Shown here: piece after piece, positions 1 through 64,000 of the stretch
Layout: each line of letters begins with the position of its first letter
Numbering within the stretch: the stretch's first letter is position 1
Source of the DNA: Arcobacter roscoffensis
GTDB taxonomy: Bacteria > Campylobacterota > Campylobacteria > Campylobacterales > Arcobacteraceae
NCBI RefSeq assembly: GCF_024267655.1
Contig: NZ_CP100595.1
Span: 186,001-250,000 of the forward strand
Direction: 5' to 3'
Length of the DNA stretch: 64,000 bases
Made by a program: the position numbers and the translations under genes
Notes under the pieces: model-generated
Seen by the model: only the letters and a program-made list of their open reading frames with translations
The model's database searches: none
What the model was told of the DNA's origin: nothing

Positions 1-1
1 T

Positions 2-523
2 ATCTCTAGAAGAATCACAAGGGACATTATCAATTGTGAGTTCGTAGAGGTAAGAAAAGACAAAAATGCTATAGAAGCCGAAATTGAAAGAATCATGGAT
101 GCTGATATAGAAAAAGAGTTTGATTTAGACGAAAAAGTTGATGATATTCTTGATGATCAAGATGAAGAAATCGAAATGTTAAATGCCGATAGAAGGCAAC
201 TTTTTTGGATGACTAAAAAAAGATTAGCAAACGATTTTGGTGTTATTTTAAATAATGAAGATAGATTCTCTGACATTGCTCATCAAGTTTTAGACTTTTT
301 ATGGGAAGAAGATTATATTCATTATACTTGCTCTGACAATCAAGTTAAAAATATCATTTTCTCATCAATTGATGAGTTTATGAAAGGTTTTGAAGAAGCA
401 GATTCATCGGTATTAGCTAAACTTAAAAACTATAAAAGAAAGTTAATACCAGGGACTGAGGATTATGATTTAGTTTATCATAGATTATATGAAGAAGAAT
501 TAATTAAAAGAGGGTTAATATAA
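2..523 (+). CDS. DUF507 family protein (5' end outside window)
   Basis: The reading frame is open from the first bases of the window and continues without a stop to 523, so the gene begins upstream. The internal ATG at 95 is not the true start, because the upstream codons give convincing protein (ISRRITRDIINCEF...). At least 173 residues are present. The protein is very acidic in the middle (residues around the D/E-rich stretch near 95-180) and ends in a basic helical tail. This pattern fits the DUF507 family, which is conserved in Campylobacterota and has no established function. It ends one base before the carA start, so the two are almost certainly co-transcribed. Family assignment is by recognition; function is unknown. 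Confidence 0.8.
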   Translation: MSRRITRDIINCEFVEVRKDKNAIEAEIERIMDADIEKEFDLDEKVDDILDDQDEEIEMLNADRRQLFWMTKKRLANDFGVILNNEDRFSDIAHQVLDFLWEEDYIHYTCSDNQVKNIIFSSIDEFMKGFEEADSSVLAKLKNYKRKLIPGTEDYDLVYHRLYEEELIKRGLI

Positions 524-524
524 G

Positions 525-1649
525 ATGCAAAAAGTTTGGATTTACTTAGAAAACGGAACATTTTTAGAAGCAAAATCTTTTGGTGCAACTGGTACATCTG
601 TTGGAGAAGTTGTATTTAATACATCACTTACAGGTTACCAAGAAATCATTACTGATCCATCATATGCAGGACAGTTTGTAACATTTACAATGCCAGAAAT
701 TGGAAATGTTGGTGTAAATGAAGATGATATGGAAAGCAAAACAGCATACTGTAAAGGTGTATTAGTTAGAAATTATCATCACAAGTACTCAAATTATAGA
801 GCTCAAGGTGACCTAGATTCACTTTTAAAAGAGCACAATGTTTTAGGTATTACTGCAATTGATACAAGATATTTAACAAAAATGTTAAGAGATGAAGGTG
901 CAATGATGATGATTGCATCAACTGAAATATCTGATAAAGATGAGCTTGCTAAAAAACTAAGTGAAAGCCCAAGAATTGAAGATATTAACTATATTGAAGA
1001 AGTTTCTACAAAAGAGACATATATTCACAAAAGTGGTGCTTGGAATCATAATGAAAAAGCATACAACAAAGCTGTGATGAGCGATAAAAAAATCGTTGTT
1101 GTTGACTTTGGCGTAAAAAGAAATATCTTAAATGAATTAGTTCAATCAGGATTAGAAGTTGAAGTTGTTCCATCAACATTTAAAGCTGATGATTTAATAG
1201 CTAGATTTGAAGCAAAAGAAATCGGTGGTATTTTCTTATCAAATGGACCAGGTGATCCACTTACTTTAACAGAAGAGAAAAAAGAAGTGCAAAAACTAAT
1301 TGGTGCAGGTATTCCAATGTTTGCTATTTGTTTAGGACACCAGATGTTATCAATCGCTCATGGACACGATACATATAAATTACCATTTGGACAACATGGT
1401 GGAAATCACCCAGTTGCTAACCCTAAAACAATGATAGTAGAAATCACTGCACAAAACCACAACTACAATGTTCCAGAATCAATTGAGCAAATTGCTGAAA
1501 TTACTCACAAGAATTTATTTGATGGAACTATTGAAGGTGTAAAATACAAAAATAAAGATATCTTCTCAGTACAACATCACCCAGAAGCGTCTCCAGGGCC
1601 GCATGAGTCGAAATATATTTTCGACGAATTCGCAAAAATAGTGAAATAA
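525..1649 (+). CDS. carA: carbamoyl-phosphate synthase small (glutaminase) subunit
   Basis: This is the glutamine amidotransferase subunit that hydrolyses glutamine and passes ammonia to CarB for carbamoyl phosphate synthesis, feeding pyrimidines and arginine. The 374-residue length is normal. The N-terminal CPSase small-chain domain covers about residues 1-140. The class I amidotransferase domain follows, with the nucleophile motif AICLGHQ (Cys in CLG), the oxyanion segment SNGPGDP and the catalytic His/Glu motif QHHPEASPGPHES. The start lies one base after the DUF507 stop, indicating translational coupling. The stop codon sits in the loop of a terminator hairpin. carB is not in the window. 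Confidence 0.97.
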   Translation: MQKVWIYLENGTFLEAKSFGATGTSVGEVVFNTSLTGYQEIITDPSYAGQFVTFTMPEIGNVGVNEDDMESKTAYCKGVLVRNYHHKYSNYRAQGDLDSLLKEHNVLGITAIDTRYLTKMLRDEGAMMMIASTEISDKDELAKKLSESPRIEDINYIEEVSTKETYIHKSGAWNHNEKAYNKAVMSDKKIVVVDFGVKRNILNELVQSGLEVEVVPSTFKADDLIARFEAKEIGGIFLSNGPGDPLTLTEEKKEVQKLIGAGIPMFAICLGHQMLSIAHGHDTYKLPFGQHGGNHPVANPKTMIVEITAQNHNYNVPESIEQIAEITHKNLFDGTIEGVKYKNKDIFSVQHHPEASPGPHESKYIFDEFAKIVK

Positions 1650-1661
1650 TTCACTTTTTTT
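1640..1661 (+). terminator. rho-independent terminator of carA
   Basis: The stem AGTGAA (1640-1645) pairs with TTCACT (1650-1655) around loop ATAA, followed by a run of T. The carA stop codon TAA (1647-1649) lies inside the loop, so termination overlaps the coding end. Confidence 0.7.
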
Positions 1662-1671
1662 GCCGAATTTC

Positions 1672-1739
1672 GGCGTTAAAATTTAAAATTCACTCGTCAC
1701 GTACTTAATGTACGCTCCTCATAAATTCCAAATTTCGCC
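1672..1739. repeat. long imperfect palindrome, possible interspersed intergenic repeat
   Basis: The arms match as GGCG/CGCC (1672/1736), AAATTT/AAATTT, AATT/AATT and a tight core CGTAC-TTAAT-GTACG at 1700-1714. A second AGTGAA...TTCACT hairpin follows at about 1758-1775. The structure carries no open gene and looks like a mobile or repeated palindromic unit, but only one copy is in the window, so its repeat status is inferred. Confidence 0.45.
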
Positions 1740-1845
1740 TTGAACTTCAACAAAACAGTGAACTCTTTCACTATTTTAATTATAAATAAAAACTTTTTAA
1801 ATTTATTAGTATTAAATAGAAAATATATGTAGAAGTAAAAGCATT

Positions 1846-1878
1846 GCTAGCTAGTCTGATTTAGACTAACTAGCTTTT
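1846..1878 (+). terminator. hairpin between carA and pgpA
   Basis: A 12-base arm (1846-1857) pairs with 1863-1874 with one G-T mismatch around loop GATTT, then TTTT. It lies immediately beyond the pgpA stop on the other strand, so it can serve transcripts from both directions. Confidence 0.6.
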
Positions 1879-1879
1879 A

Positions 1880-2353
1880 TTAGATAAACTGTGTAATTAA
1901 GTGATAAACTGCAGAGGCTGAGATACCTGCTGCTATTCCGGCGATTACATCGTCACCCATAACACCCCATCCACCTTTTACTTTTTCATCAATTCTTCCA
2001 ATAATTGAGGGTTTCCATATATCAAATATTCTAAAGAAGATAAATGCTAAGGCTGCCATGATTAGTAGGTTTGATTCTGTTGGTTTACAAATTGATAGTG
2101 CTATCCACATTCCTGCAAGTTCATCTATTACGATTTCTTTACTATCATGCTCTCCAACTTCTTTTTCATAAATGTTTATTTGTTTTACTGCAATTACAGT
2201 AATTAGTAAAGCTAATAAAAATAGAGTTGATACATCAAATACTTGTAGTATTCCAATTGCCATGATTAATGATACAAATGAACCTACTGTTCCAGGTGCT
2301 TTTGGAGATAATCCTGAATATCCAACTGTTAGGAAAAACTTTCTTAAATTCAT
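1880..2353 (-). CDS. pgpA: phosphatidylglycerophosphatase A
   Basis: PgpA is an inner-membrane enzyme that dephosphorylates phosphatidylglycerophosphate to phosphatidylglycerol. The 157-residue protein has the family signature PGTVGSF near residue 20, the metal/phosphate motif EIVIDELAGMW near 75-85, and the C-terminal GGWGVMGDDVIAG segment. Several hydrophobic helices span the middle. It lies nine bases downstream of the orphan regulator gene and is probably the last gene of the ispDF-regulator-pgpA unit, whose likely promoter lies upstream of ispDF. Confidence 0.9.
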   Translation of the reverse strand: MNLRKFFLTVGYSGLSPKAPGTVGSFVSLIMAIGILQVFDVSTLFLLALLITVIAVKQINIYEKEVGEHDSKEIVIDELAGMWIALSICKPTESNLLIMAALAFIFFRIFDIWKPSIIGRIDEKVKGGWGVMGDDVIAGIAAGISASAVYHLITQFI

Positions 2354-2361
2354 GTTTTACC

Positions 2362-3252
2362 TTATTTCTTTTTTTCTATACCAAGTTTTTTTCTCTTTTC
2401 CCAAAGAGATTTTCTTGAAATACCAAGTTTCTTAGATAGTTCTGTATCTGGGTATTTTGATTGGTATGATAAAACCATAAGTTTTACATAATCATTAATT
2501 GTCATGATATTTGTAGTACTCATAAGTAAGTTTTCATTATTAAACTCTATTTTTCTATATGGAAAGTCTTCTTCACCTTCAAGAGATGAAATGACACAAT
2601 TCTTATGCTCAATTAGTTTAATAAGATTGTCTTTTGCTGTTCTTTTTAAACTATGATACTCTGTAAGGTATATAATGCCTTTATCGCCTAAAGCATTTAG
2701 TTTCTTTTGCCAATTTGCACAGTTAAGTGAGATAAATGAAATAGGCATATCAAGTCTTCTTGATAATTCAAATACAAGTTTATCCGCACATTTTTGTGAG
2801 TTTGATTCAACTAATGTTGGGAATGATGGAGGCAAAAATGTATCAGATGTATCAACATCAGCCATAATAAAGTCCATATATTCTCTTAATGTTTGTAATT
2901 CCCTTTTTAAGCTTCTACACTCTTTATAATGGTAAATTTTTCTTACAAGTTCATCCATTAAAAATGGCTTCATAATATAGTCTTTTGCACCATCTTTAAT
3001 AGGGTTTGTAACTGTTTCATCTGATATATATGAAACTAAAAGAAGAATGATAGAGTTTTCTTTATATTTTTTGATTATATTTTTACATAAACTTGATGGA
3101 AGTGAAGTAGATAAAAGTACTATGTCATAATCTTTTGATAGGTTATCAATATTTGGTGATTCTATATAATCACAACTGTGTCCGTCATCAAGTAGTCTAG
3201 AAACTACCTTTTGTGCTAAATAAATTTCATTTTCAATAATTAAAATATTCAT
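2362..3252 (-). CDS. HP1021/CemR-type orphan response regulator
   Basis: A 296-residue regulator with an N-terminal receiver-like domain (about 1-115), a linker domain, and a C-terminal Fis-like helix-turn-helix (LSKKLGISRKSLWEKRKKLG). At the usual phosphoacceptor position the Asp is replaced by Ser48 (IVLLSTSLP), so it is an atypical receiver. Six Cys residues are spread through the protein (for example C27, C56 and those in ECRS, KCAD, NCAN, NCVI). Known family members are H. pylori HP1021 and its Campylobacter/Arcobacter homologues (CemR), phosphorylation-independent regulators tied to redox and energy metabolism. Length, Ser substitution, Cys count and ispDF/pgpA neighbours all agree. No histidine kinase is adjacent. 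Confidence 0.88.
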   Translation of the reverse strand: MNILIIENEIYLAQKVVSRLLDDGHSCDYIESPNIDNLSKDYDIVLLSTSLPSSLCKNIIKKYKENSIILLLVSYISDETVTNPIKDGAKDYIMKPFLMDELVRKIYHYKECRSLKRELQTLREYMDFIMADVDTSDTFLPPSFPTLVESNSQKCADKLVFELSRRLDMPISFISLNCANWQKKLNALGDKGIIYLTEYHSLKRTAKDNLIKLIEHKNCVISSLEGEEDFPYRKIEFNNENLLMSTTNIMTINDYVKLMVLSYQSKYPDTELSKKLGISRKSLWEKRKKLGIEKKK

Positions 3253-3255
3253 ATT

Positions 3256-4377
3256 TTACTTCCATTTATAGTATTTCAGTGTGGCAATACTTTGAACAGC
3301 CACACCCTCTTTTCTACCCACAAATCCCATCTTTTCACCTGTAGTTGCTTTTATATTAATAAACTGCTTCTCAAGGGCTAAAATTTCTGATAATTTCTTT
3401 TTTATATCTTTTTTGAAAGGATTGATTTTAGGTTGTTGGGCTAATATTGTAAGATCAATATTTACAATTTCATAGCCAACATTATAAATAAACTCTACAA
3501 TCTCTTGAAGTAATAGTTTTGAATCAGCACCTTTATATTTTGGATCAGTATCAGGAAAGAACTCTCCAATATCACCAGCACCAGCAGCACCTAATAAGGC
3601 ATCTATTACTGAATGAATTAATACATCACCATCACTATGGGCTTTAAAACCATAATCACAAGGAATCTCAACACCACCTAAATACATCTTTTTACCATCT
3701 TCAAACTGATGAATATCAATACCAGTTCCTGTAAAGAAGTTATTAGAAGCAGGCTTTAAACTAGGCATATCATGTATTTCATCACCGTGAGTTAACTTCT
3801 TACTTTTAATACTTCCTTTTACATATTTAATAGAGCCATTAATAGCATTTATTGCTGAGCTATCATCAGTAAATTCAGTAGTAGTATTTAGGGCTTTTTT
3901 TAGGATTTCTGTTTTTGAGAGTTGAGGAGTTTGGATAAGTTTTACATTATCTCTATTTATTGTATTTTCATTGTATATAACTGTATCAGAGACATCTAAA
4001 ACAGGAACAATACAATCATCTACACCTTTTTCATTGAGTAGATTATCAATTACACTTTTAGGAACACACGCTCTTGCTACATCAGTTACCATCACATATT
4101 TTGTGGTAACTTCTTTTAAAGAGTTTGCCATTGATTCTTGTCTTGTCTCACCACCTGTTACGTATGTGTAGTCATCATCGAAGTTTTGCATATAGCCAAT
4201 TTCATTTTTATGGGCAGTAACAATAATCTTCTCAAATTGAGCAAAACCTGATAATCTTTTAGTCACATTAAGCCATAGTGGTTCATTTTCAATTCTAAGC
4301 CACTGTTTTTTCGCTTTATGTTGAAATCTAGTAGAATTACCAGCACATAGTACAATTAAAGTAAGGTCAGACACCAA
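3256..4377 (-). CDS. ispDF: bifunctional IspD/IspF isoprenoid (MEP pathway) enzyme
   Basis: A fused enzyme carrying out two MEP pathway steps: CTP-dependent cytidylylation of methylerythritol phosphate (IspD) and cyclisation to MEcPP (IspF). Residues about 1-205 are IspD-like, with the nucleotide motif LIVLCAGNSTRF and VMVTDVARACV. Residues about 215-373 are IspF, with the zinc motif GTGIDIHQFEDG, the HSDGDVLIHSVIDALLGA segment, and the C-terminal GFVGRKEGVAVQSIATL. The fusion is typical of Campylobacterota. It ends three bases before the regulator start, implying one transcript. Confidence 0.96.
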   Translation of the reverse strand: MVSDLTLIVLCAGNSTRFQHKAKKQWLRIENEPLWLNVTKRLSGFAQFEKIIVTAHKNEIGYMQNFDDDYTYVTGGETRQESMANSLKEVTTKYVMVTDVARACVPKSVIDNLLNEKGVDDCIVPVLDVSDTVIYNENTINRDNVKLIQTPQLSKTEILKKALNTTTEFTDDSSAINAINGSIKYVKGSIKSKKLTHGDEIHDMPSLKPASNNFFTGTGIDIHQFEDGKKMYLGGVEIPCDYGFKAHSDGDVLIHSVIDALLGAAGAGDIGEFFPDTDPKYKGADSKLLLQEIVEFIYNVGYEIVNIDLTILAQQPKINPFKKDIKKKLSEILALEKQFINIKATTGEKMGFVGRKEGVAVQSIATLKYYKWK

Positions 4378-4404
4378 TATCCCCTTTGTGTAAAAAAGTT
4401 ACAT

Positions 4405-4410
4405 ATTATA
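4405..4410 (-). promoter_or_regulatory. candidate -10 element for the ispDF unit
   Basis: On the minus strand the hexamer TATAAT occurs about 28 bases upstream of the ispDF ATG in an AT-rich intergenic gap. No clear -35 element is seen, which is usual for this group. Confidence 0.4.
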
Positions 4411-4432
4411 ATCTAATGTTACTTATGAAAAG

Positions 4433-5254
4433 TTAAGAATTATTTAGAATTTCATCTTTTATTGATTGAATTGAACTATTTAAGAGTTTTTCATCAAAGC
4501 CATAAGATTTTGATAGTTTGATTGCTGCATCAATAGAAGAATCACCAAGTGTATCTTTGAAATTTGTAAGCTCTTTTGTGATTTTTAAAATTTGAGCTTT
4601 TTTCTTATATTCAGAAGTTGCATTGTTTATATCATCAACAAAATTGATAGGATATATTATGTTGTGAGTCAAGCCCCAATGCTTAAATAAGTTCGCAGTA
4701 ATTTTAGCTGTAGTAAATCCTGTGAAATTTAGTTCAACTGTAGAAACATCTTTTTCTTTATTTAAAGCATCTCTAAAATCATCGATTTTGTTTTCTTGCT
4801 CAATTATACTTGCAATTATAAATTTACCTGTTTCTTGTAAAAATGCAGGCATTAGTAAATCATCTTTTAAATCATTGTCTATTTTTGAAACCCATTCATT
4901 TATGATTTTTGTAGATAAAGCACTTAAGTTGATAAAATCATCAGTTGACATGCCATAAGCTAAAAGGTTGCATTTTACTGTATTTTGAACAATTGATCCA
5001 ATAGCCAAAGAAATAGTAAAGTTTATACCAAGTAAGTTAATAGCTCTACTTAAAGTGTCTACACTACTTCTAAAACCAAACATAGATGAGTTTGCTACTT
5101 TGAGTATATTCGCTACAAGTAAGGGATCTTTTTCAATTATTGTTATTAATTCATCAGGAGAAGAGTTTTTAACTTTTTTAAACTCTTCTAGTTCCATAAT
5201 ACTATTAGGTAATGGTGGTAGTGAATCGATTTTATCTTTTACTTTATTTTTCAT
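4433..5254 (-). CDS. HDOD domain protein
   Basis: A 273-residue soluble protein. Residues about 8-210 match the HDOD pattern: PLPNSIMELEEF at the start, KDPLLVANILKVANSS (the HDOD core), AINLLGINFTISLAIG, and LMPAFLQETGKFIIA. HDOD proteins are HD-related regulatory modules without the metal-binding HD pair, often linked to signalling. No output or receiver domain is attached. It is separated from ispDF by about 55 bases and diverges from thiC. Its specific role is unknown. Confidence 0.8.
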   Translation of the reverse strand: MKNKVKDKIDSLPPLPNSIMELEEFKKVKNSSPDELITIIEKDPLLVANILKVANSSMFGFRSSVDTLSRAINLLGINFTISLAIGSIVQNTVKCNLLAYGMSTDDFINLSALSTKIINEWVSKIDNDLKDDLLMPAFLQETGKFIIASIIEQENKIDDFRDALNKEKDVSTVELNFTGFTTAKITANLFKHWGLTHNIIYPINFVDDINNATSEYKKKAQILKITKELTNFKDTLGDSSIDAAIKLSKSYGFDEKLLNSSIQSIKDEILNNS

Positions 5255-5348
5255 AATTATCCCGTTATTCTTTCTTTAACTATTATATAGAAAAGAAACT
5301 TATACAAATAATAAATAGAAATTAATTGCTTGAATTAAGGTTTTATAA

Positions 5349-6972
<1,624 letters not shown>

Positions 6973-7006
6973 AACACAAACTTGTCCAAAACTATCTAAG
7001 AAAAAA

Positions 7007-7040
7007 CACTCTTCAAAATAATTTGAAGAGTGCCTTTTTT
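7007..7040 (+). terminator. strong rho-independent terminator after the thiC repeat
   Basis: A perfect 11-base stem CACTCTTCAAA (7007-7017) with TTTGAAGAGTG (7022-7032), loop ATAA, followed by CC and six T. It closes the thiC/repeat transcript. Confidence 0.85.
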
Positions 7041-7277
7041 ATTTAAAACTTTCAAAACTATTTCCAAAAATCAAAATTACAAAAACAATAAAACTAAAGC
7101 CTTTAAAATTCTATGTATTTCATAAACTTTTGATAAAATATCACTGTTTAAAAAAGTAAATAAACCTTTACTTTTTACAAAAAAATAGAAAATTTAGCTT
7201 AATTAAGACAAAAATTATCCTATTTCAATTATAATACAAAAAATTTAAATATAAAACTTTATAAAAAGGATTTTTCT

Positions 7278-8462
7278 ATGGCAAATATAGAAGATATTAA
7301 AAAAGAACTTGAGAAAGTTAAGTACCCTGGATTTGAAAAATCTATTATGGACTTTGGGTTCGTAAAAGATGTTCAATTAGAAGGAAATATAGCTTCAATT
7401 GTATTAGATATTACATCTACTGCTCAAGAAGTTGAAGAACAATTAAGAAAAGATATTCATGCCTGTATCAATGCTATTGGACTAGAAGTAAAACTTGGGT
7501 TCAATAAGCCACAAGCTCCAAAACAAAACTCTAACTCTGTAAGTGGTAAAAATATTGCTCCTCAGATTAAGAAAATTGTAATGGTAAGTTCAGGAAAAGG
7601 TGGAGTTGGTAAATCAACTACAACTGTAAACTTAGCAGTTGCTGCTTCTATGCAAGGTAAAAAAGTTGGTATTTTAGATGCTGATATCTATGGTCCAAAT
7701 ATTCCTAGAATGATGGGATTACAAGGAAAAGAAGTAGAAGTTATTGGTGAAAAAGCAAGACCACTTAATGCATATGGAGTAGATGTAATGTCTATGGGTG
7801 TATTAATGGATGAAGGTCAAGCAGTTATTTGGAGAGGGGCTATGATTATGAAAGCTATCCAACAACTGTTAAGAGATATTTTATGGGAAGAGTTAGATAT
7901 TCTTTTCATTGATATGCCTCCTGGTACTGGTGATGCACAATTAACACTTGCTCAAAGTGTTCCTGTTGCAGCAGGTATCAATGTAACTACTCCTCAACAT
8001 GTTGCACTTGATGATTCAAGAAGATCATTAGATATGTTCCAAAAGTTACATATTCCTGTAGCTGGTATTGTTGAAAATATGAGTGGATTTATTTGTCCAT
8101 CATGTGAGACAGAATCAGATATTTTTGGAATGGGAACTTGTGAAGATTTAGCTGATCAATATAATACTCAAGTATTAGGAAACCTACCAATTGAGCCTGC
8201 AATTAGAGAAGGTGGAGATGGTGGTAAACCAATTACTTACTTTAATCCAGAATCAATCTCTGCAAAAAGATATATGGAAGCAGCATCAAAAGTAATTGCT
8301 TTCTTAGACAATGTAGATGATGATAGAACTAATGCTGATATTCAACCAACTACACCTCCTGGTGTAAGTGCTTGTTCAACAACAGCTGCAAGTGCTAGCT
8401 CTGCACAACAAACTCAACAATCATCAGGTGGTAGTTGTGGTACAGGGTGTGGTTGTCACTAA
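7278..8462 (+). CDS. mrp: Mrp/ApbC-type iron-sulfur cluster carrier ATPase
   Basis: A P-loop ATPase of the Mrp/NBP35 family, known to carry Fe-S clusters to apoproteins. Residues about 1-80 form the MIP18-like (DUF59) domain. The deviant Walker A GKGGVGKS lies at 106-113, followed by ILDADIYGPNIPRMMG and DMPPGTGDAQLTL. The cluster-binding pair is C273-P-S-C276. The 394-residue protein is longer than usual because of a Ser/Gln/Thr-rich C-terminal tail with further Cys (C366, C387, C391, C393) ending CGTGCGCH. That tail looks like an additional metal or cluster site. The gene appears monocistronic, closed by a strong terminator. Confidence 0.93.
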   Translation: MANIEDIKKELEKVKYPGFEKSIMDFGFVKDVQLEGNIASIVLDITSTAQEVEEQLRKDIHACINAIGLEVKLGFNKPQAPKQNSNSVSGKNIAPQIKKIVMVSSGKGGVGKSTTTVNLAVAASMQGKKVGILDADIYGPNIPRMMGLQGKEVEVIGEKARPLNAYGVDVMSMGVLMDEGQAVIWRGAMIMKAIQQLLRDILWEELDILFIDMPPGTGDAQLTLAQSVPVAAGINVTTPQHVALDDSRRSLDMFQKLHIPVAGIVENMSGFICPSCETESDIFGMGTCEDLADQYNTQVLGNLPIEPAIREGGDGGKPITYFNPESISAKRYMEAASKVIAFLDNVDDDRTNADIQPTTPPGVSACSTTAASASSAQQTQQSSGGSCGTGCGCH

Positions 8463-8468
8463 GACTTC

Positions 8469-8501
8469 AAGATAAAAAGTAGCAAAGCTACTTTTTATCT
8501 T
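8469..8501. terminator. bidirectional terminator between mrp and the zinc-finger gene
   Basis: A perfect 15-base stem (8469-8483 with 8487-8501) around loop AAA with A/T runs on both outer sides. It serves convergent transcripts. Confidence 0.85.
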
Positions 8502-8751
8502 ATTTAAAATACTCTAAATAAATCTCTTCAATTTTTTGTTTTACTAGATGTTCTTTCCACTTGTGTCTTTCGCAAAATTTTAGAATCTCAGCTTCTTTCT
8601 CTTCTTCGTTACAAAAAAAGTATAATTTCTTTACAAAAGGTTTAGGAATATTTATAATTGCTTTTTCAAAATAGTTCTCTTTACACTCTTTAGAGCAAAA
8701 AACTTTTGAAATAGGTATTTTTTTAGAGCAGTATTGACAAGTATTTGCCAT
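8500..8751 (-). CDS. small zinc-ribbon protein of unknown function
   Basis: An 83-residue protein. I chose the ATG at 8751 (MANTCQYCSK) because AAGGAG lies seven to eight bases upstream; the frame stays open a further 15 codons without a good RBS. The N-terminus has a treble-clef-like pattern, C-x2-C (CQYC) then C-x3-C (CSKEC), typical of small zinc ribbons. The rest is basic and helical with additional Cys (FFC, FCERHKW). It is the gene after hisIE on the same strand, about 75 bases downstream. No specific function can be given. Confidence 0.7.
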   Translation of the reverse strand: MANTCQYCSKKIPISKVFCSKECKENYFEKAIINIPKPFVKKLYFFCNEEEKEAEILKFCERHKWKEHLVKQKIEEIYLEYFK

Positions 8752-8828
8752 AATAACTCCTTTTTTGGAATTATATCTTTTAAAGTTTAAGTGCAACTTA
8801 CTTGCATGAGTTGCACTTTAAAATTAAT

Positions 8829-9509
8829 TTATTTAGTTCTTGAGTTTTTTTCTTCGATTCCAGACATACCAAATCTTCTAGCTAACTCTTGTTTAACTCT
8901 ATCTGGGCTTATATTTTTTGAAGCAAGGGCAACTAAAACGTGATATGTAATATCAGCTGCTTCATAAATAATCTCTTCTTCATCATTATCTTTTATTGCA
9001 AAAGTAAATTCACCTGATTCTTCTACAATTTTTTTAAGCATAGAGTTTTGTTCACCATTTAAAAGTTTTGAAGTGTATGATTTACTTGGGTCATCATTTT
9101 TTCTTTCAAGTATAGTGTGATATAAGGTATCTATTACTCCATAAGCAGCTGTTGTATCAACTTCTACTTTTGATACTTCTTCATTTGTTTGTAAATCAGT
9201 AAAGAAACATGATTTTCTTCCTGTATGACAAGCTACACCTTCTTGATTTACTTTTAATAAAAGTGTGTCGTTGTCACAATCAAGCATAATATTTACTATT
9301 TCTTGTGTGTGATTAGAGCTTTCACCTTTTTTCCAAATTCTTTGTTTTGTTCTGCTAAAGTAGTGAGCGTAGTTTGTCTTGATTGTTAGCTCTAATGCTT
9401 CTTTATCCATGTATGCTAGCATTAATACTTCATTTGTTGTTGCATCTTGTGTAACTACAGGAATTAAACCATTAGTTTTTTCCCAATCAATTTTTTCTAT
9501 TGCTTCCAT
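8829..9509 (-). CDS. hisIE: bifunctional phosphoribosyl-AMP cyclohydrolase / phosphoribosyl-ATP pyrophosphatase
   Basis: Catalyses steps two and three of histidine biosynthesis. The N-terminal PRA-CH domain (about 1-115) has WKKGESSNH, the metal motif LDCDNDTLL, and GVACHTGRKSCF with zinc-binding Cys. The C-terminal PRA-PH domain (about 125-215) has KIVEESGEF and EAADITYHVLVAL, the acidic helices that bind Mg-pyrophosphate. The 226-residue length is typical for the fused enzyme. It follows a small secreted protein gene with eight bases between them; no other his gene is in the window. Confidence 0.95.
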   Translation of the reverse strand: MEAIEKIDWEKTNGLIPVVTQDATTNEVLMLAYMDKEALELTIKTNYAHYFSRTKQRIWKKGESSNHTQEIVNIMLDCDNDTLLLKVNQEGVACHTGRKSCFFTDLQTNEEVSKVEVDTTAAYGVIDTLYHTILERKNDDPSKSYTSKLLNGEQNSMLKKIVEESGEFTFAIKDNDEEEIIYEAADITYHVLVALASKNISPDRVKQELARRFGMSGIEEKNSRTK

Positions 9510-9517
9510 TTTTGCCC

Positions 9518-9808
9518 TTAAAATTTTTTGCTTATATCAAGTTTTAGTTTTTCTACTTCTCTTGTGACTTTATCTACTTCAACTTCGCCGCCTATTTCTA
9601 TATCTTTTTCTTTAAGCTTTTCTGTCTCAGCTATAGTTGGAGGAGGTGAATATTTTTCTTGCTTGTACTTTGAATATCTATCGTCTTCAAGTGGTATATC
9701 TAAGTTTATTTCATTTTTATTCTTAATACTCTCTTCTTGTTTCTCTTGTGCAAAGATAGTTGTTGTAAGTAAAAAAGTTAGTATTAAAATTAAGTTGTTT
9801 TTTTTCAT
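9518..9808 (-). CDS. small secreted (periplasmic) protein, unknown
   Basis: A 96-residue protein with an N-terminal signal peptide (MKKNN, then a hydrophobic stretch to about residue 20, likely cut after TIFA). The mature part is charged: Glu/Lys-rich helices, a PPP segment near residue 55, and a predicted coiled tail (EVDKVTREVEKLKLDI). I do not recognise a family. It lies eight bases before hisIE and about 38 after the SPFH gene, so it is probably co-transcribed with ilvE, SPFH and hisIE. Confidence 0.6.
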   Translation of the reverse strand: MKKNNLILILTFLLTTTIFAQEKQEESIKNKNEINLDIPLEDDRYSKYKQEKYSPPPTIAETEKLKEKDIEIGGEVEVDKVTREVEKLKLDISKKF

Positions 9809-9846
9809 TTGATTACTTTGTATAAAGTAGGGAAAACCCTACCTTA

Positions 9847-10935
9847 TTATTTACCGTGTATTGCAGTATCTCTTGATTTGTCTTTAGTATCAACCCAGAT
9901 ATTTGGAGTTGAACCACCAGGAGTTAAGAAAATCTTAGCATCTTTGTTTTCTCTAAGTGCGTCGTTGAATTTCCCTTGAACTTGAATTTGTTGCATTCTT
10001 AATAAATCAGATGTTAAAGATTTTGCAATCTCTTTATTTGCTGCTGATTGAGCTTTCGCTTCAATAGTTACAGCATCTGCTCTACCTTGTGCTTCAATTC
10101 TGTTTTTATCAGCCTCACCTTTTGCAAGTGCAGCTTTTTTCTCAGCTTCTTGTTTTGCTCTTAAAACCTCGTATCTTACTCTTTCAGATTCTTGGTTAGC
10201 AATTTGAACTCTTTCAATTTGTTCTTTAATTTTTTCAGGTAATACAATCTCTCTTAATTGAACAGATTCTACACTTACAGGTGTATCTTCTAAAGCTTCA
10301 ACTTGAGTTCTAATACCATTTTCAATTAAAGTAGCAATTTCATTTCTTCTTGTTGGTAATTCTTCTGCGTTAAATCCACCAACAATATTTCTTACAATAT
10401 TTCTTACAACTGGATCAACAATTTTGTCTTCCCATCCAAGACCCCATGTAGCAATAGTAGTTGGAGCTCCATCTGCTGTTAATCTATATTGAACAGTTAA
10501 TTCAATAGAAACAGGTAAACCTCTTGCATCTAAGATATTAATTGCTGGGTTTGATCTAATACTTTGGTCAAATCCACCCATTTGTTCAACACTTCTATAG
10601 TTGATAAGTCTTACTTTTGTATCAACTACAATAACTTTTTGGAATACTGGAAGGTATAAATGGAAACCAGGAGTTAATGGTTTATCTTCATATTTACCTG
10701 TAGTAACTTTAATACCTACTTGACCTGATTCAATAATCACAAATGGTTTAAAGATAAATAATGCAGCAATAATTATGATAATCACATAAATAAATCCTGC
10801 TTTTTTACCAAAGTTCTTGAAAAATTCTGGTGGCTCAAAAGGTGGTTGATAGTTTCCACCACCACCATTATTGTTGTTAGAACCACCACCATTATTCTGT
10901 TGTCTGTTTTTAAAATAGTCGTTGTCTATTGGCAT
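9847..10935 (-). CDS. SPFH/prohibitin-like membrane protein
   Basis: A 362-residue protein with an Asn/Gly-rich cytoplasmic N-terminus (residues about 9-30), one transmembrane helix (about 47-66), a Band-7/SPFH domain (VIIESGQVGIKVTTGKY to about residue 245), and a long Ala/Glu/Lys-rich coiled coil (about 235-310). SPFH proteins form membrane-associated oligomeric cages and scaffolds, often with FtsH. The partner here is unknown. Its position beside ilvE resembles the arrangement I recall for the Campylobacter prohibitin-like gene. HflK/HflC are paralogous alternatives, but the single-gene form and N-terminus favour the prohibitin type. Confidence 0.85.
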   Translation of the reverse strand: MPIDNDYFKNRQQNNGGGSNNNNGGGGNYQPPFEPPEFFKNFGKKAGFIYVIIIIIAALFIFKPFVIIESGQVGIKVTTGKYEDKPLTPGFHLYLPVFQKVIVVDTKVRLINYRSVEQMGGFDQSIRSNPAINILDARGLPVSIELTVQYRLTADGAPTTIATWGLGWEDKIVDPVVRNIVRNIVGGFNAEELPTRRNEIATLIENGIRTQVEALEDTPVSVESVQLREIVLPEKIKEQIERVQIANQESERVRYEVLRAKQEAEKKAALAKGEADKNRIEAQGRADAVTIEAKAQSAANKEIAKSLTSDLLRMQQIQVQGKFNDALRENKDAKIFLTPGGSTPNIWVDTKDKSRDTAIHGK

Positions 10936-10977
10936 TTTTTCCCTTATTTTATATTAATTTTAAAATATTAACTAAGA

Positions 10978-11898
10978 TTAGTTAATGTATGTTAAATACT
11001 TAGTGTATTTTTCATTTCTACCTTGAACTACATCAAAGTATGCTTTTTGTAATACTTCTGTAATTGGACCTCTTGAACCACAACCTATAATTCTTGCATC
11101 AATATCTCTAATTGGTGTAACTTCAACAGCAGTTCCAGTAAAGAATGCTTCATCAGCAATATATACTTCTTCTCTTGTTAATCTTCTTCTTGTTACTGTG
11201 TATCCTAAGTCTTTTGCTAAGTCAATAACAGTAGCTTGAGTAATTGATTCTAAAGAGTTGTCATTTGGTGGAGTAATAATTTCTCCGTCTCTTACAATAA
11301 AGAAACAAGCACCAGAAGCCTCAGCAATGTAACCTTGGTCATCTCTTAATAATGCTTCATCATAACCACACTCAACAGCTTCACCTTTTGCCATTTGAGA
11401 GTTTAAGTAATTAGCAACTGCTTTTGCTTTACCCATTCCAGAAGTATTTGAGTTTCTAGTCATAGAGGCAATTTTTACTCTAACACCTTTTTTCATTCCT
11501 TCTTCACCTAAATATGCTCCCCATTCCCATGCAGAAATAGAAACATTTACAGGAGCTTGTTTATGATAAAGTCCCATAACTCCATATCCTAAGTAAACAA
11601 GTGGTCTAATATAAGCACCTTCAGTTAATTCATTTTTTTGTAATAATTCAATTTGTGCTTTATTTAGTTCCTCAGTACTAAATGGAACATCAATTAGTGT
11701 CATTTTAGCTGAGTTTATAAGTCTTTTAGTATGCTCTTCAAGTTTAAAAATAGCACATCTTCCATCATGAGTTTTATATGCTTTAGTACCTTCAATAGCA
11801 CCATTTCCATAGTGAAGTGTATGTGAAAGAACATGTACTTTTGCATCATGCCAATCTACAAACTTTCCATCCATCCATATATATTTTGCTTCAGTCAT
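10978..11898 (-). CDS. ilvE: branched-chain amino acid aminotransferase
   Basis: A fold-type IV PLP enzyme performing the last transamination of Ile, Leu and Val synthesis. The 306-residue length is standard. Visible motifs are YIWMDGKFVDWHDAKVHVLSH at the start, the PLP-lysine segment KAVANYLNSQ near residue 160, the substrate/PLP segment YDEALLRD, and FFTGTAVEVTPIRDID toward the C-terminus. It is the first gene of the leftward unit, diverging from the lipoprotein gene at 12050, with the shared promoter region between them. Confidence 0.95.
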   Translation of the reverse strand: MTEAKYIWMDGKFVDWHDAKVHVLSHTLHYGNGAIEGTKAYKTHDGRCAIFKLEEHTKRLINSAKMTLIDVPFSTEELNKAQIELLQKNELTEGAYIRPLVYLGYGVMGLYHKQAPVNVSISAWEWGAYLGEEGMKKGVRVKIASMTRNSNTSGMGKAKAVANYLNSQMAKGEAVECGYDEALLRDDQGYIAEASGACFFIVRDGEIITPPNDNSLESITQATVIDLAKDLGYTVTRRRLTREEVYIADEAFFTGTAVEVTPIRDIDARIIGCGSRGPITEVLQKAYFDVVQGRNEKYTKYLTYIN

Positions 11899-12049
11899 CT
11901 TATAAATTCCTAATGATTTAATTTTTAATGATTATTCTATCTAAGATATTATTAAATTTAGGTCATAATTTAAAAGCTAGATTTCTTTTAGGGCTTTGAA
12001 TAGTTACTTATGGTATATTATCAAAAAAATTTTAGGATTAGTTTTTTAG

Positions 12050-12745
12050 ATGAGTAGATTTATAAAAAATATTGTTTTAGGTACATCGATTATATTAGTT
12101 ATTGCAGGTTGTTCGGTTAAGGATTTTGATAAAATAGTTCAGCCAAAGAAAAAAGAGTTTGTTTATGAAAGACCAGTTGTTTCTGATGAACTTTTAAAGA
12201 CAGTTCATGAGATAGTAAAAGCTATGTCTCAAAATAATTTACAACTTTTAAATAGTAAATTTATAAATCAAAACTTTGGTTTATATAACTTATATAAAAT
12301 AGATGGTTTTGAAAACTTTACTTTTCAAAAAATGTTTTTCAATGTAGTTGAAGAAGAGACTATAAAGCTTGAAGAGTTTTCGCATTTTGTATCAAGAGTG
12401 CCTAAAAAAGCTATAAACTTACCAATAATAGAAACTGATTCTACTTTTAATTGTAGTCCTTACAATGATGCTTATTACGGCTGGACAAATCATGGGCTTT
12501 TTTTAAGTACAAATACTTCTACAAAATTAAAAAAATTTATGGAAGAGAAAAATATGCTTAAAAAAGACTCTTTTAAAAAAGAGGATTTTCATAAAGCAAA
12601 AATGATTGAACTTATGTCATATAAAGTTATATTAACACCTGAAATTGTGTTTCATTTAAATAAGCTAAATGATGGTAAATGGTACATAACTTTAATAGAT
12701 AGAATAACAACAAACTGTAGCGTAAAAAAGGATTCTAAAAAATGA
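12050..12745 (+). CDS. predicted lipoprotein, unknown function
   Basis: A 231-residue protein with a short basic start, hydrophobic segment and lipobox VIAGC (Cys21), so it should be lipidated and periplasmic. The remainder is Lys-rich with no familiar domain; two Cys (in NCSP and NCSV) might form a disulfide. The stop overlaps the following methyltransferase start by four bases (ATGA), so translation is coupled. No function can be proposed. Confidence 0.7.
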   Translation: MSRFIKNIVLGTSIILVIAGCSVKDFDKIVQPKKKEFVYERPVVSDELLKTVHEIVKAMSQNNLQLLNSKFINQNFGLYNLYKIDGFENFTFQKMFFNVVEEETIKLEEFSHFVSRVPKKAINLPIIETDSTFNCSPYNDAYYGWTNHGLFLSTNTSTKLKKFMEEKNMLKKDSFKKEDFHKAKMIELMSYKVILTPEIVFHLNKLNDGKWYITLIDRITTNCSVKKDSKK

Positions 12746-13338
12746 GTCAACAAGAATTTTGGAATAGTAAGTTTTCAAGAGATGGTTACCTTTATGGTAT
12801 AAAACCAAATAGTTTTATTGCTTCAAAAGTAAAATCTTTTCCAAGGGGCGGAAAGGTTTTATGTTTAGGTGAGGGTGAAGGAAGAAATGCTATATTTTTA
12901 GCAAAAAGAGATATGGAAGTAACAGCAATTGATGCTTCAGATATCGGACTTTCAAAGCTTCATTTTAGAGCCTTAGAAGAAGGTGTTACGGTTGAGACTA
13001 TTTGTGCTGATTTAAATGACTGGGAAGTGAAAGAACAATACGATGTAATAGTTGCTTCATATTTGCATATGTATAAAGAAGATAGAGCTAAACTTTTTGA
13101 AAAAATTCAGGATTCACTAAAACCTGATGGAATTTTTGTTGGTGAGTTCTTTTCTGTAAATCAACTAAACTACAATAGTGGTGGGCCAAAAGACAAAGAT
13201 TTACTTTACACAATTGATGATTTTAAAAAAGCTTTTGCTTTGTGTCAAGGTGATATAAATGAAGTAGTAACTATTTTAGATGAAGGTAAAGGTCATCAAG
13301 GTGAAGCTTCTGTAATTAGAGTAGTTGTAGAAAACTAA
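12742..13338 (+). CDS. class I SAM-dependent methyltransferase (TehB-like)
   Basis: A 198-residue Rossmann-type methyltransferase. Motif I is VLCLGEGEGRNAIFLA (SAM-binding), followed by the acidic EVTAIDAS at the end of strand 2 and DVIVASYLHM as motif IV. The N-terminus FWNSKFSRDGYLYGIKPNSF resembles the TehB/thiopurine-type small-molecule methyltransferases. The substrate is unknown. The start overlaps the stop of the upstream lipoprotein gene. Confidence 0.8.
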   Translation: MSQQEFWNSKFSRDGYLYGIKPNSFIASKVKSFPRGGKVLCLGEGEGRNAIFLAKRDMEVTAIDASDIGLSKLHFRALEEGVTVETICADLNDWEVKEQYDVIVASYLHMYKEDRAKLFEKIQDSLKPDGIFVGEFFSVNQLNYNSGGPKDKDLLYTIDDFKKAFALCQGDINEVVTILDEGKGHQGEASVIRVVVEN

Positions 13339-13425
13339 AAGAGAAATTTTTTCCTAAGTTATAAATTGGTATATTATAACTTAGATATATAATAATTATA
13401 AGATTTTCAAATAAGAGTAAAAAAT

Positions 13426-16400
13426 ATGATAGATAAATTAAAAAGTATAATAAATGAAAGAGTATTAGTTATTGATGGAGCTATGGGAACACAGCTTCAA
13501 TTAGCGGATATTAAAGACAAAGAGTGGGAATATGAGGGAATAAATTTAGAGGGTTGTAATGAACTTTTAAACTTAACAGCTCCTCATGTTTTAGAAAAGA
13601 TTCATGATGATTATTTAGAAGCTGGGGCTGATATGATTTCAACAAATACTTTTGGTTCTATGCCATGGGTATTAGATGAGTATCAAATTCCTGAGACATC
13701 ATATGAATTATCTAGACTTGGAGCAAAACTTGTAAAAGATTCTTGTGATAAGTTTAGTACACCCCAAAAACCAAGATATGTTTTAGGATCAATTGGACCT
13801 GGTACTAAACTTCCATCATTAGGTCATATAGCTTATGATGATATGTATGAAGGTTATAAGATTATGGCACAAGGACTTGCTGATGGAGGAACAGATGTGT
13901 TCTTACTTGAAACTTGTCAAGATCCCTTACAAATTAAAGCAGGATTACATGCTTTAAATGATGTGGCACCTCATATTCCTGTTATGGTATCTGTAACTAT
14001 AGAGCTTAGCGGTACGATGCTTATAGGAACAGATGCTATGACAATTGCTGCAATTTTAGAACCATTTAATATTTTATCACTTGGATTTAACTGTGGTACT
14101 GGTCCTAAACAAGTACACAAACATGTAAAAACATTAAGTGAAATTTGTAAGTTCCCTATTTCTGTTCATGCAAATGCAGGACTTCCACAAAATAAAGGTG
14201 GAAAAACTTACTATCCAATGCAGCCTAAAGAGTTTACAGAGTTAACAAAAGAGTTCTTAGAGTTTAATGGAGTTTCATTTTTAGGTGGTTGTTGTGGTAC
14301 TACTCCTGAACATATTAAAGCATTAGTTACAGATATTGAAGGTGTAGTTCCTAAGAAGCCTAGTGGATTTTTAAAAGCTTCATTAGCAAGTTTATTTAAT
14401 GTAGTTCCATTAAAACAAGACCCAGCACCACTTCTAATAGGTGAGAGATCAAATGCTACAGGTTCAAAAGCCTTTAGAGAATTACTAAAAGCAAATAACT
14501 ATGAAGGAACTTTAACAGTTGGTCAACAACAAGTTAGAGCAGGAGCTCACGTAATTGATGTATCAGTTGGATTTGCAGGTCGTGATGAAAGAGAAGATAT
14601 GGATAAAGTTGTAGGACTTTACTCTCAAAAAGTATCACTTCCTTTAATGCCTGATTCAACACAAATTCCAGCACTTGAAGCAGCACTTAAACAAATAGGT
14701 GGAAGACCTATTATCAACTCAGTAAACCTTGAAGATGGTGAAGATAAGTTTGATGAGATTTGTTTACTAGCTAAAAAATTTGGTGCTGCTCTTGTTTGTT
14801 TAGTTATTGATGAAATTGGTATGGCTAAAACTTTAGAGAGAAAATTAGAAGTTGCTGAGAGAATTTATGACTTATGTGTAAATAGACATGGCTTTAAACC
14901 TGATGATTTAGTATTTGATATGCTTACATTTACTATTGGTTCTGGTGATGATGAGTATAGAACAGCTGGTGTTGAAACTCTTGAAGCTATTAAAGAGTTC
15001 CAAATAAGACACCCAGAAGTTGGAACTACTTTAGGACTTTCAAATATCTCTTTTGGACTTGACCAAAAAGCTAGAATTTACTTAAACTCAATTTACTTAG
15101 ACCATTGTGTAAAAGCAGGACTTACAACAGCGATTGTAAATGTAAAACATATTTTACCTCTAAATAAAATTTCTGATGAAGACAGAAAAGCTTGTGATGA
15201 TTTAATCTTTAATAATCAAGAAAATGGTGACCCATTATTTGCCTTTATTGACCACTTTGCAAACGTAGGTGATATGGAAGAACAAAGTGATGAAGAGTAC
15301 CAAAAATTAGAGCCAGTTGAGAAAGTTAAAAAACTTTTATTAGATGGTGATAAAGATAGAATGTTACCACTTGTAGAAGAGTTAAGACATGAAGTAGAAC
15401 CAGAAGTTATAGTAAATGAATGGCTTATTGATGGTATGAAAATTATTGGGGAACTGTTTGGTTCAGGTCAAATGCAGTTACCATTTGTACTTCAAAGTGC
15501 TGAAACTATGAAAGCAACAGTTGATAGCTTAAATCCTTATTTACCGAAAAAAGAGAAAGCTAGTGAAACTGTACTGGTACTAGGAACTGTAAAAGGTGAT
15601 GTACATGATGTTGGTAAAAACTTAGTTGATATTATTCTTTCAAATAATGGATTTAAAGTAATCAATATTGGTATTAAAGCAGATTTAAATGACTTTATTA
15701 TTGCTGTAAAAGAGAATAAAGCTCAAGCTATTGGAATGAGTGGATTACTTGTAAAATCAACAGCTGTGATGAAAGAAAATCTAGAAACACTTCAAAAAGA
15801 AGGAATTGATATTCCAGTACTTTTAGGAGGAGCTGCACTTACAAAAGGTTTTGTAAATGATTATTGTAGACCTATTTATGATGGTCCAATATTCTATTGT
15901 AGAGATGCCTTTGATGGAGTTGTTTCTATGCAAAGAATTGAAGAGGGTGATTTAGATAATACTGCACTTGCTGCTGATCTAATTGAAGAAGTTGATACAA
16001 GTGATAGGGTTGCAAAAGAAGAAGTTGAAATTCCTCCATATGAAGAGATAGAACTTCCAAAACCTACGCAGTTTACTTTCCCTCCACTTTGGGATAGAGT
16101 TGCAAAAACTGGTGATGAAGTAGATAAAGAGTTAGTGTTTAAATGGATTAACCATAGAGTTTTATTTAGACAAAGATGGGGATATAAAAGAGGAAAACAA
16201 AAAAGTGCAGATTTTATCAAGCATGAAGAAGAAGTTGTTAAGCCTTTATATGAAGAGTTAAAAGAAGAGTTAATTGATAAAAATATCTTTGATCCAATTG
16301 CTATTTATGAATACTACCCTTGTATGTCTTATGATAATAAACTTTATATTTTTGACAAAAAGTATTTATTTAACTCAGAAGATGAAGCTAGAAATAATAA

Positions 16401-16905
16401 GCCATCTTTGGATGAAGCGATAAAAGTATTTGAGTTCCCAAGACAGCAAAGAAAACCTTTTAGATGTATTGCTGATTATTTTGCAAATGATAGACTTGAT
16501 GTAGTTGGATTTACTCTTGCTAGTGCAGGGCTTAAAGTAGCTGATTATGAAAGAGAGTATTACAACAAGGGTGAGTTTAATAAATATTATCAAATTCATG
16601 GACTTGGAGTTGAACTTGCTGAGGCTTTAGCTGAGGTTTTACATAAGCAAATTAGACTTGATTTAGATATTGTACCAAAAGAAGGACCAACACTAAATGA
16701 TGTTCAAATGAAACAGTATGTAGGTTGTAGATACTCTCCTGGATATGCAGCTTGTCCTGATTTAGCTATGAATAGAGATATCTTTGATTTACTAGATCCT
16801 GAAAAATTTGGAATTGAGTTATCTGAGACATTCCAAATGCATCCAGAACAAACTACTTGTGCAATAGTAGTTCCTCACCACGACGCAAAATATTATAATA
16901 TTTAA
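13426..16905 (+). CDS. metH: cobalamin-dependent methionine synthase
   Basis: Transfers a methyl group from methyltetrahydrofolate via cobalamin to homocysteine. At 1159 residues it keeps all four modules. The homocysteine-binding domain (about 1-310) has zinc Cys in GFNCGTG and GGCCGTTPEH. The pterin-binding domain (about 330-600) starts LLIGERSNATGSKAF. The cobalamin domain carries the lower-ligand motif D-x-H727-x2-G (DVHDVGKN). The C-terminal reactivation domain includes GCRYSPGYAACPD. It is slightly shorter than the E. coli enzyme. No SAM or cobalamin riboswitch is visible in the 87-base upstream gap. Confidence 0.97.
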   Translation: MIDKLKSIINERVLVIDGAMGTQLQLADIKDKEWEYEGINLEGCNELLNLTAPHVLEKIHDDYLEAGADMISTNTFGSMPWVLDEYQIPETSYELSRLGAKLVKDSCDKFSTPQKPRYVLGSIGPGTKLPSLGHIAYDDMYEGYKIMAQGLADGGTDVFLLETCQDPLQIKAGLHALNDVAPHIPVMVSVTIELSGTMLIGTDAMTIAAILEPFNILSLGFNCGTGPKQVHKHVKTLSEICKFPISVHANAGLPQNKGGKTYYPMQPKEFTELTKEFLEFNGVSFLGGCCGTTPEHIKALVTDIEGVVPKKPSGFLKASLASLFNVVPLKQDPAPLLIGERSNATGSKAFRELLKANNYEGTLTVGQQQVRAGAHVIDVSVGFAGRDEREDMDKVVGLYSQKVSLPLMPDSTQIPALEAALKQIGGRPIINSVNLEDGEDKFDEICLLAKKFGAALVCLVIDEIGMAKTLERKLEVAERIYDLCVNRHGFKPDDLVFDMLTFTIGSGDDEYRTAGVETLEAIKEFQIRHPEVGTTLGLSNISFGLDQKARIYLNSIYLDHCVKAGLTTAIVNVKHILPLNKISDEDRKACDDLIFNNQENGDPLFAFIDHFANVGDMEEQSDEEYQKLEPVEKVKKLLLDGDKDRMLPLVEELRHEVEPEVIVNEWLIDGMKIIGELFGSGQMQLPFVLQSAETMKATVDSLNPYLPKKEKASETVLVLGTVKGDVHDVGKNLVDIILSNNGFKVINIGIKADLNDFIIAVKENKAQAIGMSGLLVKSTAVMKENLETLQKEGIDIPVLLGGAALTKGFVNDYCRPIYDGPIFYCRDAFDGVVSMQRIEEGDLDNTALAADLIEEVDTSDRVAKEEVEIPPYEEIELPKPTQFTFPPLWDRVAKTGDEVDKELVFKWINHRVLFRQRWGYKRGKQKSADFIKHEEEVVKPLYEELKEELIDKNIFDPIAIYEYYPCMSYDNKLYIFDKKYLFNSEDEARNNKPSLDEAIKVFEFPRQQRKPFRCIADYFANDRLDVVGFTLASAGLKVADYEREYYNKGEFNKYYQIHGLGVELAEALAEVLHKQIRLDLDIVPKEGPTLNDVQMKQYVGCRYSPGYAACPDLAMNRDIFDLLDPEKFGIELSETFQMHPEQTTCAIVVPHHDAKYYNI

Positions 16906-16927
16906 AAAGTAGGGTTTCCTACTTTTT
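16904..16927 (+). terminator. terminator of metH
   Basis: The stem AAAAAGTAGG (16904-16913) pairs with CCTACTTTTT (16918-16927), loop GTTT. The 5' arm begins in the metH stop codon. Confidence 0.8.
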
Positions 16928-17020
16928 AAAGTATAAAATAACTTCCAAAAACCCCATTAGATAGGGATTTAAGTTTATATAGGGCAAAATATATAAAATA
17001 ATTACATCATGGGGTTTTAA

Positions 17021-18976
17021 ATGGGGTTTTTAAAGAAAAAATCAACACTACTTTTACTATTAACTACTTTTTTTATAAGTGGATGTACAGTAACTCCCCA
17101 ACCTCTAAGCAAAGAAGAAATAGCACTAAAAGCAAATCAAGATTTAAAACTAATAAATAGAATTTCTCCAATTATTACAGAACCAATTACAATAGATGAA
17201 GCAATAAATAAAGCCCTAAAAAATAATGTAAGAAATAAAATCAAGTTAATGCAAACAGCCCTAGCAAAACAACAAATTGATTTAGTTTATTATGACATGT
17301 TACCAAATCTAACTACAAGTGCAGGATACTCAAAAAGAGATGAGTATGCTGCATCTGCTAGTACTTCATTTAGTGGTGGAAATCCTGAGCCAATAACAGG
17401 TGAGCCTTCATACTCAGTATCTCAAGATAAAGAAAGAATTGATGCTGATATTTCTTTTAGTTGGAATGTTCTAGATTTTGGATTATCGTATGTGAAAGCT
17501 CAACAACAAGCTGATAAATACTTAATGGCAAAACAAAATGAAAGAAAAGTAATTCACAACATCGTACAAGAAGTAAGAAGAACTTACTATAAAGCTGCAT
17601 CAGCTCAAGCCTTACTTAAAAAAATTGTTCCTATGATGAAAGATGTACAAGTAGCTTTAAATGATTCAAATAAAATTAAAAAACTTAGAATCAACTCGCC
17701 AATGGAGTCTTTGGCGTATCAAAGGGATTTACTTGAAGTATTAAGATCTCTTCAAGCTTTAGAGAGAAATCTTATGAATGCAAAAGTCGAGTTAGCTGAG
17801 CTTATGGGTTTAAAAGCTGGAACTCATTTTACACTTGCACAAGAAATTAAAACAGATTATGAGCTTCCCAAATTAAATCTTGGTTTAAAGCAAATGGAAA
17901 TAATGGCTTTAGAGAATAGACCTGAGATTTTAGAGAGTAGATATAAACAAAGAATTTCACATAAAGAAACAACAAGAGCAATTTTGCAAATGCTTCCTGG
18001 AATTAAACTAAACAGTGGTATTTCTTATGATAATAATGATTATTTACTAAATAACAATTGGACTTCATACGGTGCAACTATTTCATGGAATTTATTAAAT
18101 ATCTTTAAAGCAAATACAAGTCAAAAAATTGCAAAAACAAAAATAGCTTTAGCAAAAGAACAAAAACTTGCTATTTCAATGGCAGTATTATCACAAGTTC
18201 ATTTATCACTTGCAAACTTTGAACAGTCAAAAAAAGAGTATAAGCTTTCAAAGAAATATTTAGATGTGGCTCAAGAAATATACAAGTTAACAGAAGTTAC
18301 AAATAAACTAAATATGAATAGTAGATTGATTTATACAAAAGAGAAATTAAACTATATCTTAGCACTTCTAAGACACTCTTCATCTTATGCAAATGTACAA
18401 AATAGCTATGGAAGAGTTTTTGCTTCAATTGGAACTTATGAAGATATAGGAAAAGAGACTTTAGAAAAAAATAGTGTTATAAAAGTAAAAGAGCCTAAAA
18501 AAACTAAAAAGAAAAAAGTAGAAATCAAAAAAGCTAAGCTTGAAAAGTTGGTAAAAACTGCTCAAACAACTCAAAATGTATATTTAAGAAAAGAAGCTCA
18601 TAAAGATAGTATTTATAGTGTGGTTTTACTAAAAAATAGAAAAGTAAAGGTTTTAAGAGAGTTTGAAAATAAATATGGAAAATGGATAGAAACACCTCTT
18701 GGATATATCTATAAAAGTGCTGTATTTATAAAAGATGAAAAAGAAGATAATTTAAGTTTAGCAAGTAAAAAAGAGATAAAAAAGAGTATTTTTAAAGGGG
18801 TAGCTTTTAAAAATGCAAATATAAGAACAGAAGCAAATTGGCAAAGTCCAGTTCTTTTTTTACTTCCTAAAAACCAAGAAATAAATATTGAAGAGATTAT
18901 ATCAAACAACAAAGATGTTTGGTATAAAACATCTTTTGGATATATAAGTAATTTAGTGATGGATATAAAAGAGTAG
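17021..18976 (+). CDS. TolC-family outer membrane lipoprotein with C-terminal SH3 domains
   Basis: A 651-residue protein with lipobox SGC (Cys22), so an outer-membrane lipoprotein. Residues about 55-480 are an outer membrane efflux (OEP/TolC) domain with long helices and the typical repeats (ALKNNVRNKIKLMQTALAK; MEIMALENRPEILESRYKQ). A Lys-rich linker (about 490-520) leads to two bacterial SH3-like repeats at about 530-590 and 597-651, recognisable by YLRKEAHKDS...KVLREFENKYGKWIET and NIRTEANWQS...NNKDVWYKTSFGYI. SH3b domains usually bind peptidoglycan or peptides, so this one may tie the channel to the wall. It is the first gene of the accessory locus. The SH3 addition is unusual for TolC proteins. 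Confidence 0.85.
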   Translation: MGFLKKKSTLLLLLTTFFISGCTVTPQPLSKEEIALKANQDLKLINRISPIITEPITIDEAINKALKNNVRNKIKLMQTALAKQQIDLVYYDMLPNLTTSAGYSKRDEYAASASTSFSGGNPEPITGEPSYSVSQDKERIDADISFSWNVLDFGLSYVKAQQQADKYLMAKQNERKVIHNIVQEVRRTYYKAASAQALLKKIVPMMKDVQVALNDSNKIKKLRINSPMESLAYQRDLLEVLRSLQALERNLMNAKVELAELMGLKAGTHFTLAQEIKTDYELPKLNLGLKQMEIMALENRPEILESRYKQRISHKETTRAILQMLPGIKLNSGISYDNNDYLLNNNWTSYGATISWNLLNIFKANTSQKIAKTKIALAKEQKLAISMAVLSQVHLSLANFEQSKKEYKLSKKYLDVAQEIYKLTEVTNKLNMNSRLIYTKEKLNYILALLRHSSSYANVQNSYGRVFASIGTYEDIGKETLEKNSVIKVKEPKKTKKKKVEIKKAKLEKLVKTAQTTQNVYLRKEAHKDSIYSVVLLKNRKVKVLREFENKYGKWIETPLGYIYKSAVFIKDEKEDNLSLASKKEIKKSIFKGVAFKNANIRTEANWQSPVLFLLPKNQEINIEEIISNNKDVWYKTSFGYISNLVMDIKE

Positions 18977-18979
18977 AGA

Positions 18980-19702
18980 ATGAAAAAGATATTTTTAATA
19001 GGATTTTTAATCACATATATTTTTGCCCAAGATGAAATTAGTTCAAGGGCTGTTATCACTTCTTATGATAAAACTATTTTATCAAGTGAACTAGCTGGAA
19101 ATATCACTTATTTAAAAAAAATTGAGGGTGATTCTTTTAAAAAAGGTGATCTTTTAATAAAATTAAATTGTGATATTTATAAAGCACAAAAATCAAAAGC
19201 TGCAATTGAAAAAAATATAGCTTATTTAAAATATAAAAAAAATAAAAAATTAGAAAGCTTTAAATCAATAGGTAAGTTTGAAGTTGATATTGCAAGAGAA
19301 GAGTTTAGAAAACAAGAAGCAGAGTATAAAATAGCTTCAATAAATGTAAAAAGATGTAATATCTATGCTCCTTATAACGGAAGAGTAGTGACAAGAGAAG
19401 TCTCACAACATCAAAGTGTAAAACCAAATGAACAGATATTAGAGATTATCTCAACAGAGAGTTTGGAAGCAAAAACTTTTGTTCCCTCAACATGGTTAGC
19501 AATTCTAAAAAAAGATATGAAAGTTGTTTTAAACATAGATGAAACACAAACTTCAATTAGTGCAGTAGTAAAAGAAATAGGTTCGGTTGTTGACCCTATT
19601 AGTCAGACTGTTTTAGTTAGAGTCTCACTAGAAAAACCTTATGACAAAATAATACCAGGAATGAGTGCAACAGCAATATTTCAGATAAATGAGCAAAACT
19701 AA
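18980..19702 (+). CDS. periplasmic membrane-fusion (HlyD/AcrA-like) adaptor
   Basis: A 240-residue adaptor with a signal peptide (MKKIFLIGFLITYIFAQ). The barrel-sandwich (lipoyl-like) halves are ILSSELAGNITYLKKIEGDSFKKGDLLIKL and APYNGRVVTREVSQHQSVKPNEQIL, separated by a short helical hairpin (about 70-115). A beta-barrel segment with GMSATAIF closes the protein. It is small for an RND adaptor and lacks the full membrane-proximal domain. It starts three bases after the TolC stop, so it should work with that channel. No RND pump or ABC transporter gene is beside it. Confidence 0.85.
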   Translation: MKKIFLIGFLITYIFAQDEISSRAVITSYDKTILSSELAGNITYLKKIEGDSFKKGDLLIKLNCDIYKAQKSKAAIEKNIAYLKYKKNKKLESFKSIGKFEVDIAREEFRKQEAEYKIASINVKRCNIYAPYNGRVVTREVSQHQSVKPNEQILEIISTESLEAKTFVPSTWLAILKKDMKVVLNIDETQTSISAVVKEIGSVVDPISQTVLVRVSLEKPYDKIIPGMSATAIFQINEQN

Positions 19703-19711
19703 AGGCTTAAT

Positions 19712-22700
19712 ATGAAACGAAATCCACTAATAAGTGCCTTAGAACCAAGAGTTTTATTTGATGGGGCAGCAGTAGCAACTGCTGTTGATGTTTTAGATAA
19801 TAATAGCTTTGAAAACAATGACACACCTGATAACCCTCCACAAGAAAATAAAAATAAAGAAATGGTTTTTATAGATAGTGAAGTTGAAAATAAAGAAGAA
19901 ATAGTAAGTCAACTTGATGAAGACATAGAAGTCTATTTTTTAAATGATAAAAGTGATGTTTTAGAACAAATAGATACTATCTTAGAAAATAAAGAGGGTA
20001 TTGATACTTTACATATAATCTCCCATGGTAAAGAAGGTGAACTCCTTTTTTCAAATGGCTCTTTAGATTTAGAAAATATAGACGATTATGAACAAACTTT
20101 AAAAAATATATCAAATAGTTTAAATAAAGAAGCTGATATTTTACTTTATGGATGTTCTATTGGTCAAAATAATCAAGGAAAAGATTTTGTAGATAAACTT
20201 GCCTCTTTAACAGATGCAGATGTTGCAGCATCTGATGATTTAACTGGTGATAAAAAACTTGATGGAGATTGGAACTTAGAGTATAAAAGCGGTACTATTG
20301 AAAGTCAAAGTATAGTTATTGAAAATTATGAAACACTTTTAGCAAATGATGCACCTTATCTTTCAACTTCCACTGATTATGACTCAATCCCTGCAAGTGA
20401 TTTTTCAGATAATAGTGCATCTTTCGCTTTTGACAATAATGTAAATACCTCTTTTTCTTTTCCTTTAGGTTCAGGAACAAGCTTTGATTTTGATGCCTCA
20501 AACCCTTATATTGTAAACTCTTTTGCCATTACAACTTCAAATGGTTCTGATGATCTTGATCCAACAAAATTTGCTATTTATGGTTCAAATGATAGGTCAA
20601 ATTTTGATCTTATTGTATCTATGGATATAAATCCTAGTACAAACAGAGGGGAAGAGGTAAAAGTAGAATTTTCTAATACAGAAGTCTTTAGATATTATAG
20701 AGTTGAGTTTAATAAAATCAGAGGTGGTGGAGCAGGTGAAGTTGCTGAAATTAAACTTGGTGGTTCTGATGTAACCACTTTTACATACACAGAAGATGGT
20801 CCCTCTTCTGAACTTGTAAATTTAGTGATTTTAACTGATGATGGAGTAGATTTACAGAGTGCTGAAATATCAATAACAAGTGGCTTTACAAGTGGAGATA
20901 CTTTGGAGTTTACAAATGATGATAATTCAGTTTATGGAAATATACTATCTTCATATGATTCATCATCAGGTGTTTTAAGTCTTAGTGGAACAGCGACAAT
21001 TGAGCAGTATAAAAATGCACTAAAAGCAATAAGATTTTATTCAACAAATGATTCTCCTGAAACAGCTTTTAATCAAAGAACTTTATCTTGGAAAGTAAAT
21101 GATGGAGTAAATGATAGTAATATCTCTAAAACAGTATTAGAAATAATTGGAGTAAATGATACTCCTATAATTGATAATGCAGATGATAGCTCAAACTTAG
21201 TTGAAGATGGAATTATTAGTGCATCAGGAGATATAGATGTAATTGATAAGGACTTAAATGATACCTTATTGGCTAGTTATATCTCAAATAGTTTTGAAGC
21301 ATATGAAAGTGATGGAGTAACTTCTCTTTCTTTGAGTCAAAATCAACAAAATGACATAATCAATGGCTTTAACTTTACAAATAGTAGTGTAAACTCAAAC
21401 ACAGGAACTTTTTCTTGGAGCTATTCTGTATCAAATGATAAGTTAGATTTTTTAGCAAATAATGAAAGCGTAATCGTAAAATATACAATACAAGTAAGTG
21501 ATAGTAATGGGGCTTCTGTTAATCAAATAATTACAATCAACATACAAGGTGTAAACGATACAGTTAGTGTAAATAGCACAAGTAGTACAGCAGATGTTGT
21601 TGATAAGGGTGTGGTTTCTCAAAATGGAGTAATAAATTTTGTTGATACAGATACAACAGATAAAATTACTGCTTCTTTACTTAGTACAAGTATAAATGGT
21701 TATAGTTTAAGTTCACAAGAAGAACAAGCTATTTTAGATGCTTTTTCTTTTACAAATGCAAATCCAAATAGTAATACAGGTTCTATAAACTGGGACTTTA
21801 CAATCTCTCAAGGAGATATTGAGTTTTTAGGTGAAAGTGAAGTAATCACAGCAGTTTTTACAATAGAAGTAAATGATAATAATGGTGGAACAAGACAGCA
21901 AGATATTACAATACAGATAAAAGGAACAAATGATAAACCTTCAATTCAAGTTGTAGATGATGAAGGTCGAGTATCTGAGGGCTCAACCCTAAGTGATAGT
22001 GGAAAAATTAGTTTTAATGATATAGATAAAACAGATCAACCAAGTATAAGTGAAACTCTTACCAATATGCAATCAGTGGACTCAAATGGAAATAGTATCA
22101 CAGTAAGTCCTTCAAATCAAACTATCTTAGAAAATGCCTTTTCAATTACTCAGTTAACGCCTAATTCAAATAGTTCTGAAATTCAATGGGATTATTCTTT
22201 AACTGAAAGTCAATTAGACTTTTTAAGTCAAGGTGATGAGATTACTTTAACCTTTCAAATAAGAGTACAAGATGCCCAAGGTGAGTTTGAAACACATGAT
22301 ATTACTATATTAATTGTAGGTGAAAATGATGTACCTTTAATAACAGCAGTTGAAGTGGAAGGTCAGATACAAGAAGGCGCAACTTTAAGTGATAGTGGTT
22401 CAATTGATTTTTCTGATATAGATAAGGATGATACACCTGTAGGGAGTTTTGATGTAAAAGATGTAATTGCTAAAGATAGTAATAACCTAGATTTTACTTT
22501 AAGTACTGCACAAAGACAAGCAATAGAAAATGCTTTTTCAATAACTAATCTTTCTTCAAATACAAACACAGGAACAATCACTTGGGATTATAATATAAAT
22601 GAATCAGATATAAACTTTCTAGCCCAAGGGGAAACAGTAACAGCAATATTTACAATAACTGTTACGGACAATGATGGACAAACTTCAACACAAGATGTTG

Positions 22701-24121
22701 AAATAACAATCCAAGGAGCAAATGACACTCCCTCACTAAGTGGTTCAGATATATCAGGAAGTATTCAAGAAAGCTCAACTTATAATGATAGTGGAACAAT
22801 AAACTTTAATGATTTAGATTTAAGTGATGAAATAAGTATTAGTGATTATTTTGATTCAATTACAGCATATAGAGCTGATGGAGTAACAACTTTTAGTTTA
22901 ACTACACAACAAGAAATTGATTTTTTAAATGCTTTTAGTATTTCAAGTGTAGGTGAGGGAACTAATAGTGGAACAATTACATGGAACTATACTATAAGTG
23001 AAGCCCAACTTGATTTTTTAGCTGAAAATGAGTCCGTAAGAATCACATATAATATAGAAATTACAGATACTCAAAATCAAAAAGATATGCAAACTATTAC
23101 AATAAATATTGGCGGGCAAAATGATGCACCAATAGTTTCAGATGATAATATCGACTCAATAATCACACATGGGCAAGATTATTCACAAGAAATTTCATTT
23201 TTATTTACAGATGTTGATAATAGTGATAATTTAGTATATGAAGCCGTAGGGCTTCCAACTGGAATAAGTTTTGATCGTGTTACTGGTTTAATAAGTGGAA
23301 CACCTCTTGAAATAGGAATATTTGAAGTTACAATCACAACTTATGACTCTTCATCTATGCAAGCTTTAGCTTCAAGAACTTATCAAATTGATGTTTTAGG
23401 ACCTCCAAAAGTAGTTGACCCAGAGTTTGAAACTGCAAATCCAATAGAACCACCTACACAAGTAGATGAAGTGGAAGTATCTGACAACTCACAAAAAGTT
23501 GAACAAGTAGGAGTTATTGGAAGTAATACAGTTCAAGAACAAGAAAATAGTAAGTTTAGTGAAGACTTTCAAAAACTTGATACCTTAGCTAAAGGATATA
23601 CAGACTTTAAGACTATAGATGAAGCACAGGCTTTTACAAATGTGAACCAATTTAATCTTTTAAAATCTATTGATATTACTTTAGGAACAAGAGGAGAGAT
23701 TGACTTTCAAGTTCAACAAAAAGAGGCATATGATACTTTGGGACTTACAATAGAAGATTTTTCTTATATAAATGATTATATGCAGTTAAAAATAGTAGAT
23801 ATAAAACAAGCAAGAGCATATGAGGTTTTAATGGCAAATGGAGATAAACTACCAAGTACAATAGTTTTTGATGAAAAAACAGGGGAGTTGAAAGGTTTAC
23901 TAAAAGACAATATGGAGTTTGTTATAAAAGCCTATGATTTTGATAATAAAACTAGAATATTAAATATAAAAATAGATATATCAGCACTAAAAGAAGAAGC
24001 TATACAAATTACTTTATCTGATATAAATAATGACTTTTCATCTCAAGTTGCAAGTCAAAGTAATGAAATAGAGTCTTATGGTACAAACTTAGTGCAACTA
24101 TTTTCAAGTAAAGATGCCTAA
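19712..24121 (+). CDS. large repetitive surface protein: LEPR signal, DUF4347, discoidin-like, VCBS-type repeats
   Basis: A 1469-residue protein. The N-terminus carries the LEPR-type motif (SALEPRVLFDGAAVAT, residues 8-23). Residues about 50-210 match DUF4347, with HIISHG (H105) and LLYGCS (C148) followed by DVAASDDLTGD. Residues about 235-350 look like a discoidin/F5-8-type domain (KFAIYGSNDRSNF...FRYYRVEFNK). Next come about five VCBS/cadherin-like repeats of roughly 110 residues, each ending in a motif like I-x-G-x-NDTP. A putative Ig (He_PIG-like) unit follows (GLPTGISFDRVTGLISGTP). The roughly 220-residue C-terminal region lacks RTX GGxGxD repeats. There is no classical Sec signal. It is probably the cargo of the surrounding export genes. 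Confidence 0.82.
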   Translation: MKRNPLISALEPRVLFDGAAVATAVDVLDNNSFENNDTPDNPPQENKNKEMVFIDSEVENKEEIVSQLDEDIEVYFLNDKSDVLEQIDTILENKEGIDTLHIISHGKEGELLFSNGSLDLENIDDYEQTLKNISNSLNKEADILLYGCSIGQNNQGKDFVDKLASLTDADVAASDDLTGDKKLDGDWNLEYKSGTIESQSIVIENYETLLANDAPYLSTSTDYDSIPASDFSDNSASFAFDNNVNTSFSFPLGSGTSFDFDASNPYIVNSFAITTSNGSDDLDPTKFAIYGSNDRSNFDLIVSMDINPSTNRGEEVKVEFSNTEVFRYYRVEFNKIRGGGAGEVAEIKLGGSDVTTFTYTEDGPSSELVNLVILTDDGVDLQSAEISITSGFTSGDTLEFTNDDNSVYGNILSSYDSSSGVLSLSGTATIEQYKNALKAIRFYSTNDSPETAFNQRTLSWKVNDGVNDSNISKTVLEIIGVNDTPIIDNADDSSNLVEDGIISASGDIDVIDKDLNDTLLASYISNSFEAYESDGVTSLSLSQNQQNDIINGFNFTNSSVNSNTGTFSWSYSVSNDKLDFLANNESVIVKYTIQVSDSNGASVNQIITINIQGVNDTVSVNSTSSTADVVDKGVVSQNGVINFVDTDTTDKITASLLSTSINGYSLSSQEEQAILDAFSFTNANPNSNTGSINWDFTISQGDIEFLGESEVITAVFTIEVNDNNGGTRQQDITIQIKGTNDKPSIQVVDDEGRVSEGSTLSDSGKISFNDIDKTDQPSISETLTNMQSVDSNGNSITVSPSNQTILENAFSITQLTPNSNSSEIQWDYSLTESQLDFLSQGDEITLTFQIRVQDAQGEFETHDITILIVGENDVPLITAVEVEGQIQEGATLSDSGSIDFSDIDKDDTPVGSFDVKDVIAKDSNNLDFTLSTAQRQAIENAFSITNLSSNTNTGTITWDYNINESDINFLAQGETVTAIFTITVTDNDGQTSTQDVEITIQGANDTPSLSGSDISGSIQESSTYNDSGTINFNDLDLSDEISISDYFDSITAYRADGVTTFSLTTQQEIDFLNAFSISSVGEGTNSGTITWNYTISEAQLDFLAENESVRITYNIEITDTQNQKDMQTITINIGGQNDAPIVSDDNIDSIITHGQDYSQEISFLFTDVDNSDNLVYEAVGLPTGISFDRVTGLISGTPLEIGIFEVTITTYDSSSMQALASRTYQIDVLGPPKVVDPEFETANPIEPPTQVDEVEVSDNSQKVEQVGVIGSNTVQEQENSKFSEDFQKLDTLAKGYTDFKTIDEAQAFTNVNQFNLLKSIDITLGTRGEIDFQVQQKEAYDTLGLTIEDFSYINDYMQLKIVDIKQARAYEVLMANGDKLPSTIVFDEKTGELKGLLKDNMEFVIKAYDFDNKTRILNIKIDISALKEEAIQITLSDINNDFSSQVASQSNEIESYGTNLVQLFSSKDA

Positions 24122-24130
24122 GGATTATTT

Positions 24131-25468
24131 TTGAAATTAAATGTGGCAAATCTTCTTCAAATAGAGCATAATTGTAGGAACTCACAAAGCTATGAAGAAC
24201 TAAGATATACAATAGTAAATGAAACTAGAAAATTAGTGCCATATAAAGCAGCTTTATTTTTTAGCCTTGATTCAAAACAAAATCTAAAAGTAGAAGCCAT
24301 CTCAGATGTTGCAACTATAAATACAAACTCTATTTTTGTACAAACTTTAGAAGGTATTGCCTCAAAGGCTTTAAAAAATAGTGATACTTTACATGAAATA
24401 GATACTCAAAAACAGTTAGATAACTATGAAGAAAAAGTTTTAAATGAATACTCTTATAAACATCTTCTTTTTATTCCCATTAAAGTTGAAAAAAACGATG
24501 CTTCAATACAGTATTATATGGTTTTATTAAATGATGAAGCTTATGAAAAGAAACATTTAGAAGTGATAGCTCATCTTAGTTCTTCATATGCTTATTTTTT
24601 ATATGCAACAACAAAAAATAGTTTTAGAAGTAAAATTAAAAAATCAAGATTTTTTAGTGGCTATTTTAAATACATTTTTATACTGCTTATTTTACTTATG
24701 TTTATTCCTGTTAAACTTTCAGTTTTAGCACCTCTTGAAGTGATACCAAAAAATCCTTTTATTGTAACTTCACCCCTTGAAGCAGCAGTTAAAAAAATAG
24801 AGGTAAAACCAAATGATGAGGTAAAAGAAGGTGATTTATTAGTAGTTTTAGATGATACTTTTTATAAAAATGAGTATGAAATAGCTAAAAAAACTTTAGA
24901 TATTTCTAAGGCTCAATTACATACCTCTTCCCAAGCTAGTTTTTATGATATAAATCAGAAAAGAAAAATAGCAGAACTAAAAACACAAGTTGAGCTTAAA
25001 AAAACAGCTTTAGAATATGCAAAACAGCAATTGGAAAAAACGAAAATCTATTCAACAAAAGATGCAATAGCAATAGTTCATAATCCAAATGAATGGAAAG
25101 GTAAACCTGTAGTTATAGGTGAAAAGATTCTTTATTTAGCTAATAAAAAAAGTGTAGAACTTAAAATAATGCTTCCTGTAAGTGATGCTATTTTTATAGA
25201 AAAAGGCTCAAAAGTAAAAGCTTTTTTTGACAATGACCCTTTAAACTCATGGGAAGCAAAGGTTAAATATATATCTTACAAACCCCAACTTAGTAATCAA
25301 AATATCTTATCATATGAGATAGTAGCCTCTTTTGATAATCTTGAACTAAATGAAATACCAACTATTGGATTAAGGGGAACTGCAAAGATATATTCACAAG
25401 AAGTGACACTATTTTTCTATTTATTTAAAAAGCCTATAACCTCACTAAGACAGTATATAGGTTGGTAG
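24131..25468 (+). CDS. GAF-domain / HlyD-like membrane adaptor fusion
   Basis: A 445-residue protein. The start is TTG at 24131, preceded by AAGGAT with good spacing; no ATG fits. Residues about 20-160 are GAF-like (YEELRYTIVNETRKLVPYKAALFF, HLLFIPIKVE). One transmembrane helix (about 179-196) leads to a periplasmic HlyD-like part: a barrel-sandwich half (FIVTSPLEAAVKKIEVKPNDEV..GDLLVVLDD), an alpha-helical hairpin (about 245-290), and a beta domain to the end. A cytoplasmic GAF sensor fused to an adaptor suggests the assembly is gated by a cytoplasmic signal. It lies nine bases after the large repeat protein. Confidence 0.8.
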   Translation: MKLNVANLLQIEHNCRNSQSYEELRYTIVNETRKLVPYKAALFFSLDSKQNLKVEAISDVATINTNSIFVQTLEGIASKALKNSDTLHEIDTQKQLDNYEEKVLNEYSYKHLLFIPIKVEKNDASIQYYMVLLNDEAYEKKHLEVIAHLSSSYAYFLYATTKNSFRSKIKKSRFFSGYFKYIFILLILLMFIPVKLSVLAPLEVIPKNPFIVTSPLEAAVKKIEVKPNDEVKEGDLLVVLDDTFYKNEYEIAKKTLDISKAQLHTSSQASFYDINQKRKIAELKTQVELKKTALEYAKQQLEKTKIYSTKDAIAIVHNPNEWKGKPVVIGEKILYLANKKSVELKIMLPVSDAIFIEKGSKVKAFFDNDPLNSWEAKVKYISYKPQLSNQNILSYEIVASFDNLELNEIPTIGLRGTAKIYSQEVTLFFYLFKKPITSLRQYIGW

Positions 25469-25471
25469 TTT

Positions 25472-27586
25472 ATGCTAAAAAATAAGCAAAAACTACTTCC
25501 TACTCTAAGGCAAGATTTAAAACTTTTAGAGGCAATGCCAAGTGAAACTGGGGAGAAAAACTGGCTTATTTTTGACCCCTTACAAGATAAGTATTTCAAT
25601 ATCTCTTATGATGCTTTTAAACTTTTAAATCATTGGCAAAATAATCAAGATGTAGATAAGTTTTTAGATTTTTTACAAAAAAATGACTATGAAATAGATG
25701 AAAACTCTTTGGATATTTTTATTGAGTTTCTAAGAAAAAACTCTCTTTTACAAGCTAGTAATTCACAAGATGTAAAGCAACTTTATGAAGAGTATAAAAA
25801 AACAAAGGTTTCACCTTTTAAATGGCTTTTAAAAAACTATCTTTTTATAAAAATACCACTATTTAAAAGTGACAAATTCTTAGAAAGAAATCTATCAAAA
25901 GTTAGTTTTTTTTACAGTTCTTTTTATAAAAATTTAGTTCTATTTTTAGGCTTTATTGGGATTTTATTTGCCCTTAGAAATTATGAAGAGTTTATGAATA
26001 CTTTTTCTTATCTTTTTTCTATGGAAGGTATGATTTATTATATTTTATCAATTATTTTTGTAAAAATCTTACATGAATTAGGTCATGCTTTTACAGCAAA
26101 AAGAAACGCTGTTCGAGTTCCCACCATGGGTGTAGCTTTTTTGGTTTTATTTCCTGTAATGTATACAGATACTACAGACTCTTGGAAACTAAAGTCAAAG
26201 TATAAAAGACTTCAAATAGTCCTAGCAGGTGTAAAAACAGAGCTATATCTAGCATTAATAGCTACTTTTCTTTGGGCTTTTTTACCTGATGGTATTTTAA
26301 AAACCATAGCTTTTATAATTGCAACAACAAGTTGGATTACATCAATACTTATAAATATAAGTCCTTTTCTTAGATTTGATGGTTATTATGCTTTAAGTGA
26401 TGCCACAAATACAAAAAACTTACAGCCAAGAAGTTTCGCTATGGCTAGATGGTTTTTAAGAAAATATATATTAGGGTTAAACATAAATCCTCCTGAATTT
26501 TTGCCTTTATATAAGCAAAGATTTTTTATCATTTATGCAATTGCAACTTGGATATATAGATTTTTCCTTTTTTTAGGTATTGCCTTACTTGTGTATTTTT
26601 TTGCTTTTAAAGTTTTAGGTATTATTCTATTTATAGTTGAGATTGTTTGGTTTATTTTAATGCCAATTTATAATGAATTGAAGATTTGGTTTAAAAAGTT
26701 TAATGAAGTGAGTTTAAATATGAGAAATATTACTAGTTTGATTTTGTTTGTTCTGTTTTTAGGCTTTTTAATCTATCCTTGGAATACTAAAGTAAGTATG
26801 CCAGCAGTTCTAGAAGCAAAACAGTTTAATCAACTTTATGCCAAAGATGAAGCTTTTATACAAGAGATATTTATAAAAGAGCAAAAGCAAGTAAAACAAG
26901 GGGAGGTTTTAGCAGTTTTATCTTCTCCTAAAAAAAGCTTTGAATTAAAGCAAGTAGATAAAAAAATAAAGCTTTTAAATCTAAAGCTAAATAGTATGGC
27001 AGGAGCAAAAAAGCTTTTAGAAAATAGACTTGTTTTAGAAGAACAGTTATTAAAACTTGAAAAACAAAAAGAGTCATTAAAAAAAGATATAAAAAATCTT
27101 CAAATAAAAGCACCTTTTGATGGAATAGTTTCTCTAAATGAAAACTTAGAAAAAAGCACATGGGTAAATAAAAAACAGCCTTTATTTACTATATACAATC
27201 CAAACTCTTTTGAGGTAATAGCTTATTGTAAAGAAGAAGATTATTCATATATAAAACAAAGCAAAGAAGCTAAACTATTATTAGATAATGCCCTTGAAAA
27301 GATTGATACTTCTATTTTAAGTATTTCTACATTTTCATTACCAAATATAGAATTTAAAGAATTAAGCTCCTTATATGAAGGTAGCATCGCTTCAAGTAAA
27401 AATGAGAGTGAAAATATAGTAAGTCAAAAAGCTTACTATAAAGTTTTTGCAAAAGTTAAAAATTTAGAAAAAAACTTCTCTTATCGACAAAGAGGGGTCT
27501 TAGTTGTAGAGTCAAAACCTCAAAGTATTCTTGAAAAAGCTTATATAAAAGTTTTAGCAACGCTTATTAAAGAGAGTGATTTTTAA
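25472..27586 (+). CDS. PqqD-like / M50 zinc protease / HlyD-like polytopic membrane protein
   Basis: A 704-residue protein with three parts. Residues about 5-95 look PqqD-like (WLIFDPLQDKYFNISYDAFKLLNHW). Residues about 145-430 are a polytopic M50 (site-2-protease type) region with the zinc motif H201-E-L-G-H205 and the third-ligand segment NISPFLRFDGYY (D303). Residues about 430-704 hold a transmembrane helix (LILFVLFLGFLIYPW) and a periplasmic HlyD-like barrel-sandwich plus helical hairpin (FIQEIFIKEQKQVKQGEVLAVL; IKAPFDGIVSLNENL). M50 proteases normally cut membrane segments. The fusion to an adaptor suggests it acts on, or gates, the exported partner. It starts three bases after the GAF-HlyD stop and is the last gene of the locus. 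Confidence 0.85.
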   Translation: MLKNKQKLLPTLRQDLKLLEAMPSETGEKNWLIFDPLQDKYFNISYDAFKLLNHWQNNQDVDKFLDFLQKNDYEIDENSLDIFIEFLRKNSLLQASNSQDVKQLYEEYKKTKVSPFKWLLKNYLFIKIPLFKSDKFLERNLSKVSFFYSSFYKNLVLFLGFIGILFALRNYEEFMNTFSYLFSMEGMIYYILSIIFVKILHELGHAFTAKRNAVRVPTMGVAFLVLFPVMYTDTTDSWKLKSKYKRLQIVLAGVKTELYLALIATFLWAFLPDGILKTIAFIIATTSWITSILINISPFLRFDGYYALSDATNTKNLQPRSFAMARWFLRKYILGLNINPPEFLPLYKQRFFIIYAIATWIYRFFLFLGIALLVYFFAFKVLGIILFIVEIVWFILMPIYNELKIWFKKFNEVSLNMRNITSLILFVLFLGFLIYPWNTKVSMPAVLEAKQFNQLYAKDEAFIQEIFIKEQKQVKQGEVLAVLSSPKKSFELKQVDKKIKLLNLKLNSMAGAKKLLENRLVLEEQLLKLEKQKESLKKDIKNLQIKAPFDGIVSLNENLEKSTWVNKKQPLFTIYNPNSFEVIAYCKEEDYSYIKQSKEAKLLLDNALEKIDTSILSISTFSLPNIEFKELSSLYEGSIASSKNESENIVSQKAYYKVFAKVKNLEKNFSYRQRGVLVVESKPQSILEKAYIKVLATLIKESDF

Positions 27587-27590
27587 GGTA

Positions 27591-30131
27591 TTAATTTTTA
27601 TTTAACTCTATTGTAAATAAAGCACCTTTATACTCTTTTTCTTCATGTATGAAGCTGTTGTTCTCTACTTTTAAATTGCCTTTCATAGTTTTATGTACCA
27701 TTTGTTTACTCATATATAAACCAATTCCAGTACCTTGTGTTTGGTGTTTTGTAGTAAAATATGGCTCAAATACTTTTGGAATAATTTTTTCATCAATTCC
27801 TTTTGCATTATCTTGTATTTGTATAAAAACACTATTTTTTTCTTCATATATATTTATCAAAATTAGTTTTTCATAATCTTTATTTTCAAGTGCATCTTTT
27901 GCATTGTTCAAGATATTTATTAAAACCTGTATAAGCTCATTTTCATGGGTTGTTATCTCCACATCTTTTACATTTAAAACTATCTCAATATCATTGTTTT
28001 TAAATTGAGCATCAATTAGATTTAGAGTTTTAGAAACAAGTTGTTTTGTTTTAAATGAAAAAGCAGGTTTATTTCTATTTAAAAAGTTTCTAAAATCATC
28101 AATTGTATTTGATAAATATTTTGCAGATGTTACAATCTGATCAATACAATCATCAAACTCTTTGTCATCTAAGCTATTTAGTTCTTTTTTAAACTTCATT
28201 CCTGTTGCAGTTATAGTAATTAAAGATAGAGGTTGTCTCCATTGATGAGCAATATTTCCCATCATTTCACCCATAGCTGCAAGTTTTGCTTGTTGGTTCA
28301 TAACTTGGTTTTGTTCATTGTTTTTCTTTATTTCATCTGCAACTTTTTTTCTTAGGTTTTCATTTAATTTTTTAAGAAGAACTTGTCTGTAAATCAAGAA
28401 AACTAAAAAAAGTATTATAAATATTAAAGCAATAATTTTAAATAAAAGGTTATAGTCAAAACCTCTTTCATAATTAACAGAAATCCAATTATTTAAAATG
28501 GCTTGTTTTTTTGTATTCTCAATACTGTTTATTGCTTTTTCAAAAATTGATTTAAGTTGTGGTATATCATTTCTAGTTCCTATACTTAGACTCCAAGTTT
28601 CTTCAAACTTACCACTAATTTTTAGTTGACCTATATACTCTTTTTGTATATGGTATCCAACTGTTCCAAGGCTACCAATAAATCCATAAACTTCATCGTT
28701 TTGTATCTTTTCAAGTCCTTCTTCAATGTTTTCTACTTCAATGATATTTAAATACGGATATTTGTATTTTAAGATATTTGCATATGCATAGTCTTTAACA
28801 ATTGCAAGTTGTTTCCCCTTTAAATCAGAGATTGTATTTACAAAGGGGTTGTTAAGTTTTGAAGCAACTACCACCGGTATTTCTAAATAAGGCTTTGTAA
28901 AGTCTAAAAATAGTTTTCTATCTTCAGTTGGCATTATCAAAGAGAAAATATCACATAATCTTTTTTTACCAAGTTCTAAAGATTCACTCCAGCTTTTTGT
29001 TGGAATTAGTTCTATTTTTGTATTTATTTTATTTTCTATCAGTTTTATAAAATCAGCTGAAATTCCTATGTGTTTACCATCTTCAATACTTTCAAAAGGC
29101 ATCCAACTAGGATCAATACACATTTTTATTGTTTTCATTTCTTGTAGAATTTGAAGTTCTTTTTTTGTAAGGGTATTTTTACTTTTAATATGTTCTTGAT
29201 AAATTAAATCATCAATATCTAAAGGTTTTTCAATCAGTCCCATAACTCTATATGTATTTTCTATTAATGCAATTTTTTCTTTAGTAATAGGACCTATTTT
29301 CCCATCTTTGTTATAAACAAGTTTTTTCATTTCTTTTGCTTCAAAAAGAAGACTTTCTAAACTTTTGTTTTGAGGGTTGTAGTTTTCAAAGATAATTTTT
29401 GCTGTTTCATTTATATTATCAAAAGCATATTCCCATCCTTTTATACTAGCTTCGTAGAAGTTCCTAACTGTAGTTGGATTATTTTGGGCAAACTCTTTTG
29501 ATGTGAAGATTAGTTCTTCATAAAAATCAAAACCATAATCCTTTGGATGAAATATTCTTGCTTCATAACCTAACTCTTTTAGTAAAAAAGGCTCATTTGT
29601 AGTATATGCTTGTACAAAGTCCGTGTTATTATTTATCAAGTCTTTTACATCAAAAGTATGCTCTACAAAAGTAATTTCATTTGTAGATACATTTTTACTT
29701 GCAAGCATAGCTTGTAAAGTTGCAAATCTTTGTTTGTTATTTACAGTCATAATTCTTTTATTTTTGATATCCTCTAAAGAATTAATACGCGAGTTTGCTA
29801 ATGCCAAAAGCATCAAAGGTGAAGATTGAAAAATAGAGCCAATTAAGACTATTTCTTTACCGTTTGATTTATCAATAATTAGTGAGCTTGAACCTGTTCC
29901 AAAGTCTGATTTTTTTGTTAATACTCTATTTGTTAAGTTTGTTTTAGCTGTATATTTATGAAAGCTTACATTCAAGCCAGTATTTTTATAAAAGCCTTTC
30001 TCTTTTGCCATATAAAAGCCAGCAAATTGAAATTGGTCATGCCACATAAGCTGTATAGAAATATCACTTTTTTCATTTGCATATAAAAAAGAGTAAAAAA
30101 AAGTCAAAAGTATTAAAACTATTTTTTTCAT
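27591..30131 (-). CDS. sensor histidine kinase with two periplasmic binding-protein domains
   Basis: An 846-residue membrane sensor. A signal peptide (1-18) precedes an NMT1/THI5-like binding-protein domain (about 20-310; SIQLMWHDQFQFAGFYMAKEKGFY is the family start). A second, SBP_bac_3-type domain follows (about 335-555; IKMCIDPSWMPFES). Then comes one transmembrane helix (562-581), a dimerisation/phosphoacceptor region (AMGEMMGNIAHQWRQPL, H629) and a HATPase domain ending around 845 (GIDEKIIPKVFEPYFTTKHQTQGTGIGLYMSK). Ligands of both domains are unknown; the THI5-like fold suggests a pyrimidine or amine-like compound. No response regulator is adjacent. It ends four bases from the convergent M50 gene. 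Confidence 0.88.
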   Translation of the reverse strand: MKKIVLILLTFFYSFLYANEKSDISIQLMWHDQFQFAGFYMAKEKGFYKNTGLNVSFHKYTAKTNLTNRVLTKKSDFGTGSSSLIIDKSNGKEIVLIGSIFQSSPLMLLALANSRINSLEDIKNKRIMTVNNKQRFATLQAMLASKNVSTNEITFVEHTFDVKDLINNNTDFVQAYTTNEPFLLKELGYEARIFHPKDYGFDFYEELIFTSKEFAQNNPTTVRNFYEASIKGWEYAFDNINETAKIIFENYNPQNKSLESLLFEAKEMKKLVYNKDGKIGPITKEKIALIENTYRVMGLIEKPLDIDDLIYQEHIKSKNTLTKKELQILQEMKTIKMCIDPSWMPFESIEDGKHIGISADFIKLIENKINTKIELIPTKSWSESLELGKKRLCDIFSLIMPTEDRKLFLDFTKPYLEIPVVVASKLNNPFVNTISDLKGKQLAIVKDYAYANILKYKYPYLNIIEVENIEEGLEKIQNDEVYGFIGSLGTVGYHIQKEYIGQLKISGKFEETWSLSIGTRNDIPQLKSIFEKAINSIENTKKQAILNNWISVNYERGFDYNLLFKIIALIFIILFLVFLIYRQVLLKKLNENLRKKVADEIKKNNEQNQVMNQQAKLAAMGEMMGNIAHQWRQPLSLITITATGMKFKKELNSLDDKEFDDCIDQIVTSAKYLSNTIDDFRNFLNRNKPAFSFKTKQLVSKTLNLIDAQFKNNDIEIVLNVKDVEITTHENELIQVLINILNNAKDALENKDYEKLILINIYEEKNSVFIQIQDNAKGIDEKIIPKVFEPYFTTKHQTQGTGIGLYMSKQMVHKTMKGNLKVENNSFIHEEKEYKGALFTIELNKN

Positions 30132-30330
30132 AGCAAAGCCTAAATGTTTTATTTATATTTTACCTAGTTTATAGTGTTTTAGATTAAATTTTTATATAAA
30201 TTTTATTTATATAAAAAATATAAAGAAACATAAGCATTAAGTAATATATAAAGTTTTCAGTTTGTTTGATTAACCCATTATTATCCTTATTTTAGATAAG
30301 ATATATATAAAATTTTATAGGGAAAGTTTC

Positions 30331-30825
30331 ATGCCTAAAAAAAGAACATTTAAAGAAAAGATTTTAGATTATATTTACATCACATCAAAACAACCAATAC
30401 TTTTAAGAGATTTATTAATCGCAAATAGACAATACAATGAAGGAATGCATGTAGATCCTGCAAAGTTAGGATTTAGACTTAGACTTACAAGAGCTTATTT
30501 AGTTTATTTAGGTTTAGTTTTATCTATTATTGTTCCTATTTCATTACTTACTCATAAAACATTAGCAAAGATTGATTCTCATGTTTCTATCTTAGGAGCT
30601 ATGGCAATAACAGCAGCAATTTTTATTGGCTTTAATTTTTTTAGATCAAGAATGAGAGATTCTATTAGTTTACTTCTTATTAAAAGATCATGGAAGTTGC
30701 ATTTTCCTTTATTTCCTTATGAAGATTACTCAAAAAAAATAGAAGAAATTTTTGAAAAGTCACTAAAAGATGAAGTTTCAAAAAGAGATTTAGAAAGATA
30801 TATTTTAGATAATTTAAGTGAATAA
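30331..30825 (+). CDS. conserved membrane protein, unknown
   Basis: A 164-residue protein with a basic N-terminus (MPKKRTFKEK), two hydrophobic helices at about 54-72 and 86-102 (YLVYLGLVLSIIVPISLL; ILGAMAITAAIFIGFNFF), and a cytoplasmic helical tail (SKKIEEIFEKSL..SKRDLERYIL). AGGGA lies upstream of the ATG. No function is recognised. Its stop is inside a terminator hairpin shared with the Kunitz gene. Confidence 0.7.
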   Translation: MPKKRTFKEKILDYIYITSKQPILLRDLLIANRQYNEGMHVDPAKLGFRLRLTRAYLVYLGLVLSIIVPISLLTHKTLAKIDSHVSILGAMAITAAIFIGFNFFRSRMRDSISLLLIKRSWKLHFPLFPYEDYSKKIEEIFEKSLKDEVSKRDLERYILDNLSE

Positions 30826-30852
30826 GTGTAAGATTTTACTTACACTTTTTTT
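30824..30852. terminator. bidirectional terminator
   Basis: The stem AAGTGTAAG (30824-30832) pairs with CTTACACTT (30839-30847), loop ATTTTA, then a T run. It overlaps the stop codons of both convergent genes. Confidence 0.75.
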
Positions 30853-31078
30853 CACATTCATTTAAAGATTCAAAAGGAATATTTCCTCCACATCCTCCCC
30901 AAATAAACTGCTTACATTTTTTTTCATTTTGGTCAAAATAATATTTTGAGAACATTGCTTTACACATTCCAGTTTTTGGAAGTTCATAGCATTTACTATC
31001 AAGTTTTACCTCTTTTGTGGAACTACAAGCACTAAAACCTAAAACTATTAAGATAGAAAATATGATATTTTTGTACAT
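30836..31078 (-). CDS. lipoprotein with a Kunitz/BPTI-type inhibitor domain
   Basis: An 80-residue protein with a hydrophobic signal and lipobox-like FSAC (Cys18). The mature part has six Cys (30, 39, 55, 63, 75, 79) with spacings 8-15-7-11-3. This matches the Kunitz/BPTI pattern of 8-15-7-12-3 closely, along with the hallmark region C-x-QFIWGGCGGN (aromatic, Gly-Gly-Cys-Gly, Asn). The residue after the second Cys is Lys40 (GMCKAM), the same P1 position and residue as in BPTI, implying inhibition of trypsin-like proteases. Kunitz domains are chiefly eukaryotic. The lipid anchor would place it in the cell envelope. Inhibitory activity is inferred, not shown. Confidence 0.85.
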   Translation of the reverse strand: MYKNIIFSILIVLGFSACSSTKEVKLDSKCYELPKTGMCKAMFSKYYFDQNEKKCKQFIWGGCGGNIPFESLNECEKKCK

Positions 31079-31153
31079 GAAAGAAAGCCTTTTTATAATT
31101 TTTATGTTAGTATATATGTTACAACAAATTTCATTATATAAAGTTGGTGCAAC

Positions 31154-32230
31154 TTGATTTTCGACAAATTTACAAACGGATATGTATTTACGTTGGGCGC
31201 AGAGTTAGAACTAAGAATTCTTAATGCTGATGATTTAAACTGTGCAAATGAGTACGACTATTTCAAAGAAAATATTTCTGCAAGATTTAAAGACAATATT
31301 ACTTCTGAATTTTTGCAATGTATGCTAGAAATAAACACACCTGTATTTAATAATTTATCAGATTTGATTAAATACTTTAAAGAAATTACTTTAGAATTAA
31401 ATAGTTTAGCATCTAAGAAAAACTTACTTCTTCAATCAAGTGGTTCAAGTGCTTTAAAACAAGAGCATTTAGAATTATCTTCAAATAAAAGATACCAAGA
31501 ACTATCAAATGAACACAAAATACTTTTAGATGATTTTTCAATATGTGGTTTACATGTGCATGTGGGCTTCAAAAATTTTGATAAGGCTTTGAAAGCTTAT
31601 AATTTTTCACTTTCATATATGCCTATATTTCTTGCTTTATCAGCTTCATCTGTTTACTCAAATGGTCAAGATACGGGTATTCACTCTTATAGAACAAAGG
31701 TTTTTGATAGGCTTCCAAAAGCTTCAATACCTGAATACTTTACTAGTTATACTCAAATGAAAAATGTATATAATGTACTGTATAAAACAGAGGTAATACA
31801 AAGTGAAAAAGATGTTTGGTGGGATGTGAGAATTCAGCCAAGCTTTAAAACTATTGAGTTTAGAGTTTGTGATGCTATAAATGATTTTGATAGATTAGAG
31901 ATAATTATAGGATTATTTAGAGGAATATGTAAACTCTCTCAATTAAAAGAGGTTTCTTTTGAGCCTATGCAAGTTTTAAAACAAAATATGTGGAAAGCTT
32001 CAAGGTACTCAATGAATGCAAACTTTATTTGTAAAAGTCAACAAAAAACTATAAGAGAAGTTACAAATAAACTAATAGATGAACTTTATGAACATCATAT
32101 TATAAGTGATGAATTCATGGATAAAGCAAGAGAAATTGTAAGTAAAAACTCAATTGCACAAGATATGATAGAAATTTATGAAAAAACAAATGACTTAAGA
32201 GAAGTAGAAAAAATAGGAGTGATTAAATGA
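31154..32230 (+). CDS. glutamate-cysteine ligase family 2 (YbdK-like carboxylate-amine ligase)
   Basis: A 358-residue enzyme of the GCS2 family, which joins glutamate to an amine or cysteine using ATP. The start is TTG at 31154; an in-frame stop lies five codons upstream and no earlier start exists. Motifs are FTLGAELELRIL near the start, LDDFSICGLHVHVGF (metal-binding His), and VWWDVRIQPSFKTIEFRVCDA (substrate Arg, acidic metal ligand). Its stop overlaps the next gene's start (TAAATGA-type), so it is coupled with the gamma-glutamyltransferase. Whether the acceptor is cysteine or another amine cannot be told from sequence. Confidence 0.85.
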   Translation: MIFDKFTNGYVFTLGAELELRILNADDLNCANEYDYFKENISARFKDNITSEFLQCMLEINTPVFNNLSDLIKYFKEITLELNSLASKKNLLLQSSGSSALKQEHLELSSNKRYQELSNEHKILLDDFSICGLHVHVGFKNFDKALKAYNFSLSYMPIFLALSASSVYSNGQDTGIHSYRTKVFDRLPKASIPEYFTSYTQMKNVYNVLYKTEVIQSEKDVWWDVRIQPSFKTIEFRVCDAINDFDRLEIIIGLFRGICKLSQLKEVSFEPMQVLKQNMWKASRYSMNANFICKSQQKTIREVTNKLIDELYEHHIISDEFMDKAREIVSKNSIAQDMIEIYEKTNDLREVEKIGVIK

Positions 32231-33747
32231 AAGGCGTAGTCTCAGCAGGGGATACAAACTCAGCTCAAGCAGGAGCTGATATATTAAAACAAGGTGGAAA
32301 TGCCTATGATGCAGCACTTGCAGTAATGCTTGCAGCACCTTTAACAGAACCTTTGTTTACAAGTCTTGGAGGAGGGGGATTTCTTCTTGGACTTGAAAAA
32401 GGCAAAAAGCCTGAACTTTATGATTTTTTTGTACAAGTTCCAAAAAAAAGAGTGGAAGAACCAGAGTTTTATCCAATATATGTAGATTTTGGAGCAGCTG
32501 TTCAAGAGTTTCATATAGGAGCTGGAAGTGTAGCTATTCCAGGACTTGTTGAAGGTATTTATCAAGTACATAAAGATAAAGGAACACTTCCTTTATCTGA
32601 GATAATCAAACCAGCAGTTAAATACGCAAGAGAGGGTGTATATCTATCTTCTATGCAAGCAAGTTTTGTAAAACTTCTAGAGCCAATTTTCACATCTACT
32701 AAATCCTCTATGGATGTATATGGGGTAGATGATAAAAATCTAATTGATGAAACACATCTATTTAAAAACCCAGCATATGCTGATTTTTTAGAAGCCTTTG
32801 CAAAAGAGGGAAGTAAAGTTTTCTATGAAGGGGTAGTTGCTGATGAAATAGAGAAAATCATGAAAGACAATGATGGACTTATTTTAAAAGAAGATTTAAA
32901 AAACTATCAATGTATTAAAAGAGAGCCTATTGATTTTAACTATAAAGGTTATGAAATAGTTACAAACCCACCGCCAAGTGGAGGAGGAATACTAATAGCC
33001 TTTACCATGAAAATACTTGAAAAGTATGACCTAAAAGATTTTAGAAGTTTAGAGTATGTAAAAGGAATGATTGAGGCTTTTAATACTACAAGTGATTTTA
33101 GACGTGAACATGTAGATGAGTTTTTACATGATGAAAAACTAAAAGATATTTTACAAAATGATAGACTTATCAAAAACTACTGTACTACTATGCACTCAAG
33201 ACTTAATCTATGGGGAAATACAACGCACCTATCAGTAATTGATGAGTTAGGAAATGCTGTATCAGTTACTACTACAAATGGCGAGGGTTCAGGTCATGTA
33301 ATACCAAGTTCTGGAATCATGCTAAATAATATGATGGGAGAAGAGGACTTAAACCCTCATGGTTGGTTTGCATGGGAAGAAGGACTTAGACTTCCATCAA
33401 TGATGGCACCAACAGCAGTACTAAAAGATGGAAAACCAGAGCTTATATTAGGAAGTGCAGGAAGTAATAGAATACGATCAGCTATAACTCAAACTATTGT
33501 TAATAATCTTGATTATGGCAAAAGCTTGCATGAGAGTATAAATAGTCCAAGAATACACTTTGAAAAAGGAAGTGTTTGTATGGAGCCTGATTGTTCACAA
33601 GCTATACGAGATGAGTTAGAAAAACACTATAAACTTCAATACTTTGATGATTTAAATGTATTTTTTGGTGGAGTTCAAGCTGTTGATGGAAACCTAAATG
33701 GTGGTTGTGATAGTAGACGTGGTGCTGCTGTAATAAAAGTGGATTAA
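32227..33747 (+). CDS. gamma-glutamyltransferase family protein
   Basis: An Ntn-hydrolase-type gamma-glutamyltransferase of 506 residues. The N-terminal half has KGVVSAGDTNSAQAGADIL and GGNAYDAALAVMLA. The autocleavage/catalytic Thr is T332 in NTTHLSVID, and the small-subunit part has SSGIMLNN and GSAGSNRIRSAI. The protein has no signal peptide and is shorter than the secreted enzymes, so it is probably cytoplasmic. It is translationally coupled to a GCS2-type ligase, which suggests paired making and breaking of a gamma-glutamyl bond. The true acceptor or donor is unknown. Confidence 0.88.
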   Translation: MKGVVSAGDTNSAQAGADILKQGGNAYDAALAVMLAAPLTEPLFTSLGGGGFLLGLEKGKKPELYDFFVQVPKKRVEEPEFYPIYVDFGAAVQEFHIGAGSVAIPGLVEGIYQVHKDKGTLPLSEIIKPAVKYAREGVYLSSMQASFVKLLEPIFTSTKSSMDVYGVDDKNLIDETHLFKNPAYADFLEAFAKEGSKVFYEGVVADEIEKIMKDNDGLILKEDLKNYQCIKREPIDFNYKGYEIVTNPPPSGGGILIAFTMKILEKYDLKDFRSLEYVKGMIEAFNTTSDFRREHVDEFLHDEKLKDILQNDRLIKNYCTTMHSRLNLWGNTTHLSVIDELGNAVSVTTTNGEGSGHVIPSSGIMLNNMMGEEDLNPHGWFAWEEGLRLPSMMAPTAVLKDGKPELILGSAGSNRIRSAITQTIVNNLDYGKSLHESINSPRIHFEKGSVCMEPDCSQAIRDELEKHYKLQYFDDLNVFFGGVQAVDGNLNGGCDSRRGAAVIKVD

Positions 33748-33756
33748 ATTTGAAAA

Positions 33757-33785
33757 CAAAAGCTATCTATCATAAATAGCTTTTG
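33757..33785. terminator. bidirectional terminator between the gamma-glutamyltransferase and MnmD-like genes
   Basis: The stem CAAAAGCTAT (33757-33766) pairs with ATAGCTTTTG (33776-33785) around a nine-base loop. It overlaps the last codons of the MnmD-like gene. Confidence 0.65.
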
Positions 33786-34521
33786 CCTCTTTGTTTCTTT
33801 GTTTTTTTAGTTCCATATCTATGTACTTTCCAATATCATCTTGGCTTTGTTTAAAAGCTAAAGTAATCTTTCTTTTTACTGGAATATGTTGATAGATAAG
33901 GTAACCAGCTTCATAAAGTGATAACCTTATTGGTGTGGCTATTGCATAAGTAGATAAAATAGAGTCTTGTTTTGAGATTCTAAAAATATCATCAAAATAC
34001 TCTTTTGTCCAAAGCTCCATATTTACCTCACTTGAAAAAGCATCTTGGTAAACTATATCAAAAAACTCTTTTTCAAAGCTTCTAATATACTCTCTTGCAT
34101 CACCTATAAAAACCTCTATTTTTATATCTCCATCTTCATAAAAGTTCTTAAGGCTCACTTCTTTGATGATGTGCTTTATTTCATCAAACTCTTTTGGAAA
34201 CTCAAAGTTTTCTAAAGACTTTACTAAATCTCCATCAAGTTCTGGTGAGTAGATATTTACTTTATGTGAAAGCTTATTCTTTTTTATGTAGTACAAAGTA
34301 GTAAAAGTGTTGTAGCCTAAGCCAAAACAAATATCTAGGATATTTAACTCTTTTTTGTTTTTTTGAAACTCTAAAGTTGGTATGATATGTTTTGATAAAG
34401 CTTCATTTACAGCACCATCATCGATATTGTGATAGTGCTGATTGTACTTTGGTGAATAAAGGGTGTTTGACCCATCTATTGTTTTTACTATTTCTTGCAA
34501 ATTTATAGTCCGTTGTCCCAA
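33763..34521 (-). CDS. MnmD-like SAM-dependent methyltransferase
   Basis: A 252-residue protein resembling the MnmD domain (DUF752), which completes the 5-methylaminomethyl-2-thiouridine modification of tRNA wobble positions. SAM motif I is LDICFGLGYNTFTTLYYI, and YQDAFSSEVNMELWT matches the family's DAF...LWT catalytic segment. In E. coli the same activity is the N-terminal half of MnmC; here it is separate, without the FAD-dependent MnmC2 part. Its start overlaps the stop of the upstream gene by 19 bases. Confidence 0.82.
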   Translation of the reverse strand: MGQRTINLQEIVKTIDGSNTLYSPKYNQHYHNIDDGAVNEALSKHIIPTLEFQKNKKELNILDICFGLGYNTFTTLYYIKKNKLSHKVNIYSPELDGDLVKSLENFEFPKEFDEIKHIIKEVSLKNFYEDGDIKIEVFIGDAREYIRSFEKEFFDIVYQDAFSSEVNMELWTKEYFDDIFRISKQDSILSTYAIATPIRLSLYEAGYLIYQHIPVKRKITLAFKQSQDDIGKYIDMELKKQRNKEAKAIYDR

Positions 34522-34946
34522 TGGTGCATTTTTTTTGCAGTTATTGTGTTGTATTCATCAAATAAATCGATGTTGTTTACAGCTTGAAAACCAGTATTTT
34601 CTATAAGCTCCAAAAGTTCATAAATATTATCATTTGTTTTTTTCTCCAAGATGATAATATTTCCTGAGTTTTCAATAGCCTTATACATAAGCTTCAAAAT
34701 TTTATCTTTGTTTGGACAGTAAGATAAAATATCTCCTAAGATTACATACTCATACTCTCTAGCTGTTGCTCTAAGTCTTGCTGAGGTTTCATCTTCAAAC
34801 TTGATGTATTTGATGTTTCCGTCGTTTTTTTCTCTTACTTGCTCTAGGGTATTTGTAACTAAATCCAAAGAGTTATCCACATGTAAAATAGCGATATTTG
34901 GATAATCAGCAAATAACTCTTTGAAAAGCTCTAGCTTTTTACTCAA
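34503..34946 (-). CDS. methyltransferase-like protein, unknown substrate
   Basis: A 147-residue protein. The middle (EYEYVILGDILSYCPNKDKILKLMYKAIENSGNIIILEKK) has the strand-helix-strand layout of the second half of a class I methyltransferase, but the N-terminal glycine motif is weak. It could be a degenerate or binding-only member. It lies between luxS (three bases upstream) and the MnmD-like gene (19-base overlap), so the three form one operon. Confidence 0.65.
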   Translation of the reverse strand: MSKKLELFKELFADYPNIAILHVDNSLDLVTNTLEQVREKNDGNIKYIKFEDETSARLRATAREYEYVILGDILSYCPNKDKILKLMYKAIENSGNIIILEKKTNDNIYELLELIENTGFQAVNNIDLFDEYNTITAKKMHHWDNGL

Positions 34947-34949
34947 AAC

Positions 34950-35465
34950 TTAGTTTCCTAGTGAGTTTAGTTTCTCTTCTGATAAAAATAACTCTTTGTT
35001 TGACATAACACCAATTTCGCTATCTAAAATATCTTGTGCGATTTGTTTTGCTTCTTCTAGTGAGTGCATTTCGTATGTACCACATTGGTATTCGTTTAGT
35101 TCTGGAATGTCATTTTGAGTTTCAACTTTTAATACATCTTCCATAGCTGCTCTCCAAGCTTTACCAACTTGCTCTTCTGATGGAGAACCTAATAAACTCA
35201 TATAAAAACCAGTTCTACAACCCATAGGAGATACATCAATAATCTCAACTGTATCAGAGTTTAAATGCTCTCTAATAAATCCAGCAAAAAGGTGCTCTAA
35301 AGTGTGAATACCTTTTTCTCCTAACATCTTTTCATTTGGAACACAGAATCTTAAATCAAATACAGTGATAATATCACCAGATGGTGACTTCATTGTTTTT
35401 GCAACTCTAACTGCTGGTGCTGGCATAATTGTATGATCAACTCTAAAACTATCTAATAATGGCAT
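34950..35465 (-). CDS. luxS: S-ribosylhomocysteine lyase
   Basis: Cleaves S-ribosylhomocysteine to homocysteine and DPD, the precursor of autoinducer-2; part of the activated methyl cycle. The 171-residue protein has the metal motif H54-TLE-H58 ([11 protein letters not shown]), the catalytic Cys83 in [10 protein letters not shown], and the third metal ligand Cys in YQCGTY. The product homocysteine feeds methionine synthase. First gene of its leftward operon. Confidence 0.97.
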
Positions 35466-35540
35466 ATTTTTTCCTTTTTGTAATTATAAATTATTCGATT
35501 TTCTAAAGAGTGATTGTATCTAAAGTTTTGTAAGTAGTAG

Positions 35541-35939
35541 CTAATTTGATTTTTTTATAGTTTCATACTTATCTAAAATCTCATTTATAAACTTAGTGGC
35601 TTTTTTCTTTTGTAAATATGTGTAAAGTATCACTAATACTACACCTATTCCATAAGTAAGTAAAATAGCTAAGATAATCAAAATAGTAAGTACCAAAGTA
35701 TCATGTAACTGTCCTTCAAGATGAAATGAAGTTGCTTTTTTTTGTTTGTCTAAAGTGATTTTACAGTTGTACTTCAAGAGTGTATCAAGATGAAGTTTTT
35801 CTATTTCAAGTGAGCTTTTATCTAGTTTTGTTTCGTACTCTTTGTCTTGAATAAGTGAAGTCTTTAACTCTTCTAAAAACTCTTGCTTTGAAAGTGTAGA
35901 GGGTAACTCTTTTTTTATACTTATATCAAATAGTCCCAT
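35541..35939 (-). CDS. conserved membrane protein, unknown
   Basis: A 132-residue protein. I chose the ATG at 35939 (MGLFDISIKK) because AAGG lies upstream at proper distance; the frame continues 12 more codons without support. The N-terminal half is charged and soluble, followed by one long or two close hydrophobic helices (about 80-110, LVLTILIILAILLTYGIGVVLVILYTYL) and a basic tail. Function unknown. It sits between luxS and the defence-like pair. Confidence 0.6.
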   Translation of the reverse strand: MGLFDISIKKELPSTLSKQEFLEELKTSLIQDKEYETKLDKSSLEIEKLHLDTLLKYNCKITLDKQKKATSFHLEGQLHDTLVLTILIILAILLTYGIGVVLVILYTYLQKKKATKFINEILDKYETIKKSN

Positions 35940-36008
35940 AAATAGCCTTGTTTTATTTTTAGTATAGCAAAACAAGATAGTAAGAGTTCAAAAAAACTGA
36001 ACATAAAA

Positions 36009-36022
36009 TATACAGCTGTATA
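36009..36022. promoter_or_regulatory. 14-bp perfect palindrome
   Basis: TATACAGCTGTATA lies in the gap between the small membrane protein gene and the HNH gene. It could be an operator for the former. The assignment rests on symmetry alone. Confidence 0.3.
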
Positions 36023-36131
36023 AAATATGAAAGTGTAAAATTAAAGCAAAACTAAATAACATTTTTACTACCATATAAATAATATAAAATAATGAAAGTA
36101 AAATATAAGAACTTAATCTATAATAATTAAT

Positions 36132-36833
36132 TTAAGATTTAGTTCTAACTCTTGAGTTTTTAGCTCTTCTCATGAGTGTATTAACTCTATCTTCATATTT
36201 ATTCGATAAACTTGTTGAAAGCTTACTTTGATATTTAACATTTTGAATATTAGAATTATGTGACAATTCAAGATCCTCTAACAAAAAATATTTATATGTA
36301 AAATAACCTTTTTTTGTTTTTTTAGAATAATGGATTACTTTTTTCTTATTTTTTATAGAAACATAATAATCAATATGTTTATAATAGTCATCCAAATTGG
36401 GATGTATAAATTTATAAAAGTTTCTATTCTTATAGTTTAGTGATATTTTTTTTAAATTTATTTTTTTTAAAAAACTAATATCAGTTTTTTTAATTCCGGC
36501 ATTACATCTTCTGCATGAAATAGAAAGGTTGTTATTAACATCAAACATAAATTCTTTAAATATAGATTTAGGGAGAATATGTTCAATATCAATTACCATA
36601 TATGTTTCTCCATGTAAGTTTTTTCTACAATAAGAACATTCATAATTCTCTTTTTCTAATAAAAAGTCTTTTATTCTTCTTTTAAACTTTTCTAGTTTAA
36701 TTTTTGTTAACTTTGAATGCTTTTTCGTATGACTCCAGGCGTCTGTATAATGAAATTTTTTTAAACTATTAATAAGTCTTACATCATCTTTTGTGTATAT
36801 AAACTTATTCTTATTTTTTTGAATCAATTTCAC
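36132..36833 (-). CDS. HNH endonuclease, partner of the adjacent ATPase
   Basis: A 233-residue basic protein with a central HNH domain: C66-x2-C69 (YECSYCRK), the DIEHILPKS metal-finger motif (D82, H85), Asn101/102 (NNL) and C107-x2-C110-N (SCRRCNAG). This layout fits HNH nucleases found next to PtuA-like ATPases in Septu-type and retron-associated defence modules. The flanks are Lys-rich and likely bind DNA. Its start overlaps the ATPase stop by 23 bases, so the two are one transcript. Confidence 0.82.
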   Translation of the reverse strand: MKLIQKNKNKFIYTKDDVRLINSLKKFHYTDAWSHTKKHSKLTKIKLEKFKRRIKDFLLEKENYECSYCRKNLHGETYMVIDIEHILPKSIFKEFMFDVNNNLSISCRRCNAGIKKTDISFLKKINLKKISLNYKNRNFYKFIHPNLDDYYKHIDYYVSIKNKKKVIHYSKKTKKGYFTYKYFLLEDLELSHNSNIQNVKYQSKLSTSLSNKYEDRVNTLMRRAKNSRVRTKS

Positions 36834-38400
36834 AACCTATCTCATAAATACCATCTAATAATTCAATTTGTCTAACATCATAAACAAAATTTTTGTAGTT
36901 TGAAATTTTTGAATTAAAATCTTCAAATATCAGTGTTCCTTCATCTAACTCATTTAATAAATCAACTAGCTCATTTGACAACGACCTATTTTCAGGAGTA
37001 ATAATATTAAATACTTCTCTAAGTAGTGTTTCATGGTTTAATGAATTATTAAGTAGCTTTTTATACGATTTTTTTTCTGAAACAAATATATTAATTTGGT
37101 TATCTAAAAATTCAGATACAGATATAAGAATAGGAGAGTGAGTCGCAATTATTATTTTAGAATTATATTCAGAAAAGAAATTTATTAATGTTTTAATAAA
37201 ATCTTTTTGCCATTGTGGATGTAAACTATTTTCTGGTTCATCTATTAAAATCACACTTCCATAACTACTTATATGGTTTAAAATATATGTAAATATACTT
37301 ATTAGTGTTAATTCTCCTGAACTCGCATGAGAAAGTGGAATATCAAGATTATTTCTTGATAGAAAAAAGTCAAAAGATATATTTAATTTCTCTGCGGTAA
37401 GTTTATTTACTGAATTAATAAAATTTTCAGCCTCTGTAATATTGTTTGAATGTCTGATCCATAATATCTCATCATTATTTTGTAAAAATTTATATTCATT
37501 TATAAAAATATTGTTTTTTTCATTAATATTACTTCGATCTTTTTTTGTTAAATTGTTAATATTTAATTTTAATCCAATTTTATCCTGATAGTCAATTAGT
37601 TTTAAAAATTCTAAAAATTTATTAAAATTCTTTTTCTCATAAATACATTTTTCTATTGTCTTTGAGATGGTTTTAGGCCCAGTTTTTGCACCTAAAAAAT
37701 GATACTTGTCTTCATCAAATTCTTTCAAGTCTTTTTTAGAGATGTCTGAAAACTTGTCATATATTGAACTCGATATTGCTATTACATGTTTATTTTTTCT
37801 TAAATATTCAAATACTAAATTTCTTAAAAGTTGGCTCTTCCCTGTACCATTCTTACCAATAATAATAGAAATATCATTATTAGTATTTAATAATTCAATA
37901 GGTACTTCTCTTACTGTCTGAGTTTCCATATTTTTTGATCTTTTGATATACTTTTTTAATAAATCCATTAAAGGAGGAATAGCTTCTGTTAAATATGCTC
38001 CTTGTCGTAAAGAAATTATATCTCTATTTATATATTTTATATAAAAAAGTTTATTATAATCTCTTTTAATTTCTTGAAGTACTTCATTATTATTGATAAA
38101 AAACTCTCTAATATTTATATCTGGAATATAAGGAGTGAATTTTTCTAATTTGATTCTGTAATAATCTCTATCTTCAATAGTTATTTCTTCTAGTTTAGAT
38201 ATAACTATTGATTGACCAATAAATGCATCTTTTGATTGATCTAAGTGTATGATAATGTCTCCTATTTCAATATCTCTCATACTTTTATAAATATCAGCAT
38301 TATTTTTACTCCTAGCAGGAGAAAGTAATACTTTTTTAAATTGACCCTCTTTATTTAATATTCTTTTATGCGAATATGTTTTCTCTATCCAAAATTTCAT
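36811..38400 (-). CDS. EVE/PUA-like domain fused to an OLD/PtuA-like AAA (ABC-type) ATPase
   Basis: I chose the ATG at 38400 (MKFWIEKTYS), giving 529 residues; the frame stays open 25 codons further with low-complexity sequence. Residues about 1-90 (KFWIEKTYSHKR, LLSPARSKNNADIYKSMRDIEIGDIIIHL, FIGQSIVISK) match the EVE/PUA-like module seen in modification-dependent restriction proteins. The ATPase part has Walker A GKNGTGKS (182-189), an ABC-like signature SHASSGE (about 357-363), Walker B VILIDEPE (383-390) and the His-loop IATHSP (H421). A long insertion (about 215-340) separates the lobes, as in OLD/PtuA proteins. It pairs with an HNH nuclease. Base reading of modified DNA is inferred from the EVE resemblance. 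Confidence 0.78.
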   Translation of the reverse strand: MKFWIEKTYSHKRILNKEGQFKKVLLSPARSKNNADIYKSMRDIEIGDIIIHLDQSKDAFIGQSIVISKLEEITIEDRDYYRIKLEKFTPYIPDINIREFFINNNEVLQEIKRDYNKLFYIKYINRDIISLRQGAYLTEAIPPLMDLLKKYIKRSKNMETQTVREVPIELLNTNNDISIIIGKNGTGKSQLLRNLVFEYLRKNKHVIAISSSIYDKFSDISKKDLKEFDEDKYHFLGAKTGPKTISKTIEKCIYEKKNFNKFLEFLKLIDYQDKIGLKLNINNLTKKDRSNINEKNNIFINEYKFLQNNDEILWIRHSNNITEAENFINSVNKLTAEKLNISFDFFLSRNNLDIPLSHASSGELTLISIFTYILNHISSYGSVILIDEPENSLHPQWQKDFIKTLINFFSEYNSKIIIATHSPILISVSEFLDNQINIFVSEKKSYKKLLNNSLNHETLLREVFNIITPENRSLSNELVDLLNELDEGTLIFEDFNSKISNYKNFVYDVRQIELLDGIYEIGCEIDSKK

Positions 38401-38675
38401 TTTTAGCCTATTATAAATTTCATTTGTATATATTATTAAATTACTACTTAATAAAATATTATTACTAAAAAACAATATAAGTAACTTATCTTTTTTTATT
38501 ATTTCAATTTTATATTATTCATAAAAGTACATAGTTAGAATTTGTATTTATAATTATTAATGTTGAGTAGATTATTCTAAATATGGTGTACTATCTATTA
38601 ATCACTAGAAAGATAATATTCCTAAATTAAAAAGTAAGTTTATAGATATTTTAGATGAGCTAAATAAATAATAGT

Positions 38676-39719
38676 CTAATCCTTCAATCTCTTAGCAAAA
38701 ATAGGAGCTATATTCATCACTATAAAAAGTCTTACTATATGGTGTAGGGTTATATATGGCACATTTGCACCTACTAGTATTGCTATTAGGTTTAGTTCGG
38801 CTTGTCCACCTGGACTAAAAGCTAGGATTGTAGAGATGATAGGGAAACCAAAACTAAAGTAAGCGATACTTATAAAGATACTTGATATTAAAGCTAGTAT
38901 GATAAAGTGCCCAAATGTTCCTATCAAAGTTGAGATGATTGTTTTCATCTTCACACCTCTAAAAGTAAAACCTATGATTGTACCAAATACCACTTGTACA
39001 AACTTCAAAAACTCATCAGGTACGGTTGTTGTGATAACTCCTGTAGAGTGAACAGCTATACTTGCTATCATAGGACCTATTAGATAGGCAGCTGATAGTT
39101 TTATTTTTTTTGCTATTACTCCACCTGCTACACCTATAAAAACTAAAGCTAAAAATTCAGGTATATTTATAGTAGTTATTGGTTGTGTGATTAGTTTGTT
39201 TCCACTTATGTCTACTTTGAAGATATACTGTATTACAAAAGGTAGAGTAACTACTATAAAGAAAAGTCTTGAAGATTGAACCAAAGTGATTTTTGAGATA
39301 TTTGCTTTTATCTCTTCACCTATGATTACCATCTCTATTACACCACCTGGCATGGAGCTTAGGTAAGCAGTCTTTTTATCAAAACCTTGAAATCTATAAT
39401 AGTAATACATCCCACAAAGAATAGTCAAAATAGTAAAAGGTATCACAAGAAGTAAACTATAAAAATATACATCAATATACTGCAATATCTCAGGAGTAAA
39501 AGCACTTCCAATAGTAAGACCTATAAGTATTCTAGCAGGAGTTGAGAAAGGCTTAGGGCTTAATATAGGAAGCTTTTCAAACCTCATAGCAATAGAAGAA
39601 GCAAAGATAGCTCCTAAAAGCCAAGGCAAAGGTAAACCTAAAAAAATAAATACAATAGAACCACAAACACCAATTCCTAAAGCTAATAACATTTGGTATA
39701 GAGTATGTAAGTTAATCAT
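38676..39719 (-). CDS. AbrB-family membrane permease (duplicated domain)
   Basis: A 347-residue polytopic protein with about ten hydrophobic helices in two homologous halves; each half contains a GLPLPWLLGA-like or AYLIGPMIAS motif typical of this AbrB-duplication family. Databases often label it a transcriptional regulator or ammonia monooxygenase, but it is a membrane protein, plausibly a transporter. It lies downstream of the two-component pair on the same strand, about 207 bases away, with hairpins between. The substrate is unknown; the Tct context suggests a carboxylate. Confidence 0.72.
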   Translation of the reverse strand: MINLHTLYQMLLALGIGVCGSIVFIFLGLPLPWLLGAIFASSIAMRFEKLPILSPKPFSTPARILIGLTIGSAFTPEILQYIDVYFYSLLLVIPFTILTILCGMYYYYRFQGFDKKTAYLSSMPGGVIEMVIIGEEIKANISKITLVQSSRLFFIVVTLPFVIQYIFKVDISGNKLITQPITTINIPEFLALVFIGVAGGVIAKKIKLSAAYLIGPMIASIAVHSTGVITTTVPDEFLKFVQVVFGTIIGFTFRGVKMKTIISTLIGTFGHFIILALISSIFISIAYFSFGFPIISTILAFSPGGQAELNLIAILVGANVPYITLHHIVRLFIVMNIAPIFAKRLKD

Positions 39720-39761
39720 GATATTCCTATGGTATATAAAAGTATTATAGAAATTGTATTA

Positions 39762-39819
39762 AATAAAAACTTCAATTCCCAAAAGGAGGAAGCAAAAAAA
39801 ATGGGTTGAAGTATTTATT
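39762..39819 (-). promoter_or_regulatory. long hairpin upstream of the permease gene
   Basis: Arms AATAAA, ACTTCAA and CCCA pair with TGGG, TTGAAGT and TTTATT around a purine-rich loop (contains GGAGGAAGC on the plus strand). A similar hairpin lies upstream of tctC. It may be a terminator for the kinase gene or a leader element. Confidence 0.5.
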
Positions 39820-39904
39820 CCTAGTCACAGGATAGGTATATTTGGAGGTATTAGGTTTAAATACTTGCTCTTCTATAATACTCATAAAGTAATAGTAGTA
39901 AAAT

Positions 39905-39920
39905 AAAATGTAAGAAAAAT
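39905..39920. promoter_or_regulatory. 16-bp motif shared with the tctC upstream region
   Basis: AAAATGTAAGAAAAAT is identical to 45850-45865. This copy lies between the kinase stop and the permease gene. It is a candidate response-regulator site; no binding is known. Confidence 0.4.
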
Positions 39921-39925
39921 CAAAT

Positions 39926-42091
39926 CTAAACTTCTATACTAAAAATAGCACCATTTTGCGAATTTTTAACTTTGATAGCTCCATTCATTTTTTCTTCTAT
40001 AATAAGTTTAGTCATATAAAGCCCAATACCAGTTCCATAATCAAACTTTGTAGTAAAGTAAGGATCAAATATCTTATCTATGATCTCTTTATTTACGCCA
40101 CCTGCATTATCTTCTATACATAGATTATTATCATCTTTCATATAGATTTTTATTAATGGGTTTTGTATTTTTCTTTCTATCAAAATATCTTTTGCATTTG
40201 AGATTATATTTACTACAGCTTGAGCATATTCATTTTTGTAGCCATTTATTTTAAGGTCTTGCTTTACTTGTATATCTATTTGTATATTGTGGTATTTCAA
40301 TGTTGAGTTTACAATCTTCACAGCATTTGTAAGAGCTTCTTGTATGCTAAACTCTTCTTTTATAGAGTTTGGATTAAAGAAATTTCTAAAGTCATCAATA
40401 GTTCTTGACATATATTCAAGTATATCGTTTGCTTCATCAACTCTTTTTGTAAGATACTCTTTATCAAGCTCTTTAAAATCATATGCAGATTCTATATCAA
40501 AGAAAAGCCCTGATATTTGAGATAGAGGCTGTCTCCACTGATGAGCTATATTTCCTATCATCTCGCCCATAGCAGCCATTTTTGACCTTTGTATTAAAAG
40601 GTTTTCTTGCTTTATATTCTCTTTTTTTAGTTGGGTTCTCTCAGTTATATCTCTAAGAGATGCAAAAAGTAAGTTTTCATTGTCATATGAGTATACGATG
40701 ACATTTAACTCAATAGTTTTTATATCACCTTCTTTTGTTTCAAGTTCTACTGTTTTAAATAGTGACTTATCTTCTTCAAGGGCTTTTATATCAAGATTTA
40801 TGAAAAGTTCAAAAAACTCTTTATTTACTAATTCATCTTTTTTATATTTAGTGACTTCTAGTGCTGTATCATTGAAACTTGAAATTCTAGTATTATCTTG
40901 CGATAATTCAGAAATTATAAATGCATCATTTGTGTGATTAAAAAGAAGTCTAAACCTTTGTTCATTTCTTATTACTTTTCTTTTATACTTTTCAAAAAGC
41001 TTTTCTATTTTTTTTGTAAATAAAATCGAGAAGATAAAGAAAATAATAGTCATAACAGTTATGATAATAAATAGTTTGATGATATTTTTATACATATTAT
41101 CCAAAGATATAACTCTTTCTTTCTCAATAATATTATATATTTGTGATAAGTCAACTCCCACAGCTATAAAGTATCTAAGGTTTCTAAGAAAAGTTCCATA
41201 AAAGACTTTTTGATTGTTATCGTAGATGAGGTAGTCATTTCCTTTGTAATTTGACCTTATCATTAGTTTTTGTATTGCTTCAAGTTCATCTTTTGAAGTT
41301 TGTATATTTTTTTCTATAAGAAGATTACTTTGTGTTGTGATATTATTTAAACTATTTATTTTATATATAAATAAAAATTCTTCGTTATTGAAGTTTTGAA
41401 GTACTATTTTTTTTAGTAGTTTTTCTTTTAACTCTTCTTTTCTACTCTCCAAAAATGAAGCTGAACCTATGATAAGTCCAAGCTCTTTTAGATGTCTTGA
41501 ATATGTGATTCGTTTATTTGGCTTATACCAAAAGTATTCCACGTAGTTTTGTTTATCTTGTTTTACATTTATCATCTCATTTATAAACTTCACACCGTTT
41601 ATATCTTCAAAATCTAAAAAATTTACCCCTTCATCCCTTGGGTTTTCACTATTTAAAAGTAAATCTCCATTTGTATCATAGATGAAATAGTGAATATCAC
41701 TTTGTTTTTGGGCTATTTGTCTAATAGATGAAATGATTAGCTTTTTTTGCTCTTCTTTTGATAAGTTTTTTGAGTTCTCAAAAAGTGAATAGGCAAGATT
41801 ATGAGCAATAATAGATTGGTTTTTGATTCTTTGTTTTTTACTATTTAAAATAGAGAGTCTTTCAAACTCAATATCATTTTTTAGGTTTTCTATGGCAGTT
41901 TTTATGTAAAACTTTTCTCTATCTATTATAGTATTTTTGAAGTTTTTGATATGACTTTTGAAGTTGTCATATTCTGTTTTTATAAGATTTGAACCTATAA
42001 TAGTTGCAACAAGTAGTATGATAATAGTAGAACTAAGAAGTGTGATTTTTTTGATTCTTTGTTCTACATTTTCCTCATAGTTTTTTTTCAA
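39926..42091 (-). CDS. Cache-PAS sensor histidine kinase
   Basis: A 721-residue membrane kinase. Helix one is at about 16-34. A large periplasmic Cache-type region follows (about 40-330; DIHYFIYDTNGDLLLNSENPRDEG, then GNDYLIYDNNQKVFYGTF), indicating direct sensing of a small ligand such as a carboxylate. Helix two is at about 340-362, then a PAS domain (about 375-490; FRLLFNHTNDAFIISEL), the phosphoacceptor region AAMGEMIGNIAHQWRQPL and HATPase (CIEDNAGGVNKEIIDKIFDPYFTTKFDYGTGIGLYM). Its start overlaps the regulator stop by 17 bases. The Tct neighbours suggest it controls carboxylate uptake. Confidence 0.9.
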   Translation of the reverse strand: MKKNYEENVEQRIKKITLLSSTIIILLVATIIGSNLIKTEYDNFKSHIKNFKNTIIDREKFYIKTAIENLKNDIEFERLSILNSKKQRIKNQSIIAHNLAYSLFENSKNLSKEEQKKLIISSIRQIAQKQSDIHYFIYDTNGDLLLNSENPRDEGVNFLDFEDINGVKFINEMINVKQDKQNYVEYFWYKPNKRITYSRHLKELGLIIGSASFLESRKEELKEKLLKKIVLQNFNNEEFLFIYKINSLNNITTQSNLLIEKNIQTSKDELEAIQKLMIRSNYKGNDYLIYDNNQKVFYGTFLRNLRYFIAVGVDLSQIYNIIEKERVISLDNMYKNIIKLFIIITVMTIIFFIFSILFTKKIEKLFEKYKRKVIRNEQRFRLLFNHTNDAFIISELSQDNTRISSFNDTALEVTKYKKDELVNKEFFELFINLDIKALEEDKSLFKTVELETKEGDIKTIELNVIVYSYDNENLLFASLRDITERTQLKKENIKQENLLIQRSKMAAMGEMIGNIAHQWRQPLSQISGLFFDIESAYDFKELDKEYLTKRVDEANDILEYMSRTIDDFRNFFNPNSIKEEFSIQEALTNAVKIVNSTLKYHNIQIDIQVKQDLKINGYKNEYAQAVVNIISNAKDILIERKIQNPLIKIYMKDDNNLCIEDNAGGVNKEIIDKIFDPYFTTKFDYGTGIGLYMTKLIIEEKMNGAIKVKNSQNGAIFSIEV

Positions 42092-42761
42092 GATTTAGCT
42101 TATACCCCATATTTGATATGTTTTTTATACAATTAAAAGGAATTTTTTTCCTTAAAAACCCAATACTAGTTCGAAGTGAATTTAAACTCATAGGCTCATC
42201 TTCCCAAACATACTGTTCAATCTCTTCATAGTTTACAACTCTATTTTTATTTGTAACTAAAAGCTTTAAAAATAGTAGTTCTTTTTTTGTTAAATCAAGA
42301 GCTTTTTCATCTACATAAAAAAGTGATGTTGTGTTATCAAAGTAGAAATTTTCATCTAAATATATCTTTTTCTCTTTTGTTTTTTCTAAAGTCTCAATAG
42401 CTTTTGTAAGAGCAGGAAGTAAATTTCTACTTGTAAGTGGTTTGATTATATATTTTTCCAAATTAAGCTCAATGGCTTCTAGTAAATAGTCTTTGTCACT
42501 AAAGGCTGTTGAGATTATGATTTTTGTGGTTTTATCTGTTTGTCTTATTTTTTTTGCAAGTTCAATGCCGTTTAATTTGGGCATATTTATATCTGTTAGT
42601 ATTATATCAGGTTGGTGTTTTTTATAAAGTTCAAAACCTTCTTCTCCATTTTCTGCTTCATAAAGTTTATAAAACATTCGAGTTAGAAACCTTGAGTTTA
42701 CAGTTCTTACACCCTCATCATCTTCTACATATAGTATTGTGTACTCTTTAAACTTTTCCAT
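42075..42761 (-). CDS. OmpR-type response regulator, partner of the Cache kinase
   Basis: A 228-residue regulator. The receiver domain (about 8-120) has acidic residues near the start (YVEDDEG), the phosphoacceptor D57 (DIILTDINMP) and the KPLTSRNL lysine. The C-terminal winged helix (about 145-225) ends with NSLRTSIGFLRKKIPFNCIKNISNMGYKL. It lies directly between tctA and the kinase gene in one direction, so it likely regulates the tct genes and perhaps the AbrB-type permease. Confidence 0.92.
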   Translation of the reverse strand: MEKFKEYTILYVEDDEGVRTVNSRFLTRMFYKLYEAENGEEGFELYKKHQPDIILTDINMPKLNGIELAKKIRQTDKTTKIIISTAFSDKDYLLEAIELNLEKYIIKPLTSRNLLPALTKAIETLEKTKEKKIYLDENFYFDNTTSLFYVDEKALDLTKKELLFLKLLVTNKNRVVNYEEIEQYVWEDEPMSLNSLRTSIGFLRKKIPFNCIKNISNMGYKLNLEKKL

Positions 42762-42789
42762 GATAAATCCATGTGAAAAAAAGAAGCTA

Positions 42790-44310
42790 TTAAGCCTCTT
42801 TTCTTTTTTCTTTCATTTTAGCTAAAAGTTCACTAATTACTGGCATAAATAAAACTAAAACAGTAACTATTAAAATACTTAAAGTAATAGGTCTTTCCCA
42901 AAGAAAAGCCAACGAACCATCACTAATAGTAAGTGCACGTCTAAGATTGTCTTCCATCATTCCACCTAAAATAAATCCTAAAATCATAGGTGCCATAGGA
43001 TAATCAATAAGTCTTAAGAACAATGCAACAACAGCAAAGATAGTCATCATATAAATATCAAAGTTGTTAAATGTCACTAAATAAACCCCAATTAATGAGA
43101 AGAATATAATAAGTGGCAACAACAGCTGTCTCGGTAATGTTAATAACTTAGCGATATAAGGTATTAAAGGTAAATTTAAAATTAAAAGAACAATATTTCC
43201 TATATACATAGAAATAATAACTGACCAAAATAGGGCAGGGTTATCAACATACATTGTAGGTCCTGGTTGAATTCCATAAGAAATCAATGCACCTAAAATA
43301 ATAGCAGTTGTACCAGACCCTGGAATACCAAGAGTTAAAAGTGGTACAAAAGAACCTGAACATGCTGCATTGTTTGCACTCTCAGGAGCTGCTAAACCTT
43401 TTATATTTCCTTTTCCAAAAGTAAGTTTCTCTTTTGCTTTTGCAAAACTTCTCTCCATTCCATAAGCTAAAAATGAAGCAATTGTAGCCCCAGCTCCTGG
43501 AAGAACACCTACAAAGAAACCAAGAACTGATGACCTACCAACTGTAGGTGCCATTTCTTTTACTTCTTCTTTTGTAAGTTTAAGTGAACCTATTTCTTTT
43601 TTTAACTCTTCTTTTTCTTCTTTTGAATGCTCTTTATTTTCAAGAACATTCATAAGTGCTTCTGATAAAGCAAAGGCTGCCATAGCTAAAAGTAAAAATG
43701 AAATACCATCAATTAAATCTAATCTTCCAAAAGTAAATCTAGCAAGTCCTGAGTCACTATCTGTACCAACGGTTGCAAGCATAAGACCAAAGATTGTCAT
43801 AATAGCTGCTTTTAAAAATTTTCCTTTTCCAGCAAAAGCAGCAACAGCAGTTAATCCTAATACCATTAAAGCAAAGTAATCAGATGACTGAAAACTTAAA
43901 CTAACACTTGCAAGAGCAGGGGCTGCAATTAGTAAAAACACAGCAGCAATAGTACCACCTGTAAATGAAGCATAAGCTGCAATTGCTAAAGCCTTACCTG
44001 CTTGTCCTTTTTTAGCAAGAGGGTAACCATCAAATGAACTAGCAACAGTTCCTGCAACACCTGGGGCATTGATTAGAATTGATGAAGTTGAACCACCAAA
44101 AATAGCACCATAATAAACACCTGCAATTAAGATAAGCCCAGAAGCTGGATCCATACCATATGTAATAGGAATCATAAGTGCAATAGCTGAAATAGGTCCA
44201 AGTCCAGGAAGCATTCCAATAAATGTACCTGCAAAACAACCAATCGCTACCATAAAAATATTGTAACCTGAAAGGGCAGTACTTACCCCTTGAAATATAC
44301 CATCCATCAT
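42790..44310 (-). CDS. tctA: TctA-family large permease of tripartite tricarboxylate transporter
   Basis: The large membrane subunit of a TTT transporter, which uses an ion gradient and a periplasmic binding protein to import citrate or other carboxylates. The 506-residue protein has about 11-12 helices and the family signatures GMLPGLGPISAIALMIPITYGMDPA-type segment near residue 35, GVLPGAGATIASFLAYGMER near 265, and NNAACSGSFVPLLTLGIPGSGTTA near 310. Its start overlaps the tctB stop by four bases. Confidence 0.95.
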   Translation of the reverse strand: MMDGIFQGVSTALSGYNIFMVAIGCFAGTFIGMLPGLGPISAIALMIPITYGMDPASGLILIAGVYYGAIFGGSTSSILINAPGVAGTVASSFDGYPLAKKGQAGKALAIAAYASFTGGTIAAVFLLIAAPALASVSLSFQSSDYFALMVLGLTAVAAFAGKGKFLKAAIMTIFGLMLATVGTDSDSGLARFTFGRLDLIDGISFLLLAMAAFALSEALMNVLENKEHSKEEKEELKKEIGSLKLTKEEVKEMAPTVGRSSVLGFFVGVLPGAGATIASFLAYGMERSFAKAKEKLTFGKGNIKGLAAPESANNAACSGSFVPLLTLGIPGSGTTAIILGALISYGIQPGPTMYVDNPALFWSVIISMYIGNIVLLILNLPLIPYIAKLLTLPRQLLLPLIIFFSLIGVYLVTFNNFDIYMMTIFAVVALFLRLIDYPMAPMILGFILGGMMEDNLRRALTISDGSLAFLWERPITLSILIVTVLVLFMPVISELLAKMKEKRKEA

Positions 44311-44792
44311 GATTCACCTCCTGCTAAACTATCAAAAATCATTCCTGGGTCTATATATACACCTAAAAGATTGTTTAGTATCAGATAAAAACCTACAGAT
44401 ACTCCCACTGATATTAAAAATATTCTCTTTAAATTTCTCTCTTTTAGTATTAAAAAACCAATCCCTAAGAAGATAATTGTTGCTATTATAAATCCTAAAG
44501 TTCTAATAGTAAAACCATAAAAAATCATTGCAAGTATAAATAAAGCAGTGGTTTTAAAATCTAAAGTTTTAAGATATGATAAAGATAATATATCTTCGTC
44601 TTTTTTTACTATTGATAAAATTAAGATTAGTATTGATATAACAATTCCTGCAACTCCTATATAAAAAGGAAAAGTAGAAGCTGTCATCACTTCAAACTGA
44701 GATCCTGGCATCTTTTTTATGTTAAATACATTGTAAAAATAAAAACATGAAAAAACTAAAAAGAATATTGCTCCAATTGAATTTTTTGTCAT
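44307..44792 (-). CDS. tctB: TctB-family small permease subunit
   Basis: A 161-residue protein with four hydrophobic helices (for example AIFFLVFSCFYFYNVF; FYIGVAGIVISILILILSIV; GFIIATIIFLGIGFLIL), the size and layout of the TctB small subunit. It lies between tctC and tctA. An intercistronic hairpin separates it from tctC. Confidence 0.88.
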   Translation of the reverse strand: MTKNSIGAIFFLVFSCFYFYNVFNIKKMPGSQFEVMTASTFPFYIGVAGIVISILILILSIVKKDEDILSLSYLKTLDFKTTALFILAMIFYGFTIRTLGFIIATIIFLGIGFLILKERNLKRIFLISVGVSVGFYLILNNLLGVYIDPGMIFDSLAGGES

Positions 44793-44808
44793 AATAAATC
44801 CTTTGTCA

Positions 44809-44830
44809 AAGTAGAGATTTCTCTCTACTT
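44809..44830 (-). terminator. intercistronic hairpin between tctC and tctB
   Basis: The stem AAGTAGAGA (44809-44817) pairs with TCTCTACTT (44822-44830) around a four-base loop. On the transcript it follows the tctC stop with only a short T run. It is probably a leaky terminator or 3' stabiliser that raises binding-protein over permease expression. Confidence 0.55.
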
Positions 44831-44833
44831 ATC

Positions 44834-45805
44834 CTATAGAAATCCCATTTCTTTCATAAGTGAAGAGATAATTTTCTCTTGCTTTTCTAAGAAAGTATTA
44901 AACTCTTCTTTTGGTTGATAAAGATTAGTCCATCCATTTCTTTTTCTTACATCTTCCCACTCTTTTGTATCATACATTTTTCCTAAAGTAGCTGCAAAAG
45001 CATCAACTTTTTCTTGTGGTAAGTTTGGTGCACCAAAGAATCCTCTCCAGTTTGCAAAATAAGCATCAACACCCATACTTTTGAAGCTTGGAATTCCTTC
45101 AATATCTTCATTTGAAGTAATACCAATAATTCTTACTTCACCTCTTTTGTGTTTTTCAAGTACTTCTCCAAGTCCAGTTGAAAGTACATCAACCTCACCA
45201 GTTAAAAGTCCTGCAAGAGCTTTTCCACCTGCATCATAAGCTACATATCTAACTGAGATTGGGTTTCCACCTGCTGCTTTAAATACTTGTGCAGCAACTA
45301 AGTGATCCATAGAACCTCTTGAACTTCCACCAGCAATTTTTACTTTTCTTGGGTTTTTATCAAATTCAGCTTTTACATCTGCCCATGATTTGTATTTTGA
45401 GTCAGTTTTTACAACTAAAGCACCATAATCGGCAACAACAGAAGAAACTAAAGTTAAATCTCTAAATGATTGAGGAAAAACACCTTGTAGTGATCTAATA
45501 ACAATAGGAGTTGAATTTACCATTAAGGTATCTTGTTGTTTTTTAGCAGTTTCAATTAAATAAGCGATGGCTTTACCACCTCCACCACCAGACATGTTTT
45601 CAAATGATGTTTCTTTAACTAGGTTAGAATTCTTAAGTGCCTCTCCAACACCTCTAGCAGTTCCATCCCAACCACCACCAGCTCCACCTGGAATTAAAAA
45701 GTGAACTTTATCAACACTAGAAGCTAGTGTTGCTGTTGCACTTCCTGCAACTAGTAATCCAGCGATTGTTAAACTTTTACAAAATTTCGTAGCTATATTT
45801 TTCAT
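44834..45805 (-). CDS. tctC: TctC-family periplasmic binding protein
   Basis: The extracytoplasmic solute receptor of the TTT transporter. A signal peptide (residues 1-28, cut after TLA) precedes the mature domain starting VDKVHFLIPGGAGGGWDGTARGVGEAL, the typical TctC/Bug N-terminus whose Gly-rich loop binds carboxylates. Other family segments are KIAGGSSRGSMDHLVAA and YDAGGKALAGLLTGEVDVLSTGL. 323 residues is normal. It is the first gene of the tct unit. Confidence 0.93.
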   Translation of the reverse strand: MKNIATKFCKSLTIAGLLVAGSATATLASSVDKVHFLIPGGAGGGWDGTARGVGEALKNSNLVKETSFENMSGGGGGKAIAYLIETAKKQQDTLMVNSTPIVIRSLQGVFPQSFRDLTLVSSVVADYGALVVKTDSKYKSWADVKAEFDKNPRKVKIAGGSSRGSMDHLVAAQVFKAAGGNPISVRYVAYDAGGKALAGLLTGEVDVLSTGLGEVLEKHKRGEVRIIGITSNEDIEGIPSFKSMGVDAYFANWRGFFGAPNLPQEKVDAFAATLGKMYDTKEWEDVRKRNGWTNLYQPKEEFNTFLEKQEKIISSLMKEMGFL

Positions 45806-45849
45806 TTTTCTATCCTTTTCGTTTTTGTATATTTTAAGTTTAGGTGAAA

Positions 45850-45865
45850 AAAATGTAAGAAAAAT
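45850..45865. promoter_or_regulatory. 16-bp motif upstream of tctC
   Basis: AAAATGTAAGAAAAAT, identical to 39905-39920, lies about 45 bases upstream of the tctC start. It may be a binding site for the adjacent OmpR-type regulator. Confidence 0.45.
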
Positions 45866-45905
45866 AAAATTGTGATAAAAAATAGGGATTTTAAAAGATT
45901 TATCA

Positions 45906-45957
45906 TATAAACCCCAAATCCAAAGAAAGGAAGCGAAATTGGATTTGTAGGTTTATA
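45906..45957 (-). promoter_or_regulatory. long hairpin upstream of tctC
   Basis: Arms ATAAACC and CAAATCCAA pair with TTGGATTTG and GGTTTAT around loop AGAAAGGAAGCGAAA. It resembles the hairpin at 39762-39819 in stem length and in the GGAAGC loop. It may end the por transcript or act in tctC control. Confidence 0.5.
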
Positions 45958-46050
45958 TTATTTCATGTTAGTATTAAGTCAAATATTTTAATAATATTTT
46001 ATTATGCTGCCCTAGAAAAAAGGAGCCTCCCTAGAGCAAGCATAGAGAAA

Positions 46051-47007
46051 TTACATTCTAATTTCTTCTCTTTTTTGTAAGAATGCCCATCTCTCGTCAA
46101 TTCTTTTTTGCCATTCTTCAATTAAGTACTCATTCTCTGGTTTGAATAAGTGTTTGAATCTTGGTTGTGCACCTAAGTAATCTCTTACTGGTACAATATT
46201 TTTAGGTCTGTAAGTTATGTTTAATTCTCTTCCCTCAATGATTTCATATAATGGGAAAACTAATGAATCAACTGCTAAATCAGAAACTTCAATAGTTTGG
46301 TTTGGTGCGAATTTCCACTCAGTTGTACAAGCAGACATTGCATTGATAAATACAGGACCTTCTGTATCAAATCCTCTTTGAATTTTCTTAACCATATCTT
46401 TCCATTTATTTGGAGCAACTTGTGCAACATAAGGAGCACCGTGAGCTGCCATAATAGATACGATATCTTTCTTCTGTCTTTTCTCACCATAAGAGTGAGA
46501 TCCAGCAGGAGCAGTTGTAGTTGAAGAACCAATAGGAGTTGAAGAAGATCTTTGACCTCCTGTATTTGCATATACTTCGTTATCTAAACAAACGTACATG
46601 AAATCATGTCCTCTTTCAAAACAACCTGAAATCCATTGGAAACCAATATCATAAGTAGAACCATCTCCACCAAATGTTACAAACTTTGGTTGTGGCTCAT
46701 TAGCATCAATTCTACCTTTGTTTCTTAAGGCTTTGTTCATAGTCTCAACACCTGCCATTGCAGTTGAAGAGTTTTCAAATCCAATATGAATCCAAGAACA
46801 GTCCCATGAAGTATGAGGGTAAATTGCTGTACAAACTTCTAAACATCCTGTAGAAGCAGATACAACTAAGTTATCATTAGTTGCATTTAAAACTTCTCTT
46901 ACGATAATAGAGTGAGCACAACCAGGACATAGAAGGTGTGAACCTTCAAATCTCTCTGCTGCTGTTGAAAACGTTTTTAAGTTTTTAATTACTTTTTGTG
47001 TACTCAT
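46051..47007 (-). CDS. porB: pyruvate:ferredoxin/flavodoxin oxidoreductase, beta subunit
   Basis: The thiamine-diphosphate-binding subunit of the four-subunit 2-oxoacid oxidoreductase. At 318 residues it has the cluster Cys LLCPGCAHS and the ThDP/Mg motif GGDGSTYDIGFQW to LDNEVYANTGGQRSSSTP. The last gene of the por operon, three bases after porA. Pyruvate as substrate is inferred from the family arrangement in Campylobacterota; 2-oxoglutarate enzymes are related. Confidence 0.93.
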   Translation of the reverse strand: MSTQKVIKNLKTFSTAAERFEGSHLLCPGCAHSIIVREVLNATNDNLVVSASTGCLEVCTAIYPHTSWDCSWIHIGFENSSTAMAGVETMNKALRNKGRIDANEPQPKFVTFGGDGSTYDIGFQWISGCFERGHDFMYVCLDNEVYANTGGQRSSSTPIGSSTTTAPAGSHSYGEKRQKKDIVSIMAAHGAPYVAQVAPNKWKDMVKKIQRGFDTEGPVFINAMSACTTEWKFAPNQTIEVSDLAVDSLVFPLYEIIEGRELNITYRPKNIVPVRDYLGAQPRFKHLFKPENEYLIEEWQKRIDERWAFLQKREEIRM

Positions 47008-47009
47008 AT

Positions 47010-48245
47010 TTATTTTCCTTCCACATTGTAGAAGCTTAATTCAGGACCTCTAACACCAATTAATCTTTGGATGTTACCTGATAGTTTACCGTCTTTTGCT
47101 TCTTTATCTAATGTTCTAAAGATATCTTTTAATCCTGCAACTGTCATATCTCTACCACCTAATCCATAGATTAAGTTAGACATTAAAGGTCTTGCAGGTG
47201 TATTGAATAATGCACCAGAAACTTCGTTGTATAATGCACCAACAGTTCCACCAGGAGCTGATCTGTCCATACAAGCTACTGCTTTTACATTTTGTAATGC
47301 TGCTGCTACTTCTTCAAGAGGGAATGGTCTAAATAATCTAGGTGCAACAACACCAGCTTTAATACCTTCTTCTCTTAATTGATCAATTGTAATCATTGCA
47401 GTTTCAAAAGTTGAACCTAAACATACGATTGCAACTTCAGCATCTTCCATACCGTAAGATTCAACTAGTTTATATTCTCTTCCAGTTAATTCTTTAAATT
47501 CAGCAAATACTTCTTCAACTACATTTTTAGATGCCATTAAAGCAGCATGTTGCTTAGCTTTGTGTTCAAAGTGCCAATCTTGCTCAGTTTGTACACCGTG
47601 AGTTACTGGTTTATCAAAGTCTAATAATGCATTAACTTTTGTATATTCACCTACAAAGTTTGCAGCTACATCATCTTTTAAAGGAGTAACATTTTGAGCA
47701 GTATGCGAAGTCATAAATCCATCTTGGTTAGAAATTACTGGTAATCTAACAGCTGGATGCTCAGAAATTTTAAATGACATTAAAGTCATATCATAAGCTT
47801 CTTGTGGGTTAAATGCGTCGATTGATACCCATCCTGAATCTCTTGTTAAATATAAATCAGAGTGATCTCCATTTACATTTAAAGGTGCAGCTAATGCTCT
47901 ATTTACTAGACATAATACAACTGGGATTCTCATACCTGATGCTTGGTATAAAGTCTCAATCATAAGTGCTAAACCTTGAGAAGAAGTTGCAGTTGCAACT
48001 CTACCACCAGCAGCACCAGCACCAATACATCCTGACATTGCAGCATGTTCAGACTCAGTCATAATAACTTCACCATCAATATATCCATTTGCGTGGAACA
48101 TTGCATAGTTTTCTACTGTAGCAGTTGAAGGTGTAATAGGATAAGCAGCAACTACATCAACGTCAGCTTGTCTGAAAGCTTGAGAGTTAGCCATGTTACC
48201 ATCCCAAACCTCTACTTCGTTTAATTCCATTTGTCTACTATTCAT
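47010..48245 (-). CDS. porA: pyruvate:ferredoxin/flavodoxin oxidoreductase, alpha subunit
   Basis: A 411-residue subunit with the N-terminal pyrimidine-binding domain (QADVDVVAAYPITPSTATVE; ESEHAAMSGCIGAGAAGGRVATATSSQGLALM) and the transketolase C-terminal-like domain with EVAIVCLGSTFETA and CMDRSAPGGTVGALYNEV. It overlaps the porD stop by one base. Acts with PorB in CoA-dependent pyruvate oxidation and its reversal. Confidence 0.94.
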   Translation of the reverse strand: MNSRQMELNEVEVWDGNMANSQAFRQADVDVVAAYPITPSTATVENYAMFHANGYIDGEVIMTESEHAAMSGCIGAGAAGGRVATATSSQGLALMIETLYQASGMRIPVVLCLVNRALAAPLNVNGDHSDLYLTRDSGWVSIDAFNPQEAYDMTLMSFKISEHPAVRLPVISNQDGFMTSHTAQNVTPLKDDVAANFVGEYTKVNALLDFDKPVTHGVQTEQDWHFEHKAKQHAALMASKNVVEEVFAEFKELTGREYKLVESYGMEDAEVAIVCLGSTFETAMITIDQLREEGIKAGVVAPRLFRPFPLEEVAAALQNVKAVACMDRSAPGGTVGALYNEVSGALFNTPARPLMSNLIYGLGGRDMTVAGLKDIFRTLDKEAKDGKLSGNIQRLIGVRGPELSFYNVEGK

Positions 48246-48658
48246 TACTTTTCACCTCTTTTCTTCTTTTCTGGCCATTTCGAAAGAGCACTTTCAACAG
48301 TTTCATACTCTTCGAACATTAATAAAGATTTTGGATTCGTAGGACATACACTTACACATAAACCACATCCCTTACAGTGTTCGTAATCAACACCTTTCAT
48401 CTCTTTATTTCTAGCAATAATTGAAGTATCCGGACAGAATACCCAACAGTTTTGACAGTCAATACATGTTTCAGAATTCCAAACTGGTTTAATAACTCTC
48501 CAGTCTCCTACTGACATGCTCTTTGAACTTGTCTCAGAATAATTTCTTTCTTCTGGTTGTATATCAGCAATGTTGTAATCAACATCACCTTCGAATGTAT
48601 ATAAAGCAGCACCTGGTACTAGCTCATCCCATCCCATTTCATTAATTGGTTTACTCAT
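48245..48658 (-). CDS. porD: pyruvate:ferredoxin/flavodoxin oxidoreductase, delta (ferredoxin) subunit
   Basis: A 137-residue electron-transfer subunit with two 4Fe-4S motifs: C-x2-C-x2-C-x3-CP (CIDCQNCWVFCP) and CKGCGLCVSVCP. The 70-residue N-terminal extension is longer than in minimal PorD proteins. It lies ten bases after porG and overlaps porA by one base. Confidence 0.93.
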   Translation of the reverse strand: MSKPINEMGWDELVPGAALYTFEGDVDYNIADIQPEERNYSETSSKSMSVGDWRVIKPVWNSETCIDCQNCWVFCPDTSIIARNKEMKGVDYEHCKGCGLCVSVCPTNPKSLLMFEEYETVESALSKWPEKKKRGEK

Positions 48659-48668
48659 ATCTTATCCT

Positions 48669-49232
48669 TTAGTGAACTTCGTCGTAAGCTCTTTGGATAG
48701 CAATCATATTAGCATCAATAATATTTTGAGGTAATTTTTTTAATACCCCTTTCATTGCTTCTTTAAAGAACTCTAATTCGTACATTCCGCTAACTTTCAT
48801 AAATGCACCTAACATTGGTGTATTTGGAATTGCTCTACCAATAGTATCTCTAGCTATTTGTAGACAGTCTAAAATGTATACTCTATCTTCAATTCCTTGT
48901 AATTCAGGAACAGAGTCTATTAACTCTTGTTTGCTAAGGTGTGTAGTAATAATATATTTTGTAGTATCTTTACCATTAGCAGTAAAATCATCAGTAAATG
49001 CTAATCCTGGATCTAGTATAAAAACAAAATCCGGACTCATAAATTTTTCGTGATTTAAAATAACTTTATCATCAATTCTATTGTAGGCCGTCATTGACGC
49101 ACCTCTTTTTGCTGAACCATAAAATGCAAAAGCTTGAACTTCTTTTCCAGATTGTGCAACAATTGAACCAAGTCCTTTTGCTCCAGTAACTGCACCTTGA
49201 CCTGCACGGCTATGCCATCTAATTTCTAACAT
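48669..49232 (-). CDS. porG: pyruvate:ferredoxin/flavodoxin oxidoreductase, gamma subunit
   Basis: A 187-residue subunit starting LEIRWHSRAGQGAVTGAKGLG, the standard gamma-domain signature. It continues FYGSAKRGASMTAYNRI and ends with the PNTPMLGAFMKVSG segment. First gene of the por operon; AAGGAGCC precedes the ATG. Confidence 0.94.
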   Translation of the reverse strand: MLEIRWHSRAGQGAVTGAKGLGSIVAQSGKEVQAFAFYGSAKRGASMTAYNRIDDKVILNHEKFMSPDFVFILDPGLAFTDDFTANGKDTTKYIITTHLSKQELIDSVPELQGIEDRVYILDCLQIARDTIGRAIPNTPMLGAFMKVSGMYELEFFKEAMKGVLKKLPQNIIDANMIAIQRAYDEVH

Positions 49233-49617
49233 AGAGGCTCCTTAATTATTAAATTTGACTTAAAAAATTTAATTAGTCTTGATTATTATATATATTTTTA
49301 ACTTAGAAGCTACTTTCATTAAGTTTAATTAAGCTTAATATGTAACTTTTCAACACACTATTAAAATTTTTAAATACTAGTTTTTTACTATAAATAATAG
49401 TCCAAAATAATAAATTCGATGTTATTAAAAATGTTATAAAGTAGAAAAGGTTCTATTCTATAGTTATTCATAAAGATTAAACATTTATTATTATTTTAGT
49501 GAACTATAATATAAAGTATACCTTAAGTTTATGTAGGAATTATGTATTAATATTAAAAATTAAGTTTAAAATAAGGTGTATCTATTTAAGAATAGTAGTA
49601 AAAAGAGCAAAAAAAAT
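49233..49617. other. AT-rich intergenic region upstream of por
   Basis: 385 bases without a gene. It holds a candidate -10 (TATAAT on the minus strand near 49280-49290), a 22-base near-palindrome at 49318-49339, and the terminator of the phosphatase gene at its far end. No RNA gene is recognisable in it. Confidence 0.6.
49318..49339. promoter_or_regulatory. 22-bp near-perfect palindrome upstream of por operon
   Basis: ATTAAGTTTAATTAAGCTTAAT equals its reverse complement at all but two symmetric positions. It lies about 30 bases upstream of the candidate por -10, the place expected for a regulator near the -35 region. Confidence 0.4.
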
Positions 49618-49635
49618 TTAATTTTTTTGCTCTTT
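49602..49635 (-). terminator. terminator of the phosphatase gene
   Basis: The stem AAGAGCAAAAAAA pairs with TTTTTTTGCTCTT around an AT loop. The last codons and stop of the gene lie within it. Confidence 0.65.
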
Positions 49636-50277
49636 AATAAATTTTACAGCTTCTAAGGCATTAGTTTGTATATATTCAGTATAAAGTGAAAGTTCTTCTT
49701 CTTTTCCATAACCACATAAAACGCCAACACTATTTACATTAGCTTCTTTTGCTGCTATTAAATCAAGTTTAGTATCACCTATCATCCAAACATCGTGAGA
49801 GTTCTTATCGTAATTCATTTGTTCTAGAGTTATATTTATAGGTTCTGGGTGTGGTTTAGGATTTTCTACATTTTCTCTTCCCGTAACTATTTCAAAGTGT
49901 TTATCTATATTTAGGTTTTCTAAAAGAGGCATTGTGTACATTCTAGTTTTTGTTGTTACAACTGAAACCCTTGCATATGATGCAGCGTATTCTACAGCTT
50001 CAATTGCATTTTCTAAAAGATATGTTTGAGCTTTTGAGATTTGTCTATATTGGTTCTTATATGAATCAACAAAATCCCATTTTTTACTATCTTCAACTCC
50101 AAGATTTACATACATTACATCAAGTGGATAACCAATAAGATTTTTTATATCTTCAGTTGTTCCAGTAAAATCAAAACTTAACTCTTTAAATGAGTGGTAA
50201 AAACATGAAACAATTGCATCTGTTGAGTCTATTAGTGTTCCATCTAAATCAAATAGTATTATAGTATCTTTATTCAT
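49618..50277 (-). CDS. HAD-family phosphatase (phosphoglycolate phosphatase-like)
   Basis: A 219-residue haloacid dehalogenase-type hydrolase. Motif I is FDLDGTLIDST (nucleophile Asp), motif II VVTTKT, motif III lysine near KPHPEP, and motif IV MIGDTKLDLIAAK. A helical cap lies at about 20-85. Closest to the Gph/PpaX group, but the substrate cannot be read from sequence. It follows the binding-protein gene by six bases. Confidence 0.85.
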   Translation of the reverse strand: MNKDTIILFDLDGTLIDSTDAIVSCFYHSFKELSFDFTGTTEDIKNLIGYPLDVMYVNLGVEDSKKWDFVDSYKNQYRQISKAQTYLLENAIEAVEYAASYARVSVVTTKTRMYTMPLLENLNIDKHFEIVTGRENVENPKPHPEPINITLEQMNYDKNSHDVWMIGDTKLDLIAAKEANVNSVGVLCGYGKEEELSLYTEYIQTNALEAVKFIKEQKN

Positions 50278-50283
50278 TTATGT

Positions 50284-51804
50284 TTATTCCTTTATCCAAT
50301 CTTTTTGATTGTGTGTTATTCCTGTAAAAGCAGGTTCTATATTTTTTATATCTTTATTTACAACTGTAATAGAGTTAGGAATATATAAAAATATATAAGG
50401 CAAATCACTAGCTATTATTTTAAATATTTTTCTATATATTTCACCTAACTCTTCTCTATCTACAGTTCTTGCACCTTTTTCAATCAAACTATCAACTTCT
50501 TTGTTTTTATATCCTACAAGATTAAACCTTCCAATCTTCGCAGAGTCACTATGCCATAAAGGATAAGCATCAGGCATTAAAGCTAAACTCCAACCTAAAA
50601 GAACTGCTTCATAGTTTCTTGGATGAACAACTGTATTTAAAAAAGCTTGCCATTCCATAACTCTAATTTTCATTTTAATACCTGCTTGTGCTAATTGATA
50701 TTGAAGTATTTGCGCAGCGTTTATTCTTGTATCATTTCCTGTATTTGTAACTACTTCAAAAGTAAATGGATTATTTTCATCAAAGCCAAGTGATTTTAAA
50801 ATCTTTTTAGATTTATTTATATCTTGCTTTATTGTTTTAACTTCATTATTATAAGCAAAACTTCCAGGTAAAAAAGGTCCATTACAAACTTGCCCGTGTC
50901 CAAAAAAGAGTATATCTACTAATTGTTCTTTATTTATTGCTAAAGATATAGCTTCTCTTATTTTTTTATTTTTGAATTTTTCATTATTTAGATTGAAGCC
51001 TAAATAAGAATAGGAAAAACTTTGACTCTCAACAATTTTATAGTTTTCTTTAAACTCATTATTGATTTGTCTATCAATTTGAATAGGAGTTAAACTTCCT
51101 ATATCTAATCTTTTTTGTTTTAAAAATAAAAATGAAGTATTAGTATCAGGTAAAAACTTGAAATGAATTTCATCAATTTTTGCTCGTCCATCAAAATAGT
51201 CATCATTTGCATATATTCTAATATCAGCACCTGTTTCAAAACCATCTATTTTATATGGACCTGTACCTATTGGTTTTTTATTAAAACTACTTGTCATTAA
51301 GTCTTTTTCATCTTTTAGTAAATGATAAGGTAAAATTCCTACCATCCAAGTCTCTAAGGCTTTGAAATAAGGCTTTTTATACATTATCTCAATAGTATAA
51401 TCATCTAAAGCTTTTACACTTTTTACTTGCTTGAAATTTGATTTAATGGATGTGAAAACTTTTGGTGAGATTATTTGCTCATAAGTAAAAATCACATCCT
51501 TTGAAGTAAATTTTGTTTTATCATGCCATAAAACATTTTTTCTTAATTTTATAAGTAAATGAGTAGGTGTCTTAAACTCATAAGACTTTGCTAAATCAAC
51601 TATTGGTTTGCCATCCTTATCATATTTAAATAGGCCATTAAAAAGCCAACCTGATACTGTTGAACTAGCTGTATCATTTGAAAGAATGGGGTTAAGTCTA
51701 CTTGGACTTGAACTAATTGACATATTTAATGTACTTGAATAAACACTTGTAACAAGCATAAAAAGTAAAGGTAATGTTTTAAATAGTAGTTTTAGATTTT
51801 TCAT
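50284..51804 (-). CDS. peptide/oligopeptide-type ABC substrate-binding protein
   Basis: A 506-residue periplasmic protein of the SBP_bac_5 (DppA/OppA) family. A signal peptide (1-23) precedes SSSPSRLNPILSNDTAS, the lobe with WLFNGLFKYDKDGKPIVDLAKSYEF, and family segments KPIGTGPYKIDGFE and REAISLAINKEQLVDILFFGHG. No permease or ATPase genes follow; the next gene is a HAD phosphatase. It may feed a transporter elsewhere. Confidence 0.87.
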   Translation of the reverse strand: MKNLKLLFKTLPLLFMLVTSVYSSTLNMSISSSPSRLNPILSNDTASSTVSGWLFNGLFKYDKDGKPIVDLAKSYEFKTPTHLLIKLRKNVLWHDKTKFTSKDVIFTYEQIISPKVFTSIKSNFKQVKSVKALDDYTIEIMYKKPYFKALETWMVGILPYHLLKDEKDLMTSSFNKKPIGTGPYKIDGFETGADIRIYANDDYFDGRAKIDEIHFKFLPDTNTSFLFLKQKRLDIGSLTPIQIDRQINNEFKENYKIVESQSFSYSYLGFNLNNEKFKNKKIREAISLAINKEQLVDILFFGHGQVCNGPFLPGSFAYNNEVKTIKQDINKSKKILKSLGFDENNPFTFEVVTNTGNDTRINAAQILQYQLAQAGIKMKIRVMEWQAFLNTVVHPRNYEAVLLGWSLALMPDAYPLWHSDSAKIGRFNLVGYKNKEVDSLIEKGARTVDREELGEIYRKIFKIIASDLPYIFLYIPNSITVVNKDIKNIEPAFTGITHNQKDWIKE

Positions 51805-51833
51805 AAGGTATTGTAGTAAAATTGTGATAAAAA

Positions 51834-51861
51834 AAAAGGAAGCAATTTCTTGCTTCCTTTT
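51834..51861 (-). terminator. terminator of rplM-rpsI
   Basis: A perfect stem AAAAGGAAGCAA (51834-51845) with TTGCTTCCTTTT (51850-51861), loop TTTC, extended by a T run on the minus strand. Confidence 0.8.
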
Positions 51862-51901
51862 GTGTTTTGTAAAAACAAAGTATAAAAAGATAAAATATTG
51901 A

Positions 51902-52291
51902 CTATCTTTTTGAGAATTGACCGCTTTTTCTTGCTTTTCTTCTTCCGTATTTCTTTCTTTCTACTGCTCTTGCGTCTCTTGTTAATAATCCGTAAGGCTT
52001 TAAGATAGTTCTGAATTGCTCATCATAAGCAACTAGAGCTCTTGAAATTCCGTGTCTAATAGCATCAGCTTGTGCAGAGTAACCACCACCTAAAGATTTA
52101 ACTACGATGTTTACAGAAGTTTCTTGTTTAGATACTTCTAATGGTTGCATAACTCTTTTTTTGATTGCTTCGTGTCCACCTAACCATGCGTCTAAAGACT
52201 GACCGTTGATTGTAAGTTGACCGTTACCATTTTCTAACCATACTTTAGCTACAGCTGTTTTTCTTCTTCCTGTTGCGTAAACTTTTGCCAT
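51902..52291 (-). CDS. rpsI: 30S ribosomal protein S9
   Basis: 129 residues with [15 protein letters not shown] at the start, [19 protein letters not shown] in the middle, and the basic tail [24 protein letters not shown] whose terminal KR reaches the P-site tRNA. Lies five bases after rplM, as is usual. Confidence 0.98.
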
Positions 52292-52296
52292 TAGTC

Positions 52297-52716
52297 CTAT
52301 CCTTTAATTTGCGCAGTGTGAGGGTGCTCTGAACCTGCGTATACTTTTAATTTTTTTAACATTGCTTTACCTAGAGTAGTTTTTGGTAGCATACCTCTAG
52401 TTGCAAGTTTATATAACTTCTCAGGGTTGTTATTTAACATATCAGACATTTTATGAGTCTTAGTTGAACCAAAGTATCCTGAGTGAGTGAAGTAATTTTT
52501 GTCTTCTAATTTAGCACCTGTAAATTTTGCTTTAGATGCGTTTATGATTACAACGTAATCTCCACAATCAACATGTGGTGTGAAGCAAGGTTTATTTTTA
52601 CCTCTTAAGATAGTTGCAACTTCAGTAATGATTCTACCAAAAACCTTACCTTCTGCGTCTACTACTATCCAATCTCTTTCGATTTCGTTAGCTTTTGCCA
52701 TTTGAGTAAATTTCAT
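52297..52716 (-). CDS. rplM: 50S ribosomal protein L13
   Basis: 139 residues, with [27 protein letters not shown]-type opening, [31 protein letters not shown], and the [23 protein letters not shown] tail. First gene of the rplM-rpsI pair. Confidence 0.98.
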
Positions 52717-52792
52717 TTATTTTCTCCGCTTTTATTAATGAGGTGGAATAATAGTGTAGTGATACTTAAAAAATACTTAAATTAAGTAAAAT

Positions 52793-54169
52793 TTAAAATT
52801 TTATTGAAAATTCTGAACCTTTATTATGAACAGAGTCTATTTCTAGCTCAAAAGAGTGCAGATTTAGGATAGATTGAACGATAAATAAACCTAAACCTAA
52901 AGAGTTATTCCAGCCATTTTTAGAAACTCTGTAAAATTTTTGTTTGATTCTTTCTAAATCGTTCTCTTCAATTCCTATACCTCTATCAATTATTCTAATG
53001 CAATCAGAAGTTATTTCTACACTTACTTTATCTTCTGAATATTTTAAAGCATTTTCTACAAGGTTTGAAATAGCCATACTAATTAAAGTCGAGTCTACTT
53101 TTAACTCAATATCTTCACCTATAAGTTCAATCTCTCTGTTTTTATAGTTATCATTTAAATCAGATATTATCTCTTCAATCAATTTTTTCATTGAAGTTGC
53201 TGTTAAAATGATTTCTTGTTTACCTTCTTCAAGTTTTAAAGTAAGTCTTAATTTATCAATAATATCTGACATTTTCAGTGAATTTGAATGAATTTTTGTT
53301 AAAAACTTTCTTTTTATACTTGGGGGCATATCTTCATCGTTTAAAATAGTTTCACTATAGCCTGATATAATTGCAATTGGGTTTTTAAATTCATGGGATA
53401 AAGCAGAAATTATTTCATCTTTTTGTCTATTTGCTAATTTAAGTTTTGCATTTTGTTTAGCTTTTTGTTTCTCTTTTTTCTTAAGTTTTATTGCAACTTT
53501 ATTTAATATCTTTGTGATTTTATGAAATTCTAAAGTAAAACTTGATTCTAAATGTGAAGTTGTTTTTTTAGAGCTAAGTTGTGTAAGAAAATCTAATATA
53601 GCCTCTGTTTCATATTTTATTTTTAAACTAATAAAGTAAGAAGCTAAAAAAGCGACTATTATAAAGAAAGTAATAAAAGCAAATATTTGTATTGCTAAAC
53701 TCATAAAGTTATCAGTGATATTATCTGTATAATCAGACATTCTAATAAAATAAATCTTTTTGTTTATATTTACTTTTTTTGCTATATAAAGTAGCTCCTT
53801 GTGCATAGTAGTTGAATATCTAATACTTTTACCAATACCAAAATCTTTTGCTTCTAAGATCTCTTTTCTATTTGAGTGGTTCTCTAATAGCTCTTTATTT
53901 TTATCACTTTCAGCTATTACATTACCTTTTTCATCAACAATAGTAATTCGAAGTTCTATTTGGGAGTGTAAATCTTTGATTATGTTATCCACATTTTTTA
54001 AATCATTTAAAACTATTGATAATGTATCTATATTTTGAATAAGATTTTTTTCAATTTGATTTAAATATATATTTTTAGACCAAAAATATGTGACAATACT
54101 TAAACTAATTAAAATAGCAATAAATATAAGTGAGAAAGTTCTTAGAAAAAGTTGATGTATTTTTAACAA
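52793..54169 (-). CDS. PhoR-like sensor histidine kinase
   Basis: A 458-residue kinase with membrane helices at about 10-30 and 160-185 flanking a 130-residue periplasmic domain. A HAMP-like linker follows, then the HisKA motif (SALSHEFKNPIAIISGYSETIL) and HATPase (NLVENALKYSEDKVSVEI; RIIDRGIGIEENDLERIKQKFYRV; GLGLFIVQSI). Its start overlaps the regulator stop by seven bases. The pst genes upstream suggest it senses phosphate status, like PhoR or Campylobacter PhosS. Confidence 0.88.
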   Translation of the reverse strand: MLKIHQLFLRTFSLIFIAILISLSIVTYFWSKNIYLNQIEKNLIQNIDTLSIVLNDLKNVDNIIKDLHSQIELRITIVDEKGNVIAESDKNKELLENHSNRKEILEAKDFGIGKSIRYSTTMHKELLYIAKKVNINKKIYFIRMSDYTDNITDNFMSLAIQIFAFITFFIIVAFLASYFISLKIKYETEAILDFLTQLSSKKTTSHLESSFTLEFHKITKILNKVAIKLKKKEKQKAKQNAKLKLANRQKDEIISALSHEFKNPIAIISGYSETILNDEDMPPSIKRKFLTKIHSNSLKMSDIIDKLRLTLKLEEGKQEIILTATSMKKLIEEIISDLNDNYKNREIELIGEDIELKVDSTLISMAISNLVENALKYSEDKVSVEITSDCIRIIDRGIGIEENDLERIKQKFYRVSKNGWNNSLGLGLFIVQSILNLHSFELEIDSVHNKGSEFSIKF

Positions 54170-54837
54170 AAAATGTAACCTTCCCCTCTAATTGACTTGA
54201 TATAATTTTTCTCTCCATCAGGGTCAATTTTAGCTTTTAGTCTTTTTACTGCAACATTTACAGTTTTCATTTTCTTATCAAGTGAGTCTTCCCAAACAGA
54301 ATTTAGTAAATGTTCTCTTGTCATCAAAATATCTTTGTTTTTCATAAACTCTAAAAGTAAATCATGCTCTAAATGAGTTAGTTCTAACTCTTCATCATCA
54401 ATAAAAAACTTTTTATTTGAAGATTTGTAAACTATATCTCTTATTTTTAGAATGGCAATATCTTTTGTTGATCTTTTAATGACAGCTTTTATTCTAGCTA
54501 CAAGCTCCTTTACATTAAAAGGTTTTGTTATATAATCATCAGCATGTGATTCAAAACCTTCAAGAATATCTTCATCCTTATCTTTAGCAGTTACATAAAT
54601 AACAGGCGTTGTATAACCTTTTTTTCTAATATCATTAATAAATGTAGTCCCCTCGCAACCTGGAAGGTTTCTATCCATTAGGATTAAATCAACTTTTTCT
54701 TCATCAAAAATCTTTTCAAGGTTTTTGTCAACATTTAAAAAACCAATAGTTTCAAAACCATCTTTTTGAAGTGTATACTCTAAAAGTTCTAGTATATCCT
54801 CTTCATCTTCTACGATTAAAATTACTTTATCTTCCAT
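54163..54837 (-). CDS. PhoB-like OmpR-family response regulator
   Basis: A 224-residue regulator. The receiver has the acidic VEDEED, phosphoacceptor D55 (LILMDRNLPGCEG) and the KPF lysine. The winged-helix DNA-binding domain covers about 130-222, with LTHLEHDLLLEFMKNKDILMTREHLL and VNVAVKRLKAKIDPDGEKNYIKSIRGEGYIF. Position after pst-phoU points to the phosphate regulon; the direct-repeat boxes upstream of pstS and pstC are the likely targets. Confidence 0.9.
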   Translation of the reverse strand: MEDKVILIVEDEEDILELLEYTLQKDGFETIGFLNVDKNLEKIFDEEKVDLILMDRNLPGCEGTTFINDIRKKGYTTPVIYVTAKDKDEDILEGFESHADDYITKPFNVKELVARIKAVIKRSTKDIAILKIRDIVYKSSNKKFFIDDEELELTHLEHDLLLEFMKNKDILMTREHLLNSVWEDSLDKKMKTVNVAVKRLKAKIDPDGEKNYIKSIRGEGYIFC

Positions 54838-54867
54838 TATTTATATCTCTTTTATTTAGATAGGATT

Positions 54868-55242
54868 TTACTTCTCTTTTTTTATTTCACCAGGAGAGAA
54901 TTTTATTGCTAAAATTCTAAAGATAAAAAACACAAAAATTACTATAAGTAAAAAGCTTATGTCAAAATAATCTTTATTGACATTTGTTGATAGTATTATA
55001 ACATCACGAATTAAAAAAATGATAAAAATATCAATAACAAATCTAAGTCTTAGTTTATGTTTTTTAATAAAGTCAGAAATCATCTTAACAACTTCCATTA
55101 CTACAATGAACTCAAGCATTAAGATAATAGCCTTATAAAAGTCTAATCCTGTGGCAAAAATAGCCACAAAGATTATAGTAGCAGCAAGCACTTCAAAGTT
55201 TGAACTAAAGTACGCTTTTATTTTTAATATTGCTTTTTTCAT
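54868..55242 (-). CDS. PsiE-like phosphate-starvation membrane protein
   Basis: A 124-residue protein with four hydrophobic helices (VLAATIIFVAIFATGLDF; AIILMLEFIVVMEVVKMI; LRFVIDIFIIFLIRDVII; FLLIVIFVFFIFRILAI), matching the PsiE family, whose E. coli member is phosphate-starvation inducible and of unclear role. It lies between phoU and the regulator in one transcription direction. Confidence 0.75.
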   Translation of the reverse strand: MKKAILKIKAYFSSNFEVLAATIIFVAIFATGLDFYKAIILMLEFIVVMEVVKMISDFIKKHKLRLRFVIDIFIIFLIRDVIILSTNVNKDYFDISFLLIVIFVFFIFRILAIKFSPGEIKKEK

Positions 55243-55255
55243 TGAAGAAGAACAA

Positions 55256-55927
55256 TTATTTAGATTGCTCTATATCTCCTCCCATTTCAGCAAATAATAA
55301 AAGATTAGCAATAGATGCAGCTCTATCTGCTGTTTTTGCAAGCTTTCTTAATGCACTTAAAACATCAAAATACTCTTTTGATAATTCTAAGTTTTTAGAG
55401 ATAAGTTTTAGAATATTTTTTTCAATCATTGAATATAAATCATCTGTTTTACTCTCTTCAACAATAACTCTTTGATATTTCTCTTCTATATGTTTTGAGT
55501 TCGTTTCTTTTAGCATACTCATTGAAGTTTGAAGGGCTAAAGTTGCTGATTTTTGTAAAGGAATTGCATACTCTAAAATTGTTTTAGTATTTAAATCATC
55601 ACTAAATGCTTTTCTAAAAATTTTTGCAAAGGCTTTTGTATTTGCACCTGCTCTTACTAATTCATTTGTGATTTTTAAATAAGAAACTAATTCTCTTAAA
55701 TCTTTTGCTTCTGGTGAATATAAAGCTAAAGTTGTAACAATTAAGTTATCAATTTCATTTGATTTATTAGAAATCTTTTTTACTGATAAATCAATCTCTT
55801 TTAACTTTGATAAGTCCTCATCTTTTAAACCTGTAAGTGTTAACTCTAAGGCTTCAACAACACTATTTCCAATCTCTAAAATCTCATCTTGGATTTTTAC
55901 TTTTTTCTCTTCATATGTTCTTAACAT
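55256..55927 (-). CDS. phoU: PhoU-like phosphate transport regulator
   Basis: A 223-residue all-helical protein with two three-helix PhoU repeats (LRTYEEKKVKIQDEILEIGNSVVEAL; TIL..LQKSATLALQTSM). E/D-rich helix ends provide the family's metal clusters. PhoU restrains the PhoR/PhoB response and Pst. It is three bases downstream of pstB. Confidence 0.85.
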   Translation of the reverse strand: MLRTYEEKKVKIQDEILEIGNSVVEALELTLTGLKDEDLSKLKEIDLSVKKISNKSNEIDNLIVTTLALYSPEAKDLRELVSYLKITNELVRAGANTKAFAKIFRKAFSDDLNTKTILEYAIPLQKSATLALQTSMSMLKETNSKHIEEKYQRVIVEESKTDDLYSMIEKNILKLISKNLELSKEYFDVLSALRKLAKTADRAASIANLLLFAEMGGDIEQSK

Positions 55928-55930
55928 TTC

Positions 55931-56701
55931 TTATCCAAACCTTCCTGTGATGTAATCTTCTGTTTTCTTATTATTAGGATTAACAAAAATTGTTTCAGTT
56001 TCATCATACTCTATTAGCTTTCCTAAGTGAAAGAATGCAGTATAATCAGCAACTCTTGCCGCTTGTTGCATATTATGAGTTACTGTGATTATTGTATAAT
56101 CTTTTTTAAGCTCTAACATAAGTGCTTCAATCTTTTCTGTTGAAATAGGATCAAGTGCTGATGTTGGTTCATCCATTAAGATAACCTCAGGTTTAACAGC
56201 AATAGTTCTAGCAATACATAATCTCTGTTGTTGTCCACCAGAAAGTGAAGTTCCAGGTTGATTTAGTTTGTCTTTTACTTCATCCCATAGTCCAGATTTT
56301 CTAAGTGAAGTTTCAACTAGTTCATCACACTCCTTACCTTTTCTTACAATTCCATGTTTTAATGGAGCATAAGCAACATTGTCATAGATTGATTTAGGGA
56401 ATGGGTTTGGTTGTTGAAATACCATACCAACTCTTTTTCTAACACTTACTTCATCTACATCTTTATCGTAAATGTTTTTCTTGTCAATTACAACTTCACC
56501 ATCAATTTTTACGATGTTAATTAAGTCATTCATTCTATTTAAACATCTTAAGAATGTTGATTTACCACATCCAGAAGGTCCAATTAATGCAGTGATTTTA
56601 TTTTCATATAAATCAGCAGTAATATTGTGTAAGGCATGATTATCACCATACCAAAGGTTTAATTCATCTACTTTAATTTTTACTTTATTATCTTTTGACA
56701 T
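55931..56701 (-). CDS. pstB: phosphate ABC transporter ATP-binding protein
   Basis: A 256-residue ATPase. I chose ATG 56701 (MSKDNKVK) because AGAAGGA sits nine bases upstream; an ATG at 56722 inside the pstA end has no RBS. Motifs: Walker [11 protein letters not shown]-loop QQPNPFP, signature [16 protein letters not shown], Walker [13 protein letters not shown], His-loop [13 protein letters not shown]. The length is standard for PstB. Confidence 0.96.
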
Positions 56702-56715
56702 TTTAATTTTTCCTT

Positions 56716-57906
56716 CTACCATTTAACTTCGAATTTTTTTCTTAAATATATTGCAAGTGCATTTAGTGAAATAAGTACCGATAAAAGTACCATAATACCT
56801 GCTGCTGTTTTTTCTATATACATTTTTTCTGGCATACCTGCCCATGTGAATAACTGTGCTGGCATAACTGTTGCTGCATCTGTAACCATACTTGGAGCAT
56901 CTGGAATAAATGCAATCATACCAATAATAATCAATGGTGCAGTCTCACCCATAGCTTGTGCTAAACCAATAATAGAACCTGTTAAAACCCCAGGGAATGC
57001 AAGAGGTAAAACATGGTCTCTTGTAACTTCTATCTTTGTAAGACCAAGTCCATAACCAGCTTGTCTAATACTATCTGGAACTGCTCTTAAAGCTGCTCTT
57101 GAACTTACAATAATAATTGGTAAGGTCATAAGTGCTAGTGTTAAACCACCAACTAAGGGTGAACTTCTTGGCATCCCAAAAAGGTTGATAAAAATAGCAA
57201 GCCCTAAAAGACCAAATAAAATTGAAGGAATTGCCGCAAGGTTATTGATATTTACTTCAATAAATCGTGTAAATTTATTATCATCTGCAAACTCTTCTAA
57301 GTAAATAGCTGTCATAACCCCAATTGGGAAAGCAACTAGCATTGTGATCATTAGTGTTAAAACAGAACCAACCATAGCAGAGAATAAACCTGCATACTCA
57401 GGAGTTTTAGAATCCCCTTGTGTAAAGAAAATTGAGTTGAATTTAAGTTCAACTAAACCCTGTGCTTTCATATCATCAACTAAAGCTCTATCTTTTCTTT
57501 TTAATCTATAGTGATGTTCTTTAATATACTGATCAACTTGATCATCAGCTAAAACCCATTGAGTCTTTTTTGTGTTAAGAAGTGTAGGGTCATTTTTAAT
57601 TATTAAAGGTAATTCTCTAAGCCAAGCTCTTGAGATGATATTTCTATATTTTCTATCAACAGCTTTTCTATAATCTTTTACAGCCTCTTCACTATAGTTT
57701 ACTTCAACTTTTACATAAGTTACGTTAAAAGCAGGAATACCTTTTCCAATAATATCAAATAAAAAGAATGCCAAAAATGCAATAGAGAAGACTAATGAAG
57801 TTAAAGTAAACTTTTTAAATCTTCCTGCACTTGCGTGTCTTTTCTTTAACGATGGATCGTAAAATGGGTTTTCTTTTTGTTTTTGTTTATCTTTTTTACT
57901 AATCAT
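56716..57906 (-). CDS. pstA: phosphate ABC transporter permease PstA
   Basis: A 396-residue permease. The C-terminal part (about 180-395) is the usual Pst[43 protein letters not shown], and the EAA-like loop [30 protein letters not shown]. It is about 100 residues longer than E. coli PstA because of a hydrophilic region between helix 1 (about 32-55) and helix 2. Its start overlaps the pstC stop by four bases. Confidence 0.95.
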
Positions 57907-58832
57907 AATGTGTTCACTTTATATTTTTCTTTGAATTTTCTAATTAATGACAATGAAATCATATTTAAAACTAATGTAACAATAAATAGTATTAAACCTA
58001 AGGCAAATGCTGATAATGTTTCAGGAGAATTAAATTCAAAATCACCAACTAATGAGTTTACAATTGTAACTGTAACCGTAGTCATATCTTCAAGTGGATT
58101 CCATGATAAGTTTGGTCTAAGACCTGCTGCCATAACAACAATCATAGTTTCACCTAAAGCTTTTGAAAGTCCTAGAAGTGAAGCTGAAATAATACCTGGC
58201 ATGGCAGATGGTAAAACGATATTTTTAATAACTTCACCATGTGTCATACCTAAACCATAAGCAGCTTTTCTTTGAGAATCAGGAACTGATCTAATAACAT
58301 CATCTGAAAGTGATGATATAACAGGAATGATCATAATCCCCATTACGATACCAGATGCTAAGGCTGAGTTAAAAGTAGCTTCTAGACCTACAGTATTTGC
58401 TGCTTTAACAATAAAAGGAGCTACTGTAATTGCTGCGAAGAAACCATAAACAACTGTAGGAATACCTGCAAGTACTTCTAAGATAGGCTTTAAATAGTCT
58501 CTTAATTTCGGGCTTGCATATTCACTCATGTAAACAGCAGATCCTAAACCAATAGGTATAGCAACACTAAGTGCAATAATAGTAATTACAAATGTACCTG
58601 CAAAAATTGGTACTGCACCAAATTTACTTCCTACAACTCCAGGTGTCCATTCACTTCCTGTAATGAAGTACCAAAAACTTCTCATTTGGAAAAATTCAAT
58701 TGCTTCAAAAAGAATTGAAAATAAAATACCAAATGTAGTTAAAATTGCAATAACAGAAGCTGTGATTAATGCTAATTTAATTAGCTTTTCAATAACTTCC
58801 GTTTTTTTGTTCTTAGATTCAAAAGTGCTCAA
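57903..58832 (-). CDS. pstC: phosphate ABC transporter permease PstC
   Basis: A 309-residue permease with six helices. Segments SFWYFITGSEWTPG, FGAVPIFAGTFVITIIALSVAIPIGLGSAVYMSEYA, LAGIPTVVYGFFA and the EAA loop AAYGLGMTHGEVIKNIVLPSAMPGI are typical of PstC. First gene of the pstCAB-phoU unit; a direct-repeat box and -10 lie upstream. Confidence 0.95.
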   Translation of the reverse strand: MSTFESKNKKTEVIEKLIKLALITASVIAILTTFGILFSILFEAIEFFQMRSFWYFITGSEWTPGVVGSKFGAVPIFAGTFVITIIALSVAIPIGLGSAVYMSEYASPKLRDYLKPILEVLAGIPTVVYGFFAAITVAPFIVKAANTVGLEATFNSALASGIVMGIMIIPVISSLSDDVIRSVPDSQRKAAYGLGMTHGEVIKNIVLPSAMPGIISASLLGLSKALGETMIVVMAAGLRPNLSWNPLEDMTTVTVTIVNSLVGDFEFNSPETLSAFALGLILFIVTLVLNMISLSLIRKFKEKYKVNTL

Positions 58833-58863
58833 ATAATTGCCTTTTTGTATAAAATTTGAGCAG

Positions 58864-58896
58864 ATTATAATTAAAGATGGTTACACAATGGTTACA
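58864..58896 (-). promoter_or_regulatory. Pho-box-like direct repeat and -10 upstream of pstC
   Basis: On the coding strand TGTAACCA-TTG-TGTAACCA (58878-58896) is followed by TATAAT (58864-58869) eight bases further on. The repeat replaces the -35 and has 11-base period, like PHO boxes. The same arrangement lies before pstS. Confidence 0.7.
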
Positions 58897-58900
58897 AGGT

Positions 58901-60634
58901 TTAAATAGAGGCGCAAAGTGGGAAGTTGTATTTTTTTGAGTGTTTTTTCAAAAGGCTAATTGTATAGTCGAAGTTTTGTATTTTTGACTTTTCTGATACT
59001 TCAATTATAGCACAAGAGGTTGATAATAGATGAAATTTTCTTTTTTGATCAAATCTGTCTTTTGTAATAATGTAGCCATTTTTTTTATCAGAACTATTAT
59101 AAAGATTTTTCACGCTATCTTTAAACTCTTTTAATACATTATTTGTAAGTTCAAATAAATCTTCAAAACTTTTGTTTTTTGCACCAATAAAGAAATCATC
59201 TCCTCCAATATGAGCGATAAAAAAATCATTTGAGTATTTCTTCTGAATTAATTCAGAGAAAATCAAAATAGCTCTATCCCCTTGTCTAAAACCATAATAG
59301 TCATTAAAAGGCTTGAAGTCATTAAAATCAAAATAAAGCATATGTGAAATATGAGAGCTTTTATTTTGAGAAGCCTCATATATAAAGTTTTCTATTTGTT
59401 GATTTCCAGGTAACTTAGTAAGAGGATTTTGATTTGATGCTATTTCAATATTTCTTTTGTGTGATAATTCAAGTAAAGAATTTAAGCCAATAAAGCCTTT
59501 ATATTTATTTGCATTGGTAATAAATATACCCATAGATTCTTTTGAATTATGATTAAATCTATCTAAAGTTTTATCAATACCCCAAGATGACTCAACTGAG
59601 ACTACTTCTTTTATATATTTTTTTAATGTTGAAGATATGTTTTTATTTTTAGCTAGTGATAATCCATATTGTGAATAAGATATTTTTTTTATATCAATTT
59701 CATAAATCACACCAAGTAGATTTTTATAATCATCAATTATTGGAACAAAGATATTTTTAGTTTGATTTTTAAAATAAACAAATAAATCATGTAGGGAGCT
59801 ATTTATATTTAAAGGTTCTATATTTTCAATATATTTTTTTTCTATTATGTGAATTGTATCGTTTCTTTTATCATTATGTATTAAGTCAATAATCTTTTTA
59901 TACATAGGCTTTATTTCATTTGTTTTTACAGTAGGCTTTTGAACTAAGTATCCTTGAATAAAATCAACACCCATATCTTTACAAGTTAAGAATTCATTTT
60001 TAGTTTCAACACCTTCTGCTATGACTTTCATTCCCATTACATGAGCCATTTCTACAATTGAGCTACAAAATAGTTTTTTCTTTGAGTCTGTATCAATATT
60101 TGATACAAAAAATCTATCAAGTTTTATAATATCTGCCTCTGAAAAATATAGAAGTTTTAAGCCAGAAACACCAATTCCAAAATCATCAATTGCTAATTGG
60201 TATCCACTTTTTTTATAAGTCTGTAACATGCTTGATAGAGCACTTTGTTCTATAGTTGTACCTTTTTCACTTAGCTCAAAACAAACTGTACTTTTTGTTA
60301 AATTATACTTTTCAAGTATCTTTGAAGTATTACCTGATCTATAAGTTTTGTTATAAATTATTCGGTTATCTAGATTATAAAATAGTCTTAAATTTTCCAC
60401 CTCAATTTGTGAAAACTTGCTAATTGCTTTTTCTCTTAGTATTAAATCTAGCTCATATATAATATCTTCTTGAAAAGCCATATCAAAAAGCTCTTGAATT
60501 GAGTTTACATATTCAGTATCATTTACATTTCTAAGTAAGGCTTCAACAGCAAAAGTTTTACCTGTATGAGCATGAATGATTGGTTGAAAGGCATAATCTA
60601 ACCTTCTTAAAATTGTATTCCATTTTTTTGTCAT
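58901..60634 (-). CDS. EAL-CBS-GGDEF cyclic-di-GMP enzyme
   Basis: A 577-residue soluble protein. The EAL domain is N-terminal (E31-A-L; ELSEKG, DDFGIGVSGLKLL, KLDRFF and AEGVE are kept, so phosphodiesterase activity is plausible). A CBS-pair-like middle follows (about 265-390; FVPIIDDYKNLLGVIYE, GIFITNANKYKGFIG). The GGDEF domain is C-terminal with the active-site form GGDDF. The domain order EAL-CBS-GGDEF is uncommon. It lies between pstS and pstC, about 137 bases after pstS. Confidence 0.88.
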   Translation of the reverse strand: MTKKWNTILRRLDYAFQPIIHAHTGKTFAVEALLRNVNDTEYVNSIQELFDMAFQEDIIYELDLILREKAISKFSQIEVENLRLFYNLDNRIIYNKTYRSGNTSKILEKYNLTKSTVCFELSEKGTTIEQSALSSMLQTYKKSGYQLAIDDFGIGVSGLKLLYFSEADIIKLDRFFVSNIDTDSKKKLFCSSIVEMAHVMGMKVIAEGVETKNEFLTCKDMGVDFIQGYLVQKPTVKTNEIKPMYKKIIDLIHNDKRNDTIHIIEKKYIENIEPLNINSSLHDLFVYFKNQTKNIFVPIIDDYKNLLGVIYEIDIKKISYSQYGLSLAKNKNISSTLKKYIKEVVSVESSWGIDKTLDRFNHNSKESMGIFITNANKYKGFIGLNSLLELSHKRNIEIASNQNPLTKLPGNQQIENFIYEASQNKSSHISHMLYFDFNDFKPFNDYYGFRQGDRAILIFSELIQKKYSNDFFIAHIGGDDFFIGAKNKSFEDLFELTNNVLKEFKDSVKNLYNSSDKKNGYIITKDRFDQKRKFHLLSTSCAIIEVSEKSKIQNFDYTISLLKKHSKKYNFPLCASI

Positions 60635-60660
60635 TTTTTAATCCAAAGAGAGTTATAAGC

Positions 60661-60716
60661 TTACTGATAGGCTTTTATCTCTTCGTTCGCGTGAAACAGA
60701 TAAAAGCCTATGAGTA
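60661..60716. other. long hairpin between pstS and the EAL-GGDEF gene
   Basis: The arm TTACT-G-ATAGGCTTTTATCT pairs with AGATAAAAGCCTAT-G-AGTAA (19 pairs, one G-G mismatch) around a 17-base loop. It follows a shorter hairpin close to the pstS stop; it could be a terminator or a structured leader. Confidence 0.55.
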
Positions 60717-60723
60717 AAGTTAC

Positions 60724-60749
60724 AAAGAGGAGGGAAGCTTCTCCTCTTT
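60724..60749 (-). terminator. hairpin after pstS
   Basis: The stem AAAGAGGA (60724-60731) pairs with TCCTCTTT (60742-60749), with an inner GAAGCTTC. There is only a short T run, so termination may need the longer hairpin beyond it. Confidence 0.55.
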
Positions 60750-60770
60750 ATAATAATTTGTTAGTTTTAA

Positions 60771-61823
60771 TTAGTGTTTTTTTAATGCGTCTAAAGTTAA
60801 TTTTTCTCTTTTTGAAACAGATGCTCTAATAGCATTTCTTGTAGCATCAGGTAAAGCAATTAGACCGATTTCACCTAAAATTCCATCTTTTCCAATCATT
60901 TTTTCACTCATGAATAAATCAACATATTTGTTCATTGCTGGAACTTTTTCAGAGTGAGAATTTTTCACGTAGAAGAATAATGATCTAGATACTGGGTAAT
61001 CTCCTGATGAAATAGTATCTGGAGTTGGAGCAATACCATTGATTGTTGCACCTTGTAGCATATCATCATTTTCAACTAAGAAAGAGAATCCAAATACACC
61101 AAATGCAGATTTGTTTTTATTTAATTTTTGAACGATTAAGTTATCATTTTCACCAGACTCAACATAAGCACCATCTGTTCTAACTACAGAGTATTTTTTA
61201 TATTTTTTGTTAGCTTTTTTGTCAGCTTTGTAAAGGTTAGTGTATAAAGGCATTTTTTTGAATACTTTTTGCATTACTAACTCTTCAAATGCATCTCTTG
61301 TACCAGATGATTTTGGTGGTCCATAAACAATGATTTCTCTATTTGGTAATGAAGCGTCAATATCAGACCATTTTTTGTATGGGTTAGCAATTAATGATTT
61401 ACCATCTTTTGAAGGTACTTCTTTAGCTACTGCTAATGCTAAGTGTTCTCTTGAAATATCAAAAGGAGCATTTGAGTTAGATTGTGCGAATGCAATACCA
61501 TCATAACCAATTACAGATTCAGTGATATCAGTAACACCATTTTCTTGACACATTTTAAATTCTTTAGCTTTTATTCTTCTTGAAGCATTAGTAATATCAG
61601 GAGTATTTAATCCATTACCAGCACAAAATAGTTTCATACCACCACCTGAACCAGTTGATTCAACTACTGGAGTTGGGTATTTAGTTGTAGCACCTAATTC
61701 TTCAGCAACTGATGATGCGAATGGATATACAGTAGATGAACCTACGATTTTGATTTGATCTCTAGCACTTAAACTAGTAACTAATAATGCACTTGCCCCT
61801 AAAGCTAAAAGTGTTTTTTTCAT
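60771..61823 (-). CDS. pstS: periplasmic phosphate-binding protein
   Basis: A 350-residue binding protein with a signal peptide (1-20, cut after LSA). The mature start is IKIVGSSTVYPFASSVAEELG, and the phosphate-binding Ser/Thr/Arg segments ESTGSGGGMKLFCAG and PPKSSGTRDAFEELV are kept. It belongs to the SphX/PstS-like group. Separate from pstCAB; both have a Pho-box-like promoter, so it is probably induced together with them under phosphate limitation. Confidence 0.94.
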   Translation of the reverse strand: MKKTLLALGASALLVTSLSARDQIKIVGSSTVYPFASSVAEELGATTKYPTPVVESTGSGGGMKLFCAGNGLNTPDITNASRRIKAKEFKMCQENGVTDITESVIGYDGIAFAQSNSNAPFDISREHLALAVAKEVPSKDGKSLIANPYKKWSDIDASLPNREIIVYGPPKSSGTRDAFEELVMQKVFKKMPLYTNLYKADKKANKKYKKYSVVRTDGAYVESGENDNLIVQKLNKNKSAFGVFGFSFLVENDDMLQGATINGIAPTPDTISSGDYPVSRSLFFYVKNSHSEKVPAMNKYVDLFMSEKMIGKDGILGEIGLIALPDATRNAIRASVSKREKLTLDALKKH

Positions 61824-61861
61824 GTTTATTTTCTCCGTTAAATAAATTTTATGGTGAAAGT

Positions 61862-61891
61862 ATAATATGAGTAGGTTACATTTTGGTTACT
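61862..61891 (-). promoter_or_regulatory. Pho-box-like direct repeat and -10 upstream of pstS
   Basis: On the coding strand AGTAACCA-AAA-TGTAACCT (61873-61891) precedes TATTAT (61862-61867) by five bases. It matches the pstC box in core, spacer length and position. Confidence 0.7.
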
Positions 61892-61965
61892 ATTTAACTA
61901 AGTGAAAAAAAGAGAGGAACATATCGTTTATAATAAAGGTATATGAAAATAAAAAGTATTTAAAA

Positions 61966-62154
61966 TTAGTTTACTAAAGAGAATTTTTCTTGGAACTCTT
62001 TAAGTGCTCTAACAAAAAGTTCATCACAATCAGTTGGTCTATAAAGTACAGCTTCAACCCAAATGTCATTTTCTTGAATTTTACAGAAATCTATTACTTC
62101 ATAAGTATGATTGTTTTTGTAGTGTTTGTAAATTGTATTTTTTGAGATATTCAT
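61966..62154 (-). CDS. DUF1653-like small protein
   Basis: A 62-residue protein. The core KHYKNNHTYEVIDFCKIQ...WVEAVLYRPTDCDELFVRALKEFQEKF matches the DUF1653 pattern (K-HYK-x-YEV...VVY...). Function unknown. It lies about 20 bases downstream of prfA and may share its transcript. Confidence 0.75.
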   Translation of the reverse strand: MNISKNTIYKHYKNNHTYEVIDFCKIQENDIWVEAVLYRPTDCDELFVRALKEFQEKFSLVN

Positions 62155-62175
62155 ATTAAGAAAAAAACAAATGGA

Positions 62176-63243
62176 TTATAATCCATTTGCTTCAATAAGT
62201 TTTGTTTGATGATCAGCAATAAGAGGATCAATTACTTCATCAAACAATCCATCATTCATTATTGCATCCAGTCTATATAAAGTAAGATTTATTCTATGGT
62301 CGCTAATTCTTCCTTGTGGATAATTATAAGTTCTAATTCTTCCACTTCTATCTCCTGTACCAACTTGTTCTTTTCTGTTGGCACCTTCAGCTTGCATTTT
62401 CTCACTCATTTGCACATCATAAAGTCTAGCTTTTAAAACTTTCATAGCTTTGTCTTTATTTTTGTGTTGAGACTTTTGATCTTGGTTTGTTACAACAAGA
62501 CCAGTTGGAATATGTGTAATTCTTACAGCCGAGTCTGTAGTATTTACAGATTGACCACCATTTCCACTAGCTCTCATTACATCAATTTTTAAATCATTTG
62601 GATCAATTTGAACATCAACATCATCAACTTCAGGCATTACAGCTACAGTAATAGCAGATGTATGGACACGGCCTTGAGACTCTGTTGCAGGTACTCTTTG
62701 AACTCTGTGTGTACCACCTTCAAATTTTAACTTTGAAAATACATGGTCACCTTTTACCAAAATTACAATCTCTTTATATCCACCTGATTCACTCTCTGAA
62801 GAGTTCATGATTTCAACTTTCCAATTGTTATTTTCTGCATATCTTAAGTAAGCTCTAAATAAGTCACCAACAAAGATAGCTGCTTCATCACCACCTGTTC
62901 CTGCTCTTAACTCTAAATAAATATTTTTATCATCATTAGGATCTTTAGGAATCATTAAAAATTTAATTTCTTCCTCAAGCACAGGTTTTTTTGATTCAAG
63001 TTCTTTAAGTTCTTCTTTTGCAAGTTCACCTAATTCATCATCATCTAAAAGCATTTTATTCTCATCAATATCTTCTAATACTTGAATATATTCTTGAGCT
63101 TTTTTAACTATTGGTTCGATGTTTGACTGCTCTTTTGAAAGTTCAGTCATTTTTTTAATATCACTAGTAATATCAGGAGAGATTAACAGATCATTAATCT
63201 CATTGTACCTATTAATAAAGGGTTGTAATTTTTCTTGAGTCAT
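62176..63243 (-). CDS. prfA: peptide chain release factor 1
   Basis: Recognises UAA and UAG and triggers peptide release. At 355 residues it has the GGQ motif ([22 protein letters not shown]) and the PxT-type codon-reading segment ([15 protein letters not shown]). Lies between rpsT and the DUF1653 gene, same strand. Confidence 0.97.
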
Positions 63244-63277
63244 ATTTACCTATATTCTTTTAACTGTTGACTATAAA

Positions 63278-63538
63278 TTATATAGCGTTAACTTTAGTTT
63301 GTAATCTAGAAACTTTTCTAGCAGCATTACCTTTTTTAAGGATACCTTTAGATACACAATGGTGGATGTATTTGTTTGCAGTAGCCATTGCAGTAGTTGC
63401 AGCTTCTTTGTCAGCAGCTTCAACAGCAGCTAATACAGCTTTGATTACGTTTTTAATTCTTGTTTTGTAGAATCTGTTTCTTTCAGTTCTAACCTTAGTT
63501 TGTCTAGCTCTTTTCTCAGCAGATTTATGATTTGCCAT
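63278..63538 (-). CDS. rpsT: 30S ribosomal protein S20
   Basis: An 86-residue, Ala/Lys/Arg-rich helical protein starting [21 protein letters not shown], the characteristic S20 N-terminus, and ending with [16 protein letters not shown]. Diverges from glmM. Confidence 0.97.
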
Positions 63539-63621
63539 TTTATTTAACCTCTTTGTAAAATTTTTAAGGGTAGAATGTTATCTAAAATAACTTAAACTTA
63601 GTTTAATTTTAGGAAGATTTA

Positions 63622-64000
63622 ATGAAGCTATTTGGAACTGATGGTGTTAGAGGTAAGGCTGGTGAGTTTTTAGATGCAATGACTGTACTTAAATTAGCAA
63701 AAGCTGCAGGTATCTATTTTAGAAAGCATTCAACAACTAAAAAAATTCTTGTAGGAAAAGATACAAGAAGAAGTGGTTATATGATTGAAAATGCTTTAGT
63801 ATCAGGATTAACTGCTGTAGGTTATGATGTAATTCAAATTGGTCCTATGCCAACTCCTGCTATTGCATACTTAACTGAATCAATGAGATGTGATGCCGGT
63901 ATTATGATATCAGCTTCTCACAATCCTTATGAAGATAATGGTATCAAGTTTTTTGATAATCACGGTAACAAACTTAGTGTATCTTGTGAGAAAAAAATAG
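63622..64000 (+). CDS. glmM: phosphoglucosamine mutase (3' end outside window)
   Basis: The ATG at 63622 follows AGGAAG. The first 126 codons read [32 protein letters not shown], and the phosphoserine loop [20 protein letters not shown], the catalytic Ser of the phosphohexomutase family. GlmM converts glucosamine-6-P to glucosamine-1-P for UDP-GlcNAc and peptidoglycan. The gene continues past 64000. Confidence 0.96.

Follow-up and report, generated by a model that had tools for sequence, protein, structure and literature searches.

The locus consists of two minus-strand genes with overlapping ends in the window, the window being the whole 64-kb stretch of DNA analysed (64,000 nucleotides). 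They encode an ATPase with an additional N-terminal domain and an HNH endonuclease, and the pair is, by all sequence criteria available, a Septu system. It occupies an insertion between two conserved genes and has the following features:

35541-35975: small conserved gene, next to luxS, flanking the insertion
35976..38675, no strand: insertion holding just the pair (placed by tblastn of the flanks on relatives, by the junction sequences and by GC)
36132..36833, minus strand: ptuB, HNH endonuclease, 233 aa, GTG start
36501..36638, minus strand: HNH core of PtuB, residues 66-111 (a weak Pfam HNH match over residues 66-112, 7e-4, under the curated cut-off)
36811..38400, minus strand: ptuA, EVE-like domain plus PtuA-type ABC/AAA_21 ATPase, 529 aa, ATG at 38400
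37132..37146, minus strand: His-loop ATHSP, PtuA residues 419-423 (A419, H421 and P423 invariant)
37216..37248, minus strand: Walker B LIDEPENSLHP, PtuA residues 385-395 (invariant in the alignment)
37309..37323, minus strand: ABC-like signature SSGEL, PtuA residues 360-364 (invariant in the alignment)
37834..37857, minus strand: Walker A GKNGTGKS, PtuA residues 182-189 (from the alignment with three related PtuA)
37885..37944, minus strand: linker from EVE-like domain to ATPase, PtuA residues 153-172 (lies after the domain match and before the PtuA match; related PtuA start about here)
37945..38400, minus strand: EVE/PUA-like domain, PtuA residues 1-152 (from profile, PDB match, AlphaFold model and fold search)
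38317..38322, minus strand: S27-P28 motif, counterpart of the VcaM4I pocket residues S23-P24 (the same in all 10 domain sequences)
38676-39719: AbrB-family gene flanking the insertion

The two reading frames share exactly 23 bases (36811-36833), and the ATPase with Walker A, signature, Walker B and His-loop, overlapping an HNH gene, that the first-pass annotation had described was recovered with both frames and all motifs. Its assignment of the pair to the PtuA/PtuB plan of Septu is borne out by the PADLOC models: PtuA1 (PDLC00273) matches window PtuA at 6.3e-76, solely over residues 175-527, and PtuB1 (PDLC00352) matches window PtuB at 1.2e-53 over residues 10-223, a resemblance far beyond chance. 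Additionally, Pfam AAA_21 is found on residues 177-427 of PtuA (2.7e-19), and the key ATPase motif residues are unchanged when window PtuA is aligned with the PtuA of Vibrio coralliilyticus and with those from two other genomes. PtuB carries a zinc-knuckle HNH core of the form C66xxC69 ... H85 ... N102 ... C107xxC110. An alternative in-frame TTG start at 38475 would lengthen PtuA; the ATG at 38400 is supported because the MKxWIEKT position is where homologues start or where their alignment sets in.

Septu type I as modelled in PADLOC (PDLC00273, PDLC00303, PDLC00352) has both of these genes in the same order, with the same ATPase and HNH motifs. Among the closest PtuA, that of the V. coralliilyticus plasmid pOCN014 (377 aa) is 36.5% identical over window residues 170-529, and those of the two other genomes have 390 and up to 402 aa; each of the three genes is followed by an HNH gene. 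Known type I PtuA proteins of this subfamily (377-402 aa) open directly with the ATPase, whereas window PtuA is longer by about 165 N-terminal residues.

The N-terminal domain of window PtuA is EVE/PUA-like, both in sequence comparison and in its predicted fold. A profile of nine homologues, from which the window protein was excluded, recovers window residues 2-150 at 3.2e-28 (an E-value computed for a notional 5,000 sequences), and a seven-sequence profile run against the sequences of all PDB chains has a single credible match, VcaM4I (6yex, 3.8e-5). The AlphaFold model of residues 1-152, built from five sequences, has a mean pLDDT of 79.5 and a pTM of 0.77. With this model, Foldseek ranks VcaM4I first (2.1e-7), and VIA-align aligns it over 133 residues with Z 14.2 and an rmsd of 2.4 A. 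In the VIA-align comparison VcaM4I is followed by the archaeal and bacterial EVE-like entries 2p5d, 2hd9 and 2eve (Z 10.4 to 11.9), and further matches include THYN1 with 5mC DNA, ASCH, YTH (Z 8 to 9.4) and the McrB N-terminal domain (6n0s). Chance resemblance is ruled out, as sequence homologues, PDB profile match and fold agree. The first-pass annotation had seen about 90 EVE/PUA-like residues here; the assignment stands on profile, fold and homology, but the length does not, the domain spanning about 152 residues. No Pfam EVE model matches it at E up to 1, yet the VcaM4I profile match was obtained, so the domain is a divergent EVE subfamily. Pfam, PADLOC, NCBIfam and PHROGs offer no convincing family for any member of the domain alignment.

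Searches with the domain alone lead mainly to restriction proteins. On plasmids, tblastn found two McrB-type ATPases, namely an AAA ATPase of Natrarchaeobaculum (6e-9) and a protein of Agrobacterium fabrum (1e-7) encoded directly before an annotated mcrC, together with one weak, unannotated partial match and nothing else. Scanning genome contigs with a three-sequence alignment yielded McrB-like proteins in a Hyphomicrobiales genome and two haloarchaea, as well as one Bacteroidetes fragment. The phylum to which the Hyphomicrobiales genome belongs also gave weaker domain matches, to VcaM4I-like EVE-HNH enzymes. Furthermore, 395 genomes of the Bacteroidetes phylum contributed two more McrB-like hosts and one direct HNH fusion (L033). 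This last gene, on the minus strand at 1108-2025 of L033, encodes a 305-aa EVE-like plus HNH protein beside an integrase-like gene and is probably an uncharacterised EVE-HNH restriction enzyme. Viral contig scans returned no relative of the domain and none of whole PtuA, and the phage records contain no copy of the EVE-like domain. The domain shares homology with the specificity domains that McrB-like proteins and one HNH restriction enzyme carry.

McrB-like proteins accompanied by McrC thus carry the same domain subfamily ahead of an ATPase, and EVE-McrB is a common architecture according to the accessible part of PMC7641849. McrB is, however, an AAA+ GTPase with a PD-(D/E)xK partner, whereas window PtuA belongs to the ABC-type ATPases and is paired with an HNH protein. 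Membership of the window pair in McrBC was rejected, the ATPase being of the AAA_21/PtuA type and the partner an HNH protein.

The comparison with VcaM4I bears directly on the pocket of the domain. The EVE domain of VcaM4I flips 5mC and 5hmC out of DNA; its pocket consists mainly of P24, W82 and Y130, and the flipped base is sandwiched by the aromatic W82 (PMC7897488). The EVE-HNH type IV enzymes (6yex, 6yjb, 6ykf, 6ymg), with VcaM4I among them, are closest in fold to the window domain, share the SP motif and likewise use an HNH effector, but VcaM4I holds EVE and HNH in one chain and has no ATPase. S27-P28 of the window domain aligns with the SP motif that provides P24 in VcaM4I, both in the PDB search and with the nine-homologue profile. 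The window domain also retains the QGAY motif, the Tyr of which, placed by the motif alone, probably matches Y130. A counterpart of W82 is present in the nine homologues, whereas the window protein has none and its loop at this place is shorter; the specificity may therefore differ, or binding may be weaker or lost. The WIEKT, SP, GD and QGAY motifs, the reading frame and the domain length are all intact despite an identity to the homologues of about 30-40%, which suggests selection.

The fusion of this domain to PtuA was found once. Among 347 genomes of the host phylum, the window genome is the only match of the domain profile, and the same profile detected no EVE-Septu fusion in 398 genomes of a second phylum or 395 of a third; across some 1,140 genomes, plasmids or phages in all, no second fusion came to light. 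A PtuA profile run on 338 genomes of the second and third phyla gave four PtuA, none of which has an EVE-like domain. An initial scan of genome contigs with the whole protein returned zero matches, and in plasmids and phages no whole-protein match covers most of PtuA, the plasmid matches being confined to the domain or the ATPase part. A free-standing start of the same EVE-like domain lies on the plus strand at 4001-4435 of L022, followed by a broken frame. It was considered as a second EVE-Septu fusion and discarded: the start resembles the window protein, but the frame is broken and an ATPase was not recognised.

Among catalogued systems, the PADLOC candidate PDC-M01 likewise pairs an ATPase, in which about 185 residues precede Walker A, with PDC-M01B, and it gives weak matches to the window proteins. 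Because the window domain matches no PADLOC ATPase model, similarity to the N-terminal part of PDC-M01 is not detectable. In the literature searched, which mostly excluded subscription papers, no paper linked an EVE or PUA domain to Septu or PtuA, and a census of EVE fusions names no EVE-Septu class in its available portion. The earlier remark that no Septu form with this domain had been described is therefore consistent with the PADLOC families and the literature searched. The EVE-PtuA combination is a new variant within Septu, represented by a single instance.

Other N-terminal modules occur on PtuA in the host phylum. Two Septu pairs, both on the minus strand (573-2820 of L008 and 552-2598 of L009), have a PtuA with N-terminal TPR repeats, and PtuB adjoins the TPR-bearing PtuA. 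The N-terminal modules of PtuA look exchangeable between systems, since an EVE-like domain is found here, TPR repeats elsewhere in the host phylum and no module in the closest relatives.

The suggestion of the first-pass annotation that the pair, lying between ordinary genes, may be an insertion is upheld by the gene order in three relatives from the host's family, in which the flanks were located by tblastn. The AbrB-family gene and the small gene are 2.7 kb apart in the window. In relative L037 they are separated by about 93 bp, luxS follows and the pair is missing; the same distance is about 66 bp in L057, and in L043 the AbrB-family gene lies about 134 bp from luxS. Moreover, the GC content is 0.22-0.23 in the pair against 0.295 in the whole window. 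Terminal inverted repeats, a target duplication and terminators were looked for at the insertion ends without a convincing instance, neither repeats nor mobility genes accompany the insertion, and the 64-kb window contains no tRNA gene. Horizontal acquisition of the pair is favoured to a degree, a grading that it shares with the gain of the EVE-like domain and the base-gated control of PtuB, as parts of one reading. Between ptuA and the AbrB-family gene, a short remnant at window positions 38601-38675 reads PKLKSKFIDILDELNK and then a stop, and may be the tail of a gene since lost. Elsewhere in the window, the minus strand at 30836-31078 encodes an 80-aa lipoprotein-like ORF with a Kunitz/BPTI domain (Pfam PF00014, 5.9e-14), a protease-inhibitor domain best known in animals.

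The host genome, which is nearly complete, was surveyed for two DNA methyltransferase families, PF00145 (C5 methyltransferases) and PF01555. Neither family has a match, while PF00145 occurs in 10 of 14 control genomes and PF01555 in 11 of 14. Marks of these kinds would therefore be non-self to a reader in this host.

Computation established that the pair is Septu, that the extra domain has an EVE-like fold and that it is fused to PtuA, and the following mechanism is proposed for these features. A Septu pair would have been acquired horizontally, and its PtuA would have gained an EVE-like domain of the kind found in McrB and EVE-HNH type IV restriction. On invading nucleic acid the domain would bind a modified base, probably flipped into an aromatic pocket; base binding would be coupled to the ATPase state of PtuA, and the coupled ATPase would license the HNH nuclease PtuB to act on a putative target. 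Base reading and coupling are predicted because of the role that related domains have in McrB and EVE-HNH systems, as given in the available parts of PMC7641849 and PMC7897488. We regard this course of acquisition, base sensing and licensing of PtuB as rather probable. The first-pass annotation had likewise proposed that the pair detects modified (phage) DNA and cuts through HNH, a proposal that the missing W82 counterpart and the tRNA-Tyr or DNA targets published for other PtuAB make less straightforward. The chances that the pair is a modification-dependent Septu in the strict sense, with an EVE-type reader gating the HNH effector through an ABC ATPase and a modified base as its trigger, would be about even.

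Retron-Eco7 and Septu EcB88 use the same PtuA ATPase and PtuB HNH effector; as far as the accessible text of PMC11555353 and PMC13096335 goes, they differ in that an EVE domain is not mentioned, control lies with the retron or with some other trigger and the target is tRNA-Tyr, which Retron-Eco7 PtuAB depletes and for which EcB88 leads to variable-loop cleavage. According to the same portions, one Septu has been reported to act on phage DNA, and escape mutants of one Septu showed amplification of a tRNA gene and not a phage trigger (PMC13096335). The EVE-like domain might thus read modified RNA, for instance a tRNA nucleotide, and steer PtuAB to an RNA substrate instead of phage DNA, and the structural matches include YTH domains, which are m6A RNA binders. 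This reading is nevertheless considered unlikely: in sequence as well as in fold, the domain is closest to specificity domains from DNA restriction (McrB with McrC, EVE-HNH, VcaM4I), and PtuAB for which the available text reports no EVE domain already acts on tRNA.

Slightly less probable still is that the domain is vestigial or purely structural, its pocket binding no base and Septu being triggered otherwise. The pocket Trp is lost and the loop shortened in the window protein alone, and the fusion is known from a single instance; the conserved frame, length and motifs described above, which suggest selection, speak against decay. A role outside phage defence, either as a toxin-antitoxin-like unit or against incoming DNA such as plasmids, is given little credence. 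PtuAB expressed without the retron parts arrests growth in the case of retron-Eco7 (PMC11555353, in the part available), but the best profile relatives of both ptuA and ptuB are anti-phage Septu proteins.

Under the preferred reading, in which a modified base would be sensed by the EVE-like domain, the fusion of PtuA to relatives of known base readers supplies a concrete and testable candidate trigger for Septu. PtuA appears to tolerate exchangeable N-terminal modules, EVE-like here and TPR elsewhere in the phylum, and it joins McrB and HNH proteins among the hosts of one uncatalogued EVE-like subfamily. The locus is an instance in which type IV restriction and an ATPase-nuclease defence system have exchanged a module. 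If true, a modification-dependent Septu would represent a new mode of activation and an ATPase-coupled relative of EVE-HNH restriction.
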